This document shows positions 1 through 64,000 of a DNA stretch of 64,000 bases, piece by piece. This DNA is from Thermoflexibacter ruber (GTDB lineage: Bacteria > Bacteroidota > Bacteroidia > Cytophagales > Thermoflexibacteraceae). The stretch covers positions 62,001-126,000 of the forward strand of contig NZ_FONY01000006.1 in assembly GCF_900113045.1 (NCBI RefSeq). The letters run 5' to 3'. Every line of letters starts with the position of its first letter. The stretch's first letter is position 1. The position numbers were made by a program, and so were the translations under genes. The notes beneath the pieces were generated by a model. The model saw only the letters and a list, made by a program, of their open reading frames with translations, made no database searches and was not told the origin of the DNA.

Positions 1-89
1 ATGCGGATAAAATCAGAAATTTGTGTAGGCACAGAAAACCCTTCTAAGTAAGAGATAGCTAATAAAATAATAGGCAATAATTTTTTCAT
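1..89 (-). CDS. N-terminus of an exported protein, cut by window edge
   Basis: Only the first 29 codons are visible before the left edge. They start at an ATG on the minus strand and read MKKLLPIILLAISYLEGFS followed by VPTQISDFIR. This is a typical signal peptide: two lysines, a hydrophobic core, then a small/polar region. The gene lies 108 bases downstream of the arginine carbamoyltransferase gene on the same strand. Function cannot be told from this fragment. Confidence 0.6.
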   Translation of the reverse strand, partial: MKKLLPIILLAISYLEGFSVPTQISDFIR

Positions 90-197
90 ATTTATAGAAT
101 AGTTAGTGTTGAATAAGGAACGGTATTTTTCTATAAAGTACGCCTACTTGTATTTTTTACTCTTTACTTTGATGAAATAGCTTAGTGATATGTAAAA

Positions 198-1145
198 TTA
201 TGTATGCTCTAAAATTTTTTTCAATACCGCTTGGGCTGCCCAAAGGCGATTTGCTGCTTGCTTGATGACGATAGATTGAGGACTATCGATGACCTCATCA
301 TCAACTACAACATTGCGACGTACCGGAAGGCAGTGCATAAAATAAGCCTCATTTGTAAGTTTCATCTTGTCTGCTGATACCGTCCAGTTGCGGTCTTTGC
401 TCAAAATTTTTCCATATTGTTTGTAAGATGACCAGTTTTTGGCATAAATAAACTCTGCTCCTTCAAAGGCTTTCTTTTGGTCATACTCTATGGTTGCATT
501 CCAAGTATATTTTTCATCTAACTCATAGCCCTCGGGGTGAGTAATTACCAAATCTACCTCTGCATTGCACATCCACTCAGCAAAAGAGTTTGGCACAGCT
601 TGAGGTAGGGCTTTGGGGTGAGGCGCCCATGTCAATACTACTTTGGGTTTGGGTGTTTTTTTGTATTCTTGGATAGTAACAAGGTCAGCTAAAGACTGTA
701 AAGGGTGCAAAGTAGTGGATTCTAAGCTCACTATAGGCACGCCTGCATATCGGATAAATTGATTTAATACATTTTCTGCATAGTCATCTTCCCTATTTTC
801 CAAACTTGGGAACGACCTTATCCCAATTATATCACAGTACTGCCCCATAACAGCCACCGCATCTTTTACATGCTCTGCCGCATCTCCGTCCATAACTGCT
901 CCTTCTCTGCTTTCCAACTTCCACCCTTCTTTGTTAATATCCATGACTATAACATTCATTCCTAAGTTCATGGAGGCGCGTTGCGTGCTTAGTCGAGTTC
1001 TCAAACTGGGATTCATAAAAATTAAGCCCAACACTTTGTTTTCGCCAAGGTGTTTGAAAGCGTAGGGTTGTTGTTTTAAAAATAGTACCTCTTCTACTAA
1101 GGCTGAGATGTTAGTAACATCTTTGACACTCGTAAAATGTTTCAT
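198..1145 (-). CDS. argF': N-succinyl-/N-acetyl-ornithine carbamoyltransferase
   Basis: Cytoplasmic enzyme that carbamoylates an N-acylated ornithine in the Bacteroidota route to arginine, in place of ornithine carbamoyltransferase. At 315 residues it is full length for the family. Visible landmarks are the carbamoyl-phosphate loop SLRTR (residues 47-51, in place of the usual STRTR), the block GWKLE near 74-78, TWAPHPKALPQAVPNSFAEW near 172-191, and the C-terminal HCLPVRR. These identify the SOTCase/AOTCase branch. As I recall the family literature, residue 90 sets the acyl choice: Pro in the Bacteroides succinyl enzyme, Glu in the Xanthomonas acetyl enzyme. Here the motif GD-x-x-EH has Ala at 90, so the substrate cannot be assigned by that rule. 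The start is ATG; the gene is divergent from the oxidoreductase on the right. Confidence 0.92.
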   Translation of the reverse strand: MKHFTSVKDVTNISALVEEVLFLKQQPYAFKHLGENKVLGLIFMNPSLRTRLSTQRASMNLGMNVIVMDINKEGWKLESREGAVMDGDAAEHVKDAVAVMGQYCDIIGIRSFPSLENREDDYAENVLNQFIRYAGVPIVSLESTTLHPLQSLADLVTIQEYKKTPKPKVVLTWAPHPKALPQAVPNSFAEWMCNAEVDLVITHPEGYELDEKYTWNATIEYDQKKAFEGAEFIYAKNWSSYKQYGKILSKDRNWTVSADKMKLTNEAYFMHCLPVRRNVVVDDEVIDSPQSIVIKQAANRLWAAQAVLKKILEHT

Positions 1146-1248
1146 TTTTCAAATTTCCAAAAATAGGTAAATGAACAATTTGATTAAGTTGATTTTTAAT
1201 TGCAAATTTGAATATAATTTTGAGAAAAATTTAAAAATCTATGTAGAT

Positions 1249-2655
1249 ATGAAAAAAAGGGAAACAAAAAACTCAAGAAGAAAATTTTTAAAGGCTTTGG
1301 GTGGAACTTCTGCCTTACTTGCTTCTGGCTCATTGGGAAACTACGGTCATGCTAAGGTAATAGAGCTTAAAGCGGAGCAGGAAACTGAAAAAAAATATAC
1401 GGCTAACGATAAAGTACGATTAGCTGTAATTGGTTTAGGTATCATTGGGCATTATGATATAGATACGGCTTTGAAAGTACAAGGTACTGAGTTAGCCGCC
1501 ATTTGCGACTTGTATGATGGAAGGATAGAGCAGGGGAAACGCAAATATGGGAAAAATGTATTTACTACGCGAGATTATCACGAAGTATTAGAGAGAAAAG
1601 ACATAGATGCTGTATTGATTTGTACGCCAGACCATTGGCATAGTCAAATAGCAATTGATGCTATGAACAAAGGCAAGCATGTGTACTGTGAAAAGCCTAT
1701 GGTGCATAAATTGGAGCAGGGATTATCGGTCATAGAGGCACAGAAAAAGACAGGAAAAGTATTGCAAGTAGGTAGCCAACGTACAAGCAGTATTGCGATG
1801 GCGGAGGCTAAAAAATTGTACGAATCAGGGACGATTGGACAGATTAACATGGTCATGGCTACTTATAACCGCCACAGTTCAGGGGGGGCATGGCAGTATT
1901 CTATTCCTCCAGATGCCTCTCCAAAAAATATTGACTTTGACCGTTTCTTGGGTAATGCCTCCAAGGTGGCATTTGACCCTATGCGATTTTTCCGTTGGAG
2001 AAACTACCAAGACTACGGCACAGGCGTACCGGGCGACTTGTTTGTTCACTTGCTTTCTGGCTTGCACTACATCACTGGCTCGCTCGGACCTACGAGGATT
2101 GTTGCAAGTGGCCAATTAGCGTATTGGAAAGATGGTCGCGATGTGCCAGATGTAGTTTCCGCAATTATGGAATACCCCGCAACAGACAAGCACCCTGCCT
2201 TCCAAGCAGTCTTACAGGTAAACTTTGTAGATGGCTCAGGGGGAAGGAATCAAACGCAAATTATTGGTTCTGAGGGAATGATAGACATTGGTTGGAATGA
2301 TTTTGTTGTCAAACGCAACCCACTTCCTAAGGCACCAGACTTCGGCGGTTATGATTCCCTTTTTACCTTTACTGAGGAGGTACAAAAAGAATTTATCAAG
2401 CAATACGATGCCAAGTACAGCAAAGAAGATAGAGAGTGGAAAAAAGTAGAAGACATTATTTATAAAGCAGAAAGAGGATACGATGATAGATTAGACCACT
2501 TTAAGAACTTCTTTGCCTCTATTCGCGAAGGTAAACCCGTAGCCCAAGATGCTGCTTTTGGCTTTCGTGCCGCCGCACCTTGCTTAGCTACTAATCTGAG
2601 TATTTTCGAGCAGAAAATAGTACAGTGGGACCCAGTGAATATGAAAATGAGTTAA
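1249..2655 (+). CDS. Tat-exported Gfo/Idh/MocA family oxidoreductase
   Basis: NAD(P)-dependent sugar or polyol oxidoreductase, probably periplasmic. I chose the ATG at 1249 (468 residues): from there the protein begins MKKRETKNSRRKFLKALGG, a twin-arginine signal with the SRRKFLK motif, a hydrophobic stretch and an AxA-like site. The frame is open 26 codons further upstream, but those codons do not extend the signal sensibly. The Rossmann domain begins at VRLAVIGLGIIGH, and the family motifs TPDHWH and CEKPM are present. The C-terminal domain follows, with a conserved GDLFVHLLSGLHY segment. Tat-exported members of this family are common in Bacteroidota and are linked to carbohydrate metabolism; the substrate is not evident. 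A second member lies at 32264-33616 on the other strand. Confidence 0.88.
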   Translation: MKKRETKNSRRKFLKALGGTSALLASGSLGNYGHAKVIELKAEQETEKKYTANDKVRLAVIGLGIIGHYDIDTALKVQGTELAAICDLYDGRIEQGKRKYGKNVFTTRDYHEVLERKDIDAVLICTPDHWHSQIAIDAMNKGKHVYCEKPMVHKLEQGLSVIEAQKKTGKVLQVGSQRTSSIAMAEAKKLYESGTIGQINMVMATYNRHSSGGAWQYSIPPDASPKNIDFDRFLGNASKVAFDPMRFFRWRNYQDYGTGVPGDLFVHLLSGLHYITGSLGPTRIVASGQLAYWKDGRDVPDVVSAIMEYPATDKHPAFQAVLQVNFVDGSGGRNQTQIIGSEGMIDIGWNDFVVKRNPLPKAPDFGGYDSLFTFTEEVQKEFIKQYDAKYSKEDREWKKVEDIIYKAERGYDDRLDHFKNFFASIREGKPVAQDAAFGFRAAAPCLATNLSIFEQKIVQWDPVNMKMS

Positions 2656-2719
2656 ACTGCAAAATAACTATGAAAATATTGACATAAGTACCTAATCAAA
2701 TTAAAACGTTTTTTATTCA

Positions 2720-2883
2720 GTGCCGTAGGCACGACAGCTTTGTAGTGGATAGTAGTCAAACAGATTTATCAAAGTCCCGTTAGGGACGGCACATAAAAAT
2801 TAATAATCAATTAGTTACGTCCCTAATAGGACTTTGATGATTATTTCTCATGATTCATTTCAAAGCGGTCATTCCTACGGAAT
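2720..2883. repeat. Intergenic palindromic elements in the 357-base gap
   Basis: The gap 2656-3012 holds no gene. It carries a short hairpin GTGCC-GTA-GGCAC (2720-2732), a 21-base inverted repeat with two mismatches (2768-2788 against 2818-2838; left arm starts ATCAAAGTCC, with its own hairpin GTCCC-GTTA-GGGAC), and a third hairpin ATTCC-TAC-GGAAT (2871-2883). The first and third share the core CCTACGG in opposite orientation. They lie between convergent genes and have no T-run, so they look like dispersed palindromes rather than plain terminators. Confidence 0.7.
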
Positions 2884-3012
2884 TAAAAGAAGGCAAAAAA
2901 AGTTAAATTACTTATCAATCCAAGTCAGACACACACTGCCTTGAAAAGTCATACCTGCACTCGAGGAGCGATTTTTCCTTGAATGTTAATAAAAAAAATC
3001 TTAATTTTTTTG

Positions 3013-4791
3013 TTACTTACTGAATTTCAAAGCGTCGTCTTCTACTGTTTGAGCATGCTCTACTTTCCCATTTTCATTAAAATTTTCAATGTATTTAAGT
3101 AGATTTTCTCCCCCCGGTAACTGTTTAAGGTTTTCTAAGACACTACTGAGGTCATTGTCAGTTTTTAATGTCTTTACTACTTCTTTCATTACGGGTAGGA
3201 GCATACTTACGTTCATCAAAGTTCCAATGACTCCCCCTGTACTTGTAATAGGTGCATTTGTCGCTGCTTCTCCATTTTGGTTGGTTAATCCATTGATATG
3301 CAAAAACTTAATGCTATCTATTTTTTCCGCAGGAAGCATAAGTTTTTCAATGATTTGAGGCAATAAAGGTATGAGTTTTTCCAAAGCCTGAGAAAGCATA
3401 GCATTTCTGCCTATGGAATTTTCTGCTTCTAATTTTGCCGCTAAGGCTTTGGCTTCTGCATTACCTATTTCCATAATAGCTTTGGCTTGATTTACTGCCG
3501 CTTGGAGTTCTAATTCTGCTGCTTCCTTTTTTGCCTTAGCAATAGTCATGAGCCTGTATGCTTCTGTATCACTTTCTACATTGTTTTTAGCTAACTGCAC
3601 TTGTGCTTCTTTTTCGGCATTAGTAACCTCTATTTGCTTTTGACGATTGGCTACTTCTATGGCTTTGACTGTAATAGCCTGTTCCTCTGCTTTGATTTTT
3701 AAGGCTTCTTGCTTAGCTGTTGCCTCCAGCATTGCCAATTTTTGCTTCAATTGCTCTGCCGTCATAGTTTCACGCTGAATTTTAGCAATCTCAACAGCTT
3801 GCTCTTTTTCCTGTTGGGCAACTAAAATGGCTTTTTCTCTCAACGCCTCTACTACTCTGGTTTCTTGGAGTTTTTTCTCTTCTGCAATTTTTACTGCTCG
3901 CTCTTTTTCTATAAAAGCCTGTTGCTCGATAGATTCCTGTTCTTGCTTAGTTTTTTCTGCTAAGGCATTTTCTTTGGAAACTCTTTCCTTAATTTCTCTT
4001 TGTTGTATAGCTTCTTTTTCTTTCAAATCTTGCTCTATTTGCAACTGCTTGGTACGTGCCTCTTGGTTTTGAACTGCAATGGTGATTTCTCTCTCTCTCA
4101 ATCGCTTGTTGGCAGATTCTGCTTCACCAGAGGTGCGTTGTGCTATTTCCTTAATGCCTTTGGCATCTAATACATTGTTCTCATCGTGCTTGGAAAGCGG
4201 TAACTGCTCTAAGTAATGAATAGCCACATCATCGAGGCGATAACCGTTGAGTATCACATCTCCCCCTTGTGTATGTCCAAGTGCTATGAGGATTTCATCT
4301 CTGAACTGATGCCGATTTTGGTAGAGTTGGTCAAAAGTAAGTTTTGAGCCTGCTGTTTTGAGTGCATCGGCAAATTTTGCTTCAAATAATTCTTTGATAG
4401 TCTGCAAATTAGATGCTCTATCACAACCGATAGTAGTAGCCACTCGCCTGATGTCCTCTTCTACTGAATTGATTTTGACGTAAAAATCTACCTCTACTTC
4501 TGCACGAATCCCATCAGCGCAGGAAAGGCTGTCTGAACCTTTACGGATAATTTTCACAATTTTCACCGTCAAATCTATTGTTTCTATGCGATGGAGTAGG
4601 GGAATCACAATAGAAGAACTTGTAGAAACTTGTGGGTGCGAAAAGCCCAAACCTGTTTTGACCAAAGCCGTCCCCGGTGCCGCTTTTTTCAGAAAGGCAT
4701 TGAGCAAAGCAAAGATAAAAACGAGAAAAATAACTACAATCCCTGCAGGAACTAAAATAGTATAGATGTCCAAAAGCATTAGGTATATCAT
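3013..4791 (-). CDS. Flotillin-like SPFH/band 7 membrane protein (YqiK type)
   Basis: Membrane scaffold of the flotillin/YqiK type, thought to organise membrane microdomains. There is one N-terminal membrane helix (about residues 8-31, hydrophobic up to LLNAFLKKAAPG). It is followed by the SPFH domain (about 40-210; the segment VKTGLGFSHPQVS is typical). Next comes a long Glu/Lys/Gln/Ala-rich coiled coil (about 215-480) that ends in Ala-rich repeats such as AEAKALAAKLEAEN. The C-terminal 100 residues carry a TGGVIGTLMNVSMLLP segment. The size, 592 residues, fits YqiK-like flotillins. No NfeD-type partner gene is next to it. It stands alone, convergent with the upstream oxidoreductase. Confidence 0.85.
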   Translation of the reverse strand: MIYLMLLDIYTILVPAGIVVIFLVFIFALLNAFLKKAAPGTALVKTGLGFSHPQVSTSSSIVIPLLHRIETIDLTVKIVKIIRKGSDSLSCADGIRAEVEVDFYVKINSVEEDIRRVATTIGCDRASNLQTIKELFEAKFADALKTAGSKLTFDQLYQNRHQFRDEILIALGHTQGGDVILNGYRLDDVAIHYLEQLPLSKHDENNVLDAKGIKEIAQRTSGEAESANKRLREREITIAVQNQEARTKQLQIEQDLKEKEAIQQREIKERVSKENALAEKTKQEQESIEQQAFIEKERAVKIAEEKKLQETRVVEALREKAILVAQQEKEQAVEIAKIQRETMTAEQLKQKLAMLEATAKQEALKIKAEEQAITVKAIEVANRQKQIEVTNAEKEAQVQLAKNNVESDTEAYRLMTIAKAKKEAAELELQAAVNQAKAIMEIGNAEAKALAAKLEAENSIGRNAMLSQALEKLIPLLPQIIEKLMLPAEKIDSIKFLHINGLTNQNGEAATNAPITSTGGVIGTLMNVSMLLPVMKEVVKTLKTDNDLSSVLENLKQLPGGENLLKYIENFNENGKVEHAQTVEDDALKFSK

Positions 4792-4906
4792 AATAGTAAT
4801 AATGTTGAAATGTTAATTAGTCAATGTAATTATACGCAAGATTTGAGAATAAAGGCATAGAATTACTAAAAAACTTTTAGAAAATGACCTGATTTATTTA
4901 GTAGAG

Positions 4907-4985
4907 TTCTTGCGAAAGTACCTATTTTCCTTCTCAGAAGGAGAGGGGGCAGGGGTGAGGCGATAAAAAAACACTTTCGCAAGAA
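4907..4985. repeat. Long inverted repeat enclosing a C-rich element
   Basis: Perfect 13-base arms TTCTTGCGAAAGT (4907-4919) and ACTTTCGCAAGAA (4973-4985) enclose 53 bases. On the minus strand the inside reads GCCTCACCCCTGCCCCCTCT and continues CCTTC. It resembles the start of the element inserted in metH at 12784-12876 (GCCTCACCCCCTACCCCTCT, then CCTT). It lies between the flotillin and EamA genes. Confidence 0.65.
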
Positions 4986-5018
4986 GTATAGTATTTAATT
5001 TTCTGATAATATTCTCAG

Positions 5019-5972
5019 CTACACTAAGTCTTCCTGATTTTCCACAGTCGCTATTGCTTTATCTTTCTTTTTGATGCCAATGAGTAAGATGCCCGCAAGA
5101 ACAAATAAAGTACCTATCACTTGCCAGAAAGCAATAGGTTCATCTAAAAAAATATTGGCTAAGACAATAGTGGAAACAGGTCCTATCGTACCTACGATTG
5201 CCATGTTGTCCGAGCCAATAAGCCTGATGCCCTCTGCTGTAAGGAAGGCAGGGGCTACAGTAGCTATCATTGCCATCCAAATGTTAAGTTGATAGACTTC
5301 TTTGGGGAAATCCCATAAGCCACTACCTTTGACAAAAAGATAGTGCATAAATATACAGGCTGTCGCCACCAGCATTACGTAAGAAGTGTATAAGAGAGAG
5401 CCTACTCTGGGTATAATTCTACCACTCCCAATCAAATAAACAGAATAGGTAAGGGCAGAAGAAAATATCAAGGAAACGCCTAAAAAGAAGTTAGCACTAT
5501 TCAAAGAAAAATCGGTTAATAAAGCCAGAGAAATTCCTAAATAAGTCATTACCAATGCAATAATTTGATTTTTAGTGATTTTTTGCTTAAATAAAACTGC
5601 CATAAGTAAGATAACAATAGTGGGATAGATGAATAATATTAGTCTTTCTAAACCTGCACTGATGTACTGTAAGCCTAAAAAGTCCAATAAACTTGAGCCA
5701 TAATAGCCCACTATTCCCATAATAGGAATGAGTAGCTTGTCTTTTTTGCTAAGGGCATGGAAAGGTGCTTTCTTGTATTTATAAAGAATGACTAAGAAAA
5801 AGAAAGGAATAGAAAATACCATTCTCAACATGAGGGTAGAAATAGTATCTACGCCATAGCGGTACATGAGTTTGACTATCACGGCTTTAGAACTGAATCC
5901 AATCGCCCCAAGCATGACCATACCTACCCCCATAAGTCTTTTCAAATCAAGCGAAATGCTTTTTCTCATCAA
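5019..5972 (-). CDS. EamA/DMT-family permease
   Basis: Inner-membrane transporter of the drug/metabolite superfamily. It has 317 residues with about ten hydrophobic segments in two five-helix halves, the usual EamA layout. The first half starts at LMGVGMVMLGAIGFSSKAVIVKL (split by short loops), and the second has the typical LGVSLIFSSALTYSVYLI and a last helix near GTLFVLAGILLIG before a charged tail. The conserved segment LDEPIAFWQVIGTLFVLAGI is the family C-terminal signature. Substrate is unknown; members export amino acids or metabolites. Start ATG at 5972, with a second Met immediately after. The gene stands alone. Confidence 0.85.
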   Translation of the reverse strand: MMRKSISLDLKRLMGVGMVMLGAIGFSSKAVIVKLMYRYGVDTISTLMLRMVFSIPFFFLVILYKYKKAPFHALSKKDKLLIPIMGIVGYYGSSLLDFLGLQYISAGLERLILFIYPTIVILLMAVLFKQKITKNQIIALVMTYLGISLALLTDFSLNSANFFLGVSLIFSSALTYSVYLIGSGRIIPRVGSLLYTSYVMLVATACIFMHYLFVKGSGLWDFPKEVYQLNIWMAMIATVAPAFLTAEGIRLIGSDNMAIVGTIGPVSTIVLANIFLDEPIAFWQVIGTLFVLAGILLIGIKKKDKAIATVENQEDLV

Positions 5973-6149
5973 GAAGTAATTTTAAGGATTCAAAGTTAGG
6001 TAAGATATAAACTAAAAATCGGGTCATTTAAAAAAATAAATCATTTTTTACGATTGAAAAGCAACCTTTCGTATTTTTTATTCCTCTATATCGTAAATTT
6101 TAGTAGTAATAAAAACATAAAAATTATCTAATGTCAAATTTACTTTTAT

Positions 6150-6560
6150 ATGAAAACTTATCTTTTTTTTGTTTTACTTTTGTTGATTATTGGATTGAAT
6201 CAACAAACATTTGCGGCCCACGATACCTCTTTCCCTGTAATTACGGCAGTTTATGAGCGTATGGATTTACCTGTGGAGAATTTTTTAGAAGTTACCAATG
6301 AATCAACAAAGCATCGCGTATCTTGGAAAGAGCGAACTCTCTCCAAAATGATACATAAAAAAGTTACCAAAGCGAAAAAAAGTATCCAACATCATAGAAA
6401 ATCAAAGTCCTTAGGTGGCTTGCTTGCTTTGGTAATAGTTGGCTTAGTACTTATTCCAATAGGTATTGTGATACTTTTGCCTTTGCTCATAGTAGGAGTG
6501 GTTTTGTTAGTATTAGGTATTACAGGTACATTTTTGAGTGGCATAGGAAGTATTTTTTGA
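6150..6560 (+). CDS. Small secreted or membrane protein, unknown function
   Basis: 136 residues. The N-terminus is a clear signal peptide (MKTYLFFVLLLLIIGLNQQ, then TFA-A). A polar middle part is rich in Lys/His (about residues 65-90, KKVTKAKKSIQHHRKSK). The C-terminal third is strongly hydrophobic and rich in Gly, Val, Ile and Leu (two probable membrane segments, about 93-132). A good intrinsic terminator follows 26 bases after the stop, which supports a real transcription unit. I do not recognise the family; Bacteroidota carry many small proteins of this build. Confidence 0.7.
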   Translation: MKTYLFFVLLLLIIGLNQQTFAAHDTSFPVITAVYERMDLPVENFLEVTNESTKHRVSWKERTLSKMIHKKVTKAKKSIQHHRKSKSLGGLLALVIVGLVLIPIGIVILLPLLIVGVVLLVLGITGTFLSGIGSIF

Positions 6561-6586
6561 TAAAATATGCTTACCTTTACTAAAAT

Positions 6587-6624
6587 AAACCTTATAAGAT
6601 TGAAAAATCTTACAAGGTTTTTTA
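6587..6624 (+). terminator. Intrinsic terminator after the small membrane protein gene
   Basis: Near-perfect 15-base stem (one mismatch): left arm AAACCTTATAAGATT, loop GAAA, right arm AATCTTACAAGGTTT, followed by TTTT. The core resembles the other palindromes at 18122, 37553, 43116, 45631 and 48392. Confidence 0.85.
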
Positions 6625-6706
6625 GTTTATTTTTGTTTTTGAATATTACCTGATTTCTCAAATTTCAAAATATTCACAAATTATTTTTAAATGTTTTTCC
6701 TTCCAT

Positions 6707-6931
6707 TATCTTTGCAAACCTTTTTTTTAGAGTTATGAATAATGAGTTATGAGTTATAAATTGATTATCAAATATATAGTACTCAATTTGGACAACTTAA
6801 ATGATTTGTTTTTTTATTTATAACTTCATAATTTACAATATTCTATGCTTTTTTCACATATTACAATGCTAAACTCATAACTTAGAACTCATGACTCACA
6901 ACTTAAAACTTATAACTATATAATATAACGT
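6707..6931 (+). promoter_or_regulatory. Leader of the pyrophosphatase gene with -7 box and AT-rich inverted repeats
   Basis: A Bacteroidota -7 box TATCTTTG lies at 6707-6714; I see no good TTG at the usual distance upstream. The roughly 210-base leader holds low-complexity repeats of the words GAGTTAT (6730-6765) and ATAACTCA/AACTCAT (6870-6915), which are complementary, so the leader could fold on itself. No gene is seen in the gap 6561-6931. Confidence 0.45.
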
Positions 6932-9124
6932 ATGGAAAACTTGGTTTACTCTCTACCGATTTTTGGTATAATCGGTTTACTCTATGTGGCTTGGCGTTCG
7001 GCATGGGTAGCAAAGCAAGACGTAGGTTCTCAAAAAATGGCTGACATTGCGGCGCGTATCGCTGAGGGTGCTATGGCATTTTTAAAAGCAGAATACAGAG
7101 TATTAGCGATTTTCGTAGTTTCTGTTGCTATTCTGCTTGGTGTAAGTGCAGGTGATAATTCTTCTCCTTTGGTGGCTGTTTCTTTTGTGTTGGGGGCATT
7201 TTGCTCTGCTTTGGCAGGCTTTATAGGAATGCGCGTAGCAACCAAAGCAAACGTAAGAACTACCAATGCTGCCAGAACAGGATTGAGCAAAGCCTTAGAA
7301 GTAGCTTTCATAGGCGGTTCTGTGATGGGAATGGGAGTAGTTGGCTTAGGAGTGTTAGGTTTGGGAACGCTTTTTATTGTGTATGGCAATCTCTTTGGTA
7401 CTGATGCTCAAAATATTCAAAAGGTAATTACAGTAATCACAGGTTTTTCTTTTGGAGCTTCCTCTATTGCACTTTTTGCACGTGTAGGTGGAGGCATTTA
7501 CACCAAAGCGGCAGACGTAGGGGCTGACTTAGTAGGAAAAGTAGAAGCAGGTATCCCCGAAGACCACCCTTTAAACCCTGCCACTATTGCAGACAACGTA
7601 GGGGATAACGTGGGGGACGTAGCAGGTATGGGAGCAGACTTATTTGAGTCTTACGTAGGTTCTATTATTGGTACTATGGTATTGGGTGCGGCTTTTATGT
7701 CTGCGGATTTTGTTCAGGCTGATGGCATGAATGGACTCTCTGCGGTGCTTTTGCCTTTGGCTTTGGCGGCAGTAGGTATCATTGTTTCTATTATTGGTAC
7801 GTTCTTCGTAAAAGTAAAAGAAGGTGGTAATCCTCAATCTGCCCTAAATATTGGTGAGTTTGGCTCATCTGCCATTATGATTGTTGCTTCTTACTTCATC
7901 ATTACCAATATTTTGCCTGAAAAATGGACTTTTGTAGATGCTTTGTATGGTGGAGTTACCAGAGAAATGACTGCTATGGGGGTATTTTGGGCTACTATCA
8001 TTGGTTTAGTAGCGGGTGTACTGGTAGGTTTGATTACGGAATACTATACAGGCATGGGCAAAACTCCTGTAAAATCTATTGTAAATCAGTCTTCTACAGG
8101 TGCAGCAACCAATATTATCGCAGGTTTAGGCGTAGGTATGATGAGTACCGCAATTCCTGTGCTTTTAATCGCTTTCTCTATTGTAGCGGCATTTGAAGCA
8201 GGTGGCTTGTACGGCATTGCGATTGCGGCGGTAGGTATGCTTTCTAACTTAGGGATTCAGTTGGCAGTAGATGCTTACGGACCGATTTCTGACAATGCAG
8301 GTGGTATTGCAGAGATGTCAGAATTACCCAAAGAAGTACGTGGCAGAACGGATAAATTAGATGCAGTAGGAAATACGACAGCGGCGATTGGAAAAGGTTT
8401 TGCGATTGCTTCTGCGGCATTAACAGCCTTGGCTTTGTTCGGGGCTTATATGACTTCTGCGGGAGTAGGTTCTATTGATATTTCTAAGGCAAACGTAATG
8501 GCAGGTTTGTTGATTGGGGCTATGTTGCCTTTTGTATTCTCTGCTTTGGCAATGGGAGCAGTAGGTAAGGCGGCAATGGATATGATTCAAGAAGTTCGCA
8601 GACAGTTCAACAATATTCCTGCCCTAAAAAATGCACTTGAAGTAATGCGTAGGAATGAAGGCAAAGAGGAGCATGAATGGTCAGCACAAGACCAAGAAAC
8701 TTTCCGCTTGGCAGATGGGAAAGCTGAGTATGGAAAATGTGTAGAAATCTCCACTAATGCAGCAATCAAGCAAATGGTAGTACCGGGAATGTTGGCAGTA
8801 GTTGCTCCTGTGGTAATTGCTTTCTTGCCGGGTATGGGCAAAGAGGCTTTAGGTGGCTTATTAGCGGGTGTAACTGTTTCAGGTGTACTCATGGCGATTT
8901 TCCAATCTAATGCAGGTGGTGCTTGGGATAATGCAAAGAAATCTTTTGAAGAAGGGGTGGAAATCAATGGGAAGGTATATTACAAAAAATCTGACCCACA
9001 CAAAGCAGCAGTAGTAGGCGATACCGTAGGCGACCCTTTCAAAGATACTTCAGGACCCTCTTTGAATATCTTATTGAAATTAATTTCAGTAGTGGCTTTG
9101 GTGCTTGCGCCATTTATTAGATAA
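6932..9124 (+). CDS. hppA: Ion-pumping membrane pyrophosphatase, K+-dependent type
   Basis: Hydrolyses pyrophosphate and pumps H+ and/or Na+ across the inner membrane. It has 730 residues with about 16 membrane helices, normal for the family. The substrate-binding core is visible: [19 protein letters not shown] and [18 protein letters not shown] (the DxxxD-type Mg-PPi ligands), then the second acidic cluster [16 protein letters not shown] and the third [18 protein letters not shown] region. The motif [10 protein letters not shown] has Ala where K+-independent enzymes have Lys (GNTTKA), so K+ stimulation is expected. Bacteroidota members of the K+-dependent class include Na+ and dual Na+/H+ pumps. 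The ion here is inference. It is monocistronic, with a long terminator following. Confidence 0.96.
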
Positions 9125-9150
9125 AAATTTATATATTTCATACATCTTTT

Positions 9151-9204
9151 AAAACTGTACTCTAAACTTAATCATTGCATTAGGTTTTGGGTACAGTTTT
9201 TGAT
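9151..9204 (+). terminator. Terminator after hppA
   Basis: Arms AAAACTGTAC (9151-9160) and GTACAGTTTT (9191-9200) are perfect complements. The enclosed 30 bases continue the stem with AAACTTAAT against ATTAGGTTT. A short T-run follows. It ends the pyrophosphatase unit before the riboswitch promoter. Confidence 0.8.
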
Positions 9205-9256
9205 TTTCGTGAACACTGCGTTTTGACAAATATTGTAAGTTTTCATTCTATTACAT

Positions 9257-9287
9257 TTGTAAATCAGCAAAATACCTATTATATTTG
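9257..9287 (+). promoter_or_regulatory. Promoter of the SAM riboswitch transcript
   Basis: TTG (9257-9259), 20 bases, then TATATTTG (9280-9287) match the Bacteroidota TTG-N19-21-TAnnTTTG promoter. The riboswitch aptamer begins 27 bases further on. A second TAnnTTTG copy, TACATTTG, overlaps the -33 element. Confidence 0.6.
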
Positions 9288-9313
9288 TAAGTCAAATAGT
9301 TTATTATACAAAT

Positions 9314-9443
9314 ACTTATCAAGAAAGGCGGAGGGCTGGGTACCCTGCGAAGTCTTAGCAACCTACCAAAACTCATTGGCAAGGTGCTTCTGGGCGACAA
9401 TTCGCTTCCCACTCAAAACTAATTGATTTTGAGATAGATAAGT
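9314..9443 (+). promoter_or_regulatory. SAM-I-type riboswitch
   Basis: S-adenosylmethionine-sensing leader RNA. The closing stem P1 is ACTTATC (9314-9320) with GATAAGT (9437-9443). Then come the SAM-I core words in order: AAGAAAGGCGGAGGG, a GGGT/ACCC pair, GAAGTCTTAGCAACCT (the consensus ends GCAACC), AAGGTGCT, and a last hairpin CTCAAAAC/GATTTTGAG (9412-9433). I identify the class from these conserved words; no covariance search was possible. After P1 a small hairpin AGAGCAAA/TTTGTTCT has no T-run, so the output may act on translation or on a distant gene. No methionine gene follows directly: the next open frame is an acetyltransferase, and metH begins 2.7 kb downstream. Confidence 0.85.
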
Positions 9444-9553
9444 AAGAGCAAATCTTTTGTTCTCCCGCCAAATTAGTAATAGTGAATAAGTTTTTTACAA
9501 GTAAGTAAAGTGTATAGGGCATAGGAGTTAGTAGCTTTTAGCATATAGTGGAT

Positions 9554-9668
9554 TTCTCACGTGTTTTCACGTGAGAAGGGAAAAAACTTAGGTTATTTTT
9601 CACATCAAGCGACATGAAAAATTATTCAAAAAAACAATCAGTTTCGCGAGTGATAACACACGAGAAAC
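9554..9668. repeat. REP-like hairpins 1-3 of the RAYT island
   Basis: Three hairpins in a row. (1) 9554-9577: TTCTCACGTG-TTTT-CACGTGAGAA, perfect 10-base stem. (2) 9595-9622: ATTTTTCACATC-AAGC-GACATGAAAAAT, two mismatches. (3) 9641-9668: GTTTCGCGAGTG-ATAA-CACACGAGAAAC, two mismatches. All share the layout of an 11-12 base stem, a 4-base A/T loop and a CACGTG-like head with the elements at 10259-12080. Between 9444 and 9553 I see nothing else recognisable. Confidence 0.85.
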
Positions 9669-9672
9669 CCAT

Positions 9673-10215
9673 ATGAAATCATACAAAATGCTAATATACA
9701 AACTACTGTCCCAAAACGAAATCTCAAAATTCCCTGAAATTGACAGAAGCGAAAAGGTACAATATAGTTATGTTTACAAAGATAATCAGTTGGAAATTGT
9801 GCCTTGTGAGCTAAAAATTGAGGATTGGGAGGAGGAAGAATTAGCAGATTTTATACAAAGATTGCATGATTTATATGACAGATGCGGTTTTATTTGGGGA
9901 ACTTTTGAAGAAAATAGATTAGTAGGCTTAGTTTCATTAGATAACAAGCGATTTGGGAAAAACTTGGATTTCTTAAAATTGGATATGCTGTATGTAAGTA
10001 ACTCGCACAGAGGAAAGGGAATAGGGCGTAAACTCATGGCAATCAGCAAGACAAAAGCGAGAGAAATGGGTGCAAGTAAACTCTATATTTCTGCGACTCC
10101 TTTTAAAAATACGGTGGACTTTTACTTGGGCTTGGGCGCAGTGCTGACTTCCGAACTGAATCAGGAACTCTTTGATTTAGAGCCAGAAGATGTGCATTTG
10201 GAAATAGAGGTGTGA
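9673..10215 (+). CDS. GNAT-family N-acetyltransferase
   Basis: Acetyl-CoA-dependent acetyltransferase of unknown substrate. It has 180 residues from the ATG at 9673; the ATG at 9688 (protein starting MLIYKLLSQNE) looks as likely and matches how related small GNATs begin. The acetyl-CoA loop is clear: LYVSNSHRGKGIGRKLM (R-G-K-G-I-G, about residues 109-125). It is followed by the helix and the ATPFKNTVDFYLGLGAVL segment, which is usual for motif B. The N-terminal 60 residues are acidic. It sits between REP-like hairpins, 25 bases after hairpin 3, and is the first frame downstream of the SAM riboswitch. I know of no methionine link for this family, so that placement is probably accidental. Confidence 0.8.
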   Translation: MKSYKMLIYKLLSQNEISKFPEIDRSEKVQYSYVYKDNQLEIVPCELKIEDWEEEELADFIQRLHDLYDRCGFIWGTFEENRLVGLVSLDNKRFGKNLDFLKLDMLYVSNSHRGKGIGRKLMAISKTKAREMGASKLYISATPFKNTVDFYLGLGAVLTSELNQELFDLEPEDVHLEIEV

Positions 10216-10258
10216 GAAGCTATTGTTTTTATCACGTCAAAATATGTGGCTCGTGTAG

Positions 10259-10348
10259 TTTTTCACGTCAAAAGACGGTGAAAAAGGGTTTTAAAATGTA
10301 AATAGTCAATTTATCATGTGTTGAACTCGGTACGAAGTACATGATAAA
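10259..10348. repeat. REP-like hairpins 5 and 6 upstream of the RAYT gene
   Basis: 10259-10285: TTTTTCACGTC-AAAA-GACGGTGAAAAA with one bulge, preceded by GTAG (10255-10258). 10310-10348: TTTATCATGT (10310-10319) pairs with ACATGATAAA (10339-10348) around a 19-base loop; the ATG in the right arm is the first possible start of the transposase gene. A degenerate copy (4) is suggested at about 10228-10250. The first is in forward, the second in inverted orientation. Confidence 0.85.
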
Positions 10349-10916
10349 CAATATAGTAAAATATATGCTTCGCAGAGATGTTTATTTTTTTACAGCAACT
10401 ATCCATGAGTGGCAAAAACTACTCAAACCAGATAAGTACAAGCAACTTATCATGGATAGCTTGAAGTTTTTGGTGGAAAATAAACGGATTTTCTTGTATG
10501 GTTTTGTCATCATGCCAAACCATATTCACCTGCTTTGGCGTATGCAAGAGGGGCATGATGAAAGAGATGTGCAAAGGGATTTTCTAAAATTTACAGCACA
10601 ACAAATCAAGTTTGACTTGGTAGCCAATCATCCGAGAGTTTTACCTTTTTTCAGGGTGCAAGAGAAAAGTAGGCAATATCGTTTTTGGCAAAGTGAACCC
10701 TATATCAGTACCATGTATCGCAAAGAAGTTTTTGAGCAAAAGTTGAATTACATTCATCAAAATCCTTTGCAAGAAAAGTGGCAGTTGGCAAGCAAAGCAG
10801 AGGATTATCATTATTCATCTGCTCGTTTTTATTTGCAAAATGTTGACGATTGGGGTTTTATCACTCACTATCAAGCACATAGTGAAGAAGTAGGCTGGGA
10901 GAAAAAGAAAAAGTGA
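10341..10916 (+). CDS. REP-associated tyrosine transposase (RAYT, Y1_Tnp)
   Basis: Single-copy HUH endonuclease related to IS200/IS605 transposases that is thought to mobilise REP hairpins. It has 191 residues. The HUH motif is in IMPNHIHLLW (His61, His63); the likely catalytic tyrosine is Tyr137 in LNYIHQNPLQ. The fold begins at VYFFTATI, a typical first strand. Two starts are possible: ATG 10341, which lies inside a hairpin arm, or ATG 10365 (MLRRDVYFFTATIHEW), which fits the family better. No IS ends or second orf are present. Instead, hairpins of one family lie on both sides (9554-10348 and 10927-12080), several carrying GTAG at their foot. GTAG is the tetranucleotide known to be needed for REP recognition by E. 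coli TnpA-REP. This is the genomic setting expected of a RAYT. Confidence 0.9.
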   Translation: MINNIVKYMLRRDVYFFTATIHEWQKLLKPDKYKQLIMDSLKFLVENKRIFLYGFVIMPNHIHLLWRMQEGHDERDVQRDFLKFTAQQIKFDLVANHPRVLPFFRVQEKSRQYRFWQSEPYISTMYRKEVFEQKLNYIHQNPLQEKWQLASKAEDYHYSSARFYLQNVDDWGFITHYQAHSEEVGWEKKKK

Positions 10917-10926
10917 AATGAAGTAG

Positions 10927-11351
10927 TTTATCACATCAAAAGATGTAATAAATGGAAAGGATATGTAGAGGGTTTATTAAGGTTTCTCATGTGAAAACAC
11001 ATGAGAAATGGAAATATTAATCAATTTGTTATGTCTTATGACATGGCAAACTAATGTGTAGAGCGGTAGTTTTTCACGTCAAAAGACGGTGAAAAATGGA
11101 GATACACAAGAAAAAGTCAATTTTTCACGTGTTATCACGTGAAAAACTAATGCAGTGAAGTAGTTTTTCACGTCATAAAACGGTAAAAAGGGAAGAATTA
11201 GATAGGAAACCAATCAATTTGTCATGTCTTGACCCTCAGTGGAAATGATGACAAATTTGTATGAGTGATGGTTTTTCACGTCATAAGACATGAAAAATGG
11301 AAGGTTACATAGAAAAACTAGTCAATTTGTCATGTGTTTTCGCAGGGCAAA
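10927..11351. repeat. Array of nine alternating REP-like hairpins (REPIN-like)
   Basis: This fills the 464-base gap 10917-11380. Hairpins: 10927-10952, 10983-11008, 11025-11050, 11070-11096, 11121-11146, 11164-11189, 11218-11255, 11272-11297, 11326-11351. Forward copies read like GTAG-TTTTTCACGTC-AAAA/ATAA-GACGGTGAAAAA-TGG. Inverted copies read like TCAA-TTTTTCACGTG-TTAT/TTTT-CACGTGAAAAA-CTAAYG, which is the reverse complement of the same unit. From 11025 onward the two types alternate strictly, and the last four starts are 54 bases apart. The copy at 11218-11255 has a long loop. Stem sequences vary (TTTCTCATGTG, TTTGTTATGTC, TTTATCACATC) while pairing is largely kept. Confidence 0.92.
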
Positions 11352-11380
11352 CTAACGAATCATAAAAAAGTAGATTTAAA

Positions 11381-12043
11381 ATGAATGGACGCTTTCTAAG
11401 TATTTTAGTATTACACCTACTTCTTTCGCCAAATCTATTCCTTTTTGCACAAGACAAGGAAAAATTTGTAGAGTGGACTGAAATAGAAATAGAACTTGCT
11501 AATACTGCCAAAGACAATAAAAAATTAACAAAAGAAGAGAAAAGAGTAGTTTATTTGACAAATCTATGTCGTATCAATGGAAAAAAATTTACCTTGACTT
11601 ATTTGAAAGAATACTGCCAGAAAAATAAACTAAATCATCGCAAAGGTAACATAGCAAGTTTGATAAAAGATTTGCAAAAAGTAAGAATGCCTCCACTCAT
11701 TGTCCTACCAGAATTGTGTGATGCAGCTACTTTTCATGCCAAAGATATGGGAGAAACAGGACAAGTAAGTCATAATTCATCTGATGGAACTGATTTTTCT
11801 GATAGAATGAAAAGTTTTACAGGTGCTATTTATGGATTAGGCGAGAATTGCTCATACGGACATGATAAGGCAGAGAATATAATTATGCAATTACTAATAG
11901 ATGATGGAGTGCCAAGTTTAGGACATCGCAAGAATATTTTAAATAAGGATTATCGTAGTATTGGAGTATCTATCCAAAGACATAAAACATACAAATATAA
12001 TTGTGTCATGGATTTCTCAACATCAAAGAAAATTGAAAAATAA
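11381..12043 (+). CDS. Secreted CAP-domain (SCP/PR1-like) protein
   Basis: 220 residues. The N-terminal signal peptide runs to about residue 23 (ILVLHLLLSPNLFLFAQ-DK). The CAP domain (about 50-220) is recognised by AATFHAKDMGETGQVSHNSS (the first family His in a helix and a second in the VSH segment), the GENCSYG motif and GHRKNILNKDYRSIGV. His and Glu of the CAP cavity are therefore present. An insert with KKFTLTYLKEYCQKNKLNHR lies before the core. Bacterial CAP proteins are extracytoplasmic and mostly of unknown activity. The gene is flanked by REP-like hairpins on both sides and sits between the transposase and metH; it has no evident link to methionine metabolism. Confidence 0.85.
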   Translation: MNGRFLSILVLHLLLSPNLFLFAQDKEKFVEWTEIEIELANTAKDNKKLTKEEKRVVYLTNLCRINGKKFTLTYLKEYCQKNKLNHRKGNIASLIKDLQKVRMPPLIVLPELCDAATFHAKDMGETGQVSHNSSDGTDFSDRMKSFTGAIYGLGENCSYGHDKAENIIMQLLIDDGVPSLGHRKNILNKDYRSIGVSIQRHKTYKYNCVMDFSTSKKIEK

Positions 12044-12053
12044 CATTAATCAA

Positions 12054-12080
12054 TTTTGCATGGTCTTTTGACCTGCAAGA
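12054..12080. repeat. REP-like hairpin 16, last copy of the island
   Basis: TTTTGCATGGTC-TTTT-GACCTGCAAGA, a stem with one bulge and one wobble, flanked by ATCAA and CTAAC exactly like the inverted copies at 11025 and 11326. It lies between the CAP gene and metH. Confidence 0.8.
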
Positions 12081-12171
12081 CTAACATATAGCAAAGGACT
12101 GTTAGGGTTTTTACCTACTTATAGCCATAAATCATTCATAATTAATAATTTATAACTCATAATTAAGAGAA

Positions 12172-15100
12172 GTGAAGAAAGACATCAGAGAAATTTTAAA
12201 ACATAGAATCCTCATTTTGGACGGAGCAATGGGGACAATGATTCAGCGATACAAACTCACTGAGGCTGATTTTCGTGGCGAGCGATTCAAAGACCACCCT
12301 TGTGATTTGAAGGGAAATAACGACCTGCTATCTATTACCCAACCGCAGATAATCAAGGAGATACACCACCAATACTTAGAGGCGGGGGCTGACATCATAG
12401 AAACCAATACATTCAGCAGTACAACTATTGCAATGGCTGATTATCAAATGGATAACAATGAGTTGGTTTATGAACTTAACTTTCAATCTGCTAAAATAGC
12501 CAAAGAAGTAGCCGACGAGTTTACTGCTAAAAACCCCGATAAACCTCGATATGTAGCGGGGGCTTTGGGACCTACCAACCGCACAGCTTCTATTTCTCCT
12601 GACGTGAACGACCCTGCTTTTCGGGCTGTTACTTTTGATGAGCTGGTAGAGGCTTACTACGTTCAGGTCAGTGGTTTGGTCGAAGGCGGGGTAGATATTT
12701 TATTAGTAGAAACCATTTTTGATACACTGAACGCAAAAGCAGCACTTTTTGCGATAGATAAGTATTTTTCTGAACCGCATAAGCCTCACCCCCTACCCCT
12801 CTCCTTTGGAGAGGGGAGTAACTCCCTCTCCAAAGGGGGCGCAGTGCATACTGAGGGCAGGGGTGGGGGCAGACACCTCCCTATCATGGTTTCTGGCACT
12901 ATCACCGATGCAAGTGGACGTACCCTTTCGGGGCAGGTTACAGAGGCGTTTTACAATTCCGTTTCTCATGCCCACCTGTTGAGTGTGGGGCTGAACTGTG
13001 CCTTAGGAGCAGATTTATTGCGACCTTATCAGCAGGAGTTGGCTCGTATCGCTACTACTTATGTGAGTTGTTACCCTAATGCAGGTTTACCAAATGCCTT
13101 TGGGCAGTATGATGAAACGCCAGAGTACATGGCAAAGCAGTTAGAAGATTTTGCAAAAAATGGCTTTTTTAATATCGTGGGTGGTTGCTGTGGCACTACG
13201 CCTGACCACATTAGAGCCATCGCCGAGATGGTGAGAAAATACCCACCAAGGAAGCTACCAGAGCCAGATACTTTTCTTCATTTATCAGGTTTAGAGCCAA
13301 TCGTGATTAAGCCTGAAACTCGTTTTGTCAATATTGGAGAGCGTACCAATGTAACGGGCAGCCGTAAGTTTGCCAAACTAATTAAAGAAGAAAAGTATGA
13401 TGAAGCATTAGAAATTGCTAAGCAACAAGTAGAAAATGGTGCGCAAATCATTGACATCAATATGGACGAGGGAATGTTGGATTCGGAAGCGGCGATGGTG
13501 AAGTTTTTAAACTTAATTGCCTCAGAGCCAGATATTTGTAAAGTACCTATTATGATAGACTCTTCCAAGTGGTCAGTTATTGAAGCGGGTTTGAAGTGCA
13601 TACAAGGCAAGGGCATTGTCAATTCTATTTCTTTGAAAGAAGGAGAGGAAAAGTTTATTCATCAAGCAAGGCTGATTCGCCGTTACGGTGCGGCTGTGGT
13701 CGTCATGGCTTTTGACGAAAATGGACAAGCAGATACTTATGAAAGGCGTATTCAGATTTGTGAGCGTTCCTACAAAATCCTGACTGAGCAGGTGGGTTTT
13801 CCTCCCCAAGACATTATTTTTGACCCGAATATCTTGACCGTAGCTACGGGCATAGAAGAACACAACAACTATGCGGTAGATTTCATCAATGCCACTCGTT
13901 GGATTAAGGAAAACTTACCACATGCCAAAGTTAGTGGTGGGGTAAGTAACATATCTTTCTCATTTAGAGGCAATGATGTAGTAAGAGAGGCGATGCACTC
14001 TGCTTTTCTCTTCCATGCAATCAAGGCAGGTTTGGACATGGGTATCGTCAATGCGGGTATGATTGAAGTGTATGAGGAAATTGACAAAGAACTTTTGGAA
14101 CGCATCGAAGATGTGTTGCTAAACCGCAGACCTGATGCCACAGAACGCTTAGTAGAATTTGCCGAAACAGTAAAAAACAAAGGTAAAGCCGTAGAAAAAG
14201 ACGAGGAGTGGAGGAAAGCAGACGTAAAAGAACGCCTCAAACACGCACTTATCAAAGGCATTACAGATTACATAGAGCAAGATACAGAAGAAGCAAGACT
14301 ACTTTACGAAAAACCTTTACAAGTGATTGAAGGACCGCTCATGGACGGAATGAATGTAGTAGGTGATTTGTTTGGAGAAGGCAAAATGTTTCTCCCCCAA
14401 GTAGTTAAATCGGCAAGGGTAATGAAGAAAGCTGTTGCCTATTTGATTCCTTACATAGAGGAAGAAAAACTAAAAAATCCAGGGAGTAGCCAAGCAAAAA
14501 ATAACGGAAAAATCTTATTAGCTACCGTTAAGGGTGATGTGCATGACATTGGGAAAAATATTGTAGGAGTGGTTTTGGCTTGTAATAACTTTGAAATCAT
14601 AGACTTAGGAGTAATGGTACCCAAAGAAAAAATCTTAGAAACTGCAATCAAAGAAAATGTAGATATTATTGGGCTAAGCGGTTTGATTACTCCTTCTCTT
14701 GATGAAATGGTCTATGTTGCCCAAGAAATGGAACGCAGAGGCATGAAAACGCCTTTATTGATTGGTGGAGCTACTACTTCCCGCTTGCATACTGCGGTGA
14801 AAATCGCCCCTAATTACAGTGGAGCGGTGGTACATGTATTAGATGCTTCTAAAAGTGTACCGGTGGCTTCAAACTTAGTTACTGATAATGAGCAAGTAAA
14901 ATTTGATTTTATTCAAGAGGTTAAAGACGAATATACAAGACTTAGACAAGAACATGCTAAGAAACAAGATAGTAAAAACTATCTTTCTCTGGAAGAAGCA
15001 AGAAAAAATAAAGTACAGATAGACTGGGAAAATGAGCGTATCGTAAAACCTTCATTTTTAGGAACAAAGGTTTTTGATGATTATTCTTTGGAAGAATTGA

Positions 15101-16047
15101 CGAATTACATAGACTGGACTCCTTTTTTCCAGTCTTGGGAACTCTACGGAAAATATCCACAAATTTTGAAAGATGATGTAGTAGGGGCAGAAGCAACTCG
15201 TCTATTCAATGATGCCCAAAAACTTTTGAAGGAAATAGTTGATAAAAAACTCATTAAGGCAAAAGCAGTGATAGGTTTTTTTCCTGCCAATAGCGTAGGG
15301 GACGATATAGAACTTTATGATTTTGAGGAATTTGAAGTAGAAACGGTTTGTGATAAGCATGGAAGTCATGTCGAGAAGGTGTATGAGGTCAAGAAGGAAG
15401 CAAGTTCTGTCAGGTTTTCAAAACCTGACAGAACTAAAACGGTTCTCCACCACCTCCGCCAACAAAATCAAAAGGCGAAAAACTTACCTAACTTCTGCCT
15501 TTCTGATTTTATTGCCCCTGTCGAGAGTGGCAAGCAAGACTATATTGGCGCTTTCGTAGTTACAGCTGGGATTGGCACAGAAGAATTGGCATTGCAGTTT
15601 GAGAAAGACCACGATGACTATAATGCTATCATGGTTAAAGCTCTTTCTGACCGCTTGGCAGAGGCTTTTGCAGAGCGTATGCACGAAAGAGTACGCAAGG
15701 AATTTTGGGGATACGCACCTTTTGAAAACTTAGACAATGAGGAACTTATCAAAGAGAAATATCAAGGCATACGTCCTGCCCCCGGTTATCCTGCTTGCCC
15801 TGACCACTTGGAAAAAGGCACTTTGTTTGAACTGCTCAATGTAGAGGAAAGCATAGGTGTAACCTTAACAGAAAGCTATGCTATGTTCCCTACTGCTTCG
15901 GTAAGTGGGTGGTATTTTGCCAGCCCACATGCCAAGTATTTTGGTTTGGGCAAAATCAGCAAAGACCAAGTAATGGACTATGCCGAACGCAAAGGCATGA
16001 GTGTAGAAGAAATAGAGAGATGGCTGGGGAGCGTATTGGGGTATTAG
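12172..16047 (+). CDS. metH: Cobalamin-dependent methionine synthase, with two in-frame palindrome insertions
   Basis: Transfers the methyl group of methyltetrahydrofolate to homocysteine through methylcobalamin. The start is GTG at 12172; a stop lies four codons upstream and no ATG fits. Domains in order: homocysteine/zinc domain (about 1-375; [14 protein letters not shown], zinc cysteines in GLNCALG and [10 protein letters not shown] at 339/340), pterin domain (about 385-650; [16 protein letters not shown]), cobalamin domain (about 680-940; [11 protein letters not shown] with axial His791), and C-terminal SAM-dependent activation domain. At 1291 residues it is longer than E. coli MetH (1227). 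Part of the excess is two stretches encoded by palindromes: about residues 204-235 in the first domain, and residues 1078-1088 just before the conserved LRQQ of the activation domain. The frame is intact. The gene is followed closely by uvrB. Confidence 0.97.
12784..12876. repeat. In-frame C/G-rich palindromic element inside metH
   Basis: This codes for about residues 204-235 ([16 protein letters not shown], then [16 protein letters not shown]). Inner hairpin CCCCTCTCC-TTT-GGAGAGGGG (12796-12816); outer arms CCCCC-T-ACCCCT (12789-12800) with AGGGGTGGGGG (12859-12869). The peptide interrupts the run from the DKYFSEPH segment to [14 protein letters not shown], which is normally joined by a short linker in MetH. 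The start of the element is closely similar to the intergenic element at 4907-4985. Confidence 0.8.
15403..15435. repeat. 33-base perfect palindrome inserted in frame in metH
   Basis: Arms AGTTCTGTCAGGTTTT and AAAACCTGACAGAACT around a single C: exactly 11 codons, encoding [11 protein letters not shown]. It belongs to the same family as the intergenic palindromes at 37553, 43116 and 45631 (core AGGTTT-n-AAACCT). Confidence 0.88.
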
Positions 16048-16085
16048 ATTAGTGCAATACATAAAACACAAAATAACTGCAAATT

Positions 16086-18116
16086 ATGCAATTTCGACTT
16101 ATTTCTAAGTACGCCCCCACAGGCGACCAACCTAAGGCGATAGAGCAATTAGTTAGAGGAATAAAAGAAGGAGAACGTTTCCAAACACTCTTAGGGGTTA
16201 CAGGTTCGGGCAAAACTTTTACTATGGCAAATGTGATTGCCCAAATCAATCGTCCTGCTTTGGTACTTAGTCATAATAAAACTTTGGCAGCGCAGTTATA
16301 TGGAGAGTTGAAACAGTTTTTCCCTGAAAATGCGGTGGAGTATTACATTTCTTATTATGATTACTACCAGCCAGAGGCATACATTGCCAGCACTAATACC
16401 TACATAGAAAAGGACTTGGCGATTAATGAAGAAATAGAAAAGCTAAGATTGAGTGCTACTTCTGCCCTCATGTCGGGGCGTAATGATGTAGTAGTAGTAG
16501 CCTCAGTGTCTTGTATTTATGGTATTGGAAATCCAGAGGAGTTTAGTAGGTATATTATTAAAATAGAGCAAGGAGATAAAATTTCACGTCAGAGGTTTCT
16601 TTTTGCCTTAGTAGATATTTTGTATAGTCGCACAGAAGCAGAGTTTAAGCGAGGGAATTTCAGAGTAAAAGGGGATACCGTTGATATTTTCCCTGCGTAT
16701 GCTGATTTTGCTTATCGAGTTTTCTTTTGGGGAGATGAGATAGAGGCTATTCAGCGCATTGAGCCTCAGAATGGGAAAAAAATTGCCGATGAGAGTTCCA
16801 TTGCTATCTTTCCTGCCAATCTGTTTGTAACGGGTAGAGAAACTCTCAACACTGCTATCTATGAAATTCAAGACGATTTAGTTTCGCAAATCAAATTTTT
16901 TGAAACAGAGCAACGCTACATAGAAGCCCAAAGAATCAAAGAGCGTACAGAGTTTGACTTAGAGATGATGCGGGAACTGGGCTATTGCTCTGGAATAGAG
17001 AACTATTCTCGTTATTTTGACCGAAGACAAAAAGGACAAAGACCTTTCTGTTTGCTTGATTATTTTCCCAAAGATTATTTATTACTTATAGACGAAAGCC
17101 ATGTTACCATTCCCCAAGTAAGGGCAATGTTTGGAGGAGACCGCTCTCGTAAAATTGCTCTGGTAGATAATGGGTTTCGTTTGCCTTCTGCTTTGGACAA
17201 TAGACCTCTGACTTTCAACGAGTTTGAAGATATGATGGGCTATACTATTTTTGTAAGTGCTACCCCAGGTGATTACGAAGCGATGAGGTGCGAAGGAGTA
17301 GTGGTAGAGCAGATTATCAGACCTACAGGCTTGCTTGACCCACACATAGAAGTACGCCCAAGCATCAATCAAATAGATGACCTATTAGAAGAAGTTGATA
17401 TTACAGTAAAAAATGGAGATAGGGTACTCATTACTACGCTTACCAAACGCATGGCAGAGGAACTTACGGATTATCTAATAAAATTAGGAATCAAAACTCG
17501 CTATATTCACTCTGAGGTAAAAACTTTGGACAGGGTAGAGATTTTGAGGGAATTGAGATTGGGGGTGTTTGATGTATTAGTGGGGGTAAACCTGCTTAGG
17601 GAAGGTTTAGACCTACCTGAAGTTGCTTTAGTAGCTATTATGGACGCAGACAAGGAAGGTTTCTTACGCAACCAACGCTCTCTAATTCAGACTATTGGAC
17701 GAGCCGCAAGAAATGTAAACGGTAGGGTAATCATGTATGCAGATACCGTTACAGAATCTATGCAAGTAGCGATTGAGGAAACCAATAGACGTAGAAAAAT
17801 CCAAGAAGATTACAACAAGGCTAATGGAATTGTCCCAATGACTGTAAAAAAATCCACAGAGGCTATTCTACAACAAACTAAAGTAGCAGATGCTAAGAAA
17901 GAAGCCAAACAGTACTACATAGAACCTGAGGAAGCAGGCTATGGCATAGCGGCAGACCCCGTAGTGAACTATATGAGTGCCAAAGATATAGACAAGCTCA
18001 TCATGCAAACTCAAAAACAGATGGAAAAAGCGGCAAAAGAGTTAGACTTTATAGAGGCAGCGAGGTTGAGAGATGAACTATTGGCATTGAAAAAAAAGAA
18101 AGAAGAAAAAGCTTAA
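16086..18116 (+). CDS. uvrB: Excinuclease ABC subunit B
   Basis: Damage-verification helicase of nucleotide excision repair; loads onto DNA with UvrA and recruits UvrC. It has 676 residues, normal length. Walker A is GVTGSGKT (near residue 38). The beta-hairpin that clamps damaged DNA is seen in YYISYYDYYQPEAYI. Further motifs are LLLIDESHVTIPQ (motif II), GYTIFVSATPGDYE, and in the second helicase half NLLREGLDLPEVALVAIMDADKEGFLR and QTIGRAARN. The C-terminal UVR domain (KQMEKAAKELDFIEAARLRDEL) for UvrC contact is present. It starts 38 bases after metH and may be co-transcribed; a terminator-like palindrome follows the stop. Confidence 0.98.
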   Translation: MQFRLISKYAPTGDQPKAIEQLVRGIKEGERFQTLLGVTGSGKTFTMANVIAQINRPALVLSHNKTLAAQLYGELKQFFPENAVEYYISYYDYYQPEAYIASTNTYIEKDLAINEEIEKLRLSATSALMSGRNDVVVVASVSCIYGIGNPEEFSRYIIKIEQGDKISRQRFLFALVDILYSRTEAEFKRGNFRVKGDTVDIFPAYADFAYRVFFWGDEIEAIQRIEPQNGKKIADESSIAIFPANLFVTGRETLNTAIYEIQDDLVSQIKFFETEQRYIEAQRIKERTEFDLEMMRELGYCSGIENYSRYFDRRQKGQRPFCLLDYFPKDYLLLIDESHVTIPQVRAMFGGDRSRKIALVDNGFRLPSALDNRPLTFNEFEDMMGYTIFVSATPGDYEAMRCEGVVVEQIIRPTGLLDPHIEVRPSINQIDDLLEEVDITVKNGDRVLITTLTKRMAEELTDYLIKLGIKTRYIHSEVKTLDRVEILRELRLGVFDVLVGVNLLREGLDLPEVALVAIMDADKEGFLRNQRSLIQTIGRAARNVNGRVIMYADTVTESMQVAIEETNRRRKIQEDYNKANGIVPMTVKKSTEAILQQTKVADAKKEAKQYYIEPEEAGYGIAADPVVNYMSAKDIDKLIMQTQKQMEKAAKELDFIEAARLRDELLALKKKKEEKA

Positions 18117-18121
18117 CATAT

Positions 18122-18159
18122 TTCAACGCTTACAAGATTAAAACCCTGTAAGCGTTGAA
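18122..18159. terminator. Palindrome between uvrB and the DAHP synthase gene
   Basis: Arms TTCAACGCTTACA (18122-18134) and TGTAAGCGTTGAA (18147-18159), perfect over 13 bases, loop about 12. It lies between convergent genes and could serve both. The apex (ACAAGATTAAAACCCTGT) resembles the family with core AGGTTT/AAACCT. Confidence 0.7.
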
Positions 18160-18167
18160 GATAGTGA

Positions 18168-19247
18168 TTATCTGCTTGCTTGAATCTTGATAGACTCATC
18201 GTGAATAAGTTTGAAAAGCTGGGCGGTGAAGTCCTTGTGCAGTTTCATTTTCTCTCCCCACTCTGGACGAGTTTGGAACACTTTAATCCATCTATCTACT
18301 TGGAAAACAGTGATGTTATTTTCCCTTTTATAATCCCCTATTTTTTCTACCAAAGCCATACGAGCCGCCAAAATCTCCAAAATTTCTCTATCAATCATGT
18401 CTATCTTTTGGCGCAAATCGTCTAAATGTGTATTAAATTCTTTATCTTCTGTGCTTGGACTCTTAATTTTCAATTCACTCAGTATTTCACTTAGGCGAAC
18501 AGGGGTAACTTGCTGGCTGGCATCGCTCCAAGCATTATCAGGGTCTATGTGCGTTTCTATCATCAGTCCATCATAGTTCAAATCTAAGGCTCTTTGGGCT
18601 ATTTGGAAGATAAGGTCGCGCTTGCCGCCAATATGACTTGGGTCGCAAAAAATAGGCAAGTTTGGCAAAGTACTTTTCAGTTCAATAGCAATTTGCCACA
18701 TGGGAATATTGCGATATTTAGTTTTCTCAAAAGAAGAAAAACCTCTATGCAAAGCGGCAATTTTAGTAATTCCTGCATTGGCAATGCGTTCAATACCTCC
18801 TAACCATAGGGAGAGGTCTGGGTTGATAGGATTTTTAACAATCACAGGAATATCTACACCCTTTAGGGCATCAGCTATTTCTTGGACAGTGAAAGGATTA
18901 ACAGTGCTGCGCGCCCCAATCCAGAGGACATCAACCTCATGTTTTAAGGCTAACTCGACGTGCTGGGCATTGGCTACTTCGGTAGCAGTAGGTAATCCTA
19001 CCTCTTTTTTTACCTCTTTGAACCACTTTAAACCAATCTCGCCCACTCCCTCAAAGCTATTAGGGCGAGTACGCGGTTTCCATATTCCTGCACGCAAAAT
19101 ATCTACTCCTGCATCAGTCAATGCTTTGCAAGTATTGAGCAACTGCTCTTCTGTTTCCGCACTGCAAGGTCCTGCAATCACTACAGGTTTTTTTTCACTG
19201 TTTGTATTGGTTTTGCCAATCCAAGACTCTAAAGTACTAATGTTCAT
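18168..19247 (-). CDS. Bifunctional 3-deoxy-7-phosphoheptulonate synthase/chorismate mutase
   Basis: First step of the shikimate pathway joined to the first step of the Phe/Tyr branch. It has 359 residues. The N-terminal DAHP synthase of the I-beta class (about 1-262) shows AGPCSAE, WKPRTRPNSFEG, IVKNPINPDLSLWLGG, LHRGFSSFEKTKYRN and IFCDPSHIGGKR (catalytic and metal residues). The C-terminal AroQ-type chorismate mutase (about 270-355) shows LRQKIDMIDREILEILAARM and an IGDYKRENN segment. The mutase domain usually gives feedback control of the synthase by aromatic products. Expression appears to be set by an attenuator upstream (leader peptide 19411-19464, terminator 19334-19371). Start ATG at 19247. 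No other aromatic gene adjoins it in the window. Confidence 0.95.
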   Translation of the reverse strand: MNISTLESWIGKTNTNSEKKPVVIAGPCSAETEEQLLNTCKALTDAGVDILRAGIWKPRTRPNSFEGVGEIGLKWFKEVKKEVGLPTATEVANAQHVELALKHEVDVLWIGARSTVNPFTVQEIADALKGVDIPVIVKNPINPDLSLWLGGIERIANAGITKIAALHRGFSSFEKTKYRNIPMWQIAIELKSTLPNLPIFCDPSHIGGKRDLIFQIAQRALDLNYDGLMIETHIDPDNAWSDASQQVTPVRLSEILSELKIKSPSTEDKEFNTHLDDLRQKIDMIDREILEILAARMALVEKIGDYKRENNITVFQVDRWIKVFQTRPEWGEKMKLHKDFTAQLFKLIHDESIKIQASR

Positions 19248-19333
19248 AAAATACTGAAATTTAATTAGATTAATAAAGTGTGCTATTACATTGTTTACAG
19301 TTTTAAGTTTTATGCAGTTGTTTTTGGCAAATA

Positions 19334-19371
19334 AAAAAGGCTTGCGGTTCGTATGAACAGCAAGCCTTTTT
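19334..19371 (-). terminator. Attenuator terminator upstream of DAHP synthase
   Basis: On the minus strand: AAAAAGGCTTGC, inner stem GTTC-ATAC-GAAC, GCAAGCCTTTTT, then more T. It lies 86 bases upstream of the start codon and 39 bases after the leader-peptide stop. Its 5' half holds CTGTTCATACGA, which can pair instead with TCGTATGAGCAG at the end of the leader frame (one G-T pair), giving the antiterminator. Confidence 0.88.
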
Positions 19372-19410
19372 AGATTTATGTTATTTCAACTCATAACAAT
19401 AGCTTTCTGC

Positions 19411-19464
19411 TCATACGATTTTATCGTACCAGAAGTAATAAAAGCTAAAGTATGTGTTGTTCAT
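19411..19464 (-). CDS. Aromatic leader peptide of the attenuator
   Basis: A 17-codon frame on the minus strand: MNNTYFSFYYFWYDKIV, then TGA. Eight of the nine residues at positions 5-13 are aromatic (Tyr, Phe, Phe, Tyr, Tyr, Phe, Trp, Tyr), and the gene downstream makes the common aromatic precursor. The last codons overlap a hairpin TACGAT-AAA-ATCGTA, which would compete with the antiterminator pairing. Ribosome stalling on scarce Phe, Tyr or Trp codons would expose the antiterminator and allow readthrough, as in classical amino-acid attenuation. Confidence 0.9.
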   Translation of the reverse strand: MNNTYFSFYYFWYDKIV

Positions 19465-19500
19465 TAAATTCATCACCTATTATAATTGCTTAATTTTTGA

Positions 19501-19530
19501 CAAATGTAGGTATTTTTTAATATTCTACAA
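19501..19530 (-). promoter_or_regulatory. Promoter of the DAHP synthase leader
   Basis: On the minus strand TTG (19530-19528), 19 bases, then TACATTTG (19508-19501): an exact Bacteroidota promoter. The leader ATG lies 37 bases downstream of the -7 box. The remaining 100 bases up to 19630 are AT-rich with no further feature seen. Confidence 0.75.
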
Positions 19531-19630
19531 ATTTTTTACTTGTTTTTTTTTAATATTTTAAAACGTATAGATTGCTTTATTATACTATTTGGCTTGAAAA
19601 AATTAAATAAAAAGTATAAATTACTTATAA

Positions 19631-20842
19631 TTAAATAGTTAAATTACTTGAAGCGTTGATTTTCTTACACACTATCACTATTTTTTTTTCTTGATAGTCT
19701 GTGGTAGCAAATAAATACATTTCTCCCCCTTCCTTGATGCCTGTTTTCTTGCGGATTTGCTCTACGGTCATGGGGAAATTGCGGACAGCTATATTTGCCT
19801 TGTTTTCAGGAAGATAAGCTAATAATTCTTTTTTATCTAATTGGCAAACAGCTTGCACTTCAAATGCTCGTCCTGCAAAATTTTCTACTAAGTGATTAGA
19901 TGTATATAAATGACTGTGAGTATGTAGCTTGCTTAGCTGAAAGTAATAAGCAATGCTTTTAAAACCTCCTGCTTTGAGTACGGCTACATTTGGCTCGTAG
20001 AGGTAAGACTGAGGAAGGCTGTAACGATTTGATAAAGAGCTTTCTACTTCTTTTTCAAAAGAAAAATATTGAGTTTCGTTTTTTGCTAAGTTCACAGTTT
20101 CTATCAGTAGTTTTTCATTTGTTATGCCTAAAAGATACAAGACTTCTTTACACTCATTTTCTATGGCTAATACAATGATTTTTTGAACTTTTCCTTGTAA
20201 AGACTTCACTGCTAAGTCTATATCCAGCATAGGGGAAGTTTTGACAAGTACGCACTGGGCTTTTTCCAATAAAATCTCTGCGAGTTCGAGCAGATTGGGT
20301 TCGCAGTCTTCTAATAAAAATACTTTGCGGTTAGCTCTGTCCCTGCGGGCAGGGTCTAAGTAAATGCAGTCGACTTTTTCTGATAGATTTTGTAAAAAAG
20401 TTTCTGCTTGATTTATATGAATGTGCACATTATCAGCTTTTAAAACTTTAAAATTGTGTTGGGCTATACAGGCAAGGACTTCATTTTGTTCTACATAATC
20501 TACCTTTGCAAAAGACTTACTCAAAAAATAAGCATCTATGCCAAAACCACCTGTTAAATCTACTAAATATTTCCCTTTCAATAGTTTAGCTTTAAAAAGA
20601 GCCGTTTGCTCTGAGGAACACTGCTCCAAAGAAAGCGAGGCAGGATAGACGATATGGGCTGTTTGGTAAAAAGTGGGAAGTTTAGTTTTCGCTTTTTGTC
20701 GCCCCGCAATTTGCTGAATCATCAAAGGTAAGGGAATCTGAGGATACAAATTCCCTTTTAATGCCAACTGTTGCACATCTGCATTTTCATTTTTAAGTAT
20801 AAAATCTTGAATATGAGGCTGTAAAAGTATATCTATATCCAC
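19631..20842 (-). CDS. Class I SAM-dependent methyltransferase with THUMP-like C-terminus
   Basis: 403 residues. The SAM-binding motif is YLVDLTGGFGIDAYFLS (about 92-108), followed by the acidic residue in YVEQN and the active-site-like segment CIYLDPARRDRANRKVFLLE. DPARR in place of the common NPPY is characteristic of a Bacteroidota family of presumed RNA methyltransferases with a C-terminal ferredoxin/THUMP-like domain (residues beyond about 320, where IAVRNFPMTVEQIRKKTG and EGGEMYLFATTDYQEKKIVI lie). The RNA target is unknown. The start overlaps the end of the upstream peptidase gene by 10 bases, which implies translational coupling. Confidence 0.82.
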   Translation of the reverse strand: MDIDILLQPHIQDFILKNENADVQQLALKGNLYPQIPLPLMIQQIAGRQKAKTKLPTFYQTAHIVYPASLSLEQCSSEQTALFKAKLLKGKYLVDLTGGFGIDAYFLSKSFAKVDYVEQNEVLACIAQHNFKVLKADNVHIHINQAETFLQNLSEKVDCIYLDPARRDRANRKVFLLEDCEPNLLELAEILLEKAQCVLVKTSPMLDIDLAVKSLQGKVQKIIVLAIENECKEVLYLLGITNEKLLIETVNLAKNETQYFSFEKEVESSLSNRYSLPQSYLYEPNVAVLKAGGFKSIAYYFQLSKLHTHSHLYTSNHLVENFAGRAFEVQAVCQLDKKELLAYLPENKANIAVRNFPMTVEQIRKKTGIKEGGEMYLFATTDYQEKKIVIVCKKINASSNLTI

Positions 20843-22593
20843 AATGCTAAACTTTTTGCTTGTTCTTCTGATTGTTTTTCCATTAATCTTATCTCATAAA
20901 TAGGTAGGTATAATTTTCCGTCTGTACTGATTTGTATTTCTCTAATTTTGTTCATTCGCCTAATTTTCAAAGAAATATTTGCTTTTTCTTGCACCAGTTC
21001 ATTCATTTTATTATTTCCCTCTTGAATAACTCTTTCATTGTCAATTTCTAAAATGCTATCTTTCAAGGAAAGCACACAGTCCGCAGGAGAGTTAGGGGCG
21101 ATAAGTTCTATAACCAATTCATTGTCTTTTTGGGCTGTGATAAAGCCAAAATGGCTTTCATTCAGATTTTCAGAATAAGACTTAAACAACTCACAACCAA
21201 CATGTTGTAAGGCTTGATTTAATCTCTGTGCCAAATCACCTATACCAAAAATACACTGTTCAAAGTAGTCTTTCATCTCTCTGCCCGCTACTTGATTGAC
21301 GATGCTCATGTAATCCTCTGCGCTGTAACCTACTTGCTTTTTTCCAAAACTTTCCCACATTAGTCGCATTACATCGTCCATAGAGCGTTGATTATCTGTA
21401 TGTTTACGAATTTCCAAATCTAAAATCAGGCAAGCAACAGCCCCTTCTACGTAGATAGAACCCTTGCGATTGGGGATTCCCTTCTCGTAGCCGTCCAGCC
21501 AAAGGTCAAAAGAGGAATCAGCCACAGAAAGATTCAAGCGCCCAAAGTTATTAAAATGCCTTTTCAAAAGATTTTTAAGTTCGGTAAAATACTGTTCTCT
21601 TGTCCAAACGCCACTCCTTGCCAAAATCCAATCGCCATAAAAAGTCGTAATTCCCTCAATCACAAAACCTGTTTTAAAGTAGTTTTCTTGGGTAAAATCG
21701 TAAGGAAGCAATTCTTTAGGTCTGATTTTCACTACATTCCACACGTGAAAAAGCTCATGAGAGGCTACTCCTACTATGTCATTGTAAAAATAAGTCTGCT
21801 TAAACATCTCCTCACTACCCAACACGATGACCGTAGAGTTAAAATGCTCTACACCATGATAAAACTTAAATGGGGTAATGATGAAAATAAAGTGATATGT
21901 TGGTTCAGGAAAGCCACCGAAAATATCGACTTGTAGTTGTGTAAATGCCTTAAAATCAGTAACTAACTTTTGCCAATCAGGTTCACAATTACCATAAAAC
22001 CAAATATGAAAAATACTTTCACTGTTAGCCACTTGGTAGCTTTGGTGCTGTAAACTCTGAGCGGCTAAGAGGGGTGCATCTACTACTTGATAAAAACTTT
22101 GGGCATGAAGTGTGATTTCTTCAAAAAGTACATCTTCCTTTTTTACTTGCTTACCTACTGTGTATTTTAAGCCACAAGCGATTTGATAACTACTTGGTAA
22201 TAAAATTTTTACCTCATATCCTTCATTAATTCTCCCTTCTACATACATCAAACAATTTACAAAATTCAGGTAAAAAACTTCCTCATCTAACCAACTTCCT
22301 CCTCCATCTAACTGCTGAGCATAGTAGTTGTATTTGACTATTATTTGCTCATGTGTCCCAACGAGTATTTTCCAACGGTCTTTGGTAATTTTCTGAAAAG
22401 GAATGACTTGTCCTTCCATATTTTGCACAGAAAACCGTTGAATATTTTTGGCATAGTATTGTAGCTGATACCTTCCTGCTCGCCAAGTAGGAAGTTGGAT
22501 TTCTATTTCTTCTTGCTTAATATTTTCTATAAGCATTTCAAAATCAATAAAATGCCTGTTGGGGTACTGATAAGAGAGGGTATATTTTATCAT
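20833..22593 (-). CDS. M61 family metallopeptidase (glycyl-aminopeptidase-like) with PDZ domain
   Basis: 586 residues. The N-terminal beta domain (about 1-170) contains WRAGRYQLQYYAKNI, typical of M61 peptidases. The zinc site is SHELFHVWN: His279, Glu280 and His283, with the third ligand Glu expected in VIEGITTFYGD about 30 residues later. A C-terminal PDZ-like domain (about 470-560) includes ELIAPNSPADCVLSLKD. No signal peptide is visible, so the protein is probably cytoplasmic, which is usual for many Bacteroidota members. M61 enzymes cleave N-terminal Gly or Ala. The gene is first of a two-gene unit with the methyltransferase. Confidence 0.9.
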   Translation of the reverse strand: MIKYTLSYQYPNRHFIDFEMLIENIKQEEIEIQLPTWRAGRYQLQYYAKNIQRFSVQNMEGQVIPFQKITKDRWKILVGTHEQIIVKYNYYAQQLDGGGSWLDEEVFYLNFVNCLMYVEGRINEGYEVKILLPSSYQIACGLKYTVGKQVKKEDVLFEEITLHAQSFYQVVDAPLLAAQSLQHQSYQVANSESIFHIWFYGNCEPDWQKLVTDFKAFTQLQVDIFGGFPEPTYHFIFIITPFKFYHGVEHFNSTVIVLGSEEMFKQTYFYNDIVGVASHELFHVWNVVKIRPKELLPYDFTQENYFKTGFVIEGITTFYGDWILARSGVWTREQYFTELKNLLKRHFNNFGRLNLSVADSSFDLWLDGYEKGIPNRKGSIYVEGAVACLILDLEIRKHTDNQRSMDDVMRLMWESFGKKQVGYSAEDYMSIVNQVAGREMKDYFEQCIFGIGDLAQRLNQALQHVGCELFKSYSENLNESHFGFITAQKDNELVIELIAPNSPADCVLSLKDSILEIDNERVIQEGNNKMNELVQEKANISLKIRRMNKIREIQISTDGKLYLPIYEIRLMEKQSEEQAKSLALWI

Positions 22594-22686
22594 GTTTTAT
22601 TCAGTGCTTGTATCAGTTGCAATTCAACCTAAATCGGATTGCTTAGTAGTTGGTAGTAAAGACTACTTTTGTCATCTGGAATCTAA

Positions 22687-23799
22687 TTAAAATTGAGTAT
22701 CTTTAAAATACAAACGCTCCGATTTAGCGTATATTTTTTGTTTAGTAATAAAATGTACGACTAAATCCGTATTAGGGTCTGGAAGTACATATTTCTTCTG
22801 CTCCTTCTGGTAAATAATGAGAGGAATAGTCAGATGAGTTCCTTTAAGGCATTTGAGCGTTGGGGTCAATGTAAAAAGATAGTGAGCATTTATCTCTTCC
22901 TTAGGCAAATCTATGGCAAAAATAGGACTATCTGCTTGGGTAGAATCAGCAATTAGTTCCAGCGAGCTTGCTTTCTGCTCATAAGCAGGATAGTTATTGC
23001 GAATAGCCTCTATTTTAATAAATTCTATGTCTAAATCTTGGCTTGTGTCATTAAATAAAATAAATTTACTTACGAGCAGGTCTTTATAAACAGTTTGCAA
23101 AAAATTTTCATTTTTTTCTGATTTCACATCAACCAGTTTGAAATTGTAAAAATCGGGGTGATTTGTATCTATTGAGTCTTGAGGAAGACCATTATTTTCT
23201 TTCAAGCTACTTGTTGGTGGTATATCTTTTACATCTACTTGATTTCCGTCAGCTTGTATAAACAGAAAAAGTACGATTGCACTAAACGCAAAGAATGAAG
23301 AGGCTATCCAAGTTTTGCGTTTAAGCCATATTGAGGGCAGATTAATGGAGAGTGTTTGGCTCTCGAAGGTAATTTCAGGAAATGCAGGCTCTGATTTTTG
23401 CCTTATTCTATCTGCTATTTCATTGGCAATAGCTTGTGGGCTTTTATTCTCAGTAGCCACTACCCTGATAGAAGAAATCAGGCTGAACATCGCATTATTT
23501 TTAATGTAATCGTAGTTGATAAGATAAGTAACAGGAATAATTAGATGATTAGGACGATTATGGCTAGCACTATGAAATTCTTTCTCATGCCAGAACCTTC
23601 CATAATTGGGGCTAATAATAGGTAAGAAATAAAGACAATCAGGCAAGGCTTTGCTCACCTCAGCGTGTATGTCTGCTCCTATAGGTACATCTTTGGCACT
23701 GCACCACACCTTTAGCCCTTCAGCTTGCAAGGCATCGCAGAGTTCTAAGGCAAAGGATTTGTCCTCATCTGCAAAGCTAATGAAAATATCATTTTTCAT
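22687..23799 (-). CDS. TIR-domain membrane protein
   Basis: 370 residues. The N-terminal TIR domain (about 1-135) begins NDIFISFADEDKSFALELCDAL and carries KVWCSAKDVPIGADI, the SPNY motif and W70-HEK-E74, the WxxxE placement of the catalytic Glu of NAD-cleaving TIR domains. A single membrane segment follows (about 163-181, WIASSFFAFSAIVLFLFI). The C-terminal 185 residues are predicted outside and show no domain I recognise; they contain strand-like segments and LFNDTSQDLDIEFIKIEAI. The layout (enzyme inside, possible sensor outside) suits a signalling or defence role. No other defence gene adjoins it. Start ATG at 23799; the gene is divergent from the dipeptidase. Confidence 0.85.
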   Translation of the reverse strand: MKNDIFISFADEDKSFALELCDALQAEGLKVWCSAKDVPIGADIHAEVSKALPDCLYFLPIISPNYGRFWHEKEFHSASHNRPNHLIIPVTYLINYDYIKNNAMFSLISSIRVVATENKSPQAIANEIADRIRQKSEPAFPEITFESQTLSINLPSIWLKRKTWIASSFFAFSAIVLFLFIQADGNQVDVKDIPPTSSLKENNGLPQDSIDTNHPDFYNFKLVDVKSEKNENFLQTVYKDLLVSKFILFNDTSQDLDIEFIKIEAIRNNYPAYEQKASSLELIADSTQADSPIFAIDLPKEEINAHYLFTLTPTLKCLKGTHLTIPLIIYQKEQKKYVLPDPNTDLVVHFITKQKIYAKSERLYFKDTQF

Positions 23800-23970
23800 A
23801 GTAATAGAAAAAATTTAAAATAGGGGTTTACCGAGCTTGTCAGTGAAAGAAAAATATGGTTGTCTTACAATTTAGACTTCTCAAAAATACAAAAAAAAAG
23901 CAATATTTAATAAAAATTTTTTAAACCTTTGAAATAAGATTAAAATACTAAGCGCAATAAGATTACTTAA

Positions 23971-25050
23971 ATGACGAAAAAACTCATTTTTGATGCACAT
24001 TTAGACCTCTCAATGAATGCCTTAGAATGGAATAGAGATTTGACACAAGACATTCAAAACATTCGCCAAAGAGAGCAGCACCTCACTGACAAGCCCGATA
24101 GGGGCAAAGGACTTATCAGTTTAGCAGAAATGCGAAAAGGCAAAATAGGTGTCTGTGTAGCCACACAAATAGCTCGTTATGTAACTCCAGAAAGTTCTCT
24201 GAGCGGTTGGAACTCACAGGCACAAGCCTGGGCGCAGACCCAAGGGCAGTTAGCATGGTATGAAACTATGGAAGAGCAAGGTGAGATGATACAAATACGA
24301 GATAGAGAAACGCTAAAGAAGCATATAAATTTGTGGGAAAATGCAAAAAGTACTGAAAAACTACCTATTGGCTATATTTTGAGTTTGGAAGGGGCTGACT
24401 CTTTGGTTAAGATTTCTTACTTAGAAAAAGCCTATCTGAAAGGGTTGAGAGCGGTAGGTTTAGCCCATTATGGTAAAGGAGTGTATGCCTACGGGACTGA
24501 TTCTGACGGAGGTATAGGACAAAAAGGTAAAGATTTGCTTAAAGAAATGGAGAGGCTCAATATTATTTTAGATGCTACTCATCTTTCTGATATAAGTTTT
24601 AGAGAGGCAATGGACAATTTTCAGGGAGCAGTTTGGGCAAGCCATCACTTATGCCGAAGCATTACGCCACACAACCGACAGTTTTCTGATGAGCAAATCA
24701 AAGAACTTATACAAAGACAAGCGGTTATTGGGATGGCTTTTGACGCATGGATGATGATTCCTAATTGGGTGAGAGGCAGAAGCACTCCTGAAAATACAGG
24801 CTTGAAATTAGAACATATCGTTCCTCATATAGATACGATATGTCAAATTGCAGGAAATAGCTTGCATGTGGGGATTGGCTCGGATTTAGATGGTGCTTTT
24901 GGAAAAGAGCAATGCCCACAGGATTTAGAAACGATAGCAGATTTACAAAAGTTGGAACTCATTTTGAAAAACAAGGGCTATACAGACCAAGATGTAGAAA
25001 ATATTTTCTATAAAAATTTCTTGCGATTTTTAGAAAGGGTTTGGATATGA
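23971..25050 (+). CDS. M19 family dipeptidase (renal dipeptidase-like)
   Basis: 359 residues. Zinc peptidase of the amidohydrolase fold acting on dipeptides. The first metal pair is FDAHLD (His10, Asp12). The bridging Glu lies in YILSLEGAD. Later ligands lie in LDATHLSD and WASHHLCRS, and the last acidic residue in VGIGSDLDGAFG. All the family positions are seen. No signal peptide, so it is probably cytoplasmic. Length is normal. The gene is monocistronic, ending at a strong terminator shared with the convergent DUF4097 gene. Confidence 0.9.
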   Translation: MTKKLIFDAHLDLSMNALEWNRDLTQDIQNIRQREQHLTDKPDRGKGLISLAEMRKGKIGVCVATQIARYVTPESSLSGWNSQAQAWAQTQGQLAWYETMEEQGEMIQIRDRETLKKHINLWENAKSTEKLPIGYILSLEGADSLVKISYLEKAYLKGLRAVGLAHYGKGVYAYGTDSDGGIGQKGKDLLKEMERLNIILDATHLSDISFREAMDNFQGAVWASHHLCRSITPHNRQFSDEQIKELIQRQAVIGMAFDAWMMIPNWVRGRSTPENTGLKLEHIVPHIDTICQIAGNSLHVGIGSDLDGAFGKEQCPQDLETIADLQKLELILKNKGYTDQDVENIFYKNFLRFLERVWI

Positions 25051-25072
25051 GGAATTATTTTGCTCAAAAACT

Positions 25073-25113
25073 AAAAAGCGAATGTTATCTTTTAAGAGAA
25101 ACATTCGCTTTTT
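25073..25113. terminator. Bidirectional terminator between dipeptidase and DUF4097 genes
   Basis: Perfect 14-base arms AAAAAGCGAATGTT and AACATTCGCTTTTT with a 13-base loop. The A-run and T-run at the two feet let it work on both strands. Confidence 0.92.
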
Positions 25114-25119
25114 ATTTCA

Positions 25120-25851
25120 CTAATTTTCCTTTCTCAGGTACACATTCCCACTAATAGATTCTAAATGAATAGGAACGCCACCGCCATTGATTTTGCCTTT
25201 GAGTTGGTAGCCTACGGGAGAGTTTTTCTTTTTGTTTTCTATGGCTACATCAAAATTGGAAAAAACATCGCCTGAAATAGTTTTCATTTCTAAATCTGCC
25301 CCTTTGTTATTTTTCCATGTGAGGTCGACAAAGCCAGAGATGGTTTTAGCAAAAAGTTTTCCTGCAAAACCTTGAATTTCCATATTGCCCGAGATGCTCT
25401 CTATCCGCAAATCTGCTTTATCGGGTAATTTGATTTCAAAATAAATGTCTGAGCAAATCATGTTTCCGTTGTTCCAATGTGTGCCTTTGCCATTAACAGC
25501 GTAAGACTTTCCATTTTTATCAATGTACTGAACATAATCTTTGCAGTCCGCTGCATTTCCTTGTTTTATCATTTCCTTGTCAAAATCAGTAACTATTTCC
25601 AGTTCACCTCCCTCTTTGTCGACTTTCATGGTGAAAGCATCGTTAAGTCTGCCATTGTTGATAAGAATGACAGCTTTGATTTGGATTTCATCTCTATCCC
25701 AAGAGGTTACTCGGATAGAATCTGCAAATTTAAGGTTCAAGTTTACCTTGCTACTCTCGGGGAGTTTGTAAGTTTCATTGACAATCTTTTGTCCTAAAAT
25801 GAGGCTACACGCCTTGATAAATAAGAGTGAAAATAAAATAAGCTTTTTCAT
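25120..25851 (-). CDS. Exported DUF4097-type beta-helix protein, last gene of the sigma operon
   Basis: 243 residues with a signal peptide (MKKLILFSLLFIKACSLILG). The rest is a run of short strands with repeated words such as ETISGDVFSN, ESISGNMEIQG and LESISGNVYLRKE, typical of the DUF4097/adhesin-like beta-helix family. Function is unknown; such proteins often sit with ECF sigma factors and anti-sigma factors in Bacteroidota, as here. It is a diverged paralogue of the gene just upstream, with which it shares the ending ESISGNVY-[LI]-RK. Confidence 0.82.
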   Translation of the reverse strand: MKKLILFSLLFIKACSLILGQKIVNETYKLPESSKVNLNLKFADSIRVTSWDRDEIQIKAVILINNGRLNDAFTMKVDKEGGELEIVTDFDKEMIKQGNAADCKDYVQYIDKNGKSYAVNGKGTHWNNGNMICSDIYFEIKLPDKADLRIESISGNMEIQGFAGKLFAKTISGFVDLTWKNNKGADLEMKTISGDVFSNFDVAIENKKKNSPVGYQLKGKINGGGVPIHLESISGNVYLRKEN

Positions 25852-25864
25852 ACGTTTAAGTTTT

Positions 25865-25996
25865 TATAAATAATTAGAAATTTGACAATCAGGAATGTGG
25901 AATATTTGTTTAATGTGGAATTTGAAATTTGTATCTTAGTCATTTTTAATTCCTTATTCCAGATTTCTCATTCTGTATTTCATTCCAGATTTGTAT
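25865..25996. repeat. ATTCCAGATT-type repeat in the spacer between the DUF4097 genes
   Basis: The word TTCCAGATTT occurs at about 25957 and 25983, joined by a variant CATTCTGTATTT; partial inverted forms (GGAATGTGGAAT) occur near 25892. The same words occur in the three other spacers of this operon (26890-26975, 27911-27945, 28495-28535). Confidence 0.6.
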
Positions 25997-26842
25997 TTAT
26001 TTTTTCCTGATATACACATTCCCGCTGATGGATTCCAGACGCATCTCTACTCCTCCGCCATTGAGCGTCCCTTTTGCCTCATAACTACCATGCTTCCATG
26101 AGGTCATTCCTTTGGACTTCTCATCGTTCTTTTTTTCTGTTTGAATATCCAAGTCAGTATAAACATCACCAGAAATAGATTTGGTTTTGATATTGGCTTT
26201 GGTATCTGAGGGCAGAGTTACATCTACTTCTCCGCTGATGTTGGTAATAGAAGTAGGCTTGTCAGGGTTCACCTTGCCGAAGACTACATCTATGCTTCCG
26301 CTTGTGCTGTGGGCAACTAATGAGCCGTTTAGGTTGCGGACAACGATGTCTGCTGTTTTGGACTGTACCTCTACGTTGCCTTCAATATCGCTTATTTTAA
26401 AATCGCCTCCTCCATGAAAAGACATTTCCTCCACTAACAAAGACACATTTTTTGGAACTTTGATTTTAAAATCGCCATCTCTTTTATTGACTTTGGTAAC
26501 TTTGATAGTGCTTCCTTCGCTGACTACTTCCAAGCCAATTCCTGTGTTGTCTGTCCCATTGGCGTAGAGAGATTTTAAGCCTTTTGCCCTTTCTGGGGTA
26601 GCTTCTGCTCTGTCTGTGGTGATTATCAACTCATCACCATTGTAGCCTTCTATGCTCAGGCTTGCTTTGTCCAAGTAGATTTCTAAGCGTCTGTCTTTGG
26701 CGGAGCCTCCAAATTTGACCTTATACTCGCCAGAACGCCCACTGCGAGAGCTACTTACGCTACCTCCTACTGAAACATTTTGAGCATATAATCCCTGCAC
26801 CCAAAAAACTGCACACACTAAAATTAAAATTGCCTTTTTCAT
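25997..26842 (-). CDS. Exported DUF4097-type beta-helix protein
   Basis: 281 residues with a signal peptide (ILILVCAVFWVQGLYAQ). A Ser/Gly/Arg-rich stretch follows, then strand repeats such as LSIEGYNGDELII, ITNISGEVDVTLP, TKSISGDVYTDLD and LESISGNVYIRKK: the DUF4097 pattern of hydrophobic residue plus S/T-I-S-G turns. It is likely periplasmic or on the surface. It is third in the operon sigma, anti-sigma, DUF4097, DUF4097, with spacers of 70-154 bases. Such modules are thought to respond to envelope conditions, but no input is known. Confidence 0.85.
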   Translation of the reverse strand: MKKAILILVCAVFWVQGLYAQNVSVGGSVSSSRSGRSGEYKVKFGGSAKDRRLEIYLDKASLSIEGYNGDELIITTDRAEATPERAKGLKSLYANGTDNTGIGLEVVSEGSTIKVTKVNKRDGDFKIKVPKNVSLLVEEMSFHGGGDFKISDIEGNVEVQSKTADIVVRNLNGSLVAHSTSGSIDVVFGKVNPDKPTSITNISGEVDVTLPSDTKANIKTKSISGDVYTDLDIQTEKKNDEKSKGMTSWKHGSYEAKGTLNGGGVEMRLESISGNVYIRKK

Positions 26843-26889
26843 TGTTTTTAAAAATTTAAGTAATTGAAAGTTAAGTTTTTATAATTATT

Positions 26890-26975
26890 AATCTGAAATC
26901 TGAAAATTTGTAATCTGGAATATTTTTAACTTAGAATTTATACTTTACTATTATTTCTCATTCCAGATTCTACAT
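26890..26975. repeat. ATTCCAGATT-type repeat before the first DUF4097 gene
   Basis: Reads in part AATCTGAAATCTG, GTAATCTGGAAT and, further on, CATTCCAGATTC; the first two are the inverted form of the last. It ends at the stop codon of the anti-sigma gene. Confidence 0.6.
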
Positions 26976-27854
26976 TCATAATTTGTAAAGTTCTCCCACT
27001 CCTTCTGCCGCTTTAAATTTCACGATGTCGGGGAGTTGTTTGTTTTCCATGAGCTTTTGTATCTCGTTTACGGCTTCTTTTTCCTTCAGACGCACCAAGG
27101 TTTCTATCAAGGCTATTTGCAAGTTTGGTTCAGTTTGCAAGCGCAAAGATTTGGTCATGGCTTGGCGCACCTCTTTTTTATCGCCAAAGTAGTAAAGTGC
27201 ATTGATGGCTTCCAGCCTTACGTTAATGCTTTTGTCGTAATTCATTACATTGACCAAAGCGTCAATCGTTTCTTTATCAGCATCTTCCATTTCATATACA
27301 TAGCTAACTGCCTTGATTCTATCGCTTGCCGATGCTTGTTTGAGCATGTTGAGCATGACCAAGTTTTTAGTATTTGCAATTTCTTGTTTTAAAAGAGCAA
27401 TTGCTTCGCTGTTTTGCTCTGTAACTGACTGTCTGCCAAAGAAAAAGGTGGCAATTAACAAGGCAATAGAAGCGGCAATTCGCAGAAGACTTGCTTTACG
27501 AGTGAAAACACTCGCAAAGGTGAAAGTTTTTGCTTTTTGCAGGTCAGACGTTCCATCAACCCTATCCACTTTGCCATTGTCAGTGTCCTCACTGATAATT
27601 TCCATAAACGACTTGGAAAGCCGCTCTACTGCTTTTTCCTTTTCCAAAAAAGCATAAAAATTATCGTCTAATGCCTTTGGTGTAGGGACAAGTGGCTGAT
27701 TTTGAAAAGTTTGGAAAAGTATTTTCAGTTCCTCATATTCTTGCTGACAATCGGGACAGTTTGCCAAACCTTCTTCTACTTCTTTCTGAAGTTCAGTAGG
27801 GAGGTTGTTGTCTATCAAGTCTATCAGATGTATTTTTATCTCTTCGCAGTTCAT
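26976..27854 (-). CDS. Anti-sigma factor with zinc-finger-like N-terminus and HEAT-like C-terminus
   Basis: 292 residues. The N-terminal 45 residues (MNCEEIKIHLIDLIDNNLP, then CPDCQQEY) resemble the zf-HC2 anti-sigma domain, with the CxxC present but the usual His three residues before it not evident. A single membrane helix follows (about 125-142, LLRIAASIALLIATFFFG). The C-terminal half is helical and repetitive (ETIDALVNVMNYDKSINVRL, ALYYFGDKKEV, QIALIETLVRLKEKEAVNEI), typical of HEAT repeats, and probably lies in the periplasm. It follows the sigma gene by 70 bases and is presumed to hold that sigma factor at the membrane. Confidence 0.82.
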   Translation of the reverse strand: MNCEEIKIHLIDLIDNNLPTELQKEVEEGLANCPDCQQEYEELKILFQTFQNQPLVPTPKALDDNFYAFLEKEKAVERLSKSFMEIISEDTDNGKVDRVDGTSDLQKAKTFTFASVFTRKASLLRIAASIALLIATFFFGRQSVTEQNSEAIALLKQEIANTKNLVMLNMLKQASASDRIKAVSYVYEMEDADKETIDALVNVMNYDKSINVRLEAINALYYFGDKKEVRQAMTKSLRLQTEPNLQIALIETLVRLKEKEAVNEIQKLMENKQLPDIVKFKAAEGVGELYKL

Positions 27855-27910
27855 GATTTTATTGTTAAATTATTGAATTGCTTTATTGTTCTTTTTTATG
27901 TATTTGATTT

Positions 27911-27945
27911 TTATTCCAGATTCCTTATTCCAGATTCTGTATTAA
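27911..27945. repeat. ATTCCAGATT repeat overlapping the end of the sigma gene
   Basis: Two copies, ATTCCAGATTC at about 27913 and ATTCCAGATTC at about 27928. The second encodes the last residues of the sigma factor (IQNLE). Confidence 0.6.
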
Positions 27946-28449
27946 TTCTTTTAATTTCTGTATTGCCCTGTGTGCTTTGACTTTGACGTTGGCAACGGAA
28001 AGTCCTAACATCTGCCCAATTTCCTCGTATTTTAATTCCTCAAACCTGCTCAAAATCAAGATTTCCCTTTGGTCATCTGGCAGTTTTTTCAATGCGTTGT
28101 GAAGTAACTGTTCTCTTTCATGTTGCATCATGGGTTCAGTTTCTGTGTCGTGTTTTTGTCGTGCCGATTTCAAGTCTATCATCTTTGTTTGGTTCTCTTT
28201 ATAGCTGTCTTTCAATATATTCCGAGCAATCTGGTAAATCCAAGCCTTAAAAGGTTGCCCTTCGTGATAAGATTGACGGTATTTCAACATTCGGTAAAAA
28301 GTGTTTTGCGTCATATCTTGACTTTGCGCCTCGTCCCCACAGAATTTGAGAAAAAAGTTGAACAGACGAATTTTGTATCGCTCAAAAAGAATCGCCGCCT
28401 TGTCCAAATCTCCCGCTTTTACGGACTGCATTGCCTGTTCGTCAGTCAT
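27925..28449 (-). CDS. ECF-type RNA polymerase sigma factor
   Basis: 174 residues, normal for a group 4 sigma factor. Region 2 (about 15-85) shows LFERYKIRLFNFFLKFCGDEAQSQDMTQNTFYRML and FKAWIYQIARNILKDSYKE (interrupted here by lesser segments), the usual core-binding and -10 recognition elements. Region 4 (about 118-170) shows LPDDQREILILSRFEELKYEEIGQMLGLSVANVKVKAHRA with a helix-turn-helix. It is the first gene of the operon with the anti-sigma factor and two DUF4097 genes. Start ATG at 28449. Target promoters are unknown; self-control is usual for such operons. Confidence 0.93.
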   Translation of the reverse strand: MTDEQAMQSVKAGDLDKAAILFERYKIRLFNFFLKFCGDEAQSQDMTQNTFYRMLKYRQSYHEGQPFKAWIYQIARNILKDSYKENQTKMIDLKSARQKHDTETEPMMQHEREQLLHNALKKLPDDQREILILSRFEELKYEEIGQMLGLSVANVKVKAHRAIQKLKELIQNLE

Positions 28450-28779
28450 TTACTTTCGAAATTGTTTATTGTTTTATTGTTCTTTTTATTTCTCTTTCCA
28501 GATTTCAGATTTCCAGATTTTGTATTTGATTTTGTATTTTGATGCTATGGTTACAAAGGTTTTTGAGAAAGGTTACAAAGGATAGGAAATTTTTTTTTTA
28601 AATCTAAAAGTTTTTGCAACTTATTAAGAATAGCGAAAAGCCATTTTGTTCTGGAAAATCCAAATGGGAGGATTAGACTCCAAAACATGATGGCTTTTGG
28701 GGGATTTCAATAAAAAGTAGAATACTAAGGTTTTATATATTTGAAAATTACTAACTTATCTATTTGTTTGTAATCTTCT
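28450..28779. repeat. Upstream region of the sigma operon: repeats and a long hairpin
   Basis: No gene is seen in these 330 bases. TTTCCAGATTTCAGATTTCC and CAGATTTTGTATTTG (28495-28535) are again the operon's spacer word. Further on, AAAAGCCAT (28636-28644) pairs with ATGGCTTTT (28690-28698) across 45 bases that also hold CCATTTTG and CAAATGG. A hairpin of the same size is present at 33830-33893. Confidence 0.5.
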
Positions 28780-30975
28780 TTATACATTCCACCAATAAGT
28801 AAACTTAAACACCAAAGCCCTGTTTCTTACTTTAAAAGAATCTGAATAATAGTTGTCTGTATAGACGATAAATAAATCAGATGCAGGGCTATATCTCCAC
28901 TGCAATCGCATATTCATATTTACGTTTTGGATTTGATTATTGTATTGCAAGAAGTTGGTGAAAAATAGCTTATTCGTCAAAGTAATGTCCAAGCGAGTCC
29001 CTACTAACCAAATGTCATAACTTTGATTTTTAAGCCTTTCTGGTAATACTTCTGCATCATGGAAGTCTATGCGATTGTAGTTCCAAGTAAGTGAAAGAGC
29101 TGCATAAGGCTGTATGCGATAGCCCACTTCACCATTGAGGCGCAAACGCTTCCCATCTGCATAAAAACCCCCATAACGACCTGACAGCGAGTAGGTAAGT
29201 AATGTTTGGGGTTTAGAATTATAATCGAAGCCGTAAGAATGCCAAAAATGCCTCGTTCCTGTGGCTAAGGTATCCCCCACAAAATTGGTAGGGTCAAAAG
29301 GACGCAGGAGTTTTACGTAGTTTGTTGCCGTCCAAACTACCAGTTCGCTCCTATTGTAAAAGTTAATTCTATACAGTATAGGTAGCTCATTTTCAGTTTG
29401 TTGCATATTTTTGTCAAAATAAAAACTTAAAAAGGTACTCGGTCCGTGGCTAAGTACTGCTCCTTTTCTCTTAGGGAAAAATAAATGTCCTATGGTAGGG
29501 TAAAATCCATGATAGTTCAAACGAGGGACGAAACCTACTTCTGCGTTATAGTTCTGCCCAACGTATTCGTACTGAACTCTATAATTCCAACGGCGAGAGT
29601 TGTGTTGGATATGCCCTGCTATAGTTTGGTCATTGCCATTGCTGTTGGGGCTAAGGGATTGGAGAAAAAGCAACTTTCCCGTCCAAATATTATTAGAAGA
29701 AGCAAGGTTATACTCAAAGCCAAAGTTTCGGTTATAACGTGTAAGCGAGGTATTATTTTTAACTGCATTTTCGTAGTCAAAGGTTTCTTTATTGATAAAT
29801 ATTGCCGAGATATTTGAGCGTGAAAAAACTTGCCTTTGCAAGGCTAAAATACCAAAATTTTGTGCAGGCGTACCTTTATTATTATCTCCTGTTTGCATAT
29901 TCATCACCCCTATTCGCCAGTTTTTATCTATCTTTCCGCTTAATCTCGCTCCAAAGTGGATAGGAGCATTCAAACCAATTCTTCGGGAAAAGAAAGGTCT
30001 AATGGTTTGATAACCAAAATTGGCAAAGAGGTCTGCATTTTCTAAGAAGAATTGGCGGCGTTCAGGGAAAAAAAGCTCAAAACGGTCAAGGTTAATCTGC
30101 TGTCTATCTACTTCCACCTGCGAAAAATCAGGATTGATAGTCAAATCCAAGTTTAAAGAAGAAGTTACGGCTACTTTTGCGTCCATACCTGCTTGCAAAG
30201 CGTAAACTGCCTCAGCATTTTTCTCATGATTCTTGTTCAGACTGCTTGCTACGTATGGGATCAAAGAAATATTGGTGCCTACTCTGGGCGGTGCTTCGTC
30301 CCAAAGGAGAATGCCTGTATAGGCAAGTGAGGCGGTAGGGAACTGTCGGGGGACGGGCGCCCAAGCTGATTTTTCTGTAGTTTTCATATCCAAACGGCTA
30401 AAATTTACTCCCCAGCGTTTGATGCCTTCTTTGTAACGTATGCTCTTGAAGGGAACTTTCATCTCAAATACCCATTGGTCGTCCTCACTTTTTACTACGG
30501 ATTCCCATTTGTTATCCCAGTTGAGATTGACCGAACCGCCGTCAAACATTTGCCCGTCCCACTGTGCCCCCATCGCATTTGCTCCAAAGGTAAAACCATT
30601 GATTTGGTCATCAAAAGGGTCTAAAAAGAGCAAAAAGTTGTCGTTTCTCCCAAAAGAAAAATCCCTACGCAAGGACTCGACCATGTAATCACCTTCCAAT
30701 TTATCATAATTTACAGCTAATAAATAAAAACTCTCATTGTCATAAAGCATTCTTACTTCTGTGCGTACGCTTGACTTGCTCGTATCCATAGGCAAAACCA
30801 TAAAAAAATCGGTGGCAAGCTCTGCTTCGTTCCATGCAGACTCATCTCCTATACCGTCAATTTTGATAGGAGCGGTTGCCCGATGAATGTGGTATTGGTA
30901 GCTTTCATTTTTCTTTTGTGCAAAAATGATAATTGGAAAAAATAACAAAAAATACAAAATGGCTGTTGGTTTCAT
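28780..30975 (-). CDS. DUF5916 outer-membrane protein with CBM9-like N-terminus
   Basis: I chose the ATG at 30975, giving 731 residues that begin MKPTAILYFLLFFPIIIFAQ, a clean signal peptide; the frame is open 11 codons upstream. The N-terminal 200 residues (IKIDGIGDESAWNEAELATDF, with DNESFYLLAVNYD and LFLDPFDDQINGFTFGANA nearby) are the CBM9-like part common to DUF5916. The rest is strand-rich with alternating aromatic residues and ends in FKFTYWWNV, a terminal aromatic typical of outer-membrane barrels. The segment VDRQQINLDRFELFFPERRQ and FFLENADLF is the family hallmark. Function is unknown. The gene is monocistronic. Confidence 0.85.
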   Translation of the reverse strand: MKPTAILYFLLFFPIIIFAQKKNESYQYHIHRATAPIKIDGIGDESAWNEAELATDFFMVLPMDTSKSSVRTEVRMLYDNESFYLLAVNYDKLEGDYMVESLRRDFSFGRNDNFLLFLDPFDDQINGFTFGANAMGAQWDGQMFDGGSVNLNWDNKWESVVKSEDDQWVFEMKVPFKSIRYKEGIKRWGVNFSRLDMKTTEKSAWAPVPRQFPTASLAYTGILLWDEAPPRVGTNISLIPYVASSLNKNHEKNAEAVYALQAGMDAKVAVTSSLNLDLTINPDFSQVEVDRQQINLDRFELFFPERRQFFLENADLFANFGYQTIRPFFSRRIGLNAPIHFGARLSGKIDKNWRIGVMNMQTGDNNKGTPAQNFGILALQRQVFSRSNISAIFINKETFDYENAVKNNTSLTRYNRNFGFEYNLASSNNIWTGKLLFLQSLSPNSNGNDQTIAGHIQHNSRRWNYRVQYEYVGQNYNAEVGFVPRLNYHGFYPTIGHLFFPKRKGAVLSHGPSTFLSFYFDKNMQQTENELPILYRINFYNRSELVVWTATNYVKLLRPFDPTNFVGDTLATGTRHFWHSYGFDYNSKPQTLLTYSLSGRYGGFYADGKRLRLNGEVGYRIQPYAALSLTWNYNRIDFHDAEVLPERLKNQSYDIWLVGTRLDITLTNKLFFTNFLQYNNQIQNVNMNMRLQWRYSPASDLFIVYTDNYYSDSFKVRNRALVFKFTYWWNV

Positions 30976-31008
30976 GAATTGGTTTGCGATATAATAAAAC
31001 GAAGTCAC

Positions 31009-31333
31009 TAAGTAAAAAACGCATGTTTTGTACTTTTGTAAAGTTAATAACTAATAGGTTGGCTTATGTTTTTAAGATTTTGTAGTTTGGCTTTAGAGCA
31101 AGAAGTTCAGATAGAATTAAGTGCAAGCATAATAAAATAAAAACACAAGGCAAAATTACTTAATTTTTTTACTTTTTATCCAAAAAAACAGATTCTTGCA
31201 GAACATTTTATCTTGAGAGCTTGTTAAACCTAATTAATGTTTTCAATCTTAAGCCTAAGTTGCTCAAAAGGCTTAGGAAGTTTTCAATTTATTATTTTTT
31301 TCTTATTTTTATCAGTACCAAACAAAGGACAAT
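31009..31333. other. Intergenic gap with one hairpin
   Basis: Divergent region between the DUF5916 and amidotransferase genes. The only structure seen is a hairpin AAGCCTAAG ... CTTAGGAAGTTTT (about 31250-31284). It has a T-run on the plus strand, so it may end a short leader or stray transcript. No gene or known RNA is recognised. Confidence 0.4.
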
Positions 31334-32179
31334 ATGAGCGAGAATCACATCAAAGTAGCGGTGTTGGATTTGTATGACAATGTGCCTAACCAAGGAATGA
31401 GATGTATCAAAGAAATCGTAGAGGCACATAGTGGAAAGACCTTAGACCAAACCCTTTCTTATCATATCTACGAAACCCGCTATAAAAACGAACTGCCTCA
31501 CAAAGACGAATACGATATATACATTTCTACAGGCGGCCCAGGTAGTCCTTATGATGGGGAAGGCAAGGCGTGGGAAAGGAACTACTTTGACCTAATAGAG
31601 GACTTATGGAATCACAATCAACGCAATTATGAAAAGAAAAAATACGTTTTCTTTATTTGCCATTCCTTTCAGATGATGTGCAGACTCTTTCAGTTAGCAG
31701 AAGTAACTAAAAGAAAATCAACATCATTCGGTATATTTCCTGTGCATAAGGTAAACAGTGGCTTGGAAGATGCTATTCTTGGGAGTTTGCCAGAGCCTTA
31801 TTATGCAGTAGACTCCAGAGATTGGCAAGTTATACAGCCCAATCATCACGCTATCAACGATTTAGGAGCAGAGATAATTTCCATAGAAAAAGAAAGACCC
31901 CATGTAAATTTGGAAAGAGCTATTATGTCTATACGTCTTTCTGACGAATTTTTTGGTACACAATATCACCCTGAGGCAGACCCAATAGGCATGACTATGT
32001 ATTTCCAACAAGAGGAAAAAAGAAAGCAAATTATTGAAAATCACGGAGAGGAAAAATACAACAATATGATAGAGCATCTGAATGACCCCGACAAAATTCT
32101 GATGACTTATAGCACAGTGATTCCTAACTTTTTGAGTAATGCTATCTATGCACTTAAAGGCGAAGAAGTGCTTTATTGA
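31334..32179 (+). CDS. Class I glutamine amidotransferase-like protein (GuaA N-domain type)
   Basis: 281 residues. A stand-alone GATase-1 fold. The oxyanion segment STGGPGSPYDGEGKAW is followed by the nucleophile Cys109 in FFICHSFQMM, and by His212 and Glu214 in TQYHPEADP, so the triad is complete. The C-terminal 65 residues (EEKRKQIIENHGEEKYNNMI) are a helical extension outside the core. No synthetase partner adjoins it. Proteins of this kind in Bacteroidota are annotated as GMP-synthase-like amidotransferases; the acceptor is unknown. It ends at a strong terminator shared with the convergent oxidoreductase. Confidence 0.85.
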   Translation: MSENHIKVAVLDLYDNVPNQGMRCIKEIVEAHSGKTLDQTLSYHIYETRYKNELPHKDEYDIYISTGGPGSPYDGEGKAWERNYFDLIEDLWNHNQRNYEKKKYVFFICHSFQMMCRLFQLAEVTKRKSTSFGIFPVHKVNSGLEDAILGSLPEPYYAVDSRDWQVIQPNHHAINDLGAEIISIEKERPHVNLERAIMSIRLSDEFFGTQYHPEADPIGMTMYFQQEEKRKQIIENHGEEKYNNMIEHLNDPDKILMTYSTVIPNFLSNAIYALKGEEVLY

Positions 32180-32195
32180 GTTATTTCAACAAGAG

Positions 32196-32236
32196 TTTTT
32201 ACCACAAGTTCCCAATTTATGTTCTTGTGGTAAAAA
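32196..32236. terminator. Bidirectional terminator
   Basis: Arms TTTTTACCACAAG (32196-32208) and CTTGTGGTAAAAA (32224-32236), perfect over 13 bases, loop 15. It lies between convergent genes. Confidence 0.88.
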
Positions 32237-32263
32237 ACTATGTGTAGAAGACAGAATAGGTAG

Positions 32264-33616
32264 TTAAACACTCGGCAATCCCCAAGGCTTGCGGTAAGTT
32301 CTTTTGGTCATGGCTTGGGCTTCTGGGTCTTTGAGGAATGTATTAGTAGTTGTGTCCCAATAAACTTTTCTGCCTAAGCGATAAGCAATATTTCCTAAGT
32401 GTGCATTGATAGCTACATTCGCTCCTATTTCTATATCACAAATAGGTTTTTGGCGTGTTTTGATACACTGCACAAAGTTAGCGGCGTGCAAATCTCGGTC
32501 ATCTGCTCCTGCTCTTTGGTAAGGCATCGCTTCCAACTTATATTTTCTCATGTGTGCAGGGCTGTTGTTGTCTATTTCTGGAAAGACCTCCCATCCATTT
32601 CTGTCGACCACTAAATAGCCATTTTCTCCATAAAAAGCTACACCATGATGCTTGTCGAAAAGCCCCTTGAATGAACCAAAAGTATGCTCCCAACTTATCA
32701 AGAAGTTGTCGAACTCATAAATCGTCATCATGGTATCAGGCGTTTCCATCATGTCGGTAGGATAGGCAAATTTGCCACCAGAAGCGACTACCGATTTAGG
32801 AGTTTTTACGTTCATAGCTCCAAATGCAATGTCAAGCAAGTGTACGCCCCAGTCTGTCATTAGTCCGCCTGCATAATCCCAGAAAAACCTGAAAGTCCCA
32901 TGAAAGCGGTATTTGTGAAAAGGCTTGAGAGGGGCAGGACCTAACCACATATCGTAGTTTACGCCTGTGGGTATAGCTTCCTCAGATAGGGGGGGGAGCT
33001 CACCTCTGTTCCCATTAGAAATCCAAGTTTTTATATTGCGGATTCGCCCTAATTTTCCTGATTGTATATAGTCCATGACCGTTTGCCAGTGAATCCCACT
33101 GCGTTGTTGCTGTCCTACTTGTACTACTCTGTTATACCTTTTTGTAGCTTTGACCATAGCTAAGGCTTCCTCAATAGTAACGGAGATAGGTTTTTCTACA
33201 TATACGTCTTTCCCAGCACTGCACGCGTCTATCATCTGTATAGCGTGCCAATGGTCAGGAGTTCCTATAAGTACAGCATCTATGTCCTTGTTTTCCAATA
33301 GTTTGCGATAATCTTCGTAAAGTTGTACTTTCTTTCCTGTGAGTTTTTCAAAATCTGTAGCTTTTTGATTCAGTACATTGGCATCTACATCGCAGAAAGC
33401 TACACACGATACATCAGCTAACTTATTGTGGGACATCAGATTAGCCCATCCTATATTCCTACAACCAATGACTGCTATTTGTACCTTATCATTGGGCGAA
33501 ACCCTTTTGTAATTGGCAAAACTCTCTGCTAAGGGTAGATTGACCAAGCCAATTGTAGCGGCTAACTTAGAAGAATCAAACAAAAACTTGCGTCTTGAAA
33601 TTGCTTTCATTTTCAT
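32264..33616 (-). CDS. Tat-exported Gfo/Idh/MocA family oxidoreductase
   Basis: 450 residues. It begins MKMKAISRRKFLFDSSKLAA with the SRRKFLF twin-arginine motif, a short hydrophobic region and a probable cleavage near ESFA. The Rossmann fold starts at VQIAVIGCRNIGWANL. Motifs TPDHWHAIQMIDAC and VYVEKPISV are those of the family. The C-terminal domain contains FFWDYAGGLMTDWGVHLLDIA, characteristic of a Bacteroidota subgroup of secreted dehydrogenases. The substrate is probably a sugar derivative. It is only distantly related in sequence to the member at 1249-2655. It stands alone, convergent with the amidotransferase gene. Confidence 0.88.
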   Translation of the reverse strand: MKMKAISRRKFLFDSSKLAATIGLVNLPLAESFANYKRVSPNDKVQIAVIGCRNIGWANLMSHNKLADVSCVAFCDVDANVLNQKATDFEKLTGKKVQLYEDYRKLLENKDIDAVLIGTPDHWHAIQMIDACSAGKDVYVEKPISVTIEEALAMVKATKRYNRVVQVGQQQRSGIHWQTVMDYIQSGKLGRIRNIKTWISNGNRGELPPLSEEAIPTGVNYDMWLGPAPLKPFHKYRFHGTFRFFWDYAGGLMTDWGVHLLDIAFGAMNVKTPKSVVASGGKFAYPTDMMETPDTMMTIYEFDNFLISWEHTFGSFKGLFDKHHGVAFYGENGYLVVDRNGWEVFPEIDNNSPAHMRKYKLEAMPYQRAGADDRDLHAANFVQCIKTRQKPICDIEIGANVAINAHLGNIAYRLGRKVYWDTTTNTFLKDPEAQAMTKRTYRKPWGLPSV

Positions 33617-34046
33617 ATTTTTATCACTTTATGGATTAGACAAAAACAACTACCAAAATTTACTTTAAAGTTCTTATACTCAATAAAAATGGGTTTTGGT
33701 TTTAGGAATATGAAAGTTCCAAGAAATTAGCCTGTCAAATTCCTGCTCATATTGGGTAATTAAGCCTCTTTTTTTTTTTAAGAATCATTATAATTTTTCC
33801 AATTTGAAAGTTTATAACGATATTTGACTGGGCTTTTTGACATTTGTTTCATGTAATTTATGCTTTGGTAAAACAAAATTATATAAAAAGCCCTTTTTCA
33901 CTAAATCAAACGTTGCAACAAAGCCGCAGAAAAATACAAACTTTTTCTTAATTTTGCAAGTACCTAAATAGTTACAAAAGTAAAAGAAAAACAACCATAA
34001 AGAAGTCCAGAGGAGAGCGTATTATTTTTTACTAAAATCATTGCCA
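33617..34046 (+). promoter_or_regulatory. Intergenic region upstream of the RlpA-like gene
   Basis: No gene is seen. GGGCTTTTT (33830-33838) pairs with AAAAAGCCC (33885-33893) across 46 bases and is followed by a T-run, so a short plus-strand RNA could end there. A -7 box TAATTTTG lies at 33949-33956, about 90 bases before the RlpA start, without a well-placed TTG. Confidence 0.4.
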
Positions 34047-35054
34047 ATGATAAAAAAACAGACTTTTATATTTTTACCCCTTTCATTTTTATTCGTAAGT
34101 GCTGATAATCTTGACCAACCCTACAATCTTGTGGGTTACAAACAAGAAGGCAATGCGTCTTATTATGCAGAGAAGTTTCACGGTAGAAAGACAGCAAGCG
34201 GAGAGTTTTATGATATGAATGAACTGACCGCCGCTCATCCGCGTATTCGTTTTAATACTAAAATCAAGGTAACTAATCTTAATAACAACAAGACTGTTAT
34301 TGTAAGAATCAATGACAGAGGACCTTACACGGGAGGACGCATCATTGACCTTTCACAAGCAGCTGCTAAAAAGTTGGATATGATAAAAGCAGGGGTAGTG
34401 CCTGTAAAAACAGAGGTAATAGCTACGGCAGAACAGCCTATTTTAGTAAAAAAAGAAGAAAAACCAGTAGAAACAGTAAGAAAGACAGAAGAAAGACAAC
34501 CTTCAACCAAGAAAAAAACGAAAATTGGTCGTTTGTTAGATAGAGTTTTTAACAATAAAAAACAAGAGCCTCAAAAGCAGGAAAAACCCAAGCAAGAGGA
34601 AAGCAAAAAAGATACTAAACCAGTAGAACAACAAGTCCCCGTCCAGCAAGAGGAAAAGCCTGTTTCTTCGGAAAATAATAAGAATGTTTCAAGCAATACT
34701 TCTGAGAAAAGCAAAGGAGGAGTATTAGACAAACCTGAAAAGCAGGTGAAACCAAAAACTAACGAAGAGAAGTTTGCTGGAGTAAGTACTTATAGTATTT
34801 GGGGAACGGTCAAATATCCTAATGGTTTTGGGGTGCAGATAGGTTCGTTTACGGTTTTAGATATTGCTTTAGAAAAAGCCAAAGGAGTGTATGAAAAAGG
34901 ATACAACGATGTATTTATTCAGACAGGATGGGCGGGGGAGAGGCGAGTATATCGCATTCTGGTTGGGGAAGGTTCAAGCGAAACAGTGGCAACCCTCATT
35001 CCAAAGTTAAGGGCATCGGGCTATGCTGGAGGCTTCGTAAAACAACATTATTGA
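34047..35054 (+). CDS. RlpA-like protein with DPBB and SPOR domains
   Basis: I chose ATG 34047 (335 residues, MIKKQTFIFLPLSFLFVSAD); a TTG two codons upstream is less likely. Signal peptide first. Then the double-psi beta-barrel of RlpA (about 33-110): GNASYYAEKFHGRKTASGE, LTAAHPRIRFNTKIKVTN and VRINDRGPYTGGRIIDLSQAAA, with the conserved R-N/D-R-G-P segment. A long low-complexity linker rich in Lys, Gln, Glu and Pro follows (about 130-240). A C-terminal SPOR-like domain (about 265-335, GFGVQIGSFTVLDIALEKAK) that binds denuded peptidoglycan ends the protein. RlpA proteins are septal lytic transglycosylases or structural relatives. The rhamnosidase gene follows 47 bases later. Confidence 0.88.
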   Translation: MIKKQTFIFLPLSFLFVSADNLDQPYNLVGYKQEGNASYYAEKFHGRKTASGEFYDMNELTAAHPRIRFNTKIKVTNLNNNKTVIVRINDRGPYTGGRIIDLSQAAAKKLDMIKAGVVPVKTEVIATAEQPILVKKEEKPVETVRKTEERQPSTKKKTKIGRLLDRVFNNKKQEPQKQEKPKQEESKKDTKPVEQQVPVQQEEKPVSSENNKNVSSNTSEKSKGGVLDKPEKQVKPKTNEEKFAGVSTYSIWGTVKYPNGFGVQIGSFTVLDIALEKAKGVYEKGYNDVFIQTGWAGERRVYRILVGEGSSETVATLIPKLRASGYAGGFVKQHY

Positions 35055-35101
35055 TTTTTCTCTCTAAATGTCAAACTTCTATCATCAAACACCTAAGCAA
35101 T

Positions 35102-37504
35102 ATGAAAATGAAAAGATTTTGTTATTTATTTTGTTTGGCATGTTTTAGCCTCTACCAAAGTACTGCTGCACAAGTACTCATGCAAGAAATAAATCCTGAG
35201 TTATTCCGTTCTCTTTGGTCTGCCCATTGGATAGCTCCACCCAATACCTCTTTGAAGGAGTACGGGGTTTTTCACTTTCGCAAAGCTTTTTCTTTGGAGA
35301 GTAAACCTGACAAATTTATCATTCATGTTTCTGCGGATAATCGCTATCGCTTGTTTGTCAATGGGAAATCTGTGGGTGTTGGACCTGCCAGAGGTGACTT
35401 AGCTCATTGGAACTTTGAAACTTTAGATATAGCTAAGGAGTTGGTAGTGGGGAAAAATGTCATTGCCGCCGTAGTCTGGAATTTTGGTGAATATATACCC
35501 TTTGCCCAAATTACCAACAAAACCGCTCTTATCGTACAGGGAAATTCGGAAGTTGAGAAAGTAGTGAATACAAATAATTCTTGGAAAGTAATTCAAAATC
35601 ACGCCTATAGCCCTATTGGTGATTTTAGCTATCTGCGCACTTTTATCGTAGTGGGTTGTGGGGACGAAGTCAAGGGGAAGAAATTCATTTGGGGATGGCA
35701 AACCACAGATTTTAATGATGAAAATTGGACAAAAGCAAGACAGTTAGAGAGAGGCGTTCCCAGAGGAGTAGGTTCAGGTGCGGAGTGGCATTTAGTCCCA
35801 AGAACTATTCCTTTGTTAGAAGAAAAACAAGAACGTATAAAGAAAATTGCAAGGGCAGAGGAAGTGAATATCAATGACAACTTCTTGAACGGCAAGGCGG
35901 TAACTATTCCCGCTAACAGCAAAGTAAGTTTGTTGTTAGACCAAACTTTCCTCACCAATGCTTATCCTCATCTCTTAGTAAGTGGAGGAAAAGAGGCACA
36001 AATCAAACTCACCTATGCAGAGGCTCTTTTTGATGCAAATGACCAAAAGGGCAATCGCAATGAAATAGCAAGGAAATCTATCAAGGGGACTTATGATATT
36101 TTTCACTTGGAAGGTGGGGAAAATAGGCTTTACACTACGCTCTGGTTCCGAACCTATCGCTATGTCCAAATGGAAATAGAAACCAAAGCACAGCCTTTGA
36201 TTATCAATGATTTTTATGGAGTTTTTACTGCTTATCCTTTTCAAGAAAAAGCAAGTTTTTCCAGTAATGATGCTTCTTTAAAAGAAATATGGAATGTAGG
36301 CTGGAGGACAGCAAGACTATGCGCCGCAGAAACCTATTTCGACTGCCCTTACTATGAGCAGCTACAGTATGTAGGCGATACGCGTATCCAAGCCCTTATT
36401 TCTTTGTATGTGAGTGGAGATGATAGGCTAATGAAAAAAGCAATTACCGATTTTGATAACTCGAGAGTGTACGAAGGGCTTACTCAAAGCCGCTATCCAA
36501 GTGTAGTTCAGCAAATTATACCGCCATTTTCGCTTTTCTGGACAAATATGGTCTATGACTACTTCATGCACCGAAAAGATGATGACTTTGTAAAATCTCA
36601 ATTACAAGGTATTGAAAATGTGTTAAATTGGTACGAAAATCATCTTGACAGGGAAAAAAATATGTTAGGAAAAATGGAGTGGTGGAACTTTGTCGATTGG
36701 GCAAAAGAATGGCCTTGGAATATCAATAAGAGCATAGGAGGCGTTCCACAAGGCACGCTTGACGGCAATTCTTCTATTTTGACTTTTCAGTATGCCTATT
36801 CCCTAAATTTGGCAGCACAGGTCTTTGATTATTATGGAAAAACAGCTCAAGCACAACATTATAAGCAACTTGCTGAGAAAATTGCTAAAAGCACTTTTGA
36901 ACTTTGCTTAGACAAGGAAAAAGGAATCATAGGAGATACACCTGAAAAACAAGCCTTCAGCCAACATGCTATTATCATGGGTGTATTGAGCGGCGGAATA
37001 CCTGCCGAACAACAAAAAGCATTTTTGGAGAAAGTATTGAAAAGCAATGACTTAATTGAAATAACTTTTTACTTTCGTTTTTACCTGACCCAAGCACTCA
37101 AAAAGGCAGGCATGAGCGAATTGTACTACTCCAATCTAACTCCTTGGCGTGAGATGCTTAAAATAGGACTTACTACCTTTGCAGAGAAGCCAGAGCCGAC
37201 TCGCTCTGATTGCCATGCTTGGTCATCGAGTCCTAACTATGACTTTTTAGCGACTATTTGTGGCATCATGCCCGAGAAGGCAGGATTTGAGCGTGTATTG
37301 GTACAACCTGCTCTTGGAGAGTTGAAAAATATAGAAGCCCGAATGCCGCACCCCAAAGGAGAAATCAACCTTAAACTCAGTAGGGTAGGGGAGAAGGGCG
37401 TAACAGGAGAGATTAGCTTGCCTCCTAATACCACAGGTAGGTTCATTTGGAAAGAAAAAATCATCAACTTGAATGTAGGGGTGAACAAAGTGGAGGTGAA
37501 ATAA
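35102..37504 (+). CDS. Alpha-L-rhamnosidase (GH78-like)
   Basis: I chose ATG 35102: the protein then starts MKMKRFCYLFCLACFSLYQS with a proper signal peptide and has 800 residues; the open frame runs back into the RlpA gene but is out of phase with it. The N-terminal beta-sandwich carries SADNRYRLFVNGKSVGVGPA and the binding-domain sequence LWFRTYRYVQMEIE. The (alpha/alpha)6 barrel begins about 390 with AETYFDCPYYEQLQYVGDTR, the GH78 region where the general acid and sugar-binding acidic residues lie. It ends with a C-terminal beta domain (DFLATICGIMPEKAGFERVLVQPAL, split by turns). It is probably periplasmic. No SusC/SusD pair is near, so the glycan target is unknown. Confidence 0.88.
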   Translation: MKMKRFCYLFCLACFSLYQSTAAQVLMQEINPELFRSLWSAHWIAPPNTSLKEYGVFHFRKAFSLESKPDKFIIHVSADNRYRLFVNGKSVGVGPARGDLAHWNFETLDIAKELVVGKNVIAAVVWNFGEYIPFAQITNKTALIVQGNSEVEKVVNTNNSWKVIQNHAYSPIGDFSYLRTFIVVGCGDEVKGKKFIWGWQTTDFNDENWTKARQLERGVPRGVGSGAEWHLVPRTIPLLEEKQERIKKIARAEEVNINDNFLNGKAVTIPANSKVSLLLDQTFLTNAYPHLLVSGGKEAQIKLTYAEALFDANDQKGNRNEIARKSIKGTYDIFHLEGGENRLYTTLWFRTYRYVQMEIETKAQPLIINDFYGVFTAYPFQEKASFSSNDASLKEIWNVGWRTARLCAAETYFDCPYYEQLQYVGDTRIQALISLYVSGDDRLMKKAITDFDNSRVYEGLTQSRYPSVVQQIIPPFSLFWTNMVYDYFMHRKDDDFVKSQLQGIENVLNWYENHLDREKNMLGKMEWWNFVDWAKEWPWNINKSIGGVPQGTLDGNSSILTFQYAYSLNLAAQVFDYYGKTAQAQHYKQLAEKIAKSTFELCLDKEKGIIGDTPEKQAFSQHAIIMGVLSGGIPAEQQKAFLEKVLKSNDLIEITFYFRFYLTQALKKAGMSELYYSNLTPWREMLKIGLTTFAEKPEPTRSDCHAWSSSPNYDFLATICGIMPEKAGFERVLVQPALGELKNIEARMPHPKGEINLKLSRVGEKGVTGEISLPPNTTGRFIWKEKIINLNVGVNKVEVK

Positions 37505-37552
37505 AACTTTAAGTTTAAAGGATAAATAATAAGCAAACCTTTCTAAAAAGAT

Positions 37553-37593
37553 TTTAAGACGTTTCAGGTTTTTAAAACCTGAAACGTCTTAAA
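37553..37593. terminator. 41-base perfect palindrome between convergent genes
   Basis: A 20-base stem with a one-base centre; left arm TTTAAGACGTTTCAGGTTTT, right arm its exact complement. Serves as a bidirectional terminator for the rhamnosidase and A2M genes. Belongs to the AGGTTT/AAACCT family that also entered metH. Confidence 0.88.
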
Positions 37594-37618
37594 CACTTGT
37601 ATTCCAACCAAATAATTT

Positions 37619-40600
37619 TTATTCCACCACTACCGTCCCTGCGCCGTTATACGAATGATACTCCCCATTATACATCGCATCAGCACTGACGGGACCCATC
37701 TTGAATGTACCACGACTGACGGCTCGGCAGATATAGTAGAAATTCTTAATTTCCGTAGGCGAAGCAGAAGTAAAAATATTGATGCGGTCGTCGCGGAAGT
37801 CAAAATGCTCAGCTTCGGAGGCATTAGCAATCCAACTTACCCCTACGCCCCCCAAGCGTGGGTTATCTATCTCTAAGCCCGCAGGTAACATATCGGTAAT
37901 CACTACGTTAGGTACGCTTCCCCCTGTACTTTGCAAGGTAATTTTTACTACTACTAAATCGTTCTGTTTGAAGGTATTGCCACTGATACGGTTGCCGTTG
38001 CGGTCATAAAATTCCTTACGCACTTTGAGGAAACTGTCCTCTTCCTTATACTCTCCTGTGGTGTTTAATCCTTCTAACTCCCAGAAATAGTAGAGATTAC
38101 CACCTTGGGCATCTATTTTTACTTGCTTACCTTGCACTTGCTTAGAAAGAACAAGAGATTTATTGCTCACTTCTCCAATTCTCGAACCATCGGCATAGAC
38201 CGTAGCAGTCGCATTGCTTTCACCTGCTTTCTTCGCCAACTTGCCCAGAGCCAAAAGCCCAAAGGCATTTTCTTGGGTGTTGAGGTAAACCGCTTGCTTC
38301 ATCTGTTGGGCTAAGTGTCTTGCCATGATGCCAATTTGGGCATTTTGAGGGTCAGTTTCTATCAAAGCGTTCAGTGCAATCGCCTCATCACGAATGTAAG
38401 AGTGAAAACTTCCTCCTAAGGCAGTAAGAGATTTCTCTCCTGAAAAACTTTGTGGCAAAAGTTTGCGGTAGGAGGCTTGGTCGCCTACATGGTAATAGGC
38501 AGTTGCCAATAAGTATTTGGAATCCAAAGACATCAACTGCTGATTTGCCTTATAATAGTTCATAGTCGCTACATCCTGCCTGCCTGCCAATGCCAACACA
38601 TACAAAGAATAGAAGGTTTCTTTAGGGGCAATGCGCGTCGCTTTTCTTATGTTCCCATTGTCAAAATATTCGTAGATATAGGTTTCTTTTCGTTTGACTT
38701 GGCTACCTAAGTAGCTGTAAATCTGATTTAAAAACTTGGTATCCACCTCAAAGCCCGCCTTTCTTGCCTCTATCAAGAAATGCGCCGCATACACCGTTCC
38801 CCACCAGCTTGCATAGCTTCCACCCTGCCAATAAGACAGTGAGCCATCGTACAACTGCATGGTTTGCAACTTCCTAATTGCCTCTTGCACATTGAAATAG
38901 GCATTTTGCTTGGCGTAATTACTGCCCGCTTGGGTAGAGTACAAATCGTCTATCAAATCGGCAAAATAGATTTGTGGGAAGGCAGTAGAAACTGTCTGTT
39001 CCACACAGCCATAAGGATACATCACTAAGTAATTCAAGGACTTAGCAAATTCTACTACAGGAGAGCGACTGATAATCAGCTTGCCTTTGACCGAGTTTTG
39101 AATGTAATCTGCTTTCATGTCTATATTGGCAGATTTTCCTGCTTCCACCAAACCTGAGCCACTTCTTTTCAGCAATGAAGTACTTGGACGAACAGTCATG
39201 TCTATCTTTTCAGTGAATTTCTCCCCTAAGCCATTGACTTCCACGTTTACTAAGGCTGTCCCTATCTCATTTTTTGCTTTTGCCCTAAAAAATACTTGGC
39301 GTTCATCTCCCGCAGGAACACTCACGCTTTGAGCATTTTCGTCCACTAACTCCATTGCTCCGCTTGTCCCAATTTGTACTTTTGCTTCTGCATTTTTTTC
39401 TGTGGTATTGGTCAAAGTTACAGGAACTAAAATCTCGTCATTGGGGCTTAAAAACAGAGGCAAAGAAGTACTAACTACCAAAGGGTCAACTACTTTCATA
39501 TTAGCTACGCCTGTGCCGAAGGCATTGTCTTTGGCGGCAACCGCAATAATCCTTAAATCTCCCGAGAATTGGGGAACGTCTATGGTAAACTTGGCTGAGC
39601 CACTTCCGTTGGTTTTTAGCGTACCACTCCAAAAAGAAATAGGCTTAATGCGCTTATTTGCCATAGGGTTTAATCGCTTGCCCAAGTCGTAACCGTCAGC
39701 CCCATAGTTGCGTTGCGTTGCCTTCAATTCAGGGAAAAGTCTTGGGTAAATGTTGTAAGAATTGACCTCTAAGGCTCTTTTTTGATAGAAAAATTCAAAT
39801 GGTGCGGGGTTGTCGGAGTTTTTCAAAAGCAAAATGCCCTCATCCACTGCCGCAATCGTAACTTCTATGTCCGATTGCCTCTTATCTGTTTGAACTACAA
39901 TCTCTTGCTTTGTTTTTGCTCTGATTTTCTCAGGTACTTTAATCGTCAAGTTGAGTTTGCTTCCTGCGTCTTCTACTTTCAAAGTTTTGTAACCGTAAGC
40001 TACCGTTAGCGGTACAGAAGAGTCGTCAGTAGGTTTTATCAAGGTAGCTGAAATATAAGCATTGGGCAAGTATTCTTTCTTGATAGGCAAGTTAAATGAT
40101 GCTGCTTTTTTGTCCGTTTGCACTATGAAATAATCATACACTTTGTCCCTTTCTATTGTCAATAAAATTTTTCCTGCAAAAGGCGTTTTCATCAAAATTT
40201 TGGCTTCTTCGCCCACTGCAAATTTTTCTTGGTTCAAAGTAATGTCAATCTCACCTTCTTTATTTACTTCAAAAGAAGTTCCCGAAGTCATGCCCCAGCC
40301 GTAAGCATAAAAAGTGCGGCTCACATAGCTATCTGTGGCATTGGGCGAGGAGATGCGGATTTCGTATTCGCCAGACCTTGTGGGGACAAAAGGAACATAA
40401 GTACTTGTTCCTGTAATGGTTAAATCTAATTCTTTCTCTACAAATTCTTTTCTTTGCGACACATAGCGATAGCCCGAATAGGTATTTTCCAGGGCATTTT
40501 GCCACTCGTAGCGCATAATTCTCACCTTTGCCTTCGCATTGGTTGCTAACTGTCCCAAGTGATTGACCGCTATAACAGGAATACTCAGAGGTTGGCGTGT

Positions 40601-43072
40601 GTCCACGTAATAATCAAAGCCTTTGATGCCATAGAACACGTCTTGGGTGAGTATAGTAAAAGTGCGAGAACGGTTTACTTTTCTTCCCGATTCATCAAAA
40701 ACGGTAATATAAACTTTGCCCTCTAACATTCCTACATTTTTGTAATTGCTTGGCATAGTGAAAGTTTCAGAAAAGCGACCTTCTTCATTGGTTATGCCTT
40801 CTCTGAAAATATTTTCAAAAGTGATGTCCCCTCTGCCACTCAAAGCAAAAGTGTAATCTGAATATTGCGCAGGGCTAAAATACTTGCGGGAAAGTTGCAT
40901 CTCCATTTCGTAGTTACGGTTCTTGGCAGGAGGTCCAAAAAGATTCAAGGCTTGCCCACTTACCTCTAAGTTTTCCCCAATTTTGACCACTTCCTTGCTC
41001 ACTTTTGCTTCTACTTTGATGCGGTCAGGGACAAATTCCTCTACATAGATGTATTTGGAATTGAGCAAGATGTCATTAGAAGTATAAACCTCTACGGTAT
41101 ATGCCCCCGTTACCGTACTTGCAGGAATTTTTACCGAAGTTTCAAAAGAGCCTTGCTTGCTCAATGTGCCTTTTTTCGTGATAAATTCCTTTCCATTGGG
41201 CAGTAAGACCTTCATTTTTATAGGCAAATCCGTTACTGCTTGCCACTGTTTATTTCTGATGATGGTTTTCAGATTCATGGTTTCATCAGGACGGTATAGT
41301 TCTCGCTCTCCATAGATAAATGCCTGATAACCAGATTCATTTTCACGAATCCCTCCTACATCATATCGAGAAGTACTTACTCCTGTCTGACTGAAATAGA
41401 GGTAGTTAAAATCACTTTCCTTGCTTGCGGTAATCATGCCTACTTTGAAACCACTTGCCTTGGACTTGATACTTGGGAATTTGGCAACCCCGTCGCTCCC
41501 TGTGGTGGCGGTATAGACTTCTTGGTTATTGGTGCTGACTAAAGTAACACTTACACTATTAAGCGGTTGAGCATCTAAGATAGAATTAGCAAAAACCAAA
41601 ATCTCGTCAGGTGTTTCTTTTACTATCAAACCAATGTCAGACAGCGAAAGCAGTTGAGTCGCACTGCGATAGCTCTCGTTGTCATCTGAAACTTTCATGA
41701 CGTAAATCCCTTTAAAAGGCTTAGAATCAATGAAACTCATATTGAGCAGGGACAAACCATCGGCTTTGGGTAAGTTTTTGGTTTCATAAGTTTGCTCAAA
41801 AACCAAATCTCCATAATTATCAAAACTGCCATAATACCCATAATCATATTCATAATCAAAGTAGTAGCTCTGTTCTCTCAAATATGCCAAAATGTTATTT
41901 GCATAAATTTTATAAATTTGTACTCTAATTTTGGGAATACTCGTAATTCGCATTCCCACATTTTTGTTTCCTTTGGAAGTCAAATAGATAGCTTTTTTAG
42001 AAGCAAAAGCGATGCTGGGTTGCAAGTCGCCAAAAACCACCATTTGCTCTACATTGCTGTTCAGACTTCCACCAAAAATGCCTTTCAAAGATTTATCAAC
42101 GATTAGTCTATAATTTTTCCCAAACTCAAAATTCCCTTTGAGCATAAAGCCAAAATCCGCTAATTCTATCTCATAAGAAATTGCAGGAGAAAGACTTAAA
42201 AACCTCTTAATATCGCTGATATTGGGTTGTACGGCTTGGTTAGTATAAACTTTGATGTAAGGCTTGTCCTCATCAGTTTCGCCTGTGATTTGCAAAATTT
42301 TAAAATTGTCTTTGGAAGGAATCTCTGTTTCGAACTCCAAGTCAGAGGCGGGTTTTTCGCCTTGTGGTGTTTTCAAGCCTGGCTTAATGGTAATTTTAAG
42401 TTTCTGCTCATCAAACTTTTGAGAGGACTGCTGAGGAACAGCCAATTGGACAGATTCACTTATTTCGGAAGTATTGGTTTTGTAGCCTGCCTCAGCCCCA
42501 CCTATGGAAACTTTGGCAAGTTGGTTCACCTCCGCAGGGTTTACAGGATAGTTGAAATTCAAGTTCATACGCAACTCAGGTATGTTTTGCTTGTTCATTA
42601 CCCAAAAAATATCTGTTCCTAACAAGTTCAGGTAAGGCGTATGAAAGGAAAAAGCAATGTCGTCGCCTAATTTCAACTTTTCAGTAGAAGCCTCTACCAC
42701 CTTGTCCGTAATTTCTGCCTTGTAGTCCGTGCTTGGCTTAAAACCTGTTTCAGGGGAAAAAACCAACTCGTTTGCAGCAGTCCACTTGAACTTTCCTTTG
42801 ACTTCTGGGGTAAACTTAATGTAATCTTCTTTCTTCCAAATATCTATTAATGAATCTTTTACGATATTAGCGTTAAAGGTAAAAACTAAGTTTTGCTGCA
42901 CGGCAATCTCCTCCGTAAAATTGCGGTTGGTAACATTGAGTGCGCTCCTGCCAAACTTCCCACAAGCAAAAGCAAGGAAAAGAAGGGCAGTAAAAAATAA
43001 AGCAATTTCGGCTTTTGAGAGAAATTTTTTTTCATGTAAAAACATATGAAAAATGGAATTACGTTTAGACAT
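37619..43072 (-). CDS. Alpha-2-macroglobulin family lipoprotein (bacterial A2M)
   Basis: 1817 residues. A large extracytoplasmic protein related to complement and protease traps. The N-terminus has a hydrophobic segment ending LLFLAFAC-G (Cys37), a probable lipidation site. MG-type beta domains and a bait region follow. LYRPDETMNLKTIIRNKQW and YAYGWGMTSGTSFEVNKEGE mark the MG3-MG6 part; PQFSGDLRIIAVAAKDNAFGT is the conserved A2M block. The thioester motif is intact in YPYGCVEQTVS (Cys1356 to Gln1359), so covalent trapping of proteases is possible. A C-terminal receptor-like domain with ITDMLPAGLEIDNPRLGG ends it. Bacterial A2M is often encoded with the peptidoglycan synthase PbpC; none is adjacent here. 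It is preceded by the gap 43073-43587. Confidence 0.93.
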   Translation of the reverse strand: MSKRNSIFHMFLHEKKFLSKAEIALFFTALLFLAFACGKFGRSALNVTNRNFTEEIAVQQNLVFTFNANIVKDSLIDIWKKEDYIKFTPEVKGKFKWTAANELVFSPETGFKPSTDYKAEITDKVVEASTEKLKLGDDIAFSFHTPYLNLLGTDIFWVMNKQNIPELRMNLNFNYPVNPAEVNQLAKVSIGGAEAGYKTNTSEISESVQLAVPQQSSQKFDEQKLKITIKPGLKTPQGEKPASDLEFETEIPSKDNFKILQITGETDEDKPYIKVYTNQAVQPNISDIKRFLSLSPAISYEIELADFGFMLKGNFEFGKNYRLIVDKSLKGIFGGSLNSNVEQMVVFGDLQPSIAFASKKAIYLTSKGNKNVGMRITSIPKIRVQIYKIYANNILAYLREQSYYFDYEYDYGYYGSFDNYGDLVFEQTYETKNLPKADGLSLLNMSFIDSKPFKGIYVMKVSDDNESYRSATQLLSLSDIGLIVKETPDEILVFANSILDAQPLNSVSVTLVSTNNQEVYTATTGSDGVAKFPSIKSKASGFKVGMITASKESDFNYLYFSQTGVSTSRYDVGGIRENESGYQAFIYGERELYRPDETMNLKTIIRNKQWQAVTDLPIKMKVLLPNGKEFITKKGTLSKQGSFETSVKIPASTVTGAYTVEVYTSNDILLNSKYIYVEEFVPDRIKVEAKVSKEVVKIGENLEVSGQALNLFGPPAKNRNYEMEMQLSRKYFSPAQYSDYTFALSGRGDITFENIFREGITNEEGRFSETFTMPSNYKNVGMLEGKVYITVFDESGRKVNRSRTFTILTQDVFYGIKGFDYYVDTRQPLSIPVIAVNHLGQLATNAKAKVRIMRYEWQNALENTYSGYRYVSQRKEFVEKELDLTITGTSTYVPFVPTRSGEYEIRISSPNATDSYVSRTFYAYGWGMTSGTSFEVNKEGEIDITLNQEKFAVGEEAKILMKTPFAGKILLTIERDKVYDYFIVQTDKKAASFNLPIKKEYLPNAYISATLIKPTDDSSVPLTVAYGYKTLKVEDAGSKLNLTIKVPEKIRAKTKQEIVVQTDKRQSDIEVTIAAVDEGILLLKNSDNPAPFEFFYQKRALEVNSYNIYPRLFPELKATQRNYGADGYDLGKRLNPMANKRIKPISFWSGTLKTNGSGSAKFTIDVPQFSGDLRIIAVAAKDNAFGTGVANMKVVDPLVVSTSLPLFLSPNDEILVPVTLTNTTEKNAEAKVQIGTSGAMELVDENAQSVSVPAGDERQVFFRAKAKNEIGTALVNVEVNGLGEKFTEKIDMTVRPSTSLLKRSGSGLVEAGKSANIDMKADYIQNSVKGKLIISRSPVVEFAKSLNYLVMYPYGCVEQTVSTAFPQIYFADLIDDLYSTQAGSNYAKQNAYFNVQEAIRKLQTMQLYDGSLSYWQGGSYASWWGTVYAAHFLIEARKAGFEVDTKFLNQIYSYLGSQVKRKETYIYEYFDNGNIRKATRIAPKETFYSLYVLALAGRQDVATMNYYKANQQLMSLDSKYLLATAYYHVGDQASYRKLLPQSFSGEKSLTALGGSFHSYIRDEAIALNALIETDPQNAQIGIMARHLAQQMKQAVYLNTQENAFGLLALGKLAKKAGESNATATVYADGSRIGEVSNKSLVLSKQVQGKQVKIDAQGGNLYYFWELEGLNTTGEYKEEDSFLKVRKEFYDRNGNRISGNTFKQNDLVVVKITLQSTGGSVPNVVITDMLPAGLEIDNPRLGGVGVSWIANASEAEHFDFRDDRINIFTSASPTEIKNFYYICRAVSRGTFKMGPVSADAMYNGEYHSYNGAGTVVVE

Positions 43073-43115
43073 ATAGATTTATGATTTATTTTTTGTTGTT
43101 CATTGTCCATTCCTA

Positions 43116-43146
43116 CACCTGAAAGGTTTCCCAAACCTGTCAGGTG
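43116..43146. repeat. AGGTTT/AAACCT-type palindrome upstream of A2M
   Basis: CACCTGAAAGGTTT-CCC-AAACCTGTCAGGTG, a 14-base stem with one mismatch, in the A2M leader. Confidence 0.8.
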
Positions 43147-43448
43147 CAAACTAAAATGTAAGAATTTGAGGGAAATTTACACATTTTTTGATAGAGAGAT
43201 GCGGAATGGCAGAAATTTATTTTAGATTTCTTTTTTTTGAATAAAATGGACAAATACTATGAGCTTAACTTTTGATGAAATTCCTTACAAGGAAGAAATA
43301 AGTATAGACATACCAAGCAGAAATCATAGAAAATGTATTGAGAGATTTATGTATTTGTATTTTTGTGTCATAAGAAATGAACAAGGAAAAGGAGTTAGCT
43401 TGCTTGCTTAAATTTCCTTTATTAAGTTTCAATAAATATTTGTTCTCA

Positions 43449-43501
43449 TGTAGCTCTGGCTTTCTAAAGCAGACTATCCGATCTGGAAAATCGGAACTAC
43501 A
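43449..43501. repeat. 53-base element that can fold as a three-way junction
   Basis: Closing arms TGTAGCTC (43449-43456) and GAACTACA (43494-43501) with one G-T pair. Inside lie two further hairpins: CTGGCTTT-CT-AAAGCAG and CCGAT-CTGGAAA-ATCGG. It lies in the gap 43073-43587, which otherwise holds only the palindrome at 43116 and no convincing gene. Confidence 0.6.
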
Positions 43502-43587
43502 GTCAAAGAACGATTTTTTTAAATACCAAAAAAGTAAGGGTTCTATTTATGTAAGTTTGAAATAAAACCCTTCTCTGATACTACCTC

Positions 43588-44811
43588 CTACTTATTGGCT
43601 GTTTTCATCTCAGGTACTTTAATCTTAGCATTTTTGTCTATGCCTGATAAGATTTCTATATTGATACCATCAGAAATTCCTGTTTTTACCAAACGTTTTT
43701 CAAAGATTTGAGACTGTGAAGTTTCTACTTCTACGAACACGCTGTCTTTTTTACCAAACTGCAAGAAACTTTCTTTGATGGCTAATACACTATCTTTGTG
43801 GTCAAGAACGATGTCGGCATTGGCACTGTACCCTGCTCGGATAAAATCCTCTTGGCTGAGCAATACTTTTGCCTTGATTTGGAATTTGATTGCCCCTTCT
43901 TCTGTAACGCCTTTGGGCGAGATAAACTCCAATTTAGCTTTGAAAACTTTGTCAGGAATCGCTCCTACGGTCAAGTTCAAGTCCATACCTTCTTTGATTT
44001 TTCCTACTTCCGACTCATCTACTTTCCCCTCGAAAAGCAAGCTATTCATGTCTGCTACAATCGCAATCGTAGTGCCTTCATTAAAGTTATTGCGTTCTAT
44101 TACCGAGCTACCTACTTTTACAGGTACGTCTAGCACCATTCCGTCCACCGTAGAGTAAATTTCGTTGGCGATGCGTCCAGAGTTTTGCAACACATTTTGG
44201 CGGGTAATATCCAAGCCTCTTTCTGCTCTTTCCCATTCTTCTTTTCTCATGTTGTACTCTGTCAAGGCACGCTGATATTCTTGTTGGGAAATAGCTTTTT
44301 GGGCTAATAGTTTTTCTTGACGCTCTTTCTCGATGCGTGCATTTTCAAAACTTACCTTAGCGGTTTCTACAGCTCGCTCTCCTTCGTTGATAGTTCTTAG
44401 GTCATTGTTTTTACCTGATAAGTTCTGAACTACTCTTACTTTGGCGATGAGCTGCCCTGCTTTTACGCTTTCCCCAGCTTCTACATACAAGGCTTCGATG
44501 ATGCCCGAAACTTGGGGTTTTATTTGTACCTCGCGCTTTGGAAGGATAGAACCTGTGGCTACCGTTTTCTTGGTAATGCTGGTAATAAACGGAGTTTCTG
44601 TCTTATAAATGGTTTTTGGAGTGCTTGATTTATTGACAAAATAATAAATTAGCCAAATCGTCCCTGCGGTAAAACCAATTAAAAAGAGGGCTAAAAATGC
44701 TTTTTTCAGTACCCCACCAATAGAGAGGCTTTTTTTAGGCGTTCTTTCTTGCATAGGCACTTCTTTTACGCCGTTTTGCTTTTTTTCCAAAATGATTTCT
44801 GTGGTTTCCAT
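43588..44811 (-). CDS. HlyD/RND-type periplasmic adaptor subunit
   Basis: 407 residues. Membrane-fusion protein of a tripartite efflux or ABC-type export system. A Lys-rich cytoplasmic N-terminus leads to one membrane helix (about 35-57, AFLALFLIGFTAGTIWLIYY). Then come the lipoyl half (VQIKPQVSGIIEALYVEAGESVKAGQLIAKV), a helical hairpin (about 120-200, AVETAKVSFENARIEKERQE), the return lipoyl strand IYSTVDGMVLDVPVKVGSSV and beta-barrel domains (IVADMNSLLFEGKVDESEVG). The arrangement is that of MacA/HlyD adaptors. No permease, ATPase or outer-membrane factor is adjacent within 1 kb, so partners are elsewhere. The next gene on the same strand lies 67 bases upstream. Confidence 0.88.
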   Translation of the reverse strand: METTEIILEKKQNGVKEVPMQERTPKKSLSIGGVLKKAFLALFLIGFTAGTIWLIYYFVNKSSTPKTIYKTETPFITSITKKTVATGSILPKREVQIKPQVSGIIEALYVEAGESVKAGQLIAKVRVVQNLSGKNNDLRTINEGERAVETAKVSFENARIEKERQEKLLAQKAISQQEYQRALTEYNMRKEEWERAERGLDITRQNVLQNSGRIANEIYSTVDGMVLDVPVKVGSSVIERNNFNEGTTIAIVADMNSLLFEGKVDESEVGKIKEGMDLNLTVGAIPDKVFKAKLEFISPKGVTEEGAIKFQIKAKVLLSQEDFIRAGYSANADIVLDHKDSVLAIKESFLQFGKKDSVFVEVETSQSQIFEKRLVKTGISDGINIEILSGIDKNAKIKVPEMKTANK

Positions 44812-44878
44812 GTAAAATCAGTTTAAGTCTTTTTGTTGTTATGTAAATGAATCGAATGTAAGTTTTTAGTTCTATCAG

Positions 44879-45283
44879 TTATCTTCTGTGTTGTTTTCCC
44901 ACATTGTTGTCCAGCATGGTATCTACCTTTTGTAGCATTTTACTCATCACAGATTTAAAGTTCTCCTCCAAAGGAACTTCTTGTGGCTTCTTAAAATGTG
45001 TACCATTCCATTGACCTTGATTTATATGAGTTTGCTTATTTTGCTGCTGCACTCTGAGGTAGTTTTCCATGAGCGTAGGGTCTGCGTTGGTAACGATGAC
45101 CTCTAAGTTTTCTAATCTCTGCCTAAGTTCTTCATTTTCAGCTTTTATTTGCAATAAGTCCTTATTGCTTAGGCTGTATTTACCTCTCCCTGTCAAAATC
45201 TGCAAACTTTTGATAAACGTCCAACTCAAAATGCCTATGATAGGAGTCCCAAAAATAAATGTAATTGCAATGATGTCTTCCAT
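44879..45283 (-). CDS. Small membrane protein with coiled coil
   Basis: 134 residues. One N-terminal membrane segment (about 4-27, IIAITFIFGTPIIGILSWTF) is followed by a predicted coiled coil (IKAENEELRQRLENLEVIV, about 45-65) and a polar tail rich in Gln, Asn and Lys. The layout resembles PspB-like or similar small regulators, but sequence identity is not evident and I do not name it. It precedes the adaptor gene by 67 bases on the same strand, so the two may share a transcript. Confidence 0.65.
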   Translation of the reverse strand: MEDIIAITFIFGTPIIGILSWTFIKSLQILTGRGKYSLSNKDLLQIKAENEELRQRLENLEVIVTNADPTLMENYLRVQQQNKQTHINQGQWNGTHFKKPQEVPLEENFKSVMSKMLQKVDTMLDNNVGKQHRR

Positions 45284-45630
45284 GTTACTTAATGCTTAAA
45301 AGTATTTTAACTGAGTTAATTGCCGTATAAATGATAACTATAATTTAGTATGAGCAGAATTTTACCTTTTCATTAAATTTTTTTAACACAATTAGCCAAT
45401 TAACATACCAACTAATTTAAAATTATGAAAATCAAATAGTTAAAATATTTATTTTTTATTCTAATGTTCAAAAACGAACAATAGGTTGTACGAGTAGGAA
45501 CGTTTTGAATCAAAGATGCAAGACAGTAGAAAAAGGTTGCTTGCAAAATAGAAGTTTAGGCTACATTTTAAAAATCAAACATTTTGACAAACATTTTGTA
45601 GTTTTGTATGCTTATAATTTTAAAGCCTCA

Positions 45631-45661
45631 CACCTAACAGGTTTCAAAAATCTGTTAGGTG
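45631..45661. repeat. AGGTTT-type palindrome upstream of ubiE
   Basis: CACCTAACAGGTTT-CAA-AAATCTGTTAGGTG, a 14-base stem with one G-T pair, extended by CTC/GAG outside. It lies 21 bases before ubiE, in the gap 45284-45682, which holds no other feature I can support. Confidence 0.8.
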
Positions 45662-45682
45662 CGAGCATAATCAAAAAATCCA

Positions 45683-46408
45683 ATGACCGTAGTACCGTAT
45701 AAAGACCAAAGCAAAAGCAAAAAAGAGCAAGTAGCTCAAATGTTTGATAATATCTCTCCCAAGTACGACCTCTTGAATCGAGTGTTGAGCATGGGTATAG
45801 ATGTTTCTTGGCGAAAAAAAGCGATTACAATGCTTGAAAAAGAGCAACCTAAACTCATCTTAGACGTAGCGACAGGCACAGCGGACTTTGCGTTGGAAGC
45901 CCTATCTTTGAATCCCGAGAAAATCATAGGGGTAGATATTTCCGAAGGAATGTTAAACCTTGGTAAAGAAAAAATTGCTAAGATGAACCTAAGCCATAAG
46001 ATAGAGCTACAAATGGGTGATTCTGAGCGACTTTTATTTGCTGATGAAACCTTTGATGCAGTGATTGTGTCTTTTGGGGTTCGCAACTTTGAAAATTTGG
46101 AAAAAGGTTTGCAAGATATATACAGGGTGTTGAAAAAAGGAGGAACATTGATTGTTTTAGAATTTTCTCAGCCACAAGGCTTTATCTTTAGCCGTTTGTA
46201 CCATTTTTACTCCAAATATATTTTACCGACCATAGGCAAGATAGTTTCCAAAGACGATGCCGCCTATACCTACCTGCCTGAGTCGGTCAAGGCTTTCCCT
46301 TTTGGCAAGGATTTTTTAGCTATTATGGAAAAAGTAGGCTTTACAAAAACAGAGGCAAAAGAATTGACCTTTGGCATAAGTTCGATATACAAAGGAAAGA
46401 AGGGGTAG
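45683..46408 (+). CDS. ubiE: Demethylmenaquinone methyltransferase
   Basis: 241 residues. Methylates demethylmenaquinone in the last step of menaquinone synthesis (MenG function; Bacteroidota use menaquinone). The family opening is seen: VAQMFDNISPKYDLLNRVLSMGID. The SAM site is ILDVATGTADFALEA, the acidic residue is in IGVDISEGML, and VIVSFGVRNFENLEKGLQDIYRVLKKGG (split by its loop) and the C-terminal YLPESVKAFP are standard UbiE/COQ5 motifs. It is cytoplasmic and membrane-associated. The porT gene follows 162 bases downstream on the same strand, a neighbourhood I know from other Bacteroidota. Confidence 0.95.
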   Translation: MTVVPYKDQSKSKKEQVAQMFDNISPKYDLLNRVLSMGIDVSWRKKAITMLEKEQPKLILDVATGTADFALEALSLNPEKIIGVDISEGMLNLGKEKIAKMNLSHKIELQMGDSERLLFADETFDAVIVSFGVRNFENLEKGLQDIYRVLKKGGTLIVLEFSQPQGFIFSRLYHFYSKYILPTIGKIVSKDDAAYTYLPESVKAFPFGKDFLAIMEKVGFTKTEAKELTFGISSIYKGKKG

Positions 46409-46570
46409 GCTCATACGTACCTGTACTTGATATTAAAACCATAAAAATCCAAACTTTTAACTAAAAATTACATTAAAATTTGCACTATGGCATAAAATTT
46501 TACACTTTTATTAACTTTCAAAAGTTCTGAGCAAATTTTTTAAATTTTCAAGTAAAATCATTCAATATTA

Positions 46571-47281
46571 ATGACTTATTTCAGATTCTTTTTAATCGCA
46601 TTTGCCATAGTAAGTTTGTCCAATGCTACTTTTGCCCAACGCCAAAAAACTAAAAACTTACCTTTTTATGACGATAAAAAGTTGCACTATGGGTTCTTGA
46701 TAGGGCTTCATTATTCGCGCTTGCACATTCAGCGATATTCTGAACTTTTTGCTACTCGCGATGACTTGGATACGCTCAAAGCGGCCAACCCTATGATTTC
46801 TCCCGGATTTTCTTTAGGTATTATTACTAACTTTCGCTTAGGCAATGAGTTATGGAATTTACGCTTTTTGCCCAATGTTTCTTTTTATGAACGAAGTACC
46901 AAATATACTTTTGAGAAAGGGAGTGTTCTGACTGACCTTACAGAGTCGACTTTTATAGAACTTCCTGTCTTAGTAAAATACAAATCTATTCGCCGAAACA
47001 ACACACGCTTATACATGATAGGTGGCTTTTCTTACAATATCAAAGTGGCAGGGAAAAAGGAACTCATAGATACTCACCTCATTACCAAAGACAGCAACTT
47101 AGAAATTCAATACGGTTTTGGCTGGGATAGGTACTTAGATATGTTCAAGTTTGCTTTGGAAGTGCGTTTTTCGCATGGAATCCCCAATGTTTTGAGCATA
47201 GAAGATAGCAAGAAAAATCTTGCAGACCCTATTGGTAGGCTTACTACACACAAAGTTGCTTTGTTTTTGAATTTTGAGTAA
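46571..47281 (+). CDS. porT: PorT-family outer-membrane protein of the type IX secretion system
   Basis: 236 residues with a signal peptide (FFLIAFAIVSLSNATFAQ). The body is strand-rich with alternating hydrophobic residues and ends in VALFLNFE, typical of small outer-membrane barrels. The segments KKLHYGFLIGLHYSRLHI, SPGFSLGIITNFRLGNELWN and LRFLPNVSFYERSTKYTFE fit the PorT/SprT family required for T9SS secretion and gliding. The downstream position from ubiE agrees with the usual order. The identification rests on overall pattern and context. Confidence 0.85.
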   Translation: MTYFRFFLIAFAIVSLSNATFAQRQKTKNLPFYDDKKLHYGFLIGLHYSRLHIQRYSELFATRDDLDTLKAANPMISPGFSLGIITNFRLGNELWNLRFLPNVSFYERSTKYTFEKGSVLTDLTESTFIELPVLVKYKSIRRNNTRLYMIGGFSYNIKVAGKKELIDTHLITKDSNLEIQYGFGWDRYLDMFKFALEVRFSHGIPNVLSIEDSKKNLADPIGRLTTHKVALFLNFE

Positions 47282-47476
47282 AAGAAAAGATTATCTTTAC
47301 AAATACTTATCTGCTTTTTTGTAATAAAACATGGATTTTGGGGAGATTCATCAGTGGAAATTTGTCTAATCCGTAAAATCTGTGTTCCAAAATCATTATC
47401 TAAAAAGATAATAGACTAATTGAGTGATTATAACCAAGAATAAGCAATATATTTTTCACTATCAACTCAAAACAAT

Positions 47477-48352
47477 ATGTATCAAGAACCAATGTTAAAA
47501 GACAACGCCTTGAAAGACAAAGTAATATTAGTTACAGGAGGCGGAACAGGCTTGGGGAGGTCTATGAGCAGGTACTTCCTCCAACTTGGAGCAAAAGTAG
47601 TCATTGCCAGCCGTAAATTAGATGTATTAGAGCAGACAGCAAAAGAATTGGCAGAGGAAACAGGCGGAGAAGTGCTGCCTCTGGAATGTGATGTCAGGGA
47701 TTACCTAAAAGTAGAAAAAACTTTACAAGCCATTTTAGAAAAATGGGGAAAAATAGATGTATTGGTAAATAATGCAGCAGGAAATTTTATTAGCCCTACT
47801 GAAAGACTATCTGCCAAAGCTTTTGACACTATTATAGGCATTGTTTTACAGGGGACTTATAATTTTACCTTAGCTATAGGGAAGCATTGGATAGAGCAAA
47901 AACAAAAAGGCACTATTCTTAACATAGTTACTACTTATGCTTGGACAGGCTCGGCGTATGTAGTGCCTTCTGCTTGTGCCAAAGCGGGAGTACTTGCGCT
48001 TACTCGCTCTTTGGCCGTAGAGTGGGCAAAATATGGGATTCGCTCTAATGCCATTGCTCCTGGTCCTTTCCCTACAAAGGGGGCATGGGATAGGCTTTTT
48101 CCTGAAAATCTTAGAGAAATGATGAAAATAGAAAAGAAAATACCCGTGGGGCGTGTAGGGGAGCATCAGGAGTTAGCTAACTTAGCGGCTTATTTGGTTT
48201 CAGATTTTAGTGCTTACGTAAATGGAGAAGTCATTACGATTGACGGTGGTGAGTGGTTAAAAGGAGCAGGAGAGTTTAATTACTTAGATATGCTTACCCC
48301 TGAAATGTGGGAAATGGCAGAGAAGATGGTCAGGAGTGCGAGAGGTAGTTAG
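47477..48352 (+). CDS. SDR-family enoyl-CoA/2,4-dienoyl-CoA reductase-like oxidoreductase
   Basis: 291 residues. NAD(P)-binding motif VTGGGTGLGRSMSRYF and VNNAAGNF are of the SDR type. The usual YxxxK catalytic motif appears as SACAK, without the Tyr, which is the state in the 2,4-dienoyl-CoA reductase/PECR branch; VNNAAGNFISP and SLAVEWAKYGIRSNAIAPGP also point there. The likely role is reduction of unsaturated fatty acyl-CoA. The alternative ATG five codons in (MLKDNAL) is also plausible. Monocistronic, ending at a strong terminator. Confidence 0.85.
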   Translation: MYQEPMLKDNALKDKVILVTGGGTGLGRSMSRYFLQLGAKVVIASRKLDVLEQTAKELAEETGGEVLPLECDVRDYLKVEKTLQAILEKWGKIDVLVNNAAGNFISPTERLSAKAFDTIIGIVLQGTYNFTLAIGKHWIEQKQKGTILNIVTTYAWTGSAYVVPSACAKAGVLALTRSLAVEWAKYGIRSNAIAPGPFPTKGAWDRLFPENLREMMKIEKKIPVGRVGEHQELANLAAYLVSDFSAYVNGEVITIDGGEWLKGAGEFNYLDMLTPEMWEMAEKMVRSARGS

Positions 48353-48391
48353 TGGGTAGTATTTTTTTCAAGTTAGAATGTCCAAATCAAG

Positions 48392-48431
48392 ACACATTTA
48401 CAAAGCATAAAGCCTTGTAAATGTGTTTTTT
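48392..48431 (+). terminator. Terminator between the SDR gene and recQ
   Basis: Arms ACACATTTACAA (48392-48403) and TTGTAAATGTGT (48415-48426), perfect over 12 bases, followed by a run of T. The inner part (AGCATAAAGCC) continues the stem in part. Confidence 0.9.
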
Positions 48432-50644
48432 TATAAAGCTACTTCTGATAGGAATTTAATCCTCATGAGCCTCAATTCTTCTTCAGAGTATTCATCTTCG
48501 CCTAATTCTCCTAAGGCTACAGAAATGTTATCGGTTTCTGCCCCCATGAAGTAGTCGTAGATTTCTTGCTGCCTATCCTTGTCCATGATTTGATTGATAT
48601 AGTAGTCTAAGTTAAGCTTTGTTCCAGAGTAACAAATATGTTCAATCTCTTCTATGACTTCCTGCATACTTACTCCTTTGGCTTCACAGATTTCTTCTAA
48701 ATCTACCTTTCGGTCTATCTGTTGGATAATGAATATCTTAATTTTAGACTTATTGACCATAGATTTCACTACCACATCAGAAGCTGTTTCTATCTCGTTT
48801 TCTTCTACGTATTTGGAAATCAGTTCTACAAACTGTTTTCCAAATTTGCGGGCTTTGCCTTGACCCACTCCGTTGATTTGGGCTAACTCCTCCATGGTAG
48901 TTGGGTAAGTGGTCGCCATTTCTTCTAAGGAGGGGTCTTGGAAAATCACATAAGGAGGCAAGGACATTTGCTTAGCTACTTTTCTACGAAGTCCTTTGAG
49001 TAAGTCATAGAGAACCTCGTCATAAGAGCGAGTTTGAGGAAGATTGTTTTGCTCTACATCATCATCTTCACTTTCTGTATCGGAGTAATCGTGGTCTTTG
49101 GCAAAAGTAATAGGGGAAGGTCTTTGTAAGAACTTTTCTCCTTTTTCACCTATTTTTAGTACACCGATATTATCAATATCTTTGACCAAAAATTCGTAAA
49201 GGAGTGCCTGCCTTACCACCGATAACCATACTTTAGCATCTTCGTCTTTCCCCTTGCCGAATACAGGAAGCTGGGTATGTCCATAGCTTATGGCATATTC
49301 ATTTGCCACTCCTCTAATGACATCAACTAAATGCTCAGCATTAAATCTTTGCCCTGTTTTGATAGCAGTTTCTAATACTAAAATCAGTTTTTCTTTTGCT
49401 TCAAACAGTTTTTCTTTGGGGACATGACAGTTGTCGCAGCCTCCGCTTTCGTTGCACAAGTGGTCATCATATCTTTCTCCAAAATAGTGCAGCAACTGTC
49501 TGCGTCGGCATACAGAAGATTCTGCATACGAAGACATCTCTGCAAGCAGGTGTTTGGCATTATCTCTTTCGGTAACAGATTTATCTTTGTTGAATTTTTC
49601 TAACTTCAAGATGTCATTAGGGCTATAAAACATAAGGCAATGCCCCTCTAATCCGTCCCTACCTGCTCTTCCTGTTTCTTGATAATAGCCTTCTAAGGAT
49701 TTAGGTGTATCATAGTGAATTACAAAACGCACATCGGGCTTGTCTATACCCATACCAAAAGCAATAGTAGCGACAATCACGTCCACATCTTCGTTCAGAA
49801 ATGCGTCTTGGTTGTGCATTCTTACCTCTGCATCTAATCCCGCATGATAAGGTAAAGCCTTAATGTCATTGACTTTGAGAAACTCGGCAATTTCCTCTAC
49901 TTTTTTTCTGCTCAAGCAATAGACAATGCCTGACTTGCCTTTGTGCTGTTTGATGAACTTGATGAGTTGCTTTCGAGTATTGATTTTAGGCTTTACCTCA
50001 TAGTGCAAGTTAGGACGGTTGAAAGAGGAGATAAAAATATCTGCATCTTCCATTTGCAAGTTTTTCTGAATATCTAATTGCACTTTGGGCGTAGCTGTAG
50101 CGGTCAGGGCAATAATAGGAAATCTACCAATTTGGTCTATGATACTTTTGATTTTTCGGTATTCAGGTCTGAAATCGTGTCCCCACTCTGAAATACAGTG
50201 TGCCTCGTCTATGGCTACAAAAGAAACCTTAGCATTTTTCAAAAAGTTGATATTCTCTTCTTTGGTCAAAGACTCAGGGGCTACATAAAGCAGTTTTACC
50301 TCTCCACTAAGGGTTTCTTTTTTTACTTTGGTAATTTCTGCTTTAGAAAGGGTCGAGTTTAAAAACTGTGCATTTACACCTAAGGCATTGAGTTGGTCGA
50401 CTTGATTTTTCATCAAGGCAATCAAAGGAGAAATCACTATTGCCGTACCTTCCAATACTACCGCAGGAAGTTGGTAACACAAAGACTTACCTGCCCCTGT
50501 GGGCATAATGACAAATGTATTCTTTTTTGCAAATACGTTCTTAATAATTGCCTCTTGATTTCCTCGAAATTGGGTATAGCCAAAAACAGATTTGAGGCTC
50601 TCTTTTAACGTCGACGTAACGTCTTTCTCTAAGGTCTGTGTCAT
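48431..50644 (-). CDS. recQ: ATP-dependent DNA helicase RecQ
   Basis: I chose ATG 50644 (737 residues, MTQTLEKDVTSTLKESLKSV); the frame is open 43 codons upstream but that part does not fit the family. 3'-5' helicase in recombination and repair. Motifs in order: FGYTQFRGNQEAIIKNV (Q-motif region), MPTGAGKSLCYQLPA (Walker A), FVAIDEAHCISEWGHDFRPEY (DExH and aromatic loop), IALTATATPKVQLDI, YYQETGRAGRDGLEGHCLMF. The zinc-binding part follows (CRRRQLLHYFGE and CDNCHVP), then a winged helix, then an HRDC domain (LRRKVAKQMSLPPYVIFQDPSL). A helical C-terminal extension is rich in Glu. Longer than E. coli RecQ by about 130 residues, as is usual in Bacteroidota. Confidence 0.96.
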   Translation of the reverse strand: MTQTLEKDVTSTLKESLKSVFGYTQFRGNQEAIIKNVFAKKNTFVIMPTGAGKSLCYQLPAVVLEGTAIVISPLIALMKNQVDQLNALGVNAQFLNSTLSKAEITKVKKETLSGEVKLLYVAPESLTKEENINFLKNAKVSFVAIDEAHCISEWGHDFRPEYRKIKSIIDQIGRFPIIALTATATPKVQLDIQKNLQMEDADIFISSFNRPNLHYEVKPKINTRKQLIKFIKQHKGKSGIVYCLSRKKVEEIAEFLKVNDIKALPYHAGLDAEVRMHNQDAFLNEDVDVIVATIAFGMGIDKPDVRFVIHYDTPKSLEGYYQETGRAGRDGLEGHCLMFYSPNDILKLEKFNKDKSVTERDNAKHLLAEMSSYAESSVCRRRQLLHYFGERYDDHLCNESGGCDNCHVPKEKLFEAKEKLILVLETAIKTGQRFNAEHLVDVIRGVANEYAISYGHTQLPVFGKGKDEDAKVWLSVVRQALLYEFLVKDIDNIGVLKIGEKGEKFLQRPSPITFAKDHDYSDTESEDDDVEQNNLPQTRSYDEVLYDLLKGLRRKVAKQMSLPPYVIFQDPSLEEMATTYPTTMEELAQINGVGQGKARKFGKQFVELISKYVEENEIETASDVVVKSMVNKSKIKIFIIQQIDRKVDLEEICEAKGVSMQEVIEEIEHICYSGTKLNLDYYINQIMDKDRQQEIYDYFMGAETDNISVALGELGEDEYSEEELRLMRIKFLSEVAL

Positions 50645-50849
50645 CTTCTGTCGTCGTTTTAAGTAAAAAAACATCCTCTTGATTTGCTGTATTTCTTTAT
50701 TTATACTCAGCAAAAATATTTTGCTTTCAAAATATAATCTAATGAAAGGGAAAACAAAAAATCCCTCTTTCATAAAAATCAGCTAAGTGTGAGTATAAAT
50801 TACAGAAAAGTAAAAAATGTAAATGTTTTGAGATTTGATTTGTAAAATA

Positions 50850-51083
50850 TTAAACTAATAATTTATCTATTTCTTTTGCCAATGTACGGTCTTTGTCTGT
50901 AACGATATTACCTGCATCATGAGTACTAAGTCTGATTTGAACTCTGTTGTATATGTTTGTCCACTCTGGATGGTGGTTCATTTTCTCAGCGATAAAAGCC
51001 ACTTTGGTCATAAAGCCAAATGCCTCTATGAAGTCTTTGAAAGTAAAAGTTTTGATTAATTGGTTGTTTTCTTCTTGCCACAT
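50850..51083 (-). CDS. Pterin-4a-carbinolamine dehydratase
   Basis: 77 residues, close to the short form of the family. It dehydrates 4a-hydroxytetrahydrobiopterin, which recycles pterin cofactor of aromatic hydroxylases, and also acts in other pterin routes. The active-site motif is seen: [20 protein letters not shown] with the His pair before Pro-Glu-Trp, then [17 protein letters not shown] with the second conserved His and Asp. It is cytoplasmic. No phenylalanine hydroxylase gene is near. The gene is downstream of nothing on its strand within 200 bases and is probably monocistronic. Confidence 0.92.
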
Positions 51084-51285
51084 ATTTTGCTAAGTTTAGG
51101 GTAAATATAGTAAAATCTCTGTAAATAATTATCAAAAAAAAAAGTATAAAAAATTGTATAAAAAAATAAACCCTTTAAAACTTTGAAATTTTAAAAGATT
51201 TGATTATATGTGCTTTGAAAACCCTTCTTAGTTAAAATTTGCTTTTTTTCAGTGTTATGTAATCTCAAACAAAACCAATACTATT

Positions 51286-52680
51286 ATGAAGAAATACCTA
51301 TATTTTTTACTTCTTTTTCTTACACAAGTTATCTGGGCGCAAAAAAATACTCCTAAACCAAACATCATCTATATTCTCATGGACGACTTGGGTATTGAGG
51401 AAATAGCACCTTATGGAAACACTATTTTTAAGACTCCTCACTTGACCAAAATGGCTCAGGAAGGCATGAAATTTTCCAAGCATTACGCAGGAACTTCAGT
51501 ATGCGCCCCTTCGCGATGTGCTTTGATGACGGGTAAGCATACAGGCAACTGCGAAGTAAGAGGAAACAAACAAGCCATCCCTCACGGACAAATGCCTATA
51601 TCAGACCAGACTCTAACCGTAGCCGAACTACTCAAGCAAGCAGGTTATCAAACTTTTTTATCTGGAAAATGGGGATTAGGCATTGAGGGAACCTCAGGCG
51701 AACCTACCAAGCAAGGTTTTGATGCTTATTATGGATTTTTAGACCAAATCCTTGCTCATAATAACTTTCCTGAATATTTGCTGAGAAATGGGCAAAAAGA
51801 ATATCTGAAAAATAAAGTTATCTGGGAACCTACTCAAACTACATGGAGTAGAGGTTTAGGAAGTTATACCCCAGAGGAGAACAAAGCAGAATATGCAAAC
51901 GATTTATTTACCCAAGAAGGCTTGAAGTTTATAGAAGAATATGCAAGCAAAAAACCTTTTTTCCTTTATCTTGCTTATACTTTGCCTCATAACAATGGCG
52001 AAGCACCCAAAGAAATCCGCTTCCAATCGCCTACTTTGAAACCTTATGAAAATGAGGACTGGACAGAATTGGAAAAAAACTATGCCGCTACGATTAGCCG
52101 AATGGACGATTATATAGGTCAGATTATGCAAAAATTAGAGAAAAAAGGTATTGCAGAAAATACCATCATCTTTTTCTCAAGCGACAACGGCTCTACGGAA
52201 GATATACCAGAAAGGTTTGTGCAAAAAAACAGGTACAGAGGTTTTAAGCGAAGCCCCTACGAAGGTGGGATTCTGGCTCCTTTGTTAGTTTGCTGGGAAG
52301 GCAAAATCAAGAAAGGTGGCATTTCTGATTTTCCTACGGCTCAGTGGGATTTTCTGCCGACTGCTTGTGAATTGGCTGGGGTAGCACCACCCAAAGACAT
52401 AGACGGCATTTCCATTGTACCAACTTTAACGGGGAAAAAACAGATAAAACGCAAAACTAATATGTATTGGGAATTTCACGAACAAGGAGGTTGGCAGGCA
52501 CTGCAAGAAGGCGACTACAAACTCATTTATTTTGTAAAAAAACAAGTCTATGAACTTTATAACTTAAAAAAAGATACAGGTGAAAAAAATAACTTGGTAA
52601 ACCAAGAACCTGAAATCTTTGAAAAAATGAAAAAGAAACTTCACAACGCTCGTTCAGAGTCAAGTACATTTAATTTTTAG
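51286..52680 (+). CDS. Exported sulfatase with formylglycine motif
   Basis: 464 residues with a signal peptide (YLYFLLLFLTQVIWAQ). Type I sulfatase. Calcium ligands in PNIIYILMDDLG (Asp33, Asp34). Cys73 in CAPSRCALMTGKHTG is in the CxPSR context and is the residue converted to formylglycine, so an anaerobic or aerobic maturase must exist elsewhere. The later ligand segment is FFSSDNGS. Length and order match N-sulfoglucosamine/arylsulfatase relatives such as those in polysaccharide-degrading Bacteroidota. Substrate is unknown. The sugar isomerase-like gene follows 85 bases downstream on the same strand. Confidence 0.93.
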   Translation: MKKYLYFLLLFLTQVIWAQKNTPKPNIIYILMDDLGIEEIAPYGNTIFKTPHLTKMAQEGMKFSKHYAGTSVCAPSRCALMTGKHTGNCEVRGNKQAIPHGQMPISDQTLTVAELLKQAGYQTFLSGKWGLGIEGTSGEPTKQGFDAYYGFLDQILAHNNFPEYLLRNGQKEYLKNKVIWEPTQTTWSRGLGSYTPEENKAEYANDLFTQEGLKFIEEYASKKPFFLYLAYTLPHNNGEAPKEIRFQSPTLKPYENEDWTELEKNYAATISRMDDYIGQIMQKLEKKGIAENTIIFFSSDNGSTEDIPERFVQKNRYRGFKRSPYEGGILAPLLVCWEGKIKKGGISDFPTAQWDFLPTACELAGVAPPKDIDGISIVPTLTGKKQIKRKTNMYWEFHEQGGWQALQEGDYKLIYFVKKQVYELYNLKKDTGEKNNLVNQEPEIFEKMKKKLHNARSESSTFNF

Positions 52681-52765
52681 GATACTTGTTTCTCTCTATA
52701 AAATTTATTTACTTGGCAATGTATCTATAAAAGTTTTAATCACTCATAACCTAATTATAAACAAC

Positions 52766-53689
52766 ATGTTATCACTCGGATTTGTAAGTGCTATTTTGGC
52801 AGAAAGTAGCTTTGAAGAAGTAGTAGAATTTGCCGCTAAAAATAAGTTTTCGTGTGTGGAAATAATGTGCTGGCCTTCAGACAATACGGACAAAAGGCGT
52901 TATGCAGGCGTTACACACATCAACGTAGAAGATTTGACAGAAAAAGAGATAAAGCAAATCCATAAAACGCTTAAAAAAAATGAAGTATTTATCTCTGGCT
53001 TAGGCTATTATCCTAATCCTCTTGACCCTGACAAAGAAAAGTCAGAGTTTTACATTGAACATATCAAGAAAGTAATCCGTGCTGCTGCTAAGTTGGAGAT
53101 TCCTGTAATGAATACTTTTATTGGTAGAAATCCTTTTAAAAATGTAGCTGAAAATCTGCAACTATTTGAATATCATTGGAAGCCTATAATCAAAGTAGCA
53201 GAGGAATGTAATGTAAAAATTGGGATAGAGAACTGCCCTATGTTATTCACCAATGATGAGTGGCCCGGCGGGAAGAATCTGGCAACTACTCCCGCCATTT
53301 GGGACAGGATGTTTGAAATCATACCTTCTCCTATCTTAGGACTAAACTATGACCCTTCGCACCTAATTTGGCAAATGATGGACGAAGTGCAACCTCTTTA
53401 CGATTACAAAGACCGATTGCACCATATTCACCTCAAAGATGCCAAAGTATTCAAAGACAAACTCAACCGAGTAGGCATCATGGCTTATCCCTTGGAATAT
53501 CATTCGCCTAAGCTACCGGGACTGGGAGATGTGCGATGGAGGGAATTTTTCTCTGCCTTGACCACTGTTCGTTATAGAGGGGCAGTGTGTATAGAAGTAG
53601 AGGACAAAGCCTATGAAGGCTCTAAGGAAGACGTACAAACTGCTATTTTAACAAGTCGCAACTATTTGAGTCAGTTTTTAGTGCTGTAG
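52766..53689 (+). CDS. Sugar phosphate isomerase/epimerase (AP-endonuclease 2-like TIM barrel)
   Basis: 307 residues. Xylose-isomerase-like TIM barrel. Metal-binding positions can be seen on successive strands: Glu in KIGIENCPM, Asp and His in GLNYDPSHLIWQ, His in HHIHLKDAKVF, Glu in AVCIEVEDKAYEG. It begins at ATG 52766 without a signal peptide, so it is cytoplasmic. These proteins act on sugars or inositols; the exact reaction is not evident. It may form an operon with the sulfatase. A terminator follows and is shared with ndk. Confidence 0.87.
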   Translation: MLSLGFVSAILAESSFEEVVEFAAKNKFSCVEIMCWPSDNTDKRRYAGVTHINVEDLTEKEIKQIHKTLKKNEVFISGLGYYPNPLDPDKEKSEFYIEHIKKVIRAAAKLEIPVMNTFIGRNPFKNVAENLQLFEYHWKPIIKVAEECNVKIGIENCPMLFTNDEWPGGKNLATTPAIWDRMFEIIPSPILGLNYDPSHLIWQMMDEVQPLYDYKDRLHHIHLKDAKVFKDKLNRVGIMAYPLEYHSPKLPGLGDVRWREFFSALTTVRYRGAVCIEVEDKAYEGSKEDVQTAILTSRNYLSQFLVL

Positions 53690-53701
53690 TAAAAGAAAAT
53701 T

Positions 53702-53735
53702 AAAAAGCCCGTCATCGTAAAAGGAAGGGCTTTTT
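53702..53735. terminator. Bidirectional terminator between the isomerase gene and ndk
   Basis: Arms AAAAAGCCC (53702-53710) and GGGCTTTTT (53727-53735), loop 16, with A-run and T-run at the feet. Confidence 0.88.
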
Positions 53736-53751
53736 AATTCTATTTATATGC

Positions 53752-54171
53752 TTAGAACTGCTCAGTTCCTGCAAAGAAAAATGCACCCTCTATGGCTGCA
53801 TTCTCATCTGAGTCAGAGCCATGTACGGCATTTTTTTCAATAGATTGAGCAAAAATTTTGCGGATAGTACCAGCCTCTGCGTTAGCAGGATTCGTTGCTC
53901 CTATCAACTTGCGGAAGTCTGCTACTGCATTTTCTTTTTCTAAAATCATCGCAAAAATATTTCCTGAAGACATGTACTTACAAAGGTCTTGATAAAAAGG
54001 TCTTTCTTTGTGGACTGCATAAAACTGACCTGCACGCTCTTCTGTAAGGCGAGTAAGTTTTGCCGCCACAATTCTAAATCCAGCCTCCTCAATCATTTTG
54101 ATAATTGCTCCGCTATTACCAGCCTCATAAGCATCAGGCTTTATCATGGTAAAAGTCCTATTTGTTGCCAT
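53752..54171 (-). CDS. ndk: Nucleoside diphosphate kinase
   Basis: 139 residues, typical length. Transfers the gamma phosphate from ATP to other nucleoside diphosphates through a phosphohistidine. The nucleophile is His117 in [12 protein letters not shown]. Other motifs are [14 protein letters not shown] at the start and [21 protein letters not shown]. The residues of the Kpn loop and the nucleotide site (Lys11, Tyr51) are in place. Start ATG at 54171. It is cytoplasmic and monocistronic. The region 54172-54431, shared with the divergent plsC, holds no feature I can name. Confidence 0.97.
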
Positions 54172-54431
54172 AAATTTGTGTTAAGCTATTAGATAAATAA
54201 ATAAAAAAATAAGTCTAACTAATTAGTCATCAAATACTAAGCATTTTGTTTTACTTATCAATGCACGCATTTGCGAAGCAAAATTATAAAAGAAATCTAA
54301 ATGCACTATGGATTTTAATAAAAATACTCACTACCTTTGACAACCTTAACAGCTTTGAACTAAGCTATTGCTTTTATATTAAAAGTATTAATTGTTGATT
54401 ATTAACTGTTTACTAACTTTCTTATTGCTCT

Positions 54432-55187
54432 ATGTGGCGTAAAATTCTTGGTTGGCTCATTACACCCTTTTATGCAATAGTTTTCTTTTTTATTCTTTGT
54501 TTCTTCCATCCAATCTTGTGGATTACACATAAGTTATTTGGCTATCAAGCCCTTAAAAATAGCGTAGATGTATTAATGCACTCCTTGCTTAATAGCCTTT
54601 ATCTCATGGGGGTTCAGTACACCTTTGTTATGCCAGATAATCCTTTTCCCTTAGACCGTCCCATGATTATTGTGAGCAATCACCAAAGCATGTTCGACAT
54701 TCCTATTATAGGTTGCCTGCTCAAAAAACATCACCCAAAATTTGTTGCAAAACAAGAATTGGCAAGAGGAATCCCAAGTATTTCTTATAACATTAGAAAT
54801 GGAGGCTCTGTTACCATAGACCGCAAAGATGCTCGTCAAGCCCTTACTGCCATCAAAGAGTTTGCAGAATACCTCAACAAAAATAATTATGCAGGTTGTA
54901 TTTTCCCCGAAGGTACCCGCTCTCGAAATGGCGAGCTTAAAACTTTCAAATCGCAGGGATTACTGATGCTCTTGCGTTCTATGCCTACAGCTACGGTTGT
55001 GCCTGTAGCAATAGACGGTGCATGGAAGCTCATGCGCTACAATGCCGCTCCTATCCCTTTTGGCGTACACGTCAAAGCCAATATTCTTCCTGCAATAAAC
55101 CGCGAAGGTAAGACCAACGAACAAATCATAGAAGAAATAGAATCAGCAATTAGAGAGACTTTGGGGCAGGAACTTGTAGAGAAATAA
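54432..55187 (+). CDS. plsC: 1-acyl-sn-glycerol-3-phosphate acyltransferase
   Basis: 251 residues. Adds the second acyl chain in phosphatidic acid synthesis at the inner membrane. The N-terminal hydrophobic segment (about 4-27, LGWLITPFYAIVFFFILCFF) anchors it. Motif I is VSNHQSMFDIPII (HX4D) near residue 78, motif III is CIFPEGTRSRNGELKTFK, motif IV lies in VVPVAIDGAW. The order and spacing are those of PlsC. Start ATG at 54432; an ATG-less AT-rich leader precedes it. Monocistronic, followed by clpB 123 bases later. Confidence 0.94.
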   Translation: MWRKILGWLITPFYAIVFFFILCFFHPILWITHKLFGYQALKNSVDVLMHSLLNSLYLMGVQYTFVMPDNPFPLDRPMIIVSNHQSMFDIPIIGCLLKKHHPKFVAKQELARGIPSISYNIRNGGSVTIDRKDARQALTAIKEFAEYLNKNNYAGCIFPEGTRSRNGELKTFKSQGLLMLLRSMPTATVVPVAIDGAWKLMRYNAAPIPFGVHVKANILPAINREGKTNEQIIEEIESAIRETLGQELVEK

Positions 55188-55268
55188 GTCATTTTGTCTT
55201 AGTTTTGCTCTGTTTTTTTGAAAATCCTGAAATTTTGACAGCTTTTTTTATTGAAATTACTGTGGCAA

Positions 55269-55302
55269 TACTTTTGTTAAAATGAAGTAAAAACTTTTAC
55301 TT
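55269..55302 (+). promoter_or_regulatory. clpB -7 box and small leader hairpin
   Basis: TACTTTTG at 55269-55276 matches the Bacteroidota -7 consensus; I see no TTG at the expected distance. The short leader has a perfect palindrome AAGTAAAA-AC-TTTTACTT (55285-55302), eight bases before the start codon, which could act in control. No CIRCE sequence is present. Confidence 0.5.
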
Positions 55303-55310
55303 TAACAACT

Positions 55311-57920
55311 ATGAACTTTGATAATTTCACAATTAAAGCACAAGAAGCAATACAGCAAGCGGCAAGCATGGCAAGTTCACGAGGACAACAAATCGTGGAA
55401 ACAGGACATATCTTGAAAGCTGTTTTAGAAACTGATGAAAATATTACCAATTTTCTTATTAAGAAATTGGGTGTCAATAAGAATCTGTTAGACAGCAAAT
55501 TAGAACAGTTTATTAACAACTACCCTAAGTCGAGCAGTACCTCCCCTTATTTGTCTAATGATGCTCATGCAGCCTTGCAAAAGGCACAGAACTATTTAAA
55601 ACCTTTCAAAGATGAGTTTATCACCATAGAGCATATACTTTTAGGATTGTTAGCAGGCAAAGACAAGGTAGCAGACTTGATGAAGGAAGTAGGCTTCACA
55701 GAAAAATACTTGATAGAAGCGATAAAATCTTTGCGAGGGAATACTTCGGTCAAAGACCAAGATGCAGAAACCAAGTACAGAAGTTTAGAGCGTTATTCCA
55801 AAAATCTCAATGAATTGGCACGACAGGGTAAAATAGACCCCGTGATAGGCAGAGATGAGGAAATTCGTCGCGTTTTGCAAATTCTTTCTCGCAGAACTAA
55901 AAATAATCCTATTTTACTTGGTGAGCCGGGGGTAGGTAAAACGGCTATTGTAGAGGGCTTGGCACAGCGTATCGTCAATGGAGATGTTCCTGAAAATTTG
56001 AAAGGAGTAACTTTGGTATCTTTGGACATGGGCTTACTGGTGGCAGGAGCAAAATACAAAGGCGAATTTGAGGAACGCTTGAAATCCGTCATCAAGGAAG
56101 TGATAGATTCTGATGGGCAAATTGTACTTTTTATAGATGAGATTCATACTTTGATAGGTGCTGGTGGAGGCGAAGGGGCTATGGATGCGGCAAACTTGCT
56201 GAAGCCAGCCTTAGCAAGAGGTGAGCTGCACGCAATCGGGGCGACAACTTTGAAGGAATACCAAAAATACATAGAAAAGGATAAAGCCTTAGAGCGTCGT
56301 TTCCAAGCAGTTATGGTGGACGAGCCAAGTGTGGAAGATTCTATTTCTATCCTAAGAGGTATCAAAGACAAATACGAGGTACATCATGGCGTACAAATCA
56401 AAGACGATGCAATTATTGCTTCTGTCCAACTTTCTGACCGCTATATTTCTGATAGGTTTTTGCCAGATAAGGCAATAGACCTTATGGACGAGGCGGCTGC
56501 CCGATTGCGAATAGAAATAGACTCTATGCCAGAAGAACTGGACGAGGTAAATCGCAAAATCATGCAGTTAGAAATTGAGAGAGAGGCGATTAGGCGAGAA
56601 AATGATGTAGAAAAAGAAAGAGTTTTATCTGCCCAAATTGCAGAATTGGAGGAGCAGAGAACTTCTATGCAAGGCAAATGGAAACAGGAAAAAGAGATTA
56701 TCAGTAACTTGCAACAAGAAAAAGAAAATGTAGAACGCTACAAGCAAGAGGCAGAGCAGGCAAGGCGAGAAGCAGACTTAGGCAGGGTAGCGGAATTGGA
56801 ATATGGAAAAATTCCAGAAACTTTGCAGAAAATCAAAGATTTACAACATCAATTTGATACCCTTTCTAAAGAAAAGAGTATGCTCAAAGAGGTTGTTACT
56901 GCCGAAGATATCGCTGAGGTAGTCGCTAAGTGGACGGGAATCCCCGTGAGCAAAATGTTGCAAAGCGAAAGAGAAAAACTACTGAACTTAGAGGCAGAAT
57001 TAGGTAAAAGAGTCGCAGGACAGGAAGAAGCTATTACTGCGGTAGCTGATGCAGTTCGCCGAAGCAGGGCAGGTTTGCAAGACCCTAAACGCCCTATTGG
57101 TTCATTCATTTTCTTAGGAACGACAGGTGTAGGAAAAACCGAATTGGCAAAGGCTTTGGCAGAGTTCCTGTTTGATGATGAGAATGCTATGGTGCGAATA
57201 GATATGTCTGAGTATCAGGAAAGACACGCCGTGAGCCGTTTGATAGGGGCACCTCCGGGCTACGTAGGCTACGATGAAGGCGGGCAACTTACCGAAGCAG
57301 TGCGAAGAAGACCTTATTCTGTGATTTTGTTAGATGAAATAGAAAAAGCACACCCCGACGCTTTCAACGTACTCTTACAAGTGCTTGACGAAGGGCGGCT
57401 TACAGACAATAAAGGCAGAGTAGCCAATTTTAAAAATACTATTATCATCATGACCTCAAATATGGGTTCTGACCTTATTAGAGAACGCTTTGAGTTGATT
57501 TCTCCGTTCAATGAGGAAAGCATAGTGGAGCAAACCAAAAAAGAGGTGATGAATCTGTTGAAAGCCAATATTCGCCCTGAGTTTTTGAACCGCATAGATG
57601 AGATAATTATGTTTAAGCCTTTGTCTAAGAAGGATATGCGTAAGATTGTAGATATTCAAGTGAAGCAAATTCAAAAACGCATGGATGCGGCAGGCATTGT
57701 GTTAGAAGTAGCCCCAGAAGTGTTATCTTATTTGGCAGATTTAGGTTTTGACCCTCAGTTTGGGGCAAGACCACTCAAACGCATCTTGCAAAAACAGTTG
57801 TTAAATGAACTTTCCAAAGAAATCCTAAGCGGAAAAATTAACAAAGATACGCCCGTGGGAGTAGTGTTGGAGAATGGACAGATTCAGTTTATTAATGTAG
57901 AAAATGTGGAATTGCCTTAG
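55311..57920 (+). CDS. clpB: Disaggregase ClpB (AAA+ chaperone)
   Basis: 869 residues. Dissolves protein aggregates with DnaK. The N-domain has the double Clp-N repeat (about 1-150). AAA1: Walker [15 protein letters not shown], Walker [15 protein letters not shown], sensor segment [19 protein letters not shown]. The coiled-coil M-domain (about 405-530) is Glu/Lys-rich and shows RAWD-like elements ([19 protein letters not shown]). AAA2: Walker [15 protein letters not shown], Walker [12 protein letters not shown], arginine finger region [10 protein letters not shown]. No ClpP-binding loop is expected in ClpB, and none is seen. The stop codon directly abuts the palindromic element at 57921. Confidence 0.98.
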
Positions 57921-57975
57921 GTGGGCTAACGCCCCTACCTCATCTGAAACAAAGGGTGTAGGGGCTTTTGCCCAC
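57921..57975. repeat. Palindrome at the clpB/FAD-oxidase convergence, overlapping coding sequence
   Basis: GTGGGC-TAAC-GCCCCTAC (57921-57938) pairs with GTAGGGGC-TTTT-GCCCAC (57958-57975), leaving a 4 by 4 internal loop. It starts on the base after the clpB stop and contains the last 13 codons and the stop of the oxidase gene. Confidence 0.85.
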
Positions 57976-59128
57976 TAATTATCTGAGCAGCTAATTCGCC
58001 TAAAGCAGGCGCGTGCTTGAAGCCATGTCCCGTACCACCGCCTAAGAACCAACAGTTACCTGCCTCTGGGTGCGTATCTAAAATAAAGTTTCCATCGGGA
58101 GAATTTTCATATGGACAAACCCTGTTTTCTACCAAAGGAGCATTTTTGAGGGCAGGGAATCTATGAGAAATAAACTGAGAGGCTTTGATAAAAACTTCTT
58201 GATTCAAGAAACGATTGCTACATGTAGGGTCAAAAATTTCTCCTCTTTTGTCCACCCCAATCTTGAAACCACGAGCAGCATTGGCAGGAATACCATAATA
58301 AAAATTTTCGCCATCTAAATCTACCCAAACAGGCATACCGTCAAACAAGGCAGCATGGGAAGCAGGTACGCCAAAATAATACGCTTCTTGCTTGGTGCAA
58401 GTAATGACCTCCCCTAATACCTCAGGGAAAATTTGCCCTAACCACGAGCCACAAGCAAAGATAAAAACATGTGATTGCCAAATACTTCCATCAGATAGTC
58501 TTATGTTTTCTAATCTTTCATTCTTGATAGTAGCAGGACTAACTTGGGCTTGGAGATACGTTCCACCCTCTTTGACGAAGGCTTCTTGGACTGCTTGACA
58601 GCTTTCACGAGCTTTGAGATAGCCACCATAGGGGTCAAAAACCAAATGATGTAGGTCATCTACGTAAATGTGCGGAAATCGCTGTTTTGCTTCTTGCAAA
58701 GGAATGTATTGGTATGCTAAGCCATGTTTTTGCATAAAAGGTAAGCTATCTTCTATGATAGGCGGATGGGCTTCGTAGCAAAACCACAAAATCCCTGAGT
58801 TGAAAAATAAGGATTTGTTCCACAATTTTTGATGAGTTTTCCACAACTCTAAAGCCCTGACATTGAGGTCAAAATAAGCTTCATTAGCGCCGTAGGTGGA
58901 GCGAGTAACTCTGGTTTCATCTCCCGAACTTGAACGAGAGTTTCCTGCTCCCCACGCATCTATAAGGGTAACTTTAAAGCCATTTCTAAGTAAGAATAAT
59001 GCCGTCCAGCCTCCAAAAGCCCCCGCACCTATGACGGTAATAGAGGCACTTTTTTCTAATAGAGGGGCTTGTCTTGGTATTTTAGTTTCTACTGTGCTTC
59101 GTGGGGCAAAAGTTGCTTGTTCTTTCAT
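57935..59128 (-). CDS. FAD-dependent amine oxidase of the sarcosine/N-methyltryptophan oxidase type
   Basis: 397 residues. Flavoprotein of the DAO family. The dinucleotide fold is ITVIGAGAFGGWTALFLLRNGFKVTLID (split over the GxGxxG loop); then SSSGDETRVTRSTYGANEAYF, where monomeric sarcosine oxidases carry the conserved S-x-G-x-x-R-x-x-R. YPYENSPDGNFILDTHP and LGGGTGHGFKHAPALGE near the C-terminus match MSOX/SolA; the Cys in VCPYENSPDG is where FAD is linked covalently. Substrate is uncertain (N-methyl amino acid or pipecolate). The last 13 codons (GQKPLHPLFQMR and one before) are encoded by the palindrome at 57921-57975. It overlaps no gene but starts 5 bases after the PPK2 stop, so the two are co-transcribed. 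Confidence 0.85.
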   Translation of the reverse strand: MKEQATFAPRSTVETKIPRQAPLLEKSASITVIGAGAFGGWTALFLLRNGFKVTLIDAWGAGNSRSSSGDETRVTRSTYGANEAYFDLNVRALELWKTHQKLWNKSLFFNSGILWFCYEAHPPIIEDSLPFMQKHGLAYQYIPLQEAKQRFPHIYVDDLHHLVFDPYGGYLKARESCQAVQEAFVKEGGTYLQAQVSPATIKNERLENIRLSDGSIWQSHVFIFACGSWLGQIFPEVLGEVITCTKQEAYYFGVPASHAALFDGMPVWVDLDGENFYYGIPANAARGFKIGVDKRGEIFDPTCSNRFLNQEVFIKASQFISHRFPALKNAPLVENRVCPYENSPDGNFILDTHPEAGNCWFLGGGTGHGFKHAPALGELAAQIISGQKPLHPLFQMR

Positions 59129-59133
59129 ATTGA

Positions 59134-59952
59134 TTAGTACGGGTCTGTAATCACAGGTTGATACAAACTAATGATAGTAGGGTCTGGGGCTATCAAATCA
59201 GCGATTTCCTCCTTTTCCCTGTAATTAATCGTTCTCAATACGTATTTGATAGATTCCAAGCGTGCTTTTTCCTTGCTGTTCCCTTTGATAATGACCCAAG
59301 GGCTGTATGTACGGTGAGTAGCATCAAACATTTTATCTTTGTAAATAGTAAACTCTGACCATTTTTTTTGGGCTTCCATATCTATTGTGCTAATCTTCCA
59401 CTGTTTAAGTGGATTGGTTTGGCGTGCTATTAGTCGGCGTTTTTGTTCTTCTATGTCTATGGAGAACCAAAACTTGATGAGTAGAATACCGTCATCGACT
59501 AACATTTTCTCAACCATAGGTACTTGCTGTAAAAATAATTGGTACTGTTCCTCTGTGCAAAAACCCATGACAGGCTCTACTACGCCTCTATTGTACCAAC
59601 TTCTGTCAAAAAAAACCATTTCTCCCGGATTAGGAAGTTCTTTGATGTATCTTTGGAAAAACCATTGCCCTTTTTCTACTTCGGTAGGTTTAGGCATAGC
59701 TACTACGCGCATAGCTCTGGGGTTAAGGTATTGGGTAAAGCGAAAAATAGCCCCTCCCTTGCCTGCGGTATCTCTTCCCTCAAAAATCAACAATACTCTT
59801 TTATGGTTCTCTTGCACCCATCGTTGGAGGCTTACAAGTTCTATCTGCAATTTTTCTAAGGTAGCTTCATAAGCCAATGGATAGTTCTCCATGTCTATGT
59901 AGCCATTGTTTCTCAAAGGGGAAATAGTGGGGTTCAATGTTGAAATCTCCAT
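59134..59952 (-). CDS. ppk2: Polyphosphate kinase 2 family protein
   Basis: I chose ATG 59952 (272 residues, MEISTLNPTISPLRNN); an ATG 12 codons upstream is possible. One-domain PPK2: transfers phosphate between polyphosphate and nucleotides. Walker A is FEGRDTAGKGGAIFRF and Walker B is VFFDRSWYNRGVVEPVMGF, with the lid region RLIARQTNPLKQWKISTID (Arg-rich). All are standard. In class terms it looks like a class I enzyme acting on diphosphate nucleotides, but the sequence alone does not prove it. It is first in a two-gene unit with the FAD oxidase. Confidence 0.93.
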   Translation of the reverse strand: MEISTLNPTISPLRNNGYIDMENYPLAYEATLEKLQIELVSLQRWVQENHKRVLLIFEGRDTAGKGGAIFRFTQYLNPRAMRVVAMPKPTEVEKGQWFFQRYIKELPNPGEMVFFDRSWYNRGVVEPVMGFCTEEQYQLFLQQVPMVEKMLVDDGILLIKFWFSIDIEEQKRRLIARQTNPLKQWKISTIDMEAQKKWSEFTIYKDKMFDATHRTYSPWVIIKGNSKEKARLESIKYVLRTINYREKEEIADLIAPDPTIISLYQPVITDPY

Positions 59953-60267
59953 AATCGGTAATAAAAAGTTTCTACTATGCCACAACAAACGTAAAAATAC
60001 ACTTTCTTGTTACTTTTTATTCAAGATGAATTAAGTTAGACACTTACTTTTCGTGGTTTTGACTTTTTCTGTCAATCACCACTGAAAAGGTTGTTCTAAA
60101 ATATTTTTAAAAAGTCAGAAAGTACATACAATGCTCAAAATTAATTCTTTGAAACATCATTTGTATCAATGGCAAGTTAATAAATTGCTAAGATATTTAC
60201 ATAGAGGTTTCATATTTTTTATCTCTAAGCAAATGAATCCGCCAAATCTTACTCCTACACAACTATA

Positions 60268-60807
60268 CTATTCAAAGAGCGACACACTTTCCAACTCCTC
60301 CAAGTGGGTTTGCAAGCGTTTCATCGGCTTGGCAATCGCTACCCTGCCTGAGCGCACAAAACTCAAAATCCCAAAAGGTTCTAATTTCTTGAAAAGGGCT
60401 TGAGTTTCATGTTCTCTGCCTGTTTTTTCTATCACGATAAACTCAGGCTCAATCGCTAAAACCCTTGCATTGCTCTCCCTAATGATGTCTTCCACAGATT
60501 CGCTATTGGCAAATACTTTGGTAGGCATCTTGTAAAGTGCTAACTCTTGATAGACAATCTGCTCGTCTTCGTAGAAAAAGCATTTCAGTACTTCTACTTG
60601 CTTTTCTATTTGCTTGACTACTTGGGCGATTTTGTCATAACTCCCATTGACCACAATGGTAAAGCGACTAACGCCCTGAGTTTCCGTTTCTGAAACGGTA
60701 AGGCTTTCTATGTTAATTTTTCTGCGAGTAAAAACCGTAGTTACTCGGTGCAGTAAGCCAATGGTATTTTCTGTAAAAACAGAAATGGTAAATTTTTTAT
60801 TTTCCAT
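60268..60807 (-). CDS. ilvN: Acetolactate synthase small (regulatory) subunit
   Basis: I chose ATG 60807 (179 residues, MENKKFTISVFTENTIGLLH); the frame is open 43 codons upstream but that part has no family match. Regulatory partner of the large subunit encoded at 62352-64000. The N-terminal ACT domain (about 1-78) shows ISVFTENTIGLLHRVTTVFT and INIESLTVSETETQGVSRFT; the second domain (about 85-175) completes the IlvN fold. Valine feedback usually acts here. It is separated from ilvB by two unrelated genes, an unusual arrangement. The following gap 59989-60267 holds nothing I recognise. Confidence 0.92.
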   Translation of the reverse strand: MENKKFTISVFTENTIGLLHRVTTVFTRRKINIESLTVSETETQGVSRFTIVVNGSYDKIAQVVKQIEKQVEVLKCFFYEDEQIVYQELALYKMPTKVFANSESVEDIIRESNARVLAIEPEFIVIEKTGREHETQALFKKLEPFGILSFVRSGRVAIAKPMKRLQTHLEELESVSLFE

Positions 60808-60914
60808 TTTTTTATTTTTTCCACGAAGACAATAAACCATGAAGAAATTTAATAGAATACATATCAAAATCTCGTCATGGGGTATTACGTGTCTTCTCTT
60901 AGTAAGTGATAAAA

Positions 60915-61604
60915 CTAAATATTTGTAATTTTCCAAAGAATTAAAGACTTATCTTTATAATTTCCATCGCCTTCCGTACAGTTTTCATTAATGACTTTCA
61001 AAGGTTTAGGAAAATGAAAAGGGGCAATCTCCAAGTTTAAAGTACGCCAATCTCCTGTAACGATGTCCTGATTTTCAGTTCTATCGGGAAAACTTGTCGT
61101 TAAAAGATATTTAATATTGCTTTTCTTCAGATTCTCGAGAAATCGGTGAATGTCTGCAAAAGACAAATGCACCAAACAATCCCTGCAAAGCATTAGCTCT
61201 GCCTCGGGGAGTGCATCATTGGTAATATCCAAGACAAGAAATTGGTAATGCGTTTGCTTTGTGGCATTGGCTAAGGGGGCATGTTGCTCATTATGTTTGG
61301 TGATGACCTCTGGCACTATGTCTGCCCCGATGTATTTTTTTACGGGCAAATCAACTTTGCTAATCCAGCCAAAGTCGCCACAAGGGGCATCAAGGAGGGT
61401 TTCTATGCCCAATTCTGCCAATAGCTTAGGTACTTCTACGGAAATAGTAGCTGTTTGCTCGCTATTAGAGCCTTGCCCAGACACTGACTCGCCGTCCCCC
61501 CAATGGTTTTCTTGGTGGATTTTCTTAAAAACTTCCTCAATATTTAGGGCTACTCCACTCTCTTTTAGTTTTTGAAAATGTTTTTCGTCAAAAGGTAAAT
61601 TCAT
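60915..61604 (-). CDS. Class I SAM-dependent methyltransferase, target unknown
   Basis: I chose ATG 61604 (229 residues, MNLPFDEKHFQKLKESGVAL); the frame is open 11 codons upstream. Motif I is LLDAPCGDFGWIS (about residues 70-82), the acidic residue that binds the ribose is in IGADIVPEV (Asp95), and the motif IV region is LMLCRDCLVHLSFADI. There is no DPPY/NPPY, so a DNA or RNA base target is not indicated; protein or small-molecule methylation is as likely. The gene lies 30 bases downstream of the PD-(D/E)XK gene and between the two acetolactate synthase subunits. Confidence 0.75.
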   Translation of the reverse strand: MNLPFDEKHFQKLKESGVALNIEEVFKKIHQENHWGDGESVSGQGSNSEQTATISVEVPKLLAELGIETLLDAPCGDFGWISKVDLPVKKYIGADIVPEVITKHNEQHAPLANATKQTHYQFLVLDITNDALPEAELMLCRDCLVHLSFADIHRFLENLKKSNIKYLLTTSFPDRTENQDIVTGDWRTLNLEIAPFHFPKPLKVINENCTEGDGNYKDKSLILWKITNI

Positions 61605-61633
61605 GTTGTTTATGGTTAAGAGTTTAATGTACC

Positions 61634-62248
61634 TCAATCCTTTTTCATATAAAAATCAGCTATTTGTTTTAAAATACTCAACAAAATAGGAAGTTCGTTA
61701 GTCCCACTATAATAACGTTGCAAGTCAATGTAAGCATCTTGATGGTCTAATTTTAGAAAAAGCCAATCATATCCGTTTGTTACACAGCCATAGATAATAG
61801 GGGTAGGCTTATCGTTGCGAAGATTAAAAATTTGTGCGGCATACATTTCTGCAAATGCTTGTGGTATGCCTTCCTCTATTGCTCTGTTTTTTGCCTCAAC
61901 TACACAAAAAACTATAGAACGAATCTCTATACTTTGCTCTGTGCTGAATAGATAATCACAAACCCCAACTAATTTGTCTTCTTCTGAGATATTAAAAGAA
62001 TAGCCAGAATAAAAATGAAACTGACGGTCGCTTTTTCGCCAAACCTCACGCAGAATGGGAGCAATCATGTTTTCTGATTTTGCTTTTTCACTAAGTATAG
62101 GAAGCAGTGCAGCTTCTTCCAAATCTCGAACTAAACTTTCACTTGGTGGTAAAGGCGTAATTGCTTGCAAAGAAAAGAGGTGTGCTTTTTTTTCTTTTAG
62201 ACCAAATTTCTTAGAAAGTTCAGTCATAGTAAAATCGCTATATGCCAT
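61634..62248 (-). CDS. PD-(D/E)XK nuclease-like protein, HsdR N-domain type
   Basis: I chose ATG 62248 (204 residues, MAYSDFTMTELSKKFGLKEK); the frame is open 25 codons upstream. Residues D98 in GVCDYLF and E118-x-K120 in VVEAKNRAIEEG, with Gln130 in the next helix, make the PD-(D/E)XK pattern seen at the N-terminus of type I restriction subunits and in small stand-alone relatives. The start segment (LPPSESLVRDLEEAALLP) is helical. There is no helicase part. Nuclease activity is inference; many such stand-alone proteins have no tested function. It lies between ilvB (103 bases upstream) and the methyltransferase gene (30 bases downstream). Confidence 0.7.
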   Translation of the reverse strand: MAYSDFTMTELSKKFGLKEKKAHLFSLQAITPLPPSESLVRDLEEAALLPILSEKAKSENMIAPILREVWRKSDRQFHFYSGYSFNISEEDKLVGVCDYLFSTEQSIEIRSIVFCVVEAKNRAIEEGIPQAFAEMYAAQIFNLRNDKPTPIIYGCVTNGYDWLFLKLDHQDAYIDLQRYYSGTNELPILLSILKQIADFYMKKD

Positions 62249-62351
62249 AATAATTACCTTTTTAAAGCATAAATTTACAAAATATTTGCACAAAATCCTA
62301 TCTTGACAACTAAACCTTCCCAATGATTTTTAGACAAACCATGAACTAACT

Positions 62352-64000
62352 TCATTCTAACCTAATATCCCCTACCCCTGCACCCGCAGGTACCATAGGG
62401 AATACATTGGTTTCTTTTTCTACGCAGATTTCCAAGAAATAAGCCTCTGGACTCTCGAGCATGGCATCTAAGGCACTGCTCAATTCTTCTCGTGTTTCTA
62501 CTTTTTGGGCTTTGATAGAAAATGCTTCTGCTAACTTGATAAAATCAGGGTTTTCCATATCCACTGACGAGTAACGATTGTCAAAAAAGAGCTGCTGCCA
62601 CTGGCGAACCATGCCTAAGAAATTGTTATTCAATATGATGATTTTTACAGGAATTTTGTATTGCATAATTACGCCTAACTCTTGCATAGTCATTTGGAAA
62701 CCTCCATCACCGATAATAGCTATTACTTGGCGGTCAGGTCTGCCCACTTTTGCACCGATGGCAGCGGGCAAGCAAAAGCCCATGGTCCCTGCCCCCCCTG
62801 AGGTGATATTGCTGTCTGTTTCGGTGAATTGGTAATAGCGAGTTGTGGTCATTTGGTGCTGCCCTACGTCAGTAGCTATGATTGCCTTGCCTTCAGTTTT
62901 ATCAGAAAGCATTTTAATGACTTCCGCCATCTTGATTTTTTCTGTATTAGGGGCAAAATCTTTACTCACTACTTTCTCATACTCAATTCTATCTGCATCT
63001 GCAAACTCCTGTAGCCAGTCTGGGTAGGATTTTGGAGTTACTTTTTCAGTCAAAGCTATTAAGGCTTCTTTAGCATCGGCAATAATAGCTACTGTGGTTT
63101 TTACGTTTTTATCTATTTCCGCCGGGTCTATTTCTATGTGAATCACTTTGGCTTGCTTGGCGTAAGTCTTCAAATCGCCTGTAACTCGGTCATCAAAACG
63201 CATTCCCACTGCCAAAAGCACATCACATTCATTGGTTTTGATATTGGGTCCGTAGTTTCCGTGCATTCCCAAATAGCCTACGTAAAGCGGGTGTTTGGTA
63301 GAGAAAGCAGACAAACCAAGCAAGGTACTTGCCACAGGAATCCCCGATTTCTCAGCAAATTCTTTGAGTTCCTTTTCTGCTTTGGAAAGTATCACGCCTT
63401 GCCCTACCAACATCAAAGGTTTTTTAGCACTATTGAGCAAGTCAGCCGCTGCCTCTACTGCGTTCATGTCCACTTTACGGCGAGGGAAGTAGCTACGAAT
63501 TTTAGTACATTTATGGTATTCAAAATCAAAACGTTCATTTTGCGCATTTTTAGTAATGTCAATCAGCACAGGACCGGGACGACCACTCTGGGCAATATAA
63601 AAGGCTTTGGCGATAGCAGTAGGGATTTCCTCTGCTCTGGTAACTTGAAAATTCCACTTGGTTATCGGCAAAGAAACACTAATCACATCTACTTCCTGAA
63701 AAGCGTCAGAACCAAGCAAGTGTCGGAAAACCTGACCTGTAATGCAGACCACAGGTGTAGAGTCTATCATCGCATCGGCGATGCCTGTAATGAGGTTGGT
63801 CGCTCCAGGTCCGGAGGTAGCAATAGCTACTCCTGCTTTGCCTTTTACTCTGGCATAGCCCTGTGCAGCGTGGATAGCCCCCTGCTCATGGCGGACTAAG
63901 TAGTGCTTTAGTTTGTCTTGGTAGTGATAGAAGGCATCATAGACAGGCATAATAGCTCCCCCAGGGTAGCCAAAAACGCATTCTACGCCTTCTGCTAAAA
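62352..64000 (-). CDS. ilvB: Acetolactate synthase large (catalytic) subunit, start cut by window edge
   Basis: Thiamine-diphosphate enzyme, first common step of branched-chain amino-acid synthesis. 549 codons are visible; the frame stays open through the right edge, reading LAEGVECVFGYPGGAIMPVY, so the true start lies outside and an internal Met at 63950 is not the start. The catalytic Glu is in YLVRHEQGAIHAAQGYA. The central FAD-type domain has LLVGQGV-like and HIEIDPAEIDKN segments. The C-terminal ThDP site is visible as IIGDGGFQMTMQELGVIMQY followed by NNNFLGMVRQWQQLF. The C-terminus is PMVPAGAGVGDIRLE. It is normally next to ilvN, which here lies beyond two other genes. Confidence 0.96.
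   Translation of the reverse strand, partial: LAEGVECVFGYPGGAIMPVYDAFYHYQDKLKHYLVRHEQGAIHAAQGYARVKGKAGVAIATSGPGATNLITGIADAMIDSTPVVCITGQVFRHLLGSDAFQEVDVISVSLPITKWNFQVTRAEEIPTAIAKAFYIAQSGRPGPVLIDITKNAQNERFDFEYHKCTKIRSYFPRRKVDMNAVEAAADLLNSAKKPLMLVGQGVILSKAEKELKEFAEKSGIPVASTLLGLSAFSTKHPLYVGYLGMHGNYGPNIKTNECDVLLAVGMRFDDRVTGDLKTYAKQAKVIHIEIDPAEIDKNVKTTVAIIADAKEALIALTEKVTPKSYPDWLQEFADADRIEYEKVVSKDFAPNTEKIKMAEVIKMLSDKTEGKAIIATDVGQHQMTTTRYYQFTETDSNITSGGAGTMGFCLPAAIGAKVGRPDRQVIAIIGDGGFQMTMQELGVIMQYKIPVKIIILNNNFLGMVRQWQQLFFDNRYSSVDMENPDFIKLAEAFSIKAQKVETREELSSALDAMLESPEAYFLEICVEKETNVFPMVPAGAGVGDIRLE

Follow-up and report, generated by a model that had tools for sequence, protein, structure and literature searches.

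A single RAYT gene set among small hairpins, between a SAM riboswitch and metH, raises two questions: (i) whether the hairpins form a local array or belong to a family dispersed through the genome; and (ii) how a RAYT would find its hairpins if they lack a conserved GTAG tag. The locus lies in the window, by which we mean the whole stretch of 64,000 nucleotides that was analysed. Very probably it is a REPtron, in which a single-copy HUH/Y1 RAYT stands among its own REP hairpins and is both source and partner of a genus-wide REPIN-like family.

The island holds one RAYT (TnpAREP) open reading frame, on the plus strand at 10341–10916 (191 aa), whose likely start is the ATG at 10365, giving a protein of 183 aa. 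The frame matches the REP-transposase model NCBIfam NF047646 with 82.5 bits (cut-off 80; E = 2.7e-23), and its motifs are intact, with NHIH as the HUH motif, FWQ as the W motif and YIHQNP around the tyrosine. Among solved structures the nearest by sequence is 4ER8, a complex of E. coli TnpAREP with a REP hairpin; the predicted fold is also closest to 4er8 (E = 1.6e-6, TM 0.60–0.66, model pLDDT 79), with IS200-family structures among the other fold matches. The single RAYT-type transposase of the initial annotation is therefore upheld. Because the Pfam Y1_Tnp score is 18 bits, under the cut-off of 23, a Pfam-only search of the genome does not recover this gene. The full-length gene is present once in its genome. 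An ortholog (89%) lies at the same metH locus in the congener G002, where about 55 N-terminal residues have been lost, and no clear ortholog was found in the second congener, G001, whose genome is 62% complete.

A half-hairpin consensus, allowing up to three mismatches, matched 16 times in the 64-kb window against 1.45 expected; none of 100 shuffled windows reached 16, and 14 of the real matches fall within 9561–12080. We built a 34-position covariance model, R1, from 10 window copies. With filters off, R1 lists 15 hairpins at E < 1 between 9548 and 12084 (E-values of these short-calibrated models are rough), in agreement with the roughly 15 hairpins of one design originally described around the RAYT. 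The 10 that built the model are strong, at 43–52 bits, and the others are weaker; bulged and long-loop copies had been overlooked in the first hairpin scan.

Degenerate copies lie at 9548–9581 (minus strand; R1 28.4 bits at 9554–9577, and 22.4 bits with R2, the class model described below) and, as a pair on the plus strand, at 9593–9623 and 9638–9671 (R1 14.5 and 15 bits). Just 5′ of the RAYT gene is a doublet, formed by a forward hairpin with a GTAG foot and an extra G in its 3′ arm (10255–10288, plus; 47 bits) and a reverse hairpin with a long loop, ACTTCGTACCGAGTTCAAC (10306–10352, minus; 26.2 bits), which overlaps the first ATG. The first copy 3′ of the gene is forward with a GTAG foot (10923–10956, plus; 48.2 bits), and it is followed by another forward copy at 10979–11012 (plus; 46.5 bits, R2 23.6 bits). 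From there the series runs through a reverse copy with a CTAA end (11021–11054, minus; 48.9 bits), a forward copy with a GTAG foot (11066–11100, plus; 50.4 bits), a reverse copy with a CTAA end and the loop TTAT on the plus strand (11117–11150, minus; 52.5 bits, R2 20.8 bits), a forward copy with a GTAG foot (11160–11193, plus; 46 bits), a long-loop reverse copy that scores weakly but is clear in position and stem (11214–11259, minus; 13.8 bits), a forward copy (11268–11301, plus; 48.3 bits) and a reverse copy with a CTAA end (11322–11355, minus; 44.9 bits). In the two long-loop hairpins, 10306–10352 and 11214–11259, a loop of about 20 nt replaces the usual 4. A last reverse copy (12050–12084, minus; 43.2 bits) stands between a CAP-domain gene and metH, and similar copies precede metH in G002 (L053:7906–7940) and G001 (L054:7841–7875). 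The GTAG feet previously reported at 10255, 10923, 11066 and 11160 are all present, as are the CTAA ends of inverted copies, at 11054, 11150, 11355 and 12084. Strict alternation of orientation had also been claimed; it holds across 11021–11355 (R F R F R F R) and fails at 12050–12084, where a reverse copy follows a reverse copy. Two isolated finds elsewhere in the window probably belong here too, a doublet at 27490–27599 (R1 23.3 bits for 27490–27523, plus; R2 23.3 bits for 27572–27599, minus) and a copy at 43024–43057 (plus; R1 27.7 bits).

The island consensus is [GT]TAG-TTTTTCACGTC-AAAA-GACGTGAAAAA-T[TG]GA, with a stem of 10–11 bp. All aligned copies have the loop A[AT]AA, and the loop and GTG/CAC tip barely drift; the family retains a GTG-A[AT]AA-CAC tip over a new lower stem. 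Compensatory pairing is strong: among 39 copies outside those used for R1, 8 of the 11 stem pairs show changes on both sides, and compensatory cells number 60 against 14.5 ± 3.6 after shuffling, a signal that is abolished when pairing partners are shifted. The earlier statement that stems have diverged with pairing kept is thus borne out. The GTAG foot, which had been taken as the defining feature, does not survive as such: it occurs in 4 of the 10 island copies used for R1 and in 2 of the 39 dispersed copies. The G directly 5′ of the stem is nearly constant and the rest of GTAG is not conserved; among the unpaired bases, conservation is limited to a single G per side, at 5′ −1 and 3′ +3. As intrinsic terminators the hairpins were rejected, their T and A tracts being on the wrong sides of the stems.

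The initial annotation proposed a genome-wide covariance search, to look for doublets elsewhere and for absence of the family from genomes without this RAYT. R1 matches the genome 69 times at E ≤ 1; 44 of the matches reach E ≤ 0.01, a moderate number for REPs, spread over many contigs and mostly outside the island. At E ≤ 0.01 the congeners hold 18 (G002) and 8 (G001, 62% complete) copies, and 56 other relatives yielded one marginal match in total (G009), so that the family is restricted to the genus, a result of the sort that the annotation had named as favourable; the plasmid collection that was searched gave no match. Of 33 dispersed copies, 29 are intergenic, in loci that are 74% open reading frame (p = 1.7e-13). 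Like the island doublets, which are forward-reverse, about half of the dispersed places carry forward-reverse doublets, with a spacing of 4–25 nt, and single hairpins are common as well. Some doublets have extended matching outer ends, for example AGGACTTACG...CGTAAGTCCT in several G002 copies. Mean outer pairing is 5.76 against 4.81 with swapped partners, a value reached in 2 of 2000 shuffles; since this effect is real but modest, except in a few young copies, we do not claim an outer stem for all copies.

Comparison of the flanks between congeners shows that the family is polymorphic in its insertions. The unit on C120 has a clean empty site in both congeners, the unit on C42 is absent in G002 and that on C78 is absent in G001; a copy at C77:115149 is apparently at the same place in G001. 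At least two family units have clean empty sites, a count that omits L021, L027, L034, L060, L069, L071 and L076, where comparisons were unclear or messy, and these sites indicate insertion behaviour. At the insertion sites compared between congeners, neither a target duplication nor a cut site was discernible. Because the copies are genome-wide, intergenic, paired, often in doublets and matched by empty sites, they constitute a dispersed REPIN-like family rather than a local array.

How the REPtron might operate can be outlined from better-studied relatives. The RAYT would recognise a hairpin in single-stranded DNA by its 4-nt A-rich loop, its GTG/CAC tip and a few unpaired bases at the sides of the stem, would cut beside it via its tyrosine, and would rejoin or copy the inverted two-hairpin unit (about 75–110 bp) into intergenic DNA, with the RAYT gene itself remaining at one locus. 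That this RAYT recognises, cuts and copies the hairpins is inferred, as is the strand that it would recognise; for cutting and copying we rely on work in E. coli and Stenotrophomonas (PMC8266576) and on REPIN studies (PMC8049555). A single-copy, "domesticated" transposase probably copies hairpins around the genome.

There are three other explanations to consider. The one that survives best, although we think it unlikely, is that the hairpins are free REP/MITE elements for which a different Y1 enzyme is responsible, the window RAYT being a mere neighbour. The genome does have two further long RAYT-like genes, C116 (39% identical) and C59 (32% identical), and R1 copies are held by G002, alongside a truncated ortholog, and by G001, with no clear ortholog, which counts against the REPtron reading. 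However, C116 and C59 each have hairpins of another kind beside them, R1 hairpins flank the window RAYT only, and related RAYTs in other genomes have hairpins with the same loop and tip. Since further RAYTs are present in these genomes, some of the copies could be moved by a different enzyme.

It is less probable still that the hairpins act as RNA, as bidirectional terminators or mRNA-stabilising elements that were kept by selection and owe their spread to recombination, the RAYT being there by coincidence. The intergenic position of the copies would suit such a role, as would three copies found between genes of SAM-riboswitch operons; yet the stems are preceded by T and followed by A, opposite to the layout of an intrinsic terminator, the SAM riboswitch is the sole Rfam match in the island, and clean presence or absence between congeners is the behaviour of insertions. 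That the locus is an insertion sequence of the ordinary IS200/IS605 type, bearing subterminal hairpins and accompanied by decayed copies, is scarcely credible, since the Y1 fold, HUH motif and IS200-family fold matches that recommend it are set against one full-length gene that keeps the same locus in G002, a Y1_Tnp score below cut-off where the REP-transposase model is passed, and a best match by both fold and sequence to TnpAREP rather than to IS608 or ISDra2.

The REPtron reading is extended by related loci. A search of genome contigs with a RAYT alignment gave 80 relatives, nearly all in Bacteroidota; the exceptions include a small number of MAGs whose label is Chlorobi(ota) or simply 'bacterium'. 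At the RAYT loci of 65 of these relatives, hairpin density is 4.5 per kb within 250 bp of the gene, 1.8 in the next 250 bp and about 0.3 beyond 750 bp. The common hairpin at these loci is NTTGTTGGTG-ANAA-CACCAACAAN followed by GGC, with no conserved tag on the 5′ side. In 27 of 31 loci the nearest hairpins are inverted about the gene, the purine-rich loop being on the minus strand upstream and on the plus strand downstream, and the window hairpins follow the same placement. One Pontibacter hairpin has the sequence GTTGTTGGTG.

From 44 hairpins of the related loci, with this genus left out, we built the class model R2. It detects three island copies, at E-values of 0.0005–0.003 with low scores, and places the other island copies near chance; this detection argues for homology of the window and class hairpins rather than chance likeness. 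Beside closer RAYTs (57–59% identity, in G031 and G057) are GTGTCAGGTG-ATAA-CACCTGACAC hairpins, whose tip and loop are the same as in the window family. All 13 genomes with this RAYT clade have R2 hairpins, as do 16 of the 46 others (p = 1.7e-5, counting genomes as independent), and hairpin and RAYT are co-conserved across Bacteroidota. Against this, NF047646 has no match at 1e-5 in 19 genomes, and 4 of these hold R2 hairpins, including 119 in G011 and 21 in G012. Loss of the RAYT, leaving orphan hairpin populations, would explain such genomes.

By comparison of its motifs with Table 1 of PMC6006769, the window RAYT appears to belong to subclass 2.6, which is Bertels group 5. Quentin et al. 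(2018, PMC6006769) define this subclass, found mostly in Bacteroidetes, by the motifs NH[LIV]H, WQ and YIH[QN]NP; beside its genes lie 'atypical' structures that lack GT[AG]G and recur at other places in the same genome. The window RAYT has the same core and motifs, atypical hairpins and dispersed copies, and is from Bacteroidetes; because it fits each feature given there for the subclass, the type was already known, and because such structures without GT[AG]G had been published, so were RAYT–hairpin systems in Bacteroidota. The main text of that paper calls the subclass 2.6 structures only atypical and weaker, and in the accessible literature (for PMC6006769, its main text) we found no description of their hairpin shape or of one common design. 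Here, in contrast, the hairpins are strong and share a GTG-ANAA-CAC loop and tip, a GGC tag lies 3′ on the purine-loop strand, placement is inverted about the gene, and the family of this genus has diverged in the lower stem. It is well supported that the novelty lies in the common loop and tip beside related RAYTs and in the diverged genus variant, the type of system being known.

RAYT biochemistry has so far been based on GTAG systems from Proteobacteria. We suggest, giving the idea an even chance, that group-5 RAYTs read the GTG/CAC tip, the A-N-A-A loop and a short tag on the opposite side of the stem (GGC, with 5′-GCC complementary) and use no GTAG guide, one design having been kept across Bacteroidota with lower stems drifting, as in this genus. 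Group 5 gains a defined candidate substrate (loop, tip, tag and orientation), with natural variants and insertion polymorphisms, and how a GTAG-less RAYT finds its REP therefore becomes directly testable.

Canonical REPs and REPINs of E. coli, Pseudomonas and Stenotrophomonas (PMC3116915, PMC3733652, PMC8266576) resemble the window family in being short extragenic hairpins, in their inverted doublets and dispersal, and in having one cognate single-copy RAYT in a REPtron; they differ in carrying a GT[AG]G 5′ foot, whereas the window family has no conserved GTAG foot. The CGTC-tagged REPs (PMC3733652) are likewise short hairpins of Bacteroidetes with a 4–5 nt loop, but they have a CGTC tag, an 8–9 bp stem and no transposase, where the window family has no such tag, a stem of 10–11 bp and a transposase. 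IS200/IS605 elements such as IS608 and ISDra2 share the HUH/Y1 transposase fold and the logic of single-strand hairpins; their hairpins are the ends of one mobile element, whereas the window has many non-autonomous hairpin units and no mobility of the gene was seen.

Finally, we note the setting of the island. In this genome and in G002, 2.7–3 kb separate the SAM riboswitch from metH, with the RAYT, hairpins and cargo between them; metH follows the riboswitch immediately in four other relatives. The cargo is variable: a GNAT acetyltransferase gene (9673–10215, plus; PF00583) and the CAP-domain gene (11381–12043, plus; PF00188) are both missing at the corresponding position of the two congeners. 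G001 instead has NADAR and DnaJ/WG genes as cargo, and G002 has DUF6882, another open reading frame and a second RAYT. The locus is a REP island lodged between a riboswitch and its gene, gathering variable cargo, and in G002 the second RAYT, with repeats of its own, adjoins the ortholog of the window RAYT at its shortened 5′ end.

The SAM riboswitch (RF00162; window 9313-9444) lies 2.7 kb upstream of metH (12172), and the gap between them is occupied by the RAYT/REP island; in four relatives (G008, G014, G015 and G017), metH is directly downstream of the riboswitch. The metH island is a hot spot for variable cargo; in the congeners it holds NADAR, DnaJ/WG and DUF6882 genes with hairpins on both sides (G001 locus, L054:5875-7584; G002 locus, L053:6600-7898). 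In G002, a 5′-truncated ortholog of the window RAYT adjoins a second RAYT and that gene's own repeats (L053:5291-6413, contig C95), and another copy of these repeats is located between the last REP and metH.

The T. ruber genome (G000) encodes two other RAYT-like genes (L153:4302-5490, contig C59; L152:2851-3613, contig C116), each flanked on both sides by a distinct hairpin family (CCCAACAGTT..., CACCTACTT..., CTGCGTAGAGTT...). Within the REP family itself, a variant with a conserved loop of ~20 nt (ACTTCGTACCGAG... or TTCCACTGCGGGTTCAA...) recurs in all three congeners and is often the reverse partner in doublets (window 10306-10352 and 11214-11259; L016:1588-1636; L021:1539-1586; L053:6538-6584; L054:7943-7989). 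In another relative, G011, a search with NF047646 at 1e-5 detected no RAYT, despite 119 class hairpins in ordered arrays of the form ATTGTTCGTG-TCTT-CACGAACAAT, as shown by L241 (G011:C2:26500-29500).

REP-family units are also found between genes in three more SAM-riboswitch operons of T. ruber, which encode, respectively, metY/metX (G000:C63:103877-103948; stretch L020), a sulfite or nitrite reductase with a uroporphyrinogen methyltransferase (G000:C64:27805-27918; L077), and cysN with a permease (G000:C73:58305-58389; L034). Counting the island, 4/5 SAM-riboswitch loci of this genome carry such a unit; for the three operons outside the island, a Poisson estimate made post hoc gives 2.5e-4.

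A separate palindromic repeat, CCCTCTCC...GGGGGCGCAGTGCATACTGAGGG, lies in frame within the metH coding sequence (window 12784-12880), and metH of G002 lacks it. A shorter form is present in cysN (L034, reverse strand near 577). The repeat is similar to other palindromes that lie in frame, for instance Rickettsia RPE.
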